Part shown: positions 1-43,145 of the stretch, piece by piece | Layout: every line of letters begins with the position of its first letter | Numbering within the stretch: the stretch's first letter is position 1 | From: Alphaproteobacteria bacterium | GTDB lineage: Bacteria > Pseudomonadota > Alphaproteobacteria > JAEULC01 | DNA: 43,145 bases | Assembly: GCA_023150455.1 (NCBI GenBank) | Contig: JAKLKW010000015.1 | Location: forward strand, 1 to 43,145 | Reading direction: 5' to 3' | Notes under the pieces: generated by a model | Told to the model about the DNA's origin: nothing | The model's database searches: none | What the model saw: the letters and a program-made list of their open reading frames with translations, nothing else | Translations under genes and position numbers: made by a program

Positions 1-863
1 AGCGTGTCGACCTGGATGATGAACGTGCACTTTATCCGCTCGTTCTGGCGCAACGCGATCATGCGGTCGAAGATCGCTTCCCAGTTGCGGTTGCGCGCGA
101 AGTTGTCGTCGGTGATGAAGAATCGACGGATGCCGTTCGCGTGGTTCGCGCGGATGATGCGCTCGACGTCGTCGGCGCTGCGGAAGCGCGACTTGCGGCC
201 CTGCACGTTGATGATGGTGCAGAACGAGCACTGGAACGGGCAGCCGCGGCCGGCGTCGAACGTGGTATGCGCGCCGGCGGCGCGCCGGATGCGCTCCGGC
301 GGCAGGATCGGGACGACGGCGCCTTCCATGCCCGGCAGATCGTCCATGTAGTTGTAGAGCGGCTTCAGCGCCCCGGCCCAGGCGTCGCGCAGCACTTCGT
401 CCAGCCGTCCCTCGGCCTCGCCGGCGAAGATCGAGATGCCCAGCGCCATCGCCTCCTTGATGTCGGCGGGCAGCTCGGGCAGCATGGCGAGGCAGCCGCT
501 GACGTGGAATCCGCCGATCGCCACGGGAATGCCGGCCTGGCGCAGCGGCCGCGCGATGTCGACCGCGCGCGGAAACTGGTTCGACTGCACCCCGACCAAG
601 CCGACCATCCCGCCGTCCGCGGCGGCGATGCTTCGCGCGATGCGATGCGGCCGGACGCGCGTGTTGGTCTCGTCGATCGCCTCGATCTCGAAATCGACGT
701 CGGGTCCGAGCACGCGCCGCTCGGCGCAGTCGCCGGCAAGCCCGTACAGGCAGGCCAGCGAGTTGGACGGCATGATCGACCGCGCCCATTGGATCACGTA
801 GCCGTCGTCGTCATAGTGCGACGGCTTGATCAGGACGAGACGAAAGACCTTGCGGCGCGGCAT
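1..863 (-). CDS. B12-binding domain radical SAM protein (C-terminus cut by window edge)
   Basis: The N-terminal ~160 residues look like a cobalamin-binding Rossmann domain, opening with LIKPSHYDDDGYVIQW and containing GLVGVQSNQFPRA and AIGGFH. A radical SAM core follows, with the CxxxCxxC cluster motif in GRGCPFQCSFC at about residues 208-215. This architecture (B12-binding plus radical SAM) is typical of methylases or related enzymes of unassigned substrate. The gene is the last visible member of the riboswitch-led cob run, 71 bp after cobQ. I chose the ATG at 863 because GGTGGG precedes it and homologues start near this point; an upstream in-frame ATG at 899 has no visible ribosome site. 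The substrate cannot be told from the sequence, and the end lies beyond base 1. Confidence 0.88.
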   Translation of the reverse strand, partial: MPRRKVFRLVLIKPSHYDDDGYVIQWARSIMPSNSLACLYGLAGDCAERRVLGPDVDFEIEAIDETNTRVRPHRIARSIAAADGGMVGLVGVQSNQFPRAVDIARPLRQAGIPVAIGGFHVSGCLAMLPELPADIKEAMALGISIFAGEAEGRLDEVLRDAWAGALKPLYNYMDDLPGMEGAVVPILPPERIRRAAGAHTTFDAGRGCPFQCSFCTIINVQGRKSRFRSADDVERIIRANHANGIRRFFITDDNFARNRNWEAIFDRMIALRQNERIKCTFIIQVDT

Positions 864-934
864 CGGCACCCACCGGTAGATGCGCCATCGGCGAAGCATG
901 ACCGAGAGCCGGGCGGTACGCAACCGCAACCGGG

Positions 935-2443
935 CTATGCGCGGGCAATCCGGAGGATTCGATCGAGATCCAACGCGTGTGCCAGGTGATCGGCCAGGGC
1001 ATCGAGCGTCGTCTCGATCCCGGCATTGTAGTCGAGGCCGCTGGCAGGCCGGCCCGGCCGCAGGCGCGCCAGATAGGCGGCGCGGAACGCGTCGTCGGCG
1101 AAGATGCCGTGCACGTAGCAGCCTTCGACCAGGCCGTCGACCGAGACGGCGCCGTCGCCGCGCGTGTTGCCGGCGGCGTCCAGGCGCAGCATCGGGCGCG
1201 CGGCATCGGCGCCGGTCGTCGCGCCGATATGCATCTCGTAGCCGCGCACGCGCTTTCCCGTCCATGCTTCGCGGCCTTCGACCTCGTGCAGCGACTTCGC
1301 ACCGGTCAGCACCGTGTCGACTGCGAGCAGGCCGAGGCCCGCCGCTTCGGCCGGCGGTCCCTCGATCCCGTCGGGATCGGCGATGCGCGTGCCGAGGATC
1401 TGGTAGCCGCCACACAATCCCAGCACCCGCCCGCCACGCCGGACATGGCGGCGGATATCCGTGTCCCAGCCCGCTTCGCGCAGCGCCTCGAGATCGGCCA
1501 GCGTGGCCTTGGATCCCGGGAGGAGGATGAGATCGGCGGGAGGCAGCGGCTCGCCAGGCGCGACCATGATCACCGCCACGTCGGCCTCGGCGCGCAGCGG
1601 ATCGAGGTCGTCGAAATTGGCGATGCGCGGCAGGCGCGGTACGACGACACGGATGCGGCGCCCGCCATCGACGCCGTGGTCGCCCGTCCCATTGACATCC
1701 GTCAGGGCGTCCAGCGCCACGGCATCCTCCGCCGGCAGCCGGCGGGCGGCAGCGAACCACGGCACGATGCCTAGGCAGTCCAGGCCGGTGCGTTCGCGGA
1801 TGATCGTCGGCGCCGGCTCGAACAGGGTGGCGTCGCCGCGGAACTTGTTGATGACGTAGCCCTTCAGCCGCGCGCGCTCAGGCTGCGTCAGCAGCGCGTG
1901 CGTACCGACGATCGCGGCGATCACGCCGCCGCGGTCGATGTCGCCGACCAGCACGACCGGCAGGTCGGCGGCCTCGGCGAAGCCCATGTTGGCGATGTCG
2001 CCCTCGCGCAGGTTGACCTCGGCCGGGCTGCCGGCACCTTCGACCAGCACCAGGTCGGCTTCCGCCGCCAGGCGCCGGAAGCTGTCGAGCGCCGCCGGCA
2101 GCAGCGTGGACTTGAGCCGGGCATAGGCGCGCGCGTCGGCGCTGCCGGCCATGCGGCCCTGCACGACGACCTGCGCGCCGACCTCGCTCTGCGGCTTCAA
2201 GAGCACGGGGTTCATGTGCACGGACGGCGGCACGCCGCAGGCGCGCGCCTGCAGCGCCTGGGCGCGGCCGATCTCGCCGCCATCCGCCGTCACGGCGGCG
2301 TTGTTGGACATGTTCTGGGGCTTGAACGGCCGGACCTCGAGGCCGCGCCGCGCATAGGCGCGGCACAGCCCGGCGACCAGCAGCGACTTGCCGACGTCCG
2401 ATCCCGTGCCCTGCAGCATCAGGCAAGCGGTGCGGCGCGCCAT
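935..2443 (-). CDS. cobQ: Cobyric acid synthase CobQ
   Basis: The 502-residue product is full length for CobQ, which amidates adenosylcobyrinic acid a,c-diamide at four side chains using glutamine and ATP. The N-terminal ATP-binding (dethiobiotin synthetase-like) domain has the P-loop [10 protein letters not shown] (residues 11-20) followed by KPQNMSNNA. The C-terminal class I glutamine amidotransferase domain shows its nucleophile Cys344 in [10 protein letters not shown] and a catalytic His at about 445 in CYVHGIF. The gene lies 26 bp after the SYLF gene at 2470-3144 in the same direction and is probably cotranscribed with cobO and cobN. No key residue is missing. Confidence 0.97.
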
Positions 2444-2469
2444 GCCCTCCGTTCCGTACGCCGCGGCGC

Positions 2470-3144
2470 TCAGCGTCCGATCATGGCGTTGCGCAGATTG
2501 TCGGCGCCGCCATTGCGGAAACGGTTCTCGATCGTGATGCCGCGCGGGTTCGCGCCGTAGCCGTAGTAGTCCTGGTTGTCGCCCTTGTCGATCTCGAGAT
2601 CGGCGCCGGCGACCGATGCGCCGGAATAGCCCTGATAGGTGCGCGCGTAGCTGACCAGGTCGACGCCCGAAGGCGGCGCCGCGTTGCCGGCCGAGCCGAC
2701 CGCGACCGTCAGATGCGCGCCGATGCGCACGTCCTGGTAGGCGTTCAGCAGCATGTCGAGCGCGCGGTCGTTCATCACCAGCAGCACCACGGACGAGCCG
2801 CGGCTCCAGAACCCCCGGGTCACCGAGCCGTCGTCGATGTCGTAGAAGGCAGGATGGCTCCAGGTGCCGTCCTCGCGCTGCACCACCAGGACCGCATCGT
2901 CGTCGCCATCGACGCCCCAGAAGCCCGGCTCGAAGCGCGGGATGATCATGACGGCGCGCGCCTGCGCCATGGCTTGGCGCAAGCCGGCGAAATTGGGGTC
3001 GGACAGGAAGCTACGGATGACCGATGCCGCCTCGTCGACCTTCTGCTGCTCGCTTTTCGCCATGGCGGGCGCGAGGGCCATCGTGCCGATGGCAAATGCC
3101 AGCGCCAGCGCCGCGCAGACACGTCCGAAGCCGATCATGCTCAT
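2470..3144 (-). CDS. Secreted SYLF-domain (Ysc84-type) protein 1
   Basis: The protein has 224 residues. The first ~29 form a Sec signal peptide (hydrophobic [18 protein letters not shown]). The rest matches the bacterial SYLF/Ysc84 family: an N-terminal helical part with [19 protein letters not shown], then [20 protein letters not shown] and a C-terminal [14 protein letters not shown] segment. SYLF domains bind lipid (phosphoinositides) in eukaryotes; the bacterial role is not established. It sits between cobO and cobQ in the cob run. It is a distant paralogue of the gene at 3928-4596, sharing the GLRxAxxxARxVxIxP pattern, the FYD box and the near-C-terminal GASV/GVSV strand. A link to cobalamin or cobalt is suggested only by position. 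Confidence 0.9.
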
Positions 3145-3264
3145 CTCCCCTATCTTCCGACCTCGCCTCGTCCTTCGGCCCGCCGGTCGTCCCGGGACCT
3201 TGGACGGCTCCGACCCCGATGATCCTCATGGCGCGCCTGCCGGGCCATGACGACCGTCACTGTA

Positions 3265-3882
3265 CTAGAACTCGATGCCTTTCTGCGCCTTCACCCCGGC
3301 GCGGAACGGGTGCTTGACCAGCGCCATCTCCGTCACCAGGTCGGCCGCCTCGATCAGCTCGGGCTTGGCGTTGCGTCCGGTGACGACGACATGCAGGTTG
3401 CGCGGGCGGCCGGTCAGGACCGGCAGCACCTCGTCGAGCGGCAGGTAGTCGTAGCGCAGCACGATGTTCAGCTCGTCGAGGACGATCAGCCGGAAGGACG
3501 GGTCGGCGATCATGCGCCGGGCCTCGGCCCATGCCGCGCGCGCGGCGGCGATGTCGCGCTCGCGATCGGCGGTGTTCCAGGTAAAGCCCTCGCCCATGGC
3601 CTTGATCTCGACCAGGTCCGGGAAGCGTTCCAGCACGGTGCGCTCGCCGGTCGACCAGGCGCCCTTGACGAACTGCACGACGCCGACCTTCATCCCGTGT
3701 CCGATCGCCCGCAGCGCCATGCCGAACGCCGCGGTCGACTTGCCCTTGCCCGGCCCGGTATGGACGATCAGCAGGCCGCGCTCCGCGGTCTTGTCCGCCA
3801 TCATGCGCGCGCGCGCCTCGCGCCGGCGCAGCATCTTCTCGGCATGCTGGCGATTGATCTCGTCGATGGTAGGGTCGCTCAT
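3265..3882 (-). CDS. cobO: Cob(I)yrinic acid a,c-diamide adenosyltransferase CobO
   Basis: This 205-residue protein belongs to the CobA/CobO/BtuR family, which transfers the 5'-deoxyadenosyl group of ATP to reduced cobalt. The P-loop is HTGPGKGKST (residues 41-50), followed by the family signatures VVQFVKGAWSTGE, FTWNTADRERD and LIVLDELNIVLRYDYL. The N-terminal ~35 residues form the charged extension usual in the aerobic-type CobO. It starts 45 bp after the SYLF gene at 3928-4596 and is followed by a second SYLF gene and cobQ, which uses its adenosylated product. The ATG at 3882 gives the normal family length. Confidence 0.96.
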   Translation of the reverse strand: MSDPTIDEINRQHAEKMLRRREARARMMADKTAERGLLIVHTGPGKGKSTAAFGMALRAIGHGMKVGVVQFVKGAWSTGERTVLERFPDLVEIKAMGEGFTWNTADRERDIAAARAAWAEARRMIADPSFRLIVLDELNIVLRYDYLPLDEVLPVLTGRPRNLHVVVTGRNAKPELIEAADLVTEMALVKHPFRAGVKAQKGIEF

Positions 3883-3927
3883 GCGCCCGACTATAGCAGC
3901 CCGCCGCCCGCGGCCGGTACAGGGGGA

Positions 3928-4596
3928 CTAGTACTGGGCCAGGATCCGGCGCAGCTTGTCGCCGCGGTCGCTGTTGTAGCGGCCTTCGACCAGGATCGCT
4001 TCCGCGGTCGCGCCGCTGCCGTAGAACTGCTCGTTCTCGCTGCGGTCGGGCTCGACCGCGCCGGTCGAGACGCTGACGCCGGCATAGGCGCCGACCGGGC
4101 GGACATAGGTGTAGATGTCGGCGAACGGCCCGCGCTCGCCCGCGCCGACCGGGCCGGCGGCGATCGAGGCGTCGGCGCCGAACTGCATCGAGCCGTGCAG
4201 GGCGCGTTCGACCGAGCGCTGCGACATGAACAGCATCACCAGCTCGGACTTCGACACCCCCACCTGCGGCCCCAGCGTGCCCGCCGCCGCGTCGTAGAAG
4301 GCCGGTCCGTTCCAGCCGCCGTCCGGCCGGCGCAGCATCATGACGCCCGAGCCGCCGGTGCCCCCGATGACGATGCCGGCGCGCACGTACATCGGCACGA
4401 TCAGCACGCCGCGCGCGCGCTTCAGCGCTTCGCGCAGCCCGTGGTTGGCCGGATCGTTGACGAAGCGGTCGAGAACCTGGGCCGCGCGCTCGATGCGGTC
4501 GTTGTCGGCCGCCGAATCCGCGTTGCCGCATGCCGGGATCAGGGCCAGGCAGCCAACGAGAAAAGCCGCAGCGATCGTCGCCGCGCGACAACCCAT
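3928..4596 (-). CDS. SYLF-domain protein 2, probable lipoprotein
   Basis: The protein has 222 residues. It begins with a short signal peptide ending LALIPAC|GN, a tolerable lipobox with the modified Cys at residue 23, so attachment to a membrane is likely. The mature part is a SYLF/Ysc84 domain: AAQVLDRFVNDPANHGLREAL, ARGVLIVPMYVRAGIVIGG, GPAFYDAAAG, GVSKSELVMLFMS and a YAGVSVSTGAVEPD strand near the end. It is the second SYLF gene of the cob run and probably an old duplicate of the one at 2470-3144, although only short patches match. It lies 118 bp after cobN and 45 bp before cobO. Its role is unknown. Confidence 0.88.
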   Translation of the reverse strand: MGCRAATIAAAFLVGCLALIPACGNADSAADNDRIERAAQVLDRFVNDPANHGLREALKRARGVLIVPMYVRAGIVIGGTGGSGVMMLRRPDGGWNGPAFYDAAAGTLGPQVGVSKSELVMLFMSQRSVERALHGSMQFGADASIAAGPVGAGERGPFADIYTYVRPVGAYAGVSVSTGAVEPDRSENEQFYGSGATAEAILVEGRYNSDRGDKLRRILAQY

Positions 4597-4636
4597 GAAC
4601 GAATCCGCTCCTTCGGCCCCCTGGAATCCCCGAGCG

Positions 4637-4661
4637 GGCGTCGCGAATCGCGAGCGACGCC
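4637..4661 (-). other. Inverted repeat between cobN and the SYLF gene
   Basis: GGCGTCGC and GCGACGCC form a perfect 8-bp stem around a 9-base loop in the 118-bp gap after cobN. No T-run follows on the minus strand, so it is more likely an intercistronic RNA hairpin (mRNA stability or partial attenuation) than a true terminator. Confidence 0.5.
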
Positions 4662-4714
4662 GGCGCGCGGAAGAGTTGCCAAAGACCTTGGCGAAATCGT
4701 GGCGAGACCGCGGG

Positions 4715-7700
4715 TTAGGGCGCCTTAGTCCAGGCCTTCAGGCACGTATTTGCGCTGTTGATGCGCGATTGCCACAGTCCCCGGTCCTGAGCCTCGAGCA
4801 GGCGCCGGGCGATCTCGGCCCGCGCGGCCGGGTTGGCGCCTTCGATGAACGTCCGCACCCGGTCGTCGGCCAGGAAAGCCTGGTAGGCCGCGTCAAAATG
4901 GTGGTCGGCCACCGCCCGCGCCGTGGCTGCGAAGGCGAACAGGTAGTCCACCGTGGCCGCGATTTCCGCAGCCCCCTTATAGCCATGGCGCATGACGCCT
5001 TCGATCCATTTGGGGTTGACCACGCGGGCGCGCACGACGCGGGCGATCTCGTCCTGCAGTGTGCGGATGCGAGGCATCTCCGGACGGGAGTGGTCGTTAT
5101 GGTAAACGGCCGGCGCGGCACCCGACAGCACGCGGGCGGCGACGGCCAGGCCGCCCTCGAACTGGTAGTAGTCGTCGCTGTCCAGGAGGTCGTGCTCGCG
5201 GTTGTCCTGGTTCTGCACCACGGCCTCCACCCGCGCGAGGCGCGCCTCGAACTGCCCGTGCGCCGCGCGCCCCTCGGCGCCGGCGCCATAGGCGTAGCCG
5301 CCCCAGGCGACGACGGCGCGCGCCAGGTCGGCCTCGGTCTGCCAGCCGCGTTCGTCGATCAGCGCCTGTAAGCCGGCGCCATAGGCCCCCGGCTTTGATC
5401 CGAAGACGCGGAACCCGGCACGGCGCAGCGCCTCGTCCGCTGCCAGCCCGCCGGCCTCCAGCCGGCGGCTTTCGCTGCGGACGGCGGCCGCCAGCGGATT
5501 GTCCCGTTCCGGCTCGTCCAGGCGCGCCACGGCGCGCGCGGCCGCATCGAACAGCTCGATCAGGTTGGGAAAGGCGTCGCGGAAGAAGCCCGAGACGCGC
5601 AGCGTCACATCCACGCGCGGCCGGTCCAGCACGCTCGCCGGAAGTATCTCGTAGCCGATGACCCGGCCCGACGCGCCCTCCCAGCGCGGGCGCACGCCCA
5701 TCAGCGCCAGGCCCTGCGCGACGTCGTCGCCGCCCGTGCGCATGTTGCTGGTGCCCCAGGCCGACAGCACGATGCGCCGCGGCCAGTCGCCGTGCTCCTG
5801 CGCGTGGCGCTCCATCAGCAGCCCGGCCGAGCGCCAGCCCAGCGCCCAGGCCGCCGGCGTCGGCACGGCGCGCGGATCGAGCGAGTAGAAATTGCGTCCG
5901 GTCGGCAGCACGTCGGGCCGGCCGCGGCTCGGCGCGCCGGCGGGGCCGGGCGCGACGAAGCGGCCGTCCAGGCCGCACAACAGCCCCGCAATCTCGGCTT
6001 CGCCACAGCGCGCGACGGCCGGTCGCAGCGTCTCGTCGACCCACGCCAGCACCGCGCGGGTCCGGCTCCACGCGGGTTCGGGCGTCCGCGCGCCGCCGAT
6101 GAGCGCGGCCGCCAGCGCCTCGATGCGCTCGACCGTATCGCCCGCGCTGCGCCACGCGTCGGTCGCGATGTCGCCGAGCGCGCCCGGCCGCGGACCGGTC
6201 CATGGTGCACCCATGTCGGCCCCCAGCGGATCGAAGCCGAGGGCCAGGTCGGCCGCCAGCGCGCGCGTGAGCCCGGCATCTTCCGGCGCGACGCCCGCGC
6301 GCGGCACGCGCGCCAGCGCGGCAAGCAGCTCGGTCAACCGCTCGCCGTCCGGCGTCCGGCCGAACACGTGCAGCCCGTCGCGGATCTGCAGGTCCTTGAG
6401 CTCGCACAGATAGGCGTCCAGCCGCTTGAGCACGTCGGCGCCGTCGCCGCCCGGCGCCAGGCCGCAATCCGCCGCGATGCCGGTCGACTGCGCCAGCTCG
6501 ACGATCCGGCGCTTGAGCTCGTCCAGGCGGCGCGGATCGACGCCGGAGGCGGCGTAGTACTCGTCGACCAGCAGCTCCAGCTCGCGCAGCGGCCCGTAGC
6601 TGCCCGCGCGCGTCAGCGGCGGCGTCAGGTGATCGACGATCACGGCTGCGGTGCGCCGCTTGGCCTGGGTGCCTTCACCCGGATCGTTGACGATGAAGGG
6701 ATAGACCTGCGGCAGGGCACCGAAGGCGGCCTCCGGGAAGCAGTCCTCCGACAAGGCGATCGACTTGCCGGGCAGCCATTCCAGGTTGCCGTGCTTGCCC
6801 ACGTGCACGACGGCGTGGGCGTCGAAGCCGCGACTGAGCCAGGCATAGAAGGCCAGATAGCCATGCGGCGGCACCAGCGCCGGATCGTGGTAGCTCCGTT
6901 GCGGATCGATGTTGTAACCGCGCGCCGGCTGCACCCCGAGCGCGACGTTGCCGAAGCGATGCAACGGCAGCACGAACCCGCCGGCCTCGGCGCGGAAGAA
7001 CGGATCCGCCTCCGGCGCGCCCCAGCGCGCCGTGACCGCATCGCGCACGGAGGGCGGCAGCGACTCGAATTGCTGGCGGTAGTCAGCCAGCAGGAAGACC
7101 TGCCCTCCTGCGCGCCTCTGCGGGGCATTGGTCGGCCCGGCCAGCAACCGCGCCATCAGCGCGTCGCCGTCGCGCGGCGCGTCGACGACCGCATAGCCTG
7201 CATCCGCCAGCGCCCCGAGGATGATCGCGACGCTGGCGGGCGTGTCCAGCCCGACGCCGTTGCCGATGCGCCCATCGCGATTGGGATAGTTGGCCAGCAC
7301 CAGGGCGATGCGCCGCTCGCCCGGCGCCGCGCGGCGCAGCCGCACCCAGGCGGCCGCCAGACCGGCCGCGTGCGCGACGCGCCCGGCCTCAGGCAGGTGA
7401 CGGACGATGTCGGCTTGGCTATGGGCGTCGCGCAGGCCGGCGTGCTTGAAGGCGACGGCGCCGGCCAGCACGCGGCCGTCCACTTCGGGCAGGGCCACGT
7501 TCATGGCGATGTCGGTCGGCTTCAGCCCGGTCGTGCCGCTGCGCCATGCCGCCGCGTCACCCTGCGCGGCGACCAGCTGCAGCACCGGCGCATCGACAGC
7601 GTCGAACGGTGGCGCGGCGCCGCTATCGCCGGGCTTGCCGACCGCGAAGCCGGTCATGTTGAGCACGATATCGGGTTGCGCCTCGGCCAGCAGCGTCGCG

Positions 7701-8452
7701 GCGAGCGACGCTGCGACCGGATCCTTCAGGCCGGCGACGAAGACCGGCAGCGCGTCGAGGCCGCGGCGATCCAGGCCTGCGACCAGGGCGTCGACCGTCT
7801 CGGTGTTCGCCGCCTGCATCAGCGCGCGATAGAACACGATCGCCGCGACGGGCCGGCCCGGCCGCCACGCCTGCCGCAGCGCGGCGAGCGACGGCGACGA
7901 CGCGCCCGGCCAATACAGTCCGGCACGCAGCAGCGGCGCGGGCTCGCGCCAATCCTGCAAGCGGCCGATCAGGTGCGCGGCGAAGCGCAGGAACTCGCGC
8001 GCGTTGTCGAGCCCGCCCTGCACCAGGTACTGCCACAGGCGGTGGCACGCCTCCGCCGGCAGGGTCGAGGCGGCGAGGAGCTCGGGGTCGGGCTGGTCGT
8101 CGCCCGGCAGCAGCGCCAGCTTCGGCCCGCCGGGGCGACGCGCCATCGCGACCAGCTCGTCGACGCCGTAGGGCCAGTAGCCGCGCCCGCCCAACAGGCG
8201 CACCGCCACGAGCCTGGCCCGCGCGGCGACCGCGTCGAGATAGAGATCGACAGACAGGTTGTGCTTCAGCCGCAACAGGTTCGCGGCGCGCAGGCTGGGG
8301 AAGTCCGGCGCGAGTCCGGCGCGCGCCGCGCTCAAGGAAGCGATTTCGCTGTCCGCGGCGGTCAGCGTGACGATGTCGCCCGGCGTCTGGCCGAGATCGA
8401 CGGCTGCCGCATCGTCGCCGACCTCGCCCGGCTGTGCGGCCAGGAGGTGCAT
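4715..8452 (-). CDS. cobN: Cobaltochelatase large subunit CobN
   Basis: The 1245-residue product has the size of aerobic CobN, the large subunit that binds hydrogenobyrinic acid a,c-diamide and inserts cobalt with the ATPase subunits CobS and CobT (neither lies in this window). Family landmarks include VVHVGKHGNLEWLPGKS and PFIVNDPGEGTQAKRR near the middle, NFYSLDPRAVPTPAAW, and WGTSNMRTGGDDVAQGLALMG in the C-terminal half. There is no signal peptide and the protein should be cytoplasmic. The ATG lies one base after the cobW stop, so the two are translationally close. The long open frame on the opposite strand (about 5.8-8.7 kb) is a GC-bias shadow. Confidence 0.97.
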   Translation of the reverse strand: MHLLAAQPGEVGDDAAAVDLGQTPGDIVTLTAADSEIASLSAARAGLAPDFPSLRAANLLRLKHNLSVDLYLDAVAARARLVAVRLLGGRGYWPYGVDELVAMARRPGGPKLALLPGDDQPDPELLAASTLPAEACHRLWQYLVQGGLDNAREFLRFAAHLIGRLQDWREPAPLLRAGLYWPGASSPSLAALRQAWRPGRPVAAIVFYRALMQAANTETVDALVAGLDRRGLDALPVFVAGLKDPVAASLAATLLAEAQPDIVLNMTGFAVGKPGDSGAAPPFDAVDAPVLQLVAAQGDAAAWRSGTTGLKPTDIAMNVALPEVDGRVLAGAVAFKHAGLRDAHSQADIVRHLPEAGRVAHAAGLAAAWVRLRRAAPGERRIALVLANYPNRDGRIGNGVGLDTPASVAIILGALADAGYAVVDAPRDGDALMARLLAGPTNAPQRRAGGQVFLLADYRQQFESLPPSVRDAVTARWGAPEADPFFRAEAGGFVLPLHRFGNVALGVQPARGYNIDPQRSYHDPALVPPHGYLAFYAWLSRGFDAHAVVHVGKHGNLEWLPGKSIALSEDCFPEAAFGALPQVYPFIVNDPGEGTQAKRRTAAVIVDHLTPPLTRAGSYGPLRELELLVDEYYAASGVDPRRLDELKRRIVELAQSTGIAADCGLAPGGDGADVLKRLDAYLCELKDLQIRDGLHVFGRTPDGERLTELLAALARVPRAGVAPEDAGLTRALAADLALGFDPLGADMGAPWTGPRPGALGDIATDAWRSAGDTVERIEALAAALIGGARTPEPAWSRTRAVLAWVDETLRPAVARCGEAEIAGLLCGLDGRFVAPGPAGAPSRGRPDVLPTGRNFYSLDPRAVPTPAAWALGWRSAGLLMERHAQEHGDWPRRIVLSAWGTSNMRTGGDDVAQGLALMGVRPRWEGASGRVIGYEILPASVLDRPRVDVTLRVSGFFRDAFPNLIELFDAAARAVARLDEPERDNPLAAAVRSESRRLEAGGLAADEALRRAGFRVFGSKPGAYGAGLQALIDERGWQTEADLARAVVAWGGYAYGAGAEGRAAHGQFEARLARVEAVVQNQDNREHDLLDSDDYYQFEGGLAVAARVLSGAAPAVYHNDHSRPEMPRIRTLQDEIARVVRARVVNPKWIEGVMRHGYKGAAEIAATVDYLFAFAATARAVADHHFDAAYQAFLADDRVRTFIEGANPAARAEIARRLLEAQDRGLWQSRINSANTCLKAWTKAP

Positions 8453-8453
8453 G

Positions 8454-9515
8454 TCAGTCGGCCGCGACGCCTCCCGTGCCTGCGGCCGCCGCGATCGCCG
8501 CGGCGATGCCCGCGCGGTCGAGGCCGGTGCGGCCGATCACGACCAGCGCACTGCGCCGCGCCTCGCCCGGCCGCCAGTCGCGGTCGAAATAGACCTGGAA
8601 CCGGTCGCCGACGCCCTGCACGACCTGGCGCCGCGCACGGCCGGGCACGTCGAGGAATCCCTTCACGCGCAGGATGTCGTGGCGTGCGACCGTGGCGCGA
8701 AGTCCGCCGAGCAGCGCCTCGATGTCGCTGACGGACGGCAGCTCGACCACGAAGCTGGTGAAGTCGTCGTGGTCGTGCGCGCCGCCGTCGTCGTCGTGAT
8801 GCGACGGCCGCGCCGCCAGGTCGTCCTCGGCCCTTGCATCGATGCCGAGCAGCGCCTCGATCGGCACGCGGCCGTTCTCGGCAGCGACCAGCTTGACGCC
8901 CGGCCGCAAAGCCGCCCCGACCTCGCGCTCGACGCCGGCGCGCGCCTGGTCGTCCAGCAGGTCGCGCTTGTTCAGCACCACCAGGTCGGCGCAGGCGAGC
9001 TGGTCTTCGAACACCTCTTCCAGCGGATTGTCGTGGTCGAGCGACGGGTCGGCCGCGCGTTGGCGCGCGACGGCGTCCGGATCGTCGGCGAAGCGGCCGG
9101 CCGCGACCGCGGCCGCGTCGATCACCGCGATCACGCCGTCGACCGTGACGCGCGCGCGCACCTCGGGCCAAGCGAAGGCCTTGACCAAGGGCTTGGGCAG
9201 CGCCAGGCCCGAAGTCTCGATGACGATGTGGTCGGGCGGGTCCGGCCGTTCGATCAGCTTCCGGATGGTCGGCAGGAAGTCGTCCGCCACGGTGCAGCAG
9301 ATGCAGCCATTGGCCAGCTCGACGATGTCGTCCTCGCGGCAGCCCTGGATGCCGCAGCCGGTGACGATCTCGCGGTCGATGCCCAGGTCGCCGAACTCGT
9401 TGATCACCACGGCCAGGCGCCTTCCCCGCCCGTTCTCCAGGACGTGTCGCAGCAGGCTGGTCTTGCCGGCGCCGAGGAAGCCGGTGACAACGGTGGCGGG
9501 AATGCGCTTGCTCAC
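8454..9515 (-). CDS. cobW: CobW family GTPase, putative cobalt chaperone
   Basis: The product is a 353-residue COG0523 G3E GTPase. It has the Walker A motif GFLGAGKTS (residues 12-20), the metal-binding NGCICC motif (C71-x-C-C74), VIETSGLALPKP, and the guanine-specificity motif NKRD. A histidine/aspartate-rich stretch (HHDDDGGAHDHDD) precedes the C-terminal CobW domain and could bind cobalt. CobW proteins are thought to deliver Co to the cobaltochelatase, which fits cobN starting one base after its stop. I chose the GTG at 9515 because GGGGAGG lies just upstream; a longer frame continuing to 9776 would read through the riboswitch. The gene is probably repressed by cobalamin through that riboswitch. 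Confidence 0.95.
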   Translation of the reverse strand: MSKRIPATVVTGFLGAGKTSLLRHVLENGRGRRLAVVINEFGDLGIDREIVTGCGIQGCREDDIVELANGCICCTVADDFLPTIRKLIERPDPPDHIVIETSGLALPKPLVKAFAWPEVRARVTVDGVIAVIDAAAVAAGRFADDPDAVARQRAADPSLDHDNPLEEVFEDQLACADLVVLNKRDLLDDQARAGVEREVGAALRPGVKLVAAENGRVPIEALLGIDARAEDDLAARPSHHDDDGGAHDHDDFTSFVVELPSVSDIEALLGGLRATVARHDILRVKGFLDVPGRARRQVVQGVGDRFQVYFDRDWRPGEARRSALVVIGRTGLDRAGIAAAIAAAAGTGGVAAD

Positions 9516-9564
9516 GACACGGACCTCCCCGGGACACCCCGCCCGGTCGACAAAGGGTTCAAGC

Positions 9565-9735
9565 CGCGCCGATGGCAGGTCTCCTGGCTGGCGGGTCGCC
9601 GCGCTCTCCCGGCCTTCCCGCGGCTGTTGAGCCGCGGTGGCGCTGGCGCTGGAGAAACGCTCGCCGCCGACAGTTGCGGGGGCAGCTCCGGCTTCCACCG
9701 GATTCCCTCTTAGCCCCGAGAAGCGGGGACCATCG
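9565..9735 (-). promoter_or_regulatory. Cobalamin (B12) riboswitch
   Basis: Read on the minus strand, the region holds the conserved cobalamin-riboswitch pieces in order: AAGAGGGAAT, a CCGG-stem followed by GCTGCCCCCGCAACTGT, then the B12 box GCCAGGAGACCTGCC near 9573-9590. It ends about 50 bases before the cobW start, with GGGGAGG between, so ligand binding probably hides the cobW ribosome site or terminates transcription. It should control cobW, cobN and the genes after them. The boundaries are approximate. Confidence 0.95.
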
Positions 9736-9777
9736 ACGACGGCAGAGAAACAGGAAAAGAGGAGAAGATCAACCACG

Positions 9778-9850
9778 TCAGATAGCTGTCAGCTGTCAGC
9801 GATCAGCCAACGAGCTCTGCCTGAAAGCCGATAGCTGAGGGCCGATTGCT
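9778..9850. repeat. Degenerate AGCTGTCAGC/GATCAGCC repeat patch
   Basis: The 120-bp gap between cobU and the riboswitch contains iterated 7-8 base words (AGCTGTC, AGCTGTC, AGCGATC, AGCC, then GCCGATAGCTGAGGGCCGAT). This looks like a dispersed, partly palindromic intergenic repeat rather than coding DNA. No second copy was found in this window, so a repeat family is an inference. Between 9736 and 9777 there is only a purine-rich stretch. Confidence 0.45.
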
Positions 9851-9856
9851 GTCTTT

Positions 9857-10372
9857 TCAGCCCTTCAGCACGAGCGGCAGTCCCGCGGTCAGAAGGACGA
9901 CGCGGTCGGCGAGCTGGGCAACGCGCTGGTTGAGCGTGCCTTGGGCGTCGCGGAAGGCGCGGGCGAGGGCGTTGTCGGGGACGATGCCGAGGCCGACCTC
10001 GTTCGACACGGCGACGACCGGCGCCGCGCGTCGGCCGAGGGCGGCGATGAGCGCGTCGCAGTCGGCGTCGACGTTGCGCCCGGCCAGCATGACGTTGCCG
10101 AGCCACAGGGTCAGGCAGTCGATCAGCAAAGGGCGTCGGGCGTCGGCACGCGCGAGCGCGCCGGCAAGATCGATCGGCTCCTCCAGCGTGGTCCAGGTCG
10201 AGGCGCGGCGCTGGCGGTGCTCCTCGATGCGCGCGCGCATCTCCTCGTCCAGCGCCTCGGCGGTGGCGAGATAGGTGCCGCCGCCGGAAGCGGCGACCAG
10301 GCCCTCGGCGTAGCGGCTCTTGCCCGAGCGCGCGCCGCCCAGCACCAGGGTCAGCCGCGGCAGCGACGTCAC
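9857..10372 (-). CDS. cobU: Adenosylcobinamide kinase / adenosylcobinamide-phosphate guanylyltransferase (CobU/CobP)
   Basis: This 171-residue bifunctional enzyme phosphorylates adenosylcobinamide and then attaches GMP, giving the substrate of CobS. It shows the P-loop LGGARSGKSRYAE (residues 11-23), the TYLATAEALDEEM segment, RIEEHRQRR (site of the guanylylated His), LLIDCLTLWLGNVM and VVAVSNEVGLGIVP. I chose the GTG at 10372, which overlaps the stop of the upstream phosphatase gene as GTGA and gives the normal family length; the open frame further upstream is the out-of-frame phosphatase. It is called CobP in the aerobic nomenclature. Confidence 0.95.
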   Translation of the reverse strand: MTSLPRLTLVLGGARSGKSRYAEGLVAASGGGTYLATAEALDEEMRARIEEHRQRRASTWTTLEEPIDLAGALARADARRPLLIDCLTLWLGNVMLAGRNVDADCDALIAALGRRAAPVVAVSNEVGLGIVPDNALARAFRDAQGTLNQRVAQLADRVVLLTAGLPLVLKG

Positions 10373-11052
10373 GCTACGGCGGTGCCGCCGGTATGGCCCA
10401 TGACGATGCGGCCGACCCGCGGCGGCACGTTGACCGCGCTGACGCGCCAGCACGCGGCCGGCCCGCCCGGATCGATGTGGTCGAGCCGGGTCAGCGACAG
10501 GTTGTCGATCGAGAAGTTGAGCGCGACCTCGGGCGTGCAGCCGCTGGCGAGTGCGAGCGCCGCGCGGATCGTGCCGCCATGCGCGAAGGCGACGACGTCG
10601 CGCCCCGCATGCGCCGGCGACAGGCGCGCGACGCAGCGCTCGACGCGCTCGATCACCTGGATGAAGCTTTCGCCGCCCGGCGGGCAGGTGCGCGCCGGCG
10701 CCAGCCAGAAATTATGCGGCAGGCCGTGTGTCCGGTAGATCTCGGATCGGATCTGCCCCTGCCATTCGCCGAAGCACTGCTCGGCCAGGTCGTTCTCGAT
10801 CATCAGCGAGGGCTTGGCATGGCCGTGTGCCGCCACGGCCTCGGCCGTCTGGTGCGTACGCTTGAGGTGGCTCGCCACCCACACCGCCTCGCGCGGCAGC
10901 ATCGCCGCCAGCGCGCGGAAGCTCTCGACGTCGCTGACGTTGGCCGGGGGATCGGACTGCCCGTACACGCGCCCGCCGTCCTCGGTCACCGGCGCGTGCC
11001 GGACCCACCACCAGCGCGTGACCGCGGGCGAGTCTTTCTGTCGGTTGCTCAT
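10369..11052 (-). CDS. Histidine phosphatase family protein, probable alpha-ribazole phosphatase
   Basis: The 227-residue product is a phosphoglycerate-mutase-like (histidine phosphatase) enzyme. The RH signature is in WWWVRHAP (catalytic His19), an SHLKRTHQTAEA box follows, and the second histidine motif is in VVAFAHGGTIRAAL. It overlaps cobS by ATGA on one side and cobU by GTGA on the other. This placement points to the CobC-type phosphatase that removes the phosphate from alpha-ribazole-5'-phosphate or adenosylcobalamin-5'-phosphate. The family is promiscuous, so the exact substrate rests on context. Confidence 0.87.
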   Translation of the reverse strand: MSNRQKDSPAVTRWWWVRHAPVTEDGGRVYGQSDPPANVSDVESFRALAAMLPREAVWVASHLKRTHQTAEAVAAHGHAKPSLMIENDLAEQCFGEWQGQIRSEIYRTHGLPHNFWLAPARTCPPGGESFIQVIERVERCVARLSPAHAGRDVVAFAHGGTIRAALALASGCTPEVALNFSIDNLSLTRLDHIDPGGPAACWRVSAVNVPPRVGRIVMGHTGGTAVA

Positions 11053-11843
11053 CGTGCTCCGCTCGTTGCCGTTATCGCCAGCAATATGGCGACTTCCGCC
11101 GCCTGTTGCACGGCGCCCAGTATGTCGCCCGTATAGCCGCCGACGAGGCGCCGCGCCATCCCCGCGATGGCCATGGCGGCCATGCAGCCGGCGAGCATCG
11201 CCGCCACGCCGGGCCCGATTCCCAGCACGAAGAACCCCAGAACCGCGGCGAGCCCCAGGGCCAGGGCCAGCGCGGGCCGCTCGGGCGTGCCGGCATCCGC
11301 GCCCAAGCCGTCGCGGCGCGCCGGCGGCAAGCCGGTCATGACGGCCGGAATCGCGGCCCGCGACAGCGCGTGCGCCGCCACCAGCGCCAGGAATCCCTCT
11401 GCGGGCCCCGTCATGGCCGCCAGCGCCGCGGCGCGCAGGCCCACGGAGAAGATCAGGGCCAGCGCGCCGTAGGCACCGATCCGGCTGTCGCGCATGATGT
11501 CGAGGCGCTGCGCCGCATCGCGGCCACCGAGGCCATCGGCGAAATCCGACAATCCGTCCTCGTGCAGCGCGCCGGTGACGAGCGCCGTCGCCGCCAGGGC
11601 CGAGAGCGCGGCCGCCAGCGGCGGCAGGCCCAGGTGATGGGCGGCGGCGAAGACGACACCGCCCGCCGCGCCGATCGCGGCGCCGATCAGCGGCGCGCAG
11701 CGCCAGGCACGCGCCAGGTCGGCGAGCCTCAGCGTGCCGGCGTGGGCGATCGGGACGCGCGTGAAGAAGATCGCCGCGACCTTCAGGTCCCGGGTCCATG
11801 CGTCCAGCCAGGTTTCGGCTGCGTCGGGGCGCAGGTCGGTCAT
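11049..11843 (-). CDS. cobS: Adenosylcobinamide-GDP ribazoletransferase (cobalamin synthase, CobS/CobV)
   Basis: This 264-residue integral membrane protein has several hydrophobic helices. It carries the family metal/substrate motif GALHEDGLSDFADGLGG and RLDIMRDSRIGAYG in the first half. It joins adenosylcobinamide-GDP to alpha-ribazole(-phosphate) at the membrane, the last assembly step of the nucleotide loop. It is the first gene of the minus-strand set cobS-phosphatase-cobU and is divergent from cobT across 80 bp. In Pseudomonas denitrificans nomenclature it is CobV, not the chelatase subunit CobS. Confidence 0.95.
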   Translation of the reverse strand: MTDLRPDAAETWLDAWTRDLKVAAIFFTRVPIAHAGTLRLADLARAWRCAPLIGAAIGAAGGVVFAAAHHLGLPPLAAALSALAATALVTGALHEDGLSDFADGLGGRDAAQRLDIMRDSRIGAYGALALIFSVGLRAAALAAMTGPAEGFLALVAAHALSRAAIPAVMTGLPPARRDGLGADAGTPERPALALALGLAAVLGFFVLGIGPGVAAMLAGCMAAMAIAGMARRLVGGYTGDILGAVQQAAEVAILLAITATSGAR

Positions 11844-11923
11844 TCGCCGCGGGCCGTCATGGTCCTTGGATTCGAGCCCGTTATAGACGAGTCTCCCGCC
11901 ACCCGTCCCGCTCCGGAGCTTCC

Positions 11924-12949
11924 ATGACCGTCCGTCCCGCCGCCAGCTTCGCCGAGATCCGCGCTCTTTTGCCTGCGCTGCCCGGTCCCGATCGCTATGC
12001 GGAATCCAAGGCGGCCGAACGCGAGGCGCAGCTCACCAAGCCGCCGGGCGCGCTCGGCAGGCTCGAGGTGCTGACGTCCTGGCTGTGCGCATGGCAGGGC
12101 CGCCATCCGCCCAAGCTCGACCGGCCGCGCGTCGCCGTGTTCGCCGGCAACCACGGCGTCGCGGCCCGGGGCGTGTCGGCCTATCCGGCCGCGGTGACGG
12201 CGCAGATGGTGCAGAACTTCATCGCCGGCGGGGCTGCGATCAACCAGCTCTGCCGCGCGCTCGACGCCGAGCTCCGCGTCTACGAGATGAACCTCGAGCG
12301 GCCGACGGCGGATTTCACATTGGGCCCGGCGATGGATGAGGCGGAATGCGTGCATGCCATGGCCTACGGCATGATGGCGGTCGAGCCGGGCCTCGACATC
12401 CTGTGCCTGGGCGAGATGGGCATCGCAAACACCACCTCGGCCGCGGCGTTGTGCCATGCCCTGTTCGGCGGTCGGGCCGCGGATTGGGTCGGCCCGGGCA
12501 CCGGCGTCGCGGGCGACGGTCTCCGGCGCAAGATCGACGTGGTGGAAGCGGGCGCGGCGCACAACCGGGTGGCGGCGGGCGATCCGCTTGGCGCGCTGGC
12601 GGCGCTGGGCGGACGCGAGCTGGCGGCGATCACAGGCGCGGTGCTGGCTGCCCGGATGGGGCGCGTGCCGGTCCTGCTCGACGGCTACACCTGCACGGCG
12701 GCCGCTTCGGTCCTGCATGCGCTGCGTCCCGACCTGCTCGACCATTGCCAGGTCGGTCATTGCTCGGCCGAGCCGGCGCACGCACGCCTGTGCGAGCGCC
12801 TGGGCAAGCGGCCGATCCTGTCGCTCGACATGCGCCTGGGCGAGGGCACGGGCGCGGCGCTGGCGGTCGTCGCGCTGAAAGGCGCGGTCGCCTGCCATAC
12901 CGGCATGGCGACCTTCGCCGAGGCGGGCGTCAGCGGGAAGGACGGCTAA
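11924..12949 (+). CDS. cobT: Nicotinate-nucleotide-dimethylbenzimidazole phosphoribosyltransferase CobT
   Basis: The 341-residue product activates the lower ligand, making alpha-ribazole-5'-phosphate from dimethylbenzimidazole and nicotinate mononucleotide. Hallmarks are [13 protein letters not shown] (residues 37-49), [33 protein letters not shown] (161-176) and, near the C-terminus, [12 protein letters not shown] with the conserved glutamate. The ATG at 11924 is preceded by GGAG at 11914-11917. It is divergent from cobS and ends in a 4-bp convergent overlap with the TerC gene. It is equivalent to CobU of the aerobic nomenclature. Confidence 0.96.
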
Positions 12950-13713
12950 TCGGCGCGGAGCCGGGCAGCCGCTTCCCTCCGCTTCCGGCGCGCGCGGCGC
13001 GCCAGCATGTTGAGGCCCTCGATCATCGCCGAGAACGCCATCGCGGCGTAGATGTAGCCCTTCGGCACGTGCGCGCCCATGCCCTCGGCGATCAGCGCCA
13101 TGCCGATCATCAAAAGGAAGCCGAGCGCCAGCATCACGATGGTCGGGTTGTCGTTGATGAAGTTGGAAAGCGGCGTGGCGGCCGCCAACATCACGCCGAC
13201 GGCGACCAGGACCGCGATCACCATGATCGGGATGTCGTCGGTCATGCCGACCGCGGTGATGATGCTGTCGATCGAGAACACAAGGTCGAGCAGCAGGATC
13301 TGGCCGATCGCCGCGCCGTAGCCGAGCCCGGCAGCGCGCGTGTCGAACATGTCCGGGCCGGGATCGGGATCGACGTTGTGATGGATCTCCTTGGTCGCTT
13401 TCCACACCAGGAACAGGCCGCCGGCCAGGAGGATCAGGTCGCGCCACGAGAAGCCGTGCCCGAACAGGGTGAAGATCGGCGTGGTCAGCTGCACGACGAA
13501 GGCGACGGTGCCGAGCAGCGCCAGGCGCAGGATCAGTGCCAGGCCGATGCCGAGCCGCCGCGCGCCGGCGCGCTCGGCCTCCGGCAGCTTGTTGGTCAGG
13601 ATCGAGATGAAGATCAGGTTGTCGATGCCGAGCACGACCTCCATCGCGATCAGCGCCGCGAGGGCCGCCCAGGCGGTCGGGTCGAAGGCTAGGCTCAGGA
13701 GATCGTTCGGCAT
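12946..13713 (-). CDS. TerC family integral membrane protein
   Basis: This 255-residue polytopic membrane protein has about seven hydrophobic segments. TerC landmarks are the acidic membrane motifs [15 protein letters not shown] and [15 protein letters not shown], a basic charged loop after the second helix, and [17 protein letters not shown]. Family members are implicated in metal ion (often manganese) efflux or in metalation of exported proteins; the substrate here cannot be inferred. The last four codons' end overlaps the cobT stop region on the opposite strand. Confidence 0.9.
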
Positions 13714-13799
13714 GGCGCATCATCCCCGGGCGGCTGTTCGACTGCCGCCCGAAGATGGGCATCGGCGGCGGGAACGCAAGTCCCCGCCGTATTCGGCTG

Positions 13800-14075
13800 C
13801 TATCGCCGGAACTTGCGGTACTGCGGCCGAGCGCCGGCGGTGGGCGCGGCGCGTTCGTCCTTGTGGCGGTAGGTGATGCGGCCGCGGTCGAGGTCATAGG
13901 GCGTCATCTCGACTGTCACACGGTCGCCCGCCAGCGTGCGGATGCGCGCCTTGCTCATGCGTCCCGCGGTATAGGCGAGCACGGTGTGGCCGTTGTCCAG
14001 TTGCACGCGGAAGCGGCGGTCCGGCAGGACCTCGAGCACCGCGCCTTCGAATTCGATCAATTCTTCTTTTGCCAT
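13800..14075 (-). CDS. infA: Translation initiation factor IF-1, extended paralogue
   Basis: This is an S1/OB-fold protein of 91 residues. The first ~71 match IF-1 closely ([50 protein letters not shown]). A basic tail of about 20 residues ([20 protein letters not shown]) makes it longer than the usual 72. IF-1 binds the ribosomal A site with IF-2 and IF-3 during initiation. Alphaproteobacteria often carry a second, tailed IF-1 near cold-shock genes, and this one follows cspA by 81 bp, so it is probably that paralogue and not the sole IF-1. Confidence 0.93.
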
Positions 14076-14103
14076 TGGGTTTCTCCTGAAACGCGGTGAA
14101 AAC

Positions 14104-14145
14104 CGGGAAAACGCCGCGGCGGCCGGCTTCCCGCCCGCCGCGGCG
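14104..14145 (-). terminator. Intrinsic terminator after cspA
   Basis: On the minus strand an 11-bp GC-only stem (CGCCGCGGCGG pairing with CCGCCGCGGCG at 14112-14122 and 14135-14145) is followed by TTTTCCCGGTTTTC. It begins 12 bases after the cspA stop and precedes infA, so infA may depend on readthrough or on its own promoter. Confidence 0.75.
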
Positions 14146-14156
14146 CAATCAGGGCG

Positions 14157-14363
14157 TCAGACCGCGCGCAGGTTCGCGGCCGAGCTGCGTCCCTGGCGGT
14201 CGGCCTCGAGGTCGTAGCTGACCTTCTGGCCTTCCTTCGGCGGCGCCATGCCCGCACGCTCGACGGCGCTGATATGCAGGAACACGTCCTTGCCGCCGTC
14301 GTCCGGCTGGATGAAGCCGAAGCCCTTCTGCGCGTTGAACCATTTCACGGTACCGGTAGCCAT
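14157..14363 (-). CDS. cspA: Cold-shock protein CspA family
   Basis: This 68-residue single cold-shock domain has both RNA-binding motifs: RNP1 in KGFGFIQP (residues 13-20) and RNP2 in VFLHIS (27-32), plus the TVKWFNAQKG start. Such proteins bind single-stranded RNA and DNA and melt structures in the cytoplasm. CAGGAGA lies at ribosome-binding distance before the ATG. It is placed 68 bp after a DEAD-box helicase and followed by a terminator and infA, which together resemble a translation/cold-adaptation module. Confidence 0.96.
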   Translation of the reverse strand: MATGTVKWFNAQKGFGFIQPDDGGKDVFLHISAVERAGMAPPKEGQKVSYDLEADRQGRSSAANLRAV

Positions 14364-14431
14364 CGTTGTCTCCTGCTCGATGTAGTTGCGGTGGAATGTG
14401 GGCGTCTTGGCGGTCCCGCTCCGGGGCCGCT

Positions 14432-15676
14432 TCAGGCCGCCCGTCGGGGAAAATTGCCGCGCCAGCGCCGGCGCTTCTTGCCCTGCGGCCGCGCGGGCCG
14501 CGGGCGGCGGTCGTCGTTGTCCGCGCGGCTCGCGTCATGCTCGGGTGGCGCGTCGCCGATCACCGTCAGCTTGCGCTTCGTCAGCCGCTCGATCGCGCGC
14601 AGGTTCTCGCGCTCGGCCGGGTCGCAGAACGCGATCGCCACGCCGCTGGCGCCGGCGCGCGCGGTGCGCCCGATCCGGTGGACATAGCTGTCCGGCTCGT
14701 GCGGCAGCTCGAAGTTGATCACGTGGGTTACGTCGGCCACGTCGATGCCGCGCGCCGCGATGTCGGTCGCGACCAGCACGCGCAGGTCTCCGGCGTGGAA
14801 GTTCGCCAGCGTGCGCTGGCGCGCGTTCTGCGACTTGTTGCCGTGGATCGCGTCGGCCTCGATGCCGGCGCGGCCGAGATGCTCGGCCACGCGATCGGCG
14901 CCGTGCTTGGTGCGCGTGAACACGATCACCCGGCCGAGCGCCGGGTCGGCGAGCAGCCCGGTCAAGAGCGCGCGCTTGCGCTGCGCCTCGACGTGATAGA
15001 CGCGCTGCTCGATGCGCTCGATCGGCGTCGCCGCCGGCGTCACCTCGACGCGCTCGGGCGCGTTCAAGAGCTCGCGCGCCAGCGTGGCGACGTCGGCCGG
15101 CATGGTGGCCGAGAACAGCAGCGACTGGCGCGCCTTCGGCAGCTCGGCCGCGATGCGCCGGACGTCGCGGATGAAGCCCATGTCGAGCATGCGGTCGGCC
15201 TCGTCCAGCACCAGGACCGACACGCGGTCGAGCCTAAGGAAGTTCTGCCCCATCAGGTCGAGCAGGCGCCCGGGCGTGGCGACCAGCACGTCGACGCCGC
15301 GCGCCATCGCCTCGATCTGGGCGCGATGGCCGACGCCGCCAAAGACCACGGCGTGGCGCAGGCCCAGATGGCGGCCGTAGGTGCGGAATCCGTCGCCGAT
15401 CTGGATCGCGAGTTCGCGCGTCGGCGCCAGCACCAGCGCGCGGGTCCGGCGCGGACCGGCATGGGCGCGCTCGGCGGCGAGGCGATGCAGGATCGGCAGC
15501 GCGAAGGCCGCGGTCTTGCCCGTGCCGGTCTGGGCGATGCCCAGAAGGTCGCGGCCGGCGAGCACCAGCGGGATGGCATTGGCCTGGATCGGCGTGGGGA
15601 TCAGGTAGTTTTCGGCGCTCAATGCGCGTTGCAGCGGCTCGGCCAAGCCGAGTTCCGCAAAGGTCGGAGTCGTCAA
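14432..15676 (-). CDS. DEAD-box ATP-dependent RNA helicase (RhlE-like)
   Basis: A complete DEAD-box helicase core: Q motif ([14 protein letters not shown]...PTPIQ), Walker [26 protein letters not shown] box [12 protein letters not shown], then helicase C motifs including [12 protein letters not shown] and [11 protein letters not shown] basic arginine-rich tail ([16 protein letters not shown]) ends the protein. It unwinds RNA duplexes, probably in ribosome assembly or mRNA decay at low temperature. No ATG fits. I chose the TTG at 15676, giving 414 residues starting [11 protein letters not shown], because AAGGA lies 10 bases upstream; a TTG at 15754 is the alternative. A promoter about 180 bp upstream implies a long 5' leader. 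Confidence 0.92.
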
Positions 15677-15856
15677 GATCAGTCTGTCCTTCTTGGACCC
15701 GCGCGGCGCCGCTCTTTCGGTGGACGAGCACGAGCCCTTGTCGCAGCTACCCAAGCGCGACTGGGACAGCCATGGTGGTGAAAAGCGTCTCGGGATAAGT
15801 CGCCCGGGGAGGCCCTGGGCGGATCGCGCAATCGCGAGAAACCGTATGCGAATGTC

Positions 15857-15904
15857 TAGATAAGGGCTGCAGCGCGATAAGTCAAGGACTTACCGCGATG
15901 CAGC
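15857..15904 (-). promoter_or_regulatory. Sigma-70-type promoter overlapping a long hairpin, for the helicase module
   Basis: On the minus strand TTGACT (15885-15880), a 17-bp spacer and TATCTA (15862-15857) form a good promoter for the helicase gene. The -35 element lies inside an imperfect 18-bp inverted repeat with a 3-base loop (15866-15904), which may also serve as the trpS terminator although its T-run is poor. The transcript would carry a leader of about 170 bases. Nothing else is seen in 15677-15856. Confidence 0.65.
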
Positions 15905-15926
15905 ATCCACGGAGCGGCGCCGGGCG

Positions 15927-16925
15927 TCACGGCTTGAGAAAGCCGACGATCTCCTCGACCTGGGCGACGATCGGATCGGCGATCGCCTGGGCGCGCTCGG
16001 CGCCGTCGCGCAGGATGGCGTCGACATGGTCCGGGTCCTTCATCAGGCGCTGCATCTCCGCGCCGATCGGCCCCAGGACGGACACGGCCAGGTCCGACAG
16101 CTCGGCCTTGAACTTCGAGAACTGCGCCCCGGCGTAGTGCACCAGCACGTCGCCGCGCGTCTTGTCGGACAGCGCGGCGTAGATGCCGACCAGGTTGTCG
16201 GCCTCGGGGCGCTTCTCCAGCTCGGCGACCGACTCCGGCAGCGGGTGCGGGTCGGTCTTGGCCTTGCGGATCTTGAGCGCGATCGTGTCGGCCGTGTCGG
16301 TCAGGTTGATGCGGCTGTAGTCCGACGGGTCGGACTTGCTCATCTTCTTCGAGCCGTCGCGCAGCGACATCACGCGCGTCGCCTCGCCCTTGATGATCGG
16401 CTCGATCAGCGGAAAGAACTCGACGCCGAAGTCGTGGTTGAACTTCTGCGCGATGTCGCGCGCCAGCTCCAGGTGCTGCTTCTGGTCCTCGCCGACCGGC
16501 ACGTGCGTCGCCTTGTAGGCCAGGATGTCGGCCGCCATGAGGCTGGGATAGACGTAGAGGCCGACCGAGGCGTTCTCGCGGTCCTTGCCGGCCTTCTCCT
16601 TGAACTGCGTCATGCGGTTGAGCCAGCCCAGCCGCGCCACGCAGTTGAAGATCCAGGCGAGCTGCGCATGCGCACGCACGCGGCTCTGGTTGAAGATGAT
16701 GTGCTTCTTCGCGTCGATGCCCGACGCGATATAGGCGGACGCGACCTCGCGCGTCGACCGCCGGAGCTCCGCCGGCTCCTGCCACTGGGTGATCGCGTGC
16801 ATGTCGACCATGCAGAAGATGCAGTCGTAGCTCGACTGCAGCTGCACCCAGTTGCGGATGGCGCCGAGATAGTTGCCGAGATGCAGGTTGCCGGTGGGCT
16901 GGATGCCCGAGAAGATGCGGTTCAT
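15927..16925 (-). CDS. trpS: Tryptophanyl-tRNA synthetase
   Basis: This 332-residue class Ic synthetase charges tRNA-Trp in the cytoplasm. It shows the HIGH-like motif in [15 protein letters not shown] (residues 8-22) and KMSKS in [11 protein letters not shown], with VDMHAIT and [15 protein letters not shown] between them. The ATG at 16925 gives [12 protein letters not shown], the normal family start; an upstream in-frame codon would add an unconserved extension. It lies in the order glnD-murJ-trpS on one strand, but a repeat-bearing gap of 198 bp separates it from murJ. Confidence 0.97.
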
Positions 16926-16994
16926 GTCCGTTCTCGCGTGGAATCGAGGCGGTGGCGGGCGGGCTTTATGGCGGAGCCGGGGCAGGCGGGTCAA

Positions 16995-17114
16995 GCGCCA
17001 GGCGGCCGCTGATCCGGCCGCCGACTAGAATGAGGGCGCGCGGATCGACGCGCGCCAGGCGGCCGCTGATCCGGCCGCCGACTAGAATGAGGGCGCGCGG
17101 ATCGACGCGCGCCG
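16995..17114. repeat. Two tandem copies of a 57-bp palindromic repeat (plus a 6-bp start of a third)
   Basis: Bases 16995-17051 are repeated exactly at 17052-17108. Each unit, read on the minus strand, contains GGCGGCCG-GATCAG-CGGCCGCC, an 8-bp stem with a 6-base loop, and begins with a GC-rich GCGCG...CGCGCGC half-palindrome. The unit is 19 codons long and stays open in one minus-strand frame ([19 protein letters not shown]). A diverged copy in the opposite orientation lies at 41863-41926, so it is a dispersed element. It fills the trpS-murJ gap. Confidence 0.9.
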
Positions 17115-17123
17115 GGGCGACGC

Positions 17124-18695
17124 CTATTTCATGGCGGGGACCGGGCTTGCGCCCTTGCGCGAGAGGGCCTGGCGCAGCTCGGAGGGCCGGGCGGCGCCGA
17201 GCGCGAGGCATGCCCCGCCATAGACCGCGAGGCCGAGCGACACCAGCAGCACCAGCGCCGTGGCGCGCACCAGGCCGCCGCCGGCGAACAGGCCGGCGAG
17301 GGCCCACTCGCCCACGAGCAGCGCCGCCGTCATCGCCAGCGCGGCGAGAAGGATCAGCGCGGCGCGGCGCCGGAGGCGCCGGTCGGGATCGAGGTGCCCG
17401 CGCCGCCACAGGATGACGGCGAGCGCGCCGGCGTTGATCCAGGACGACACGGCGGTCGCCGCCGCGATGCCGACATGCGCGAGCGGGATCATCAGCGTCG
17501 CCGCCAGGGTGACGTTCGCGAGCATCGCCGCGGCGCCGACCTTCACCGGCGTCGCCGTGTCCTCGCGCGCGAAGAAGCCCGGCGACAGCGCCTTGACCAG
17601 CACATAGGCGGGCAGGCCGGCGGCGAAGGCCATGAGCGTGGCCGCGGTCGCCGCCGCGTCCGCCGGGCCGAACGCGCCGCGCTGGAACAGGACCGAGATG
17701 ATCGGGCCGGGGACCACGATCAGCGCGGCGGCGGCCGGCACCGTCAGCAGCAGCGCGAACTCGATCGCGCGGTTCTGGTTCGCGCGCGCCGCGTCGAGGT
17801 TCCCGGCGCTGAGCTGGCGCGACAGGATCGGCAGCAGCGCCACGCCGACCGCTACGCCGACCACGCCGAGCGGCAGCTGGTTCACGCGGTCGGCGTAGTA
17901 GAGATACGAGATCGCGCCCTTCGGCAGCAGCGACGCCAGCACCGTGCCGATCCACAGGTTGAGCTGCACCACGCTGGCGCCGAAGATGCCGGGCAGCATC
18001 AGCGCGAACAGCCGGCGGATGTCCGGCGACAGGTGCGGCCGGGGCAGGCGCGGCAGCATGCGGGCGCGCCCGGCGTCCTGCGCCAGCCAGAGGAACTGCG
18101 CCACGCCGGCCACGGCGACGGCCCAGGCCAGCGCGTGGCCCGCCGTCGTCGTCCAGTGCACCGGGCCCAGAAGGGCGAGGATCATGATGATGTTGAGCAG
18201 GATGGGCGCGGCCGACGCCACGGCGAAGCGGTCGACGGCGTTCAACACCGAGCCCAGCATCGAGGTCAGCGCCATGAAGAGAAGATAAGGGAAGCAGATG
18301 CGCGTGAAGACGACCGCGAGCGCGAAGCGCTCGGGCTCGTCGGCGAAGCCGGGCGCGATCGCGACCATGAGCCAGGGCATCGCGAGCTCGACCGCGACCG
18401 TGAACGGGATCAGCACGGAAAGCAGCACCGCGAGCGCACGGCCGGCGAAGACGCGCGCGGCCTCGGCCCCGTGCGCCTGCAGCGTGCCGGCGAACAGCGG
18501 CACGAAGGCGGCGTTGAACGCGCCCTCCGCGAACAGGCGGCGGAACAGGTTGGGGAACTGGAAGGCGACGAAGAACGCGTCGGCCATCCCGCCCGCGCCC
18601 AGAAGCGCCGCCATCAGCACGTCGCGCGCGAAGCCCAGCACGCGGCTGATCATGGTCATGCTGCCGATGGTCGCGATGCCGCGGAACAGGGACAT
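17124..18695 (-). CDS. murJ: Lipid II flippase MurJ (MviN)
   Basis: This 523-residue polytopic membrane protein of the MOP exporter superfamily, with about 14 helices, flips lipid II across the inner membrane for peptidoglycan synthesis. The N-terminus MSLFRGIATIGSMTMISRVLGFARD is followed by the conserved GMADAFFVAFQFPNLFRRLFAEGAFNAAFVP region (basic FRRLFAEGA loop). LYYADRVNQLPLGVVGVAVG and LFQRGAFGPADA follow in later helices. It is close to the usual 510-525 residues. It is downstream of glnD, as in many alphaproteobacteria, but a toxin-antitoxin pair lies between them. Confidence 0.97.
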   Translation of the reverse strand: MSLFRGIATIGSMTMISRVLGFARDVLMAALLGAGGMADAFFVAFQFPNLFRRLFAEGAFNAAFVPLFAGTLQAHGAEAARVFAGRALAVLLSVLIPFTVAVELAMPWLMVAIAPGFADEPERFALAVVFTRICFPYLLFMALTSMLGSVLNAVDRFAVASAAPILLNIIMILALLGPVHWTTTAGHALAWAVAVAGVAQFLWLAQDAGRARMLPRLPRPHLSPDIRRLFALMLPGIFGASVVQLNLWIGTVLASLLPKGAISYLYYADRVNQLPLGVVGVAVGVALLPILSRQLSAGNLDAARANQNRAIEFALLLTVPAAAALIVVPGPIISVLFQRGAFGPADAAATAATLMAFAAGLPAYVLVKALSPGFFAREDTATPVKVGAAAMLANVTLAATLMIPLAHVGIAAATAVSSWINAGALAVILWRRGHLDPDRRLRRRAALILLAALAMTAALLVGEWALAGLFAGGGLVRATALVLLVSLGLAVYGGACLALGAARPSELRQALSRKGASPVPAMK

Positions 18696-18743
18696 GCGGG
18701 GATCAGCAGGGAACGCGAGCGTGGTACATCGGTGCTCGCCGCT

Positions 18744-19178
18744 CTAGGGAGCCTTCGGGGCTGTGTAGTGCGTCAGGTCGACCAGCCTGCGCGCCCAGGC
18801 GGTTCGATGCAGCCGCCTGACAAGGCGGGAATCGGCGGTCACCAACGTCGAATCCAGGTGTTCCGCCAGGGCGATATAGAAGCAGTCATAGACGGGATGA
18901 TCGAGCCTTCGCGCTATCGCCATGGCGCGGGGCGCGAGAGGGCCAATGGGGTGAAGCTCGTTGAGCAGGGAAGAAAGGTCCACGGCGACGCAATCCGCCT
19001 GAGCCGGCGTCATGGTCCGTAGGCGCACGGCCTTCCAGGCGGCGTTGCACGTCTCGGCGACAATCAGGGACGGAGCGGCAAGCGGCTCGTCGCCCCTGAG
19101 CAGCGCGTACGCCAGATCGCTTTGCGCCTCCACGAAGAACCACTTGAGGCCGACGCTCGCATCGACCACGATGGTCAT
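18744..19178 (-). CDS. vapC: PIN-domain toxin (VapC/FitB type)
   Basis: The 144-residue PIN domain is a probable Mg-dependent ribonuclease toxin. The four acidic residues expected at the active site are present: Asp6 (IVVDASVGLKWF), Glu42 (IVAETCNAAW), Asp98 (HPVYDCFYIALAE) and Asp116 (LVTADSRL). So it looks catalytically intact. The ATG overlaps the stop of the antitoxin gene by 4 bp, the usual translational coupling of such pairs. The target RNA is unknown; many VapC toxins cut initiator tRNA or rRNA. Confidence 0.93.
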   Translation of the reverse strand: MTIVVDASVGLKWFFVEAQSDLAYALLRGDEPLAAPSLIVAETCNAAWKAVRLRTMTPAQADCVAVDLSSLLNELHPIGPLAPRAMAIARRLDHPVYDCFYIALAEHLDSTLVTADSRLVRRLHRTAWARRLVDLTHYTAPKAP

Positions 19179-19414
19179 CGCTTGTCGCGGTCCTCGCGGA
19201 TGATCTCTTCCGCCAGGGGAGCGGCTTTCGGCCGTTTCGGCGTCAGCGCGCGAATTCGCTCCAGCTTTGCCAGCAGCGACCGGCGCGACGGTCTAGCCGC
19301 TTCGATCAGGGTTTCACGCAGGGTCTGTTCGAGCGACTTCTTGTTCGCGCGCGCCTTGGCCTTAAGCCGCTCGATCACGTCGTCGTCGATGTTGCGAATC
19401 ACAACCTGAGCCAT
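19175..19414 (-). CDS. vapB: Ribbon-helix-helix antitoxin (FitA/VapB type)
   Basis: This 79-residue protein starts with an Arc/MetJ-like ribbon-helix-helix (AQVVIRNIDDDVIERLKAKA, then KKSLEQTLRETLIEA). A basic, proline-containing C-terminal tail follows, which would wrap around the toxin. It binds and neutralises the PIN toxin encoded next to it and probably represses its own promoter. A GGAGG ribosome site lies just upstream of the ATG, and a palindrome (19423-19447) lies directly before that. It is 52 bp after glnD in the same direction. Confidence 0.9.
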   Translation of the reverse strand: MAQVVIRNIDDDVIERLKAKARANKKSLEQTLRETLIEAARPSRRSLLAKLERIRALTPKRPKAAPLAEEIIREDRDKR

Positions 19415-19422
19415 CCGTGCCT

Positions 19423-19447
19423 CCGTGATTGCATCATGATATCACGG
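19423..19447 (-). promoter_or_regulatory. Candidate autoregulatory operator of the toxin-antitoxin pair
   Basis: CCGTGAT and ATCACGG form a perfect 7-bp inverted repeat around an 11-base centre, 9 bp before the antitoxin ATG. It overlaps a TATCAT sequence that could be the -10 box on the minus strand. FitA/VapB-type antitoxins usually bind such palindromes. Confidence 0.6.
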
Positions 19448-19466
19448 CGGCGTCGGCGGCGACACC

Positions 19467-22268
19467 CTACTCCGCCGCCTGGCGCGAAGCGGCGGCGCGG
19501 CGGCGCGAGGGCGCTTCTTCTTCGGCGGCGGCGGTGGCGGCGCCCGGCTCGGCCAGCGCGGCGAGAACCTGCTCCTTGATCTTGGCGAGCTTCCCCTCGT
19601 CGACCACCTTCATGCCGAAGATGTCCTTGACGTAGAAGACGTCGACCACGCTCTCGCCGTAGGTCGAGATGCGCGCCGAGGAGATCTGCAGGTTGCAGGC
19701 GGTCAGCGCGCGCGTGACGTCGTACAGCAGGCCGGGCCGGTCGCGGCCGTTGACCTCGACGACCGTGTGCGTGGCGCTCGCCTTGTTGTCGAACAGCACC
19801 CGCGGCGGCACCTTGAACACGCGCGTGCGGCTCTGGATCGCCGCCGGCTTGGCGAACTCCTGGCGCGGCAGCAGCTTGCCCGACAGGCTCTGCTCGATGC
19901 GCGTGGCCAGCCGCGCCAGCCGGTCCGGGCGGTCGAAGGCGCCGCCCTCCGCGCTCTGCACCGAGAACGTGTCCAGCGCCATGCCGTCATGCGTGGTGAA
20001 GATGCGCGCCTCGACGATGTTGGCGCCGCTCAAGGCCAGCGCGCCGGCGATGCGGCTGAACAGGCCCGGATGGTCGCCGGTGTAGATCGTGACCTCGGTG
20101 ATGGCGCGCGCGGGATCGACCTTGGTGTCGACCGTCAGCGGCGCGTTGTCGCGGTCGGCGCGCCGCATCAGGCGGGCGTGGCGCGCGAGCGTGGCCAGGT
20201 CGAAGGCCAGCCAATAGGCCGGCGTGCAGCGGCTGCGGTGCCTGGCGAAATCCTCGTCGGACCAGTCCTTGAGCTCGGCGCGCAGCTCCTCCTGCTTGGC
20301 CTCGACGCGCGCCTTCATGCCCTTGCCGGCGCTCAAGCCGCCCGACAGCATCTCCTCGGCCCGCCAGTACAGCTCGCGCAGCAGAGCGGCCTTCCAGTTG
20401 TTCCACACATTGGGGCCGACCGCGCGGATGTCGGCCACGGTCAGCACCAGCAGCAGGCGCAGGCGCTCGGGGCTCTGCACCAGCGCGCAAAAATCCGCGA
20501 CCGTCTTGGGATCGTCGACGTCGCGCTTGAAGGCGGCATAGCTCATCAGCAGGTGGTAGCGCACGAGCCAGGCGACGTTCTCCGTCTCCTCGTCGCTCAA
20601 GCCCAGCCGCGGGCACAGCTCGCGCGCGACCTGCTCGCCCAGCACCGAGTGGTCGCCGCCGCGCCCCTTGGCGATGTCGTGCAGCAGCACGGCGAGGTAC
20701 AGCACCCGGCGCGACACGACCTTGTGCACGACCTCGCTCGAAACCGGGTGGTCCTCCTTCAGCTCCCCGTTCTCGATGCGCGACAGGATGCCGATGGCGT
20801 AGATCGTGTGCTCGTCGACCGTGTGCACGTGGTACATGTCGTACTGCATCTGCGCCACGACGCGGCCGAAATCCGGCAGGAAGCGGCCCAGCACGCCGGC
20901 TTCGTTCATGCGCCGGAGCATGGTCTCGGGATCCTTCCGGCCGGTCAGGATCTCGAGGAACAGCCGGTTCGCCTCGGCATTGGCGCGCAAGCGCGCGTTG
21001 ACCAGGCGCAGGTCGCGCCGCACCAGCCGCAGCGCGTCGGGATGGATGTCGAGCTCCTGGTTCTGCGCGACGTGGAACAGGCGCAGGAAGTTGACCGGGT
21101 CCTTGACGAAGATGTCGGCGCGCTTGGCGGTCAGCCGGTCGGAGTCGATCGTGAAATCGCCCAGGTCGCGCCGCCAGTTGCCGACGCGCGCCAGCGCTGC
21201 GAAGCGCGAGCGCTTCATGCGCGCGTCCATCGCGGCGCAGAACACGCGCGTCAGGTCGCCGATGTCCTTGGCCACCAGGAAGTAGTGCTTCATCAGGCGC
21301 TCGACGCGCTTGGTGCCGGCGTGGTCGGTGTAGCCCATGCGGCGCGCGATCTCGGCCTGTACGTCGAAGGTGAGCCGCTCCTCCGGCCGGCCGGTCAGGT
21401 AGTGCAGGTGGCAGCGCAGGCACCACAGGAACTCGCGCGACTTGATGAAGCTGCGCGCCTCGTCCTCGGTCAGGATGCCCCGCGCCGCCAGCGCCTCGGG
21501 CTCGCCGACCTTGTAGAGGTACTTGGCGATCCAGATCAGCGTGTGCAGGTCGCGCAAGCCGCCCTTGCCGTCCTTGATGTTGGGCTCGAGCACGTAGCGC
21601 GAGTCGCCCAGGCGCAGGTGACGCTCGTCGCGCTCCTTGAGCTTGGCCTCGACGAAGTCGCTGCGGTTGCCTGACAGGAACTTGGCCTCGAAGCGCTTGC
21701 GCAGCGCCTTGAACAGGTCCTGGTCGCCCCAGACGTAGCGCGCCTCCAGCAGCCCGGTGCGGATCGTCATGTCCGCCTTGGCCTGGCGCAGGCATTCGTC
21801 GATCGAGCGCGTGGCGTGGCCGACCTGAAGCCCCAGGTCCCACAGGACGTAGAGCATGTACTCGACCACCTGCTCGCCGCGCGGCGTCTGCTTGTAGGGC
21901 AGCAGGAACAGGAGGTCGATGTCGGACTTGGGGGCGAGCTCGCCGCGGCCATAACCGCCGACCGCCACGATCGACAGCTGCTCGGCCATGGTCGGGTTCG
22001 GCGCGCGGAACACGCGCTCGGTCGCGAAGTCGTAAAGCAGCCGCACGATCTGGTCGATCAGGTACGACGTGCAGTGCATGACCTCGGCGCCGCGGTCGTT
22101 CGCCTCGAAGCGCCTGAGAACCTCGTCCTGCCCCGCCTTGAGCGCCTGCTTCATCAGGGTGAGCAGCGCCGCGCGCTGCTTCGTCCCTTCCAGCGCCGCG
22201 ACCTCCTCGATCGGGCCCAGCAGGGCCCGGCGGTCGATGATGGCGCGCGGATTGTCGACTTTTTCCAT
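19467..22268 (-). CDS. glnD: Bifunctional PII uridylyltransferase / uridylyl-removing enzyme
   Basis: This 933-residue nitrogen sensor uridylylates PII proteins when glutamine is low and removes UMP when it is high. The domains in order are a nucleotidyltransferase with VGGYGRGELAPKSDIDLLFL (residues 103-122, metal-binding Asp116 and Asp118), a PII-UTase linker, an HD domain with AVLLHDIAKGRGGDHS, and two C-terminal ACT domains (VTIYTGDHPGLFSRIAGAL and VEVNGRDRPGLLYDVTRAL) that bind glutamine. I chose the ATG at 22268 (MEKVDNPRAI); an upstream codon at 22298 would add an arginine-rich stretch with no support. All motifs are intact. Confidence 0.97.
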   Translation of the reverse strand: MEKVDNPRAIIDRRALLGPIEEVAALEGTKQRAALLTLMKQALKAGQDEVLRRFEANDRGAEVMHCTSYLIDQIVRLLYDFATERVFRAPNPTMAEQLSIVAVGGYGRGELAPKSDIDLLFLLPYKQTPRGEQVVEYMLYVLWDLGLQVGHATRSIDECLRQAKADMTIRTGLLEARYVWGDQDLFKALRKRFEAKFLSGNRSDFVEAKLKERDERHLRLGDSRYVLEPNIKDGKGGLRDLHTLIWIAKYLYKVGEPEALAARGILTEDEARSFIKSREFLWCLRCHLHYLTGRPEERLTFDVQAEIARRMGYTDHAGTKRVERLMKHYFLVAKDIGDLTRVFCAAMDARMKRSRFAALARVGNWRRDLGDFTIDSDRLTAKRADIFVKDPVNFLRLFHVAQNQELDIHPDALRLVRRDLRLVNARLRANAEANRLFLEILTGRKDPETMLRRMNEAGVLGRFLPDFGRVVAQMQYDMYHVHTVDEHTIYAIGILSRIENGELKEDHPVSSEVVHKVVSRRVLYLAVLLHDIAKGRGGDHSVLGEQVARELCPRLGLSDEETENVAWLVRYHLLMSYAAFKRDVDDPKTVADFCALVQSPERLRLLLVLTVADIRAVGPNVWNNWKAALLRELYWRAEEMLSGGLSAGKGMKARVEAKQEELRAELKDWSDEDFARHRSRCTPAYWLAFDLATLARHARLMRRADRDNAPLTVDTKVDPARAITEVTIYTGDHPGLFSRIAGALALSGANIVEARIFTTHDGMALDTFSVQSAEGGAFDRPDRLARLATRIEQSLSGKLLPRQEFAKPAAIQSRTRVFKVPPRVLFDNKASATHTVVEVNGRDRPGLLYDVTRALTACNLQISSARISTYGESVVDVFYVKDIFGMKVVDEGKLAKIKEQVLAALAEPGAATAAAEEEAPSRRRAAASRQAAE

Positions 22269-22305
22269 GCCGTTCAGCACGGGCCGGCGGCGGCGCAAGG
22301 CGCCC

Positions 22306-23070
22306 TCACCGCTGCGCGTGCGCCCCGTGCTTGAGGCCGCGTTCGATCAATTCGGCCATGAGTTGCGCGATGCAGTCGTAGATCATGTCGTTGCCGCGCG
22401 TCATCTCCGCCCGCGAGGCGGGGACCAGGCGGTCGTTCTCGGCCCAGTAGCGCATGATCTGGTGGCGCGGAAACAGCGTCACGCCGGGCAGCGTCGCCGT
22501 CTGCTGGATGGCGTCGAGATAGGGCTGGAAGTTGATCAGCAGCGCCGTGCCGCGGGCATACTGCGGATCCATCAGGATCACGTCCGCATGCTGCTCGTGC
22601 AGCCGGTCGACGCCCTCGGCCATGACCCAGGGAAAGACGTCGGTATCCTCGGACCTCACGGCTTCCACCGTCCCCGTCTCCCAGATCACGAGGTCCGGCT
22701 TCAGCTGCGCCACCTCGCCCGGGATGCGCTCGAGCGCCTCGCGCGCGGTCTGGCCGCGCCGGCCGAGGTTCACCACGCGGACCCGGATCTCCGGCAGGTG
22801 CGCGGCCAGCACCTTCTCCAGGCGCGCCGGCCATGCGGTGGCGGCGCTCGAGGCACCGGTGCCCTGCGTGCTGGCGGCGCCGATCGCCACGATCGTGATG
22901 CGCCCGTCCCGCGCCATGTGCGCGGCGGCGTTGGGAAACGAGGCAAGGTCGTCGAACAGCGCGGCCGGCACGACGCACTGCTCGGGCACGTCCCCTTCGG
23001 CCGCGCCGGCCGCGGGCGGAGCCACGACCAGCGCCGCCAGCACGAGCGCGAGGAGCGCCGGGTGCCGCAT
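22306..23070 (-). CDS. Secreted SGNH-like protein lacking the usual catalytic residues
   Basis: The protein has 254 residues with an N-terminal signal peptide (LLALVLAALVVAPPAAGA). The fold matches the SGNH hydrolase encoded at 24320-25093, with parallel segments IVAIGAASTQGTGAS, VNLGRRGQTAREAL, LVIWETGTVEAV and MIYDCIAQ. Compared with that partner (GSSSTEG, TGVNDA, SSDRFHMND), the nucleophile serine position is Ala, the block III Asn is absent, and the Asp-x-x-His block has become an unrelated EMTR sequence. It may bind rather than cleave acylated glycans, or use other residues. It starts 6 bp after the OpgC gene and is surely cotranscribed. Confidence 0.85.
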   Translation of the reverse strand: MRHPALLALVLAALVVAPPAAGAAEGDVPEQCVVPAALFDDLASFPNAAAHMARDGRITIVAIGAASTQGTGASSAATAWPARLEKVLAAHLPEIRVRVVNLGRRGQTAREALERIPGEVAQLKPDLVIWETGTVEAVRSEDTDVFPWVMAEGVDRLHEQHADVILMDPQYARGTALLINFQPYLDAIQQTATLPGVTLFPRHQIMRYWAENDRLVPASRAEMTRGNDMIYDCIAQLMAELIERGLKHGAHAQR

Positions 23071-23076
23071 GCGTCC

Positions 23077-24207
23077 CTATGCCGGCGCCGCGCGGCGCCG
23101 GCGCGCCTCGGCCCGCTTGGTCCCGCTCATCGCCTCGGCAACCGCCATCATGATCGCGACTCCGGCCAGCGAAACCGCGAGTTGCATCGGCACCCGCGAG
23201 CTGATCTCGACCAGGATCAAATGACCCAGATAGGACAAGAATATACCGAGGCAGAACACATAAAGCGAGTTCTCGCCCATGCGCAAGATCGGCCTGACCC
23301 ACAGCGCGTTCAGCCAGGCCATGCCCGGCTTGATCAGATACCCGGCCAGATAGGCCAGGGCGAGGATGTTGACAAGGCGATATGGCCCCAGCCACGACTT
23401 GCTGTTGCCCCACCACAGCACGCGCGCGATCCGCGGCAGATCGATCGCGTGGACCGAAGCCATCGCCAGGAACAGCTTTCCTGCAATGCAAAGAAACAAG
23501 ACCGTCACGACCAGCGGCAGCAGCCAGGGGCGGTCGACGAAGCCCGGCCAACGCTCGGCCCGCGGATAGCCGAGGCAGGCGCCGATGACGAACAAGAGCT
23601 GCCAGGCCAGCGGGTTGAACAGCCATTCGCCGTCCGGATAGGTGGCGAGGTTGAAGCCCATGCGATGGGCGAACAGATAGACGGCAAGAGACAGGCCGAC
23701 CGCAACCCAGGGCCGACGGGCGATCAGCGGCAGGAACACCAGCAGGCCCAGCATCAGCACGATGTAAAGCGGCAGGATGTCCATGAAGGCGGGCTGGAAC
23801 CGCAGCGCCAGCGCGTTCAGCGCGGCGATATGAGGGGTGCGCAGGAACTCGTCGACCCGCATCTCCTCGACGAACATGGGGTTGTTGAAGCGCTCGGCGG
23901 TGTACGAAACCTCGGTCATGAAAATCACGAACAGGAACACGTGCGCCACGTACAGCGTCCAGCAGCGTCCGAACACGCGGATCGCGGCCAGAAGCGGCCC
24001 CATGCGCTGGTACATCGCGCCGAACACGAGCGCGGCGGTGTAGCCGGAGATGAAGACGAAGACTTCCGCGGCGTCGCAGAAATTCCAGCCGCCCAGCGTG
24101 ACGTAGGCGAGCCGGTTCCCGGGCACGTGGTCGATGAAGATGAAGATCAGCGCGAGACCACGGAAAAAGTCCAGCCGCCGATCGCGCTCGACCTTGATCG
24201 GGTTCAT
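23077..24207 (-). CDS. OpgC-domain membrane protein (acyl/succinyltransferase for periplasmic glycans)
   Basis: This 376-residue inner-membrane protein has roughly ten helices. The family signature is at the N-terminus: RRLDFFRGLALIFIFIDHVPGN, then GWNFCDAAEVFVFISGYTAAL; later RMGENSLYVFCLGIFLSYLGH. OpgC proteins add succinyl groups to osmoregulated periplasmic glucans and are related to acyltransferase-3 enzymes; the acceptor here is not known. It lies in one operon with the SGNH-like gene at 22306-23070 and is divergent from a second SGNH gene across about 110 bp. That suggests a glycan acylation/deacylation unit. Confidence 0.9.
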   Translation of the reverse strand: MNPIKVERDRRLDFFRGLALIFIFIDHVPGNRLAYVTLGGWNFCDAAEVFVFISGYTAALVFGAMYQRMGPLLAAIRVFGRCWTLYVAHVFLFVIFMTEVSYTAERFNNPMFVEEMRVDEFLRTPHIAALNALALRFQPAFMDILPLYIVLMLGLLVFLPLIARRPWVAVGLSLAVYLFAHRMGFNLATYPDGEWLFNPLAWQLLFVIGACLGYPRAERWPGFVDRPWLLPLVVTVLFLCIAGKLFLAMASVHAIDLPRIARVLWWGNSKSWLGPYRLVNILALAYLAGYLIKPGMAWLNALWVRPILRMGENSLYVFCLGIFLSYLGHLILVEISSRVPMQLAVSLAGVAIMMAVAEAMSGTKRAEARRRRAAPA

Positions 24208-24319
24208 TCTTGATGACTCGTCAGGCGTTTTTGGCCATCATCGGGAAAACATAGCACAGCCGCCCGCGCAGGGCGGGAGTGCGGGGAATACAAGGGGTCG
24301 GTCGGCCGTTCTGAAATCG

Positions 24320-25093
24320 ATGCGATTCGTTACCGTTGCCGTCGCGGCGGCGCTCTGGGCCCTCGCGCAGCCTGCCCTGGCCGAGACTACGGCCACGCTG
24401 ATGCAGCCGGGCGACTTGTTCGGCCAGCGGGAATGCGCCGTGCCCGCGCAAGTGGCGCGGATCAGCGGAAATCTGCCGCGCACGAAGCTGCGTTTGCGGG
24501 ACCACGGCCCCATCAAGATCGTCGCCATCGGGTCGTCGTCGACCGAGGGCGTCGGTGCCAGCGATCCGACGAACTGCTATCCGCGCCAGCTCGAGCGCGA
24601 GCTCGCGCGCCGCTTCCCGATGAGCGCGGTCACGGTCATCAACAAGGGCGTCGGCGGCGAGCTCGCCCGCGACATGGTCGCGCGCCTGTCGCGCGACGCG
24701 ATCGAGCACCGGCCGCAGCTCGTCATCTGGCAAACCGGCGTCAACGACGCGTTGCACGGCATTCCCGGCGATGCCTTTCGCGCCGAGTTGCGCGAGGGTG
24801 TCGCGCGCCTCGGCAGGGCCAACATCGACGTGCTGATCCTCGATCCGCAGTACACGCCGCGCGTCGCCAGCGGCGGCGGCTCGGCCGTCTATCTCGGCCT
24901 GTTCGCGACGCTCGACCGCGATCTCGGCGTGGCCGTGTTCCATCGCCAGGCGGTCATGCGCCATTGGGTGCAGGGCGGCGGCTTCACCTTCGCCAGCATG
25001 TTGTCGAGCGACAGGTTTCACATGAACGACCGCAGCTACCGCTGCCTGGCCATGGTCCTGGCCGACGCCATCGAGCGGCTGGCGCGCGACTGA
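24320..25093 (+). CDS. Secreted SGNH/GDSL-type hydrolase
   Basis: The protein has 257 residues with a signal peptide (FVTVAVAAALWALAQPALA). SGNH blocks are complete: block I IVAIGSSSTEGVGAS (nucleophile Ser), block II NKGVGGELARDM (Gly), block III WQTGVNDALHG (Asn) and block V SSDRFHMNDRSYRC (Asp and His). It is probably a periplasmic esterase acting on acylated glycans or other esters. The gene is divergent from the OpgC gene. I chose the ATG at 24320 because it opens directly into the signal peptide; the frame continues upstream into the promoter region without support. Confidence 0.9.
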   Translation: MRFVTVAVAAALWALAQPALAETTATLMQPGDLFGQRECAVPAQVARISGNLPRTKLRLRDHGPIKIVAIGSSSTEGVGASDPTNCYPRQLERELARRFPMSAVTVINKGVGGELARDMVARLSRDAIEHRPQLVIWQTGVNDALHGIPGDAFRAELREGVARLGRANIDVLILDPQYTPRVASGGGSAVYLGLFATLDRDLGVAVFHRQAVMRHWVQGGGFTFASMLSSDRFHMNDRSYRCLAMVLADAIERLARD

Positions 25094-25111
25094 GCAATCC
25101 GGGAATCTTCG

Positions 25112-25130
25112 GATCGCGGCATCCGCGATC
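25112..25130 (+). terminator. Hairpin after the SGNH hydrolase gene
   Basis: GATCGCGG-CAT-CCGCGATC is a perfect 8-bp stem with a 3-base loop, 19 bases after the stop codon. No T-run follows, so it may end transcription weakly or protect the 3' end. Confidence 0.4.
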
Positions 25131-25199
25131 AGTCGGCCGGAAAATCACACAAAAGCCTTAATCCCGGCACATCCGCACCACAGTTCCGGGCTGTAATAA

Positions 25200-25315
25200 C
25201 AACCCTAGACCTCCCCTCTAGTGCGAGACCGCATCCCCCCGCGGTTTCGGACAGCCGCAAAAGGCTGGTCTACGGCGGTCGCTTGGTCCCCCCCGAGCGA
25301 CCGCCTATTTCTTTC
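25200..25315 (+). ncRNA. Probable small RNA with C-rich hairpin loops, just upstream of ccmA
   Basis: Four hairpins follow one another with little spacing. The first is CTAGA/TCTAG around loop CCTCCCC (25205-25221). The second is CGAGACCGC/GCGGTTTCG around ATCCCCCC (25224-25249). The third is GACAGCC/GGCTGGTC around GCAAAA. The fourth is the terminator stem around a loop with seven C (25274-25305). Loops rich in CCUCCCC or poly-C can pair with Shine-Dalgarno sequences, a known trick of alphaproteobacterial regulatory RNAs. GTAATAAC just before could be a -10 box. Without an own promoter it could instead be a ccm leader ending in an attenuator. No coding frame is supported. The 5' end is a guess. 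Confidence 0.6.
25274..25315 (+). terminator. Strong intrinsic terminator before ccmA
   Basis: GGCGGTCGCT and AGCGACCGCC make a perfect 10-bp stem with a 12-base C-rich loop, followed by TATTTCTTTC. It lies 67 bp before the ccmA start, so ccmA must use a promoter after it or antitermination. Confidence 0.85.
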
Positions 25316-25381
25316 GGGCCCCGCTCCTGCCGGCGATGCGGCTATGATGCGCAGCGTCTCGTCGCCTACCGGACCCGCCTG

Positions 25382-26044
25382 TTGAACGCCCGAGCCAACC
25401 CACAACCCTCCGCGACCGCGCCTGCGACGTTCGATGGCGAAGGCTTGGCCTGTCGGCGTGGCGGGCGGCAGGTGTTCGCGGACCTCGCCTTCGCGCTCGC
25501 CCCCGGCGACGCGCTGGTCCTGACCGGGCCCAACGGCAGCGGCAAGTCCAGCTTGCTTCGCGTCCTCGCGGGCCTGCTTCCGTCCGCCGCCGGCCGGTTG
25601 CGCTGGGCGGGCCAGGACATCGCCGAGGAGCCCGAGGCGCATCGCGCGCGCCTCGTCTATCTCGGTCACCTCGACGCCGTGAAGCCCGCGCTCGCCGTGG
25701 CCGAGAACCTCGCCTTCTGGATCGCCCTCGGCGGCGGCGACGCACGCGGGGCCGCGACAGCGCTCGCGCGCTTCAAGCTCGATCGTCTGGCCGATCTGCC
25801 CGCGCGCTACCTGTCGCAGGGCCAGCGCCGGCGTCTGGCGCTGGCCCGCGTCGTCGCCCTCCCGCGCGCGTTGTGGCTTCTCGACGAGCCGTCGGTCGGG
25901 CTCGACGCCGAGTCGATCGCGGCGCTGTGCGCGGCCATCGAGGCCCATCGCGCCGACGGCGGCATTGCCGTGCTCAGCACCCACGCCCCGCTGGCGATCG
26001 CCGCGCCGCAGCGCCTCGACCTCGCTCGGGCGGCCGCGGCATGA
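25382..26044 (+). CDS. ccmA: Heme exporter ATPase CcmA
   Basis: This 220-residue ABC ATPase of the CcmABCD complex releases holo-CcmE from CcmC. Motifs are Walker A LTGPNGSGKSSLLRVLAGLL, Q-loop region LVYLGHLDAVKP, signature YLSQGQRRRLALARVV (SQGQ variant typical of CcmA), Walker B LWLLDEPSVGLD and the H-loop in VLSTHA. No ATG is available in frame; I chose the TTG at 25382, which gives the family length, because the longer frame to 25283 would begin inside the terminator. The stop overlaps the ccmB ATG (ATGA). An atypical start could keep its translation low. Confidence 0.93.
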   Translation: MNARANPQPSATAPATFDGEGLACRRGGRQVFADLAFALAPGDALVLTGPNGSGKSSLLRVLAGLLPSAAGRLRWAGQDIAEEPEAHRARLVYLGHLDAVKPALAVAENLAFWIALGGGDARGAATALARFKLDRLADLPARYLSQGQRRRLALARVVALPRALWLLDEPSVGLDAESIAALCAAIEAHRADGGIAVLSTHAPLAIAAPQRLDLARAAAA

Positions 26045-26718
26045 ACCCGGCCGGCGCCGCCCTCCTCGCCGTGATCGGCCGCGACCTCCGCCTGGCGCTG
26101 CGCCAGGGCGCGGACGCCGCGATGGTGGTCCTGTTCTTCGTCGTCGCGGTCGCGCTGTTTCCCTTCGGCGTCGGGCCCGAGGCCAACGTGCTGGCGCGGA
26201 TCGCGCCCGGCGTCCTCTGGGTGATGGCGCTGCTCGCCGCGCTGCTGTCGCTCGATCGCCTGTTCCTCGCCGACTACGAGGACGGCGCGCTCGAGCTGAT
26301 CGCGCTCGCGCCCGTGCCGCTCGCGCTCGTCGTGCTGGCGAAGACCTTCGCGCACTGGCTCGTCTCCGGCCTGCCACTGGTGCTGGCGGCGCCGGCGCTC
26401 GCGCTGCTCTTGAACCTGCCGGCCGAAGGCTTCGCCACGCTGGTCGGCGCGATGCTGCTGGGCACGCCGGTCTTGAGCCTGGTCGGGGCGGTCGGCGCCG
26501 CACTCACGCTGGGCGCGCGCCGGGGCGGCGTGCTGATCGCGCTGCTGGTGCTCCCGCTCTACATTCCGGCGCTGATCTTCGGCGCCGCTGCTGTCGAGGC
26601 CGCGCTGAGCGGCGCCAGCGCGCGACCACATCTGCTGTTGCTGGGTGCGCTGCTGGCGGCGGCGCTGCCCCTATGCCCCTGGGCCGCGGCCGCCGCTGTA
26701 CGCCAATCCGTGGAGTAG
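26041..26718 (+). CDS. ccmB: Heme exporter membrane protein CcmB
   Basis: This 225-residue membrane subunit with six hydrophobic segments is the partner of CcmA. Typical features are the start AVIGRDLRLALRQGADAAMVVLFF, PFGVGPE followed by ARIAPGVLWVMALLAALLSLDRLF, EDGALELI, and the GARRGGVLIALLVLPLYIPALIFG segment. It overlaps ccmA by ATGA. In most alphaproteobacteria ccmC follows at once; here three RTX genes intervene, and no terminator is visible after ccmB. Confidence 0.96.
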   Translation: MNPAGAALLAVIGRDLRLALRQGADAAMVVLFFVVAVALFPFGVGPEANVLARIAPGVLWVMALLAALLSLDRLFLADYEDGALELIALAPVPLALVVLAKTFAHWLVSGLPLVLAAPALALLLNLPAEGFATLVGAMLLGTPVLSLVGAVGAALTLGARRGGVLIALLVLPLYIPALIFGAAAVEAALSGASARPHLLLLGALLAAALPLCPWAAAAAVRQSVE

Positions 26719-26979
26719 CATTTCCATAGAGATCAATGTTTTGGCATAGAAACACAGTTAATATTTTCTTTCTCGCTAGAGTTAACAAAAGATTATCAAC
26801 CATCTGGATAAAAATTCGATTGCATTTGACCGATCTTTTCGTATGATCCTTCCCGTTCACCGCATCACGCCGGTGGGCGGGTCCACCAGGACCCGTCGGC
26901 ACGCAGGATGACGCAGTGAGCGCCGGAGCGCCAGTGAGGGCGCCCGAGCTTCGATGGCTTCGACAGGTAGGAGGGGCCC
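26719..26979 (+). promoter_or_regulatory. AT-rich leader with candidate promoter for RTX gene 1
   Basis: Bases 26715-26850 are strikingly AT-rich against the GC-rich surroundings. TTGCAT (26820-26825), a 16-bp spacer and TATGAT (26842-26847) form a plausible sigma-70 promoter. A GTTAA...TTAAC inverted repeat lies further upstream. The leader then has a perfect hairpin CGGGTCC-ACCA-GGACCCG (26878-26895), and AGGAGG sits just before the RTX ATG. Confidence 0.6.
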
Positions 26980-28434
26980 ATGCCGGTCATCAACGGCACG
27001 CCTTTTGACGACAATTTGGACGGCACGCCGAACGTTGACACGATCAACGGGCTCGGGGGCGACGACTTCCTGCGCGGCTTCGCCGGGGACGACCAGCTCA
27101 ATGGCGGTCCCGACGACGACACGCTGGAGGGGCACGAAGGCGCCGACGAGTTGTCCGGCGGCCCCGGCAGCGACTGGGCCGTCTACTTCGGCTCGAACGG
27201 GGGGGTCGAGGTTGATCTGGCGGCGGGGGTCGGCCAGTACAACCACGCCGAAGGCGACACCTACAGCTCGATCGAGAACGCCGCCGGCGCGGTCGACTTC
27301 GACAGCTACCTTTACGGCAACGAGAATGCCAACATCCTCGTCGGCTTCAACGGCGACGACCTGCTCGCCGGCCGCGGCGGCGACGACATCCTCGTCGGCG
27401 GCAACGGCAACGACAAGCTCTACGGCGAGGACGGCGACGACATCCTCAACGGGGGACCGGGCGCCGACGTGCTGGACGGCGGCAACGGCGTCGACTGGGC
27501 CGACTACTCCGACGCCGCGACCGGCGTGCGCGTCGACCTGCGCACGATGGCGCCGCAGACCGGCTCGGGCGAGGTCCATGGCGACCGCCTGATCGGCATC
27601 GAGAACGTCTGGGGCAGCGTCAACGGCGAGAACTTCCTGCTCGGCAACTGGGACCACAACATCCTCGTCGGCCAGGGCTTCGACGATACGCTGTACGGGT
27701 TCTGCGGCAATGACGGGCTGATCGGCGGCGCCGGCAACGACTGGGCCAACGGCGGCATCGGCAACGACTGGATCGAAGGCGACTCCGGCGACGACTTCCT
27801 GATCGGCGCGCAGGGCAACGACGTGCTCACCGGCGGTACCGGCAACGACATCGTGCGGCCGGGTGGCCAGGACGACATCGCCCACGGCGACGAGGGCCAC
27901 GACACGGTCTTCGGCGGCCACGGCAACGACCAGAGCCACGGCGACGACGGCGACGACGAGGTGTGGGGCAACCGCGGCGACGACACGCTGTGGGGCGGCG
28001 ACGGCAACGACCTGCTGATCGGCGGCAGCGAGAACGACACGCTCTACGGCGGCAACGGCGACGACGTCGTGCGCGGCGGCAACGGCGACGACGTGCTCTA
28101 CGGCGGCGACGGCGACGACACGCTCTACGGCGCCATGGGCAGCGACACGTTCTACGGCGGCAAGGGCTGCGACACGCTGTTCGTCAACGACGATCCGGAC
28201 GTGGACATCGTTGTGGTCGAGCCGCTCAACGGCCACGACATCGTCCGCGGCTTCCAGATCGAGGACAAGTTCGACCTGTCCGCGCTGCCCGGCTTCGACA
28301 GCTTCGCCGACGTCCAGGCCATCATGAGCGAGAACGCCCAGGGCAAGGCGGTTTTCACCTTCTCGCCGGGCAACACGGTGACGGTGATGAACCACGGGTC
28401 CGAGTTCTTCACCGCGGACCATTTCATCCTCTAG
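26980..28434 (+). CDS. RTX calcium-binding repeat protein 1
   Basis: The protein has 484 residues with no N-terminal signal. It is made largely of glycine/aspartate-rich nonapeptides of the GGxGxDxLx type (for example GGNGNDKLYGEDGDD, GGDGDDTLYG) in blocks at about residues 7-63, 107-170 and 227-403. These fold into calcium-binding beta-rolls. The last ~80 residues (DIVRGFQIEDKFDLSALPGF ... FFTADHFIL) are repeat-free and resemble the C-terminal type I secretion signal. So it is probably secreted; no ABC exporter is in the window. There is no enzymatic domain. AGGAGG precedes the ATG, and a strong terminator follows. It interrupts the ccm cluster. Confidence 0.93.
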   Translation: MPVINGTPFDDNLDGTPNVDTINGLGGDDFLRGFAGDDQLNGGPDDDTLEGHEGADELSGGPGSDWAVYFGSNGGVEVDLAAGVGQYNHAEGDTYSSIENAAGAVDFDSYLYGNENANILVGFNGDDLLAGRGGDDILVGGNGNDKLYGEDGDDILNGGPGADVLDGGNGVDWADYSDAATGVRVDLRTMAPQTGSGEVHGDRLIGIENVWGSVNGENFLLGNWDHNILVGQGFDDTLYGFCGNDGLIGGAGNDWANGGIGNDWIEGDSGDDFLIGAQGNDVLTGGTGNDIVRPGGQDDIAHGDEGHDTVFGGHGNDQSHGDDGDDEVWGNRGDDTLWGGDGNDLLIGGSENDTLYGGNGDDVVRGGNGDDVLYGGDGDDTLYGAMGSDTFYGGKGCDTLFVNDDPDVDIVVVEPLNGHDIVRGFQIEDKFDLSALPGFDSFADVQAIMSENAQGKAVFTFSPGNTVTVMNHGSEFFTADHFIL

Positions 28435-28518
28435 CGGATACGGGGGCAGCAGAAGGGCTCGCTTTCAGTACGAACCTGAGAGCCATCAACTCGGTCGCAT
28501 TCGCCCGCGATCGTCTTG

Positions 28519-28559
28519 GGCCGGACAGGACTATCCTCCTGTCCGGCCTTTCTTTTTTT
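28519..28559 (+). terminator. Intrinsic terminator after RTX gene 1
   Basis: GGCCGGACAGGA and TCCTGTCCGGCC form a perfect 12-bp stem with loop CTATCC, followed by TTTCTTTTTTT. This is the strongest terminator in the window and isolates RTX gene 1 from what follows. Confidence 0.93.
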
Positions 28560-28870
28560 GGCCCGTGTCGTCCGTGTACGAACGAATCCCGCTTGGCGCT
28601 GCACGGCGCGGACCGATCTCGTTAAGCTATTGATATCAAGCGTGTTTCGCGAGCTCACGGAGGCGACGGCCGGCGCGCGCGTTAACCAATTTCACTGGAA
28701 TAAGTTGAAATTACTTCTCGTGTTTTGTATGTTTTTTGGATCACGCAGGGGACTTCATGTAGGGGTGCCTCCGGGCGGGCCGGTCGCTCACGCGATTACG
28801 TCCCGCAATTTGGTCGCCAGCCGCCAGGACAGGACGGCGTCGGCCAGGTTGGAGCAGACGGAGTCACCCC
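28560..28870 (+). promoter_or_regulatory. Intergenic leader with candidate promoter for RTX gene 2
   Basis: An AT-rich patch at 28620-28745 contains TTGAAA (28705-28710), a 17-bp spacer and TATGTT (28728-28733), a good sigma-70 match. A TTGATATCAA palindrome lies near 28630. The transcript would have a leader of about 130 bases; GGAG lies before the ATG at 28871. No gene is seen here. Confidence 0.6.
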
Positions 28871-30778
28871 ATGGCCGACCAGTTTGGCGATCAGCTAATA
28901 CCCAACACGCTGGGTGGTGCTCCCGTAACGCCGCAGGCCGACAGCCTCGACGGCACGGCCGGCAACGACACGATTCACGGCGCCGACCTCGACGATACGA
29001 TCTTCGGGCTCGCCGGCGACGATACGCTGACCGGCGACGCCGACAATGACACGCTCGACGGCGGCGCCGACAACGACTCGCTCGACGGCGGCGCCGGCGA
29101 CGACACGCTGATCGGCGGATCCGGGGACGACGCCCTTGATGGCGGCGCCGATAACGACACCGCCGACTACAGCGGCGCGGCCGGGCCCGTCATCGTCGAC
29201 CTGTCCGCCGGCACGGCCACCGGAGACGGCACCGACACCCTCGCCAACATCGAGAACGTCGTCGGCTCGGCCTTCAACGACACGCTGACCGGCGACACGG
29301 GCGACAACGTCCTCGACGGCGGCGACGGCAACGACGTCATCCATGGCGGCGACGGGCTCGACACGCTCATCGGCGGCAACGGCGACGATCGCCTGTGGGG
29401 CGAGGCCGGCGCCGACACGCTCGACGGCGGCATCGGCGAGGACCATGCCCACTACGAGAACTCCACCGCGGGCGTCCAGGTCGACCTCAACAACGCCGGC
29501 CCGCAGGTCTCGACCGGCGACGCCAGCGGCGACGTGCTGATCTCGATCGAAAGCGTGCACGGCGCGACCAGCTTCGACAACGTGCTGATCGGCACGGCGG
29601 CCTTCGGCGAGCATCTCAAGGGCGGCGACTTCAGCGACACGATCACCGGCAACGGCGGCACCGGCGGCGACTACATCGATGCGCAGGGCGGTGACGACAC
29701 GCTGATCTTCAATTCCGGCGACGTAGTGCTCGGCACGACGATCAGCGGCGGCACCGGCAGCGACACGCTGGTGGTGCAGACCTCGACCGATTTCTCGCCG
29801 GCAGGCGCCTTCATTACCGGCATCGACGAAGTCGAGATCGGCGCCGGCCAGACGGCGACCTTCGGCGACGACCAGATCGACGGGCAGTCCTGGAACATCA
29901 ACGGCGCGTTCGGCAGCACCGAGACGCTCCAGGTCGACATGGTGGTCGGGACCAGCCTCGATCTCTCCGGCCTCACCTTCGGACCGGATTGGGACGACAC
30001 GCCCTCGCCGGGCGACCAGGATTCGGTCGTGGTCAACGGCTCCACGGGCGACGACACGGTGATCGGTTCGTCGGTCGCCGACACGGTGTTCGGCAGCGAC
30101 GGGTTCGACACGCTTTCGGGCGGCTTGGGCAACGACACGCTCGACGGCGGCAATGACGGCGACACGCTGAACGGCAATGACGGCGACGACGTGCTCGAGG
30201 GCGGCGACGGGGCCGACGTGCTCAACGGCGGCGCCGGCTTCGACACGGCGAGCTACGGCGGCGCCACCGGGCCCGTCGAGATCAACCTGGCGTTGGGCAC
30301 CTCGACCGACGGCGACTCGTTCAACAGCATCGAGAACATCACCGGCGCCACCAACTTCGCGTCGACCATCTTCGGCTCGGGCGGCGGCAACGTGCTGACA
30401 GGCGGCGACTTCGACGACGAGCTGACCGGCGCGCAGGGTGACGACACGATCAACGGCGGCGACGGCGACGACACGGCCCTCGGCAACATGGGCGACGACG
30501 TGCTGAACGGCGGGCTCGGCAACGACCTGCTCAAGGGCGGCGCCGGCGCCGACACCTACGTGATCGATTCGCTCAGCGGCGCCGACGTGATCAGCCACTT
30601 CGACAAGTTCGACGTGGTCGACCTGAGCGCGCTCGGTTCGTTCTTCGACGTCACCGACGTGCAGGCGGCTTCGACCGACGTCCGCGGCGGCGTGCTGATC
30701 GACCTCGGCGGCGGCAACTCGCTGACCATCCTCGGCAAGAGCATCGCGACGCTCGACAACGGCGACTTCATCTTCTAA
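28871..30778 (+). CDS. RTX calcium-binding repeat protein 2
   Basis: The protein has 635 residues with no signal peptide. RTX nonapeptide blocks lie at about residues 27-103, 134-190, 393-460 and 503-563 (for example GGADNDSLDGGAGDDTLIGG). Between them, at about 277-393, is a non-RTX module (TDFSPAGAFITGIDEVEIGAG, SWNINGAFGSTETLQVD, DLSGLTFGPDWDDTPSPGD) that recurs in RTX protein 3. The C-terminus (SHFDKFDVVDLSALGSFF ... TLDNGDFIF) is a probable type I secretion signal and is nearly the same as in protein 3. It is likely an exported surface or matrix protein; no catalytic domain is visible. Confidence 0.93.
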   Translation: MADQFGDQLIPNTLGGAPVTPQADSLDGTAGNDTIHGADLDDTIFGLAGDDTLTGDADNDTLDGGADNDSLDGGAGDDTLIGGSGDDALDGGADNDTADYSGAAGPVIVDLSAGTATGDGTDTLANIENVVGSAFNDTLTGDTGDNVLDGGDGNDVIHGGDGLDTLIGGNGDDRLWGEAGADTLDGGIGEDHAHYENSTAGVQVDLNNAGPQVSTGDASGDVLISIESVHGATSFDNVLIGTAAFGEHLKGGDFSDTITGNGGTGGDYIDAQGGDDTLIFNSGDVVLGTTISGGTGSDTLVVQTSTDFSPAGAFITGIDEVEIGAGQTATFGDDQIDGQSWNINGAFGSTETLQVDMVVGTSLDLSGLTFGPDWDDTPSPGDQDSVVVNGSTGDDTVIGSSVADTVFGSDGFDTLSGGLGNDTLDGGNDGDTLNGNDGDDVLEGGDGADVLNGGAGFDTASYGGATGPVEINLALGTSTDGDSFNSIENITGATNFASTIFGSGGGNVLTGGDFDDELTGAQGDDTINGGDGDDTALGNMGDDVLNGGLGNDLLKGGAGADTYVIDSLSGADVISHFDKFDVVDLSALGSFFDVTDVQAASTDVRGGVLIDLGGGNSLTILGKSIATLDNGDFIF

Positions 30779-31105
30779 TCGAGCACCGCCCGGCACGGGC
30801 GGACAACGAGGGCGCGCTCTCGGACAGGGGCGCGCGCCCTTCGCGGTCTTCGTGGCCGGGACCGACCGCAAGTCTCTGAATGCGCTGCCGTTTCGCGCGG
30901 AAATGTCCGCCGGTTCCGGCCATGGTAAATCAACCTATTGCCGAAATCCGTCAAACTTATATAGAATTATCGGGTTGGGGGTCAGGTAGCTTCCTGAAAA
31001 GTTGACCGAGGCGCTGCGTCGCGTTGCTTGCGGCGCCGGATCGACAACCGTGCATTGAACCAGAATGGGTGGATGCACGCGGGGCGGAAGCGGGGCACCT
31101 GACCC
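30779..31105 (+). other. 327-bp intergenic region: weak terminator and candidate promoter for RTX gene 3
   Basis: AGGGCGCGC and GCGCGCCCT (30809-30840) form a 9-bp stem that could end RTX gene 2 transcription, but only TTCG-type sequence follows, so it is weak. Downstream an AT-rich patch has TTGCCG (30938-30943) and either TATAGA at 16 bp or TAGAAT at 18 bp spacing, a candidate promoter. CGGTTCCGGCC and GCCGAAATCCGTCA in this region recur after RTX gene 3. Confidence 0.55.
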
Positions 31106-33910
31106 ATGGCCATCATCACGGTCGGCACGGGCGGCGATTTCGGCACGATCAACGCGGCGGTCGCGGCCGCCAGCGCGGGCGATACGATCCAGATCTTCGC
31201 CGGCAACTACACCGAGAACGTCGTCGTCAACAAGTCGCTGACCCTGATCGGCGCCGGCGACGGCACGATCATCGAGGGCACGTTCCGGTCGGACAATTCG
31301 ATCCCCGGCGGGCAGACGGTCGGCGAGTTCCTCGAGACCGCAGTCAGCTACACCGGCGCGGCCGGCGCCGGCATCACCGTCTCGGCCAACGACGTCACGC
31401 TGCAGGACCTGCAGGTGCGTTACTTCAATACCGCCATCGAGCTGGGCAGCAACAGCGGGCTCACCGTCCAGGACGTCACGATCGACGAATCGGTGACCGG
31501 CATCCGCAAGGGCACGGCCGCGGTCGTCACCGACTTCGAGCTGATCGGCGGCACGATCGAGGACGGCTATCACGGCATCACCATCTATGCCGCGTCCAGC
31601 GGCGCAGGCGACTTCAGCGACGTGCTGATCGACGGCACGAGCTTCGAGAACCTGACCGAGAAGGGCATCTACGTCGAACAGCTGTCGAACGCGCTGATCA
31701 CCGGCGTCACCATGACCGAGGTCGGCGAGTACGGCCGCGGGCCCGCCTTCGGCGGCACCGGCGCGAACGCCGGCGAGTTCGGCGCCGGCATCGATATCAA
31801 CGTCAAGTACGAGAGCTACAGCAACATCACGATCGAGGACTTCGCGTTTACCAACGTGGGCCACAGCTATGGTGCCGACCTGACCGAGGGCCTGTTCGGC
31901 GGCGCCATCACGGTCAAGCAGCGCGACGACGCACCCAGCTACGCCTCGCCGCCGGCTTCGCTCGACAACGTCACGATCCAGAACGGCACGATCGACGGCA
32001 CCAGCACCGGCATCCGCACCGGCGAGCCCGGCAAGCTGAACGCCGGCATCACCAACCTGACCATCGCCAACGTCGACATCGACAACGCGTCGGTGGCCGA
32101 ATACGACAACCGCACCCTGACGCCGCTCGAGGCCACCGGCACGACGGGCGACGACGTGATGCGTGCCTATTCGCTGGCGACCGGCGAGTTCATCTTCCAC
32201 GGCGCCGACGGCAGCGACACGCTGACCGGGGCCGGGCAGAACGACACGCTCGGCGGCGACAACGGCGACGACACGCTGCTCGGCCTCGGCGGCGCGGACA
32301 CGCTGTCGGGCGGCGACGGCAATGACCGCATCACCGGCGGCGCCGGCAACGACACCCTGGACGGTGGCGCGGGCAGCAACGACCACGCGCTCTACGACGG
32401 CTCGCCGGCCGGCGTGATCGTGGATCTCGGCGACGGCAATCCCGAGCAGGGCGGCGATGCCGAGGGCGACGTGCTGATCGGCATCGAGAGCGTGCACGGC
32501 GCCACCAACTTCGACAACGTCATCACCGGCAGCAACCAGGCCGACGGCGAGCATCTGAAGGGCGGCAACTTCAACGACACGCTGACCGGGCTGGACGGCG
32601 ACGACTGGCTCGATTCCGAGGCCGGCGACGACACGATGGACGGCGGCAACGGCGCCGACACGCTCGACGGCGAGGCCGGCAACGACACGATGTTGGGCGG
32701 CGGAGACGGCGACACGCTGACGGGCGGCGGCGGCGCGGACTTGATCGACGGCGGGGCGAACGACGACGTGCTGGTGTTCGGCTCGGGCGACGTGGTGGCG
32801 GGTGAGACGATCGACGGCGGCACGGGCAGCGACACGATCCTGGCCGCCAGCTCGACCGACTTCAGCGCCGCGGACCTGATCCAGGGGATCGAGGCGGTGC
32901 AGATCGGCGCCGGGGCGACCGCGACCTTCACCGGCGACCATGTCGACGGCGCGGCCTGGAACATCAACGGCGTTGCCGGCTCGACCGAGACGCTCGAGGT
33001 CAACCTGGCGGCCGGCGGCAGCGTCGACCTGTCCGGCCTGACCTTCGGGCCGGCCTGGGACGACACGCCGTCGCCGGGCGACGAGGATTCGGTGATCGTC
33101 AACGGCGACGCGGGCGACGAGACGATGATCGGCTCGTCGGCCGCCGACACGATGGTCGCGAACGGCGGCTCGGACACGCTGTCCGGCGGGCTCGGCGACG
33201 ACGTGCTCGACGGCGGAGCCGACAACGACGTGCTCAATGGCGGCGACGGCGACGACGTGCTGACCGGCGGCCCCGGCGGCGACGTGTTGAACGGCGGCGC
33301 CGGCTTCGACACGGCCGACTATTCCGGCTCCGCCGACCCGGTGGTGTTCAACCTCGCCTTCGGCACGGTGACGGGGGGCGATGGCACCGGCGACACGCTG
33401 ATCTCGATCGAGAACGTGATCGGGGCGGCGACGCAGGAAGGCACCGTGATCGGCTCGACCGGCGACAACACGATCACGGGCGGGGACCTGGCCGATACGC
33501 TGACCGGCAACCAGGGCAGCGACACGCTCGATGGCGGCGACGGCGAGGACACGCTGCTCGGCAACATGGGCGAGGACGTGCTCCAGGGCGGGCTGGGCGA
33601 CGACACGCTGAGGGGCGGCTCGGGCGACGACACGATCGACGGCGGCGAGGGCAACGACCTGCTGCTGGGCGGCGCGGGCGCCGACACCTACGTCATCGGG
33701 CCGCTCAGCGGCGAGGACGTGATCGGGCATTTCGACAAGTTCGACGTGGTGGACCTGAGCGCGCTCGGGCTGTTCGGCGACGTGGCGGACGTGCAGGCGG
33801 CCTCGACCGACGTGCGCGGCGGCGTGCTGATCGACCTCGGCGGCGGCAACTCGCTCACCATCCTCGGCAAGTTCACCGCCACCCTCGACAACGGCGACTT
33901 CATCTTCTGA
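31106..33910 (+). CDS. RTX protein 3 with N-terminal parallel beta-helix domain
   Basis: The protein has 934 residues. Residues 1-345 are a right-handed parallel beta-helix (pectin-lyase-like): FGTINAAVAAASAGDTIQIFAGNYTENVVV, then many short strand-turn repeats such as VTLQDLQVRYFNTAIELG and ITNLTIANVDIDNASV. RTX blocks follow at about 365-430, 485-560, 685-735 and 785-862. A non-RTX module shared with RTX protein 2 lies at about 565-662. The C-terminus (GHFDKFDVVDLSALGLF ... TLDNGDFIF) is a probable type I secretion signal. The beta-helix suggests polysaccharide binding or cleavage, but I cannot point to catalytic residues. It is the last RTX gene before ccmC. Confidence 0.93.
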   Translation: MAIITVGTGGDFGTINAAVAAASAGDTIQIFAGNYTENVVVNKSLTLIGAGDGTIIEGTFRSDNSIPGGQTVGEFLETAVSYTGAAGAGITVSANDVTLQDLQVRYFNTAIELGSNSGLTVQDVTIDESVTGIRKGTAAVVTDFELIGGTIEDGYHGITIYAASSGAGDFSDVLIDGTSFENLTEKGIYVEQLSNALITGVTMTEVGEYGRGPAFGGTGANAGEFGAGIDINVKYESYSNITIEDFAFTNVGHSYGADLTEGLFGGAITVKQRDDAPSYASPPASLDNVTIQNGTIDGTSTGIRTGEPGKLNAGITNLTIANVDIDNASVAEYDNRTLTPLEATGTTGDDVMRAYSLATGEFIFHGADGSDTLTGAGQNDTLGGDNGDDTLLGLGGADTLSGGDGNDRITGGAGNDTLDGGAGSNDHALYDGSPAGVIVDLGDGNPEQGGDAEGDVLIGIESVHGATNFDNVITGSNQADGEHLKGGNFNDTLTGLDGDDWLDSEAGDDTMDGGNGADTLDGEAGNDTMLGGGDGDTLTGGGGADLIDGGANDDVLVFGSGDVVAGETIDGGTGSDTILAASSTDFSAADLIQGIEAVQIGAGATATFTGDHVDGAAWNINGVAGSTETLEVNLAAGGSVDLSGLTFGPAWDDTPSPGDEDSVIVNGDAGDETMIGSSAADTMVANGGSDTLSGGLGDDVLDGGADNDVLNGGDGDDVLTGGPGGDVLNGGAGFDTADYSGSADPVVFNLAFGTVTGGDGTGDTLISIENVIGAATQEGTVIGSTGDNTITGGDLADTLTGNQGSDTLDGGDGEDTLLGNMGEDVLQGGLGDDTLRGGSGDDTIDGGEGNDLLLGGAGADTYVIGPLSGEDVIGHFDKFDVVDLSALGLFGDVADVQAASTDVRGGVLIDLGGGNSLTILGKFTATLDNGDFIF

Positions 33911-34312
33911 GCGCCCCGGGCGGCGGCCGTGCGTGCTTTCCCCGCCCGGTTCCGGCCGGCGCGCGCGGACAAGCCTGCTTCCGCCGCGCCGAAATCCGTC
34001 ATCCGTCATCGCTGCGCGGCGGCATGCCGGGGGCAAGAAACTTTTGTTATGTTTATCAGGACGTTATGCGCACCGGGCCGAGCGGCGTCACGGCGACGCT
34101 CGACGGGCCGGGACCGTTCATTTGGCACCAAGATGCAGCGAGACCGACACGAAGCGTCAACCGTCACGGGCTCCATGGACTGAACCCCTCGGGTGAGACA
34201 CGGGACAAGGGTCTCCCGGTTGGACGGTGCGTTCAACCGACCCTTCACAAGCGCGCGTCCGGGCCGTGGCCCCGCCTTGTCATTCCGGCTGGCGGCAGGC
34301 ATAACCCGGCCC
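33911..34312 (+). other. 402-bp intergenic region before ccmC
   Basis: No gene is supported. The first ~100 bp are GC-rich and share CGGTTCCGGCC and GCCGAAATCCGTCA with the region after RTX gene 2, as if both genes were duplicated with their downstream flank. An AT-richer patch near 34035-34070 (AACTTTTGTTATGTTTATCAG) could hold a promoter for ccmC, but the box spacing is poor. No clear terminator was found after RTX gene 3. Confidence 0.5.
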
Positions 34313-35032
34313 ATGCATCGTTTCGCCAATCCCGGCCGGTTCCTGCGCATCGCCGCCGTGGTGCAGCCGATCGCCCTGGCCGTGCTGGTCGTGTCGCTCG
34401 TGGTCGGCCTCTACCTGGCGCTCGTGGTGTCGCCGGCCGACTACCAGCAGGGGGAGTCCGCGCGCATCATGTACGTGCATGTGCCGGCCGCCTGGATGGC
34501 GCTGTTCGTCTACACGGCCATGGCCGCCGCCAGCGCCGTCGCCTTGATCTGGCGCCATCCGCTCGCCGAGGTGGTCGCCAAGGCCTCGGCACCGATCGGG
34601 GCCTGCTTCACGGTCGTGGCCCTGGTCACCGGCTCGCTCTGGGGCAAGCCGATGTGGGGAACGTACTGGGTGTGGGACGCGCGGCTGACCTCGGTCCTGG
34701 TGCTGCTGTTCCTCTATCTGGGCTACATCGCGCTGGTCGACGCCTTCGACGACGAGCAGCGCGGGGCGCGGGCGGCCTCGATCCTGGCGCTGGTCGGCTT
34801 CGTCAACGTGCCGATCATCAAGTTCTCGGTCGACTGGTGGAACACGCTGCACCAGCCCGCGAGCGTGCTGCGCATGGGCGGACCCAGCATCCATCCGTCG
34901 ATGCTGTGGCCGCTCCTGGTCATGGCGCTGGCGTTCAAGGCTTACTATGTGGTGGTGTTGATCCTGCGCGTCCGGGCCGAGCTGGCGGCGCGGCGCCTCA
35001 GGGTCCTGCGCATGGCCCGGGCTGCGGCCTGA
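34313..35032 (+). CDS. ccmC: Heme handling protein CcmC
   Basis: This 239-residue protein with six transmembrane helices loads heme onto CcmE at the periplasmic face. It carries the tryptophan-rich heme-binding WWD-type motif in WGKPMWGTYWVWDARLTS between two helices. Periplasmic histidines lie before (MYVHVPAAW) and after it (WWNTLHQPASV). I chose the ATG at 34313, which gives MHRFANPGRFLR and the family length; the frame extends upstream without conservation. It heads the ccmCDEFGHI run, separated from ccmAB by the RTX genes. Confidence 0.96.
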   Translation: MHRFANPGRFLRIAAVVQPIALAVLVVSLVVGLYLALVVSPADYQQGESARIMYVHVPAAWMALFVYTAMAAASAVALIWRHPLAEVVAKASAPIGACFTVVALVTGSLWGKPMWGTYWVWDARLTSVLVLLFLYLGYIALVDAFDDEQRGARAASILALVGFVNVPIIKFSVDWWNTLHQPASVLRMGGPSIHPSMLWPLLVMALAFKAYYVVVLILRVRAELAARRLRVLRMARAAA

Positions 35033-35144
35033 AGCCGCTGCGATACCAACAGGTTAACGGGCGCTCGACTGGAAGGGGGCGGGCGGTAGAATGCCCCGGT
35101 AAGGCCAGGGCGCGCGGGTAGGTTCGTCGGTCTTGGAAGGGATC

Positions 35145-35351
35145 ATGAGCTTTCTCTCCATGGGCGGCTACGCGGCCTTCGTGTGGCCGGCCTTCGCGGT
35201 CGCCGCCGCAGTGCTGGCCGGGCTGCTCCTCGCCTCCTGGCGCCAAGCCCGTGCGCGCGAGGCCGAGCTCGAGGCGCTGCCCCAGGCCGACCGCAGGCCC
35301 GGCGAGCGGCGGACGGGCGAGCGCCGGCGCGAGCGGGGCAGCCGCTCATGA
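35145..35351 (+). CDS. ccmD: Heme exporter protein CcmD
   Basis: This 68-residue single-helix membrane protein ([27 protein letters not shown]) has a basic cytoplasmic tail rich in Arg, as usual for CcmD. It helps release holo-CcmE from CcmABC. The ATG at 35145 has GGAAGG upstream; the TTG at 35133 is less likely. It lies 112 bp after ccmC and overlaps ccmE by ATGA. Confidence 0.88.
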   Translation: MSFLSMGGYAAFVWPAFAVAAAVLAGLLLASWRQARAREAELEALPQADRRPGERRTGERRRERGSRS

Positions 35352-35812
35352 CGCGCAAGCGCCGCCGCCTCTATGTCGTCGTGGCCGCGATGCTGTGCCT
35401 CGGCGTGGCCACGGCCCTGATGCTGGCGGCGTTCCGGGAGAACATCGTCTTCTTCCGCAGCCCGTCGGACATCGCCGCCAAGCCGCTGCCCGAAAACCAG
35501 CGCTTCCGCCTGGGCGGGCTGGTGGAGGAGAAGAGCGTGCGCAAGCTGGACGGCGGCACCGTCACCGCCTTCCGCGTGACCGACACGGTCAAGGCGATCG
35601 AGGTCACCTACAAGGGCATCCTGCCCGACCTGTTCCGCGAGGGGCAGGGCGTGATCGCCGAGGGCAGGCTCGGGCCCGACGGCGTGTTCGTCGCCTCCGA
35701 GGTGCTGGCGCGGCACGACGAGAGCTACATGCCGAAGGAAGTGGCCGACGCGATCAAGAAGTCGGGCCAGTGGAAGGAAACCCCGGCCAAGCCAGGAGGC
35801 GCCAAGCCATGA
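35348..35812 (+). CDS. ccmE: Heme chaperone CcmE
   Basis: This 154-residue periplasmic protein is anchored by one N-terminal helix after a basic start (MTRKRRRLYVVVAAMLCLG). The OB-fold includes FRLGGLVEEKSV and VTYKGILPDLFREGQGVIAEG. His123, which binds heme covalently, and Tyr127 are present in LARHDESYMPKE (HxxxY). The ATG overlaps the ccmD stop, and its own stop overlaps the ccmF start. Confidence 0.96.
   Translation: MTRKRRRLYVVVAAMLCLGVATALMLAAFRENIVFFRSPSDIAAKPLPENQRFRLGGLVEEKSVRKLDGGTVTAFRVTDTVKAIEVTYKGILPDLFREGQGVIAEGRLGPDGVFVASEVLARHDESYMPKEVADAIKKSGQWKETPAKPGGAKP

Positions 35813-43145: not shown

Follow-up and report, generated by a model that had tools for sequence, protein, structure and literature searches.

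A probably mobile 57-nucleotide palindromic repeat occurs in intergenic DNA and, in frame, within conserved proteins of an alphaproteobacterial genus

A family of 57-nucleotide palindromic repeats is present in a draft genome (G000; 5.86 Mb, 279 contigs, 90% complete) of an uncultured member of the Rhodospirillales whose genome, of 5.9 Mb, is GC-rich. The unit is dispersed through this genome, lies in frame inside conserved proteins at sites that are empty in relatives, changes its stems in a compensatory manner, and grows locally into tandem arrays. It is very probably a short non-autonomous mobile palindromic repeat that becomes protein-coding when inserted in frame.

Results

The window, meaning the whole stretch of 43,145 nucleotides that was analysed, contains two 57-nt units in tandem that are 100% identical (Table 1) and are directly followed by a third unit of which only the initial 6 nt are present. 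The stop codon of murJ is situated 10 nt upstream of the array, and the start of trpS about 70 nt downstream. By chance alone, the core of the unit would be expected 0.00 times in the window, and the murJ–trpS spacer is element-free in the congeners G001, G002, and G003. Sequence comparison upholds the original prediction of two identical 57-bp tandem copies at this position. The same prediction gave the unit an 8-bp-stem hairpin, which is correct in stem length, but each unit has two hairpins rather than one. On the minus strand, each element of the window consists of hairpin H2, a 12-nt linker, and hairpin H1. Both hairpins fold as drawn with DNA parameters, with z values of -4.2 to -6.1 against shuffled sequences, and they beat all 200 shuffles. 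The minus-strand frame reads open as had been stated, but because the array sits between murJ and trpS, this frame is part of neither gene and is intergenic rather than coding here.

Table 1. Features of the window and copies of the element inside proteins
Feature	Genome	Positions in window	Strand	Remark
Tandem unit 1, 57 nt	G000	16995-17051	-	Model-defined element 17001-17056
Tandem unit 2, identical to unit 1	G000	17052-17108	-	Model-defined element 17058-17113
Hairpin H1, GGCGGCCG-GATCAG-CGGCCGCC	G000	First element 17001-17022; second 17058-17079	-	
Linker CTCATTCTAGTC	G000	First element 17023-17034; second 17080-17091	-	Family consensus NNNCATTTGAGTC
Hairpin H2, GGCGCGCG-TCGATC-CGCGCGCC	G000	First element 17035-17056; second 17092-17113	-	
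murJ (lipid II flippase)	G000	17124-18695	-	Upstream neighbour
trpS (tryptophanyl-tRNA synthetase)	G000	15927-16925	-	Downstream neighbour
GNAT acetyltransferase gene	G000	41672-42195	+	Interrupted by the copy at 41862-41919
Single in-protein copy, GNAT acetyltransferase	G000	41862-41919	+	64 bits; in frame; encodes 21 residues; element-free orthologue in congener
In-protein copy, short-chain dehydrogenase (SDR)	G000			Element-free orthologue in congener
In-protein copy, fructosamine kinase	G000			Between HGDLWPGN and DPA motif; element-free orthologue in congener
In-protein copy, fatty acid desaturase	G000			Element-free orthologue in congener
In-protein copy, PPDK_N-domain enzyme	G000			Element-free orthologue in congener
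In-protein copy, NAD-glutamate dehydrogenase	G002			Element-free orthologue in congener
In-protein copy, HolB	G002			Element-free orthologue; flank also varies, least exact case
In-protein copy, gamma-glutamyltransferase	G003			Two tandem units of 54 nt; element-free orthologue

A BLAST search of G000 with the 120-bp array as query gave 51 matches, and a covariance model built from 26 copies gave at least 150. Among the matches listed, 113 are full-length copies with a score of at least 60 bits, and these occur both between genes and inside proteins. The 135 matches retained fall at 103 sites, of which 84 carry a single unit and 19 carry two to four; about 80 sites have a copy that reaches 60 bits. 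Neighbouring units of the same array share a mean identity of 95%, against 82% for units at different sites, which indicates that the arrays grew locally after insertion. As is expected with repeats, some contigs break off within or at a copy (C264:8-64, C92:1-57, and the end of C95 in G000; C147:1-115 in G002), so that the counts given are probably underestimates. An origin as chance palindromes of GC-rich DNA was ruled out, as the pattern gave 121 matches and the reversed pattern none. An isolated hairpin with a different stem, GCCGGCCG-ATGATC-CGGCCGGC, is found at G000:C136:4888-4909 and hints at further subfamilies.

The family is present in three of the four draft genomes that make up the genus sample (G000, G002, and G003), whereas no member was found in G001 (78% complete). 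With stricter filters, no other genome in samples of 385 from the class and 399 from the phylum yielded a member, and an exact-pattern scan of named genomes gave no match. The family appears to be confined to the genus. Plasmid and phage collections held nothing relevant, and spread by such vehicles was rejected as an explanation, the only match being one of 32 nt in a Microbacterium plasmid gene that was taken as chance. In G002, which has 17 model matches, three in-frame open copies (L073, L074, and L077) lie within about 2 kb at C125:12590-14659, two of them in one gene.

Eight separate in-frame copies are situated inside conserved proteins, and for each of them a congener has an orthologue that lacks the stretch (Table 1). 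This count excludes a weak in-frame model match, of 49 bits, in an MFS gene (C17). The relatives used share about 75% protein identity. Where it could be read, the net insert per unit is 54, 57, or 60 nt, and the surviving inserts consist of 18–20 residues rich in Ala, Asp, Pro, and Arg; a predicted peptide spanning one insert is LLHGDLWPGNVLAAADPAAK. The Pfam domains of the short-chain dehydrogenase, fructosamine kinase, desaturase, and NAD-glutamate dehydrogenase continue through the insert, and one insert adjoins a catalytic segment. On sequence comparison, the empty sites in the relatives show gain or loss of the element, and because the tested congeners are without the insert, we infer gain. 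With element-free counterparts in congeners for the murJ–trpS site and for all eight protein sites, the family is confined neither to the window nor to intergenic DNA, in agreement with the predicted small non-autonomous element that inserts in coding sequence.

The related copy that had been noticed 25 kb away inside a gene is the one in the acetyltransferase gene. A 5-nt tandem duplication, TGTGC TGTGC, at 41832-41841, about 20 nt upstream of this element, shifts the frame, so that the first part of the GNAT gene is in another frame. The duplication is absent in G001 and G003. The frameshifted gene may be a pseudogene or reflect an assembly error.

All eight in-protein copies use the frame xxDPxA, and the same frame is read in the other in-frame copies, outside the eight compared with orthologues. 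In the commoner orientation the xLIR frame is open as often as xxDPxA (94% against 95%), and the third frame is closed by a TGA in the loop. Under an even choice, use of a single frame by about twelve copies would occur about once in 4,000. The exclusive use of xxDPxA, although xLIR is open as often, is suggestive of selection on the encoded peptide.

The general plan of the unit is two inverted hairpins with stems of 7–8 bp around an A+T-richer linker of 12–13 nt, and the loops NTGATC and GATCAN are kept. In the congeners, the linker and both loops are still recognisable; the stems differ in sequence yet pair (e.g. GCCGGGCG, CGCGGCCG, and CGCGGACG). Across 18 copies from three species, 98.4% of the stem cells are paired, and there are 29 two-sided stem changes, compared with 6.8 in shuffles, and no one-sided changes. 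The stems therefore change by compensatory substitution. Selection on RNA pairing would favour G-U wobbles. In the G000 stems, both G-U wobbles (9) and A-C mismatches (10) are rare, and about equally so, which points to a constraint at the level of DNA, a modest argument given the small numbers. The GATC core of the loops TGATC and GATCA is self-complementary, and loop-loop kissing between them was considered. A GANTC (CcrM) site is present in the linker of only 44 of the 113 copies.

C(T/C)A is over-represented in the left flank and T(A/G)G in the right one, giving the termini CYA|...|TRG, with C at the first end position in 72%. TA stands exactly at the left end of 27 of 80 sites and at the right end of 16, against a background of 1%. 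This enrichment could reflect a CTAG-like target, a TA duplication, or a terminal tag. No clean target-site duplication was found, and the in-protein sites are likewise without a clear one. The ends CYAGGCG...CGCCTRG and the enriched TA, together with two 22-nt hairpins that repeat each other imperfectly in inverted orientation, could be read as a miniature element (MITE) of a classic TA-targeting DDE insertion sequence, the hairpins being its terminal inverted repeats; TA at the termini is usual in bacterial MITEs (PMC2229807). However, TA occurs on both sides at only 7 of the 80 sites, nearly every hairpin copy among the matches listed in G000 belongs to a complete pair, and no long element bounded by both ends is found among those matches. 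This origin is doubtful.

Copies tend to follow genes: 57 of the 77 gene 3' ends that face a copy are within 30 nt of it, convergent sites outnumber divergent ones (17 versus 8), and some copies supply the stop codon of the neighbouring gene. Both the preference for gene 3' ends and stop codons provided by the element are known of REPs (PMC3733652). The placement, and the position of the murJ–trpS copy inside a probable operon, would also suit an RNA element that functions at mRNA 3' ends as a stabiliser or attenuator and is not a selfish repeat but kept at many operons by selection. Yet neither a T-tract terminator nor an Rfam match was found, the wobble and mismatch counts and the lack of one-sided changes across species give no sign of selection on RNA pairing, and in-protein copies and empty orthologous sites are not expected of such an element. 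We regard this explanation as very unlikely.

Another candidate is a REP or BIME whose mover would be a RAYT-type transposase, an HUH enzyme of the IS200/IS605 group; a RAYT link had also been suggested at the outset. Hairpins paired in inverted orientation, copies adjoining gene 3' ends, and TAG at the element ends giving neighbours their stop codons, as in GTAG REPs (PMC3733652), agree with it, and four Y1_Tnp genes are present in G000. Against it, the GTRG tag is absent from the element ends, and no element is found in the stretches compared around any of the five Y1_Tnp genes found in the genus, all from draft genomes. In G002 (94% complete) no Y1_Tnp gene was found, although the family is present. 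The rival as a whole is distinctly improbable, and RAYT is unlikely to be the mover.

Discussion

The preferred reading is a mobile repeat that depends on functions supplied elsewhere. The unit has spread to about 80 sites of G000 and to a number of sites in two congeners, in most cases just behind a gene and in some cases within one. With the usual length of 57 nt and the open xxDPxA frame, some insertions survive inside otherwise conserved proteins; those that break a protein were presumably removed by selection. Once inserted, units multiply locally in tandem, as between murJ and trpS. The movement itself may be due to an enzyme supplied in trans that probably acts on the DNA hairpins; no mobilising enzyme was identified for the family in the draft genomes of G000 and its congeners.

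In behaviour, the nearest known repeats are the Rickettsia palindromic elements (RPEs) (PMC2229807, PMC10969869). The family shares with these and with the Wolbachia WPEs a small palindromic unit, occurrence in intergenic DNA as well as in frame within conserved proteins, alphaproteobacterial hosts, and the lack of a known dedicated transposase. The likeness to RPEs in the original prediction holds for behaviour but does not extend to membership. RPEs are mostly 105–150 bp in size (PMC2229807) and form one long stem, whereas the present unit has 57 nt and two separate 8-bp hairpins; RPE-4 and RPE-6 are CGTC-tagged, whereas here the tag is lacking, the ends are CYA/TRG, and the loops carry a conserved GATC.

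The family shares inverted hairpin pairs, compensatory stem variants, a preference for gene 3' ends, and TAG ends with GTAG and CGTC REPs and BIMEs. Intragenic REP copies, which are known in several species (PMC3733652), likewise encode peptides, of 20–30 residues. GTAG REPs, however, have an unpaired GTAG (GTRG) at one hairpin end, a motif absent here, and a RAYT gene flanked by copies, and no such gene was found in the genomes of the genus. CGTC REPs, also without a known transposase, are defined by a CGTC motif, stems starting with AT pairs, and a loop of 4–5 nt (PMC3733652), in contrast to the G+C stems and 6-nt loop (NTGATC) found here without that motif. Unlike REPs and BIMEs, the family forms direct tandem arrays of the whole hairpin pair. 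PARCELs, too, are units of palindromic DNA that are translated as tandem protein repeats, but they encode a 25-residue amphipathic domain of membrane or surface proteins in many clades (PMC2996958) and are not inserts into household enzymes.

Since size, fold, and tag differ from those of RPEs, the family appears to be a separate and undescribed one that works like RPEs and intragenic REPs. The Caulobacter and Brucella CIR repeats, which we take to be longer than the 57-nt unit, are similar by description, being alphaproteobacterial, with halves that fold independently, TA termini, and a GANTC in the linker, a site that only a minority of the present copies have. No description of the family was found in the open literature, which is no proof that none exists. 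Tentatively, it might stand next to the GTAG and CGTC superfamilies as a third class of tagged palindromic repeats, with CYAG ends and GATC loops, in which a putative moving enzyme would recognise the loop and fold rather than the stem sequence and insertion in proteins would be permitted in a single frame.

Protein-invading palindromic repeats are thus not peculiar to reduced intracellular genomes such as those of Rickettsia, as an uncultured lineage with a large genome has its own family, with eight insertions set against element-free orthologues. These eight cases provide a clean set for studying movement without a known transposase and the use of a single frame, and they also suit the question of how enzymes tolerate inserts of 19 residues.

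A different insert, of 13 residues (about GEEIARRARAAGT), is present in a gamma-glutamyltransferase of G000 (L160, C279:8888-9433). It is situated at the point where the gamma-glutamyltransferase of G003 has its two tandem elements, and it may be either a decayed copy or the mark of a hot spot.
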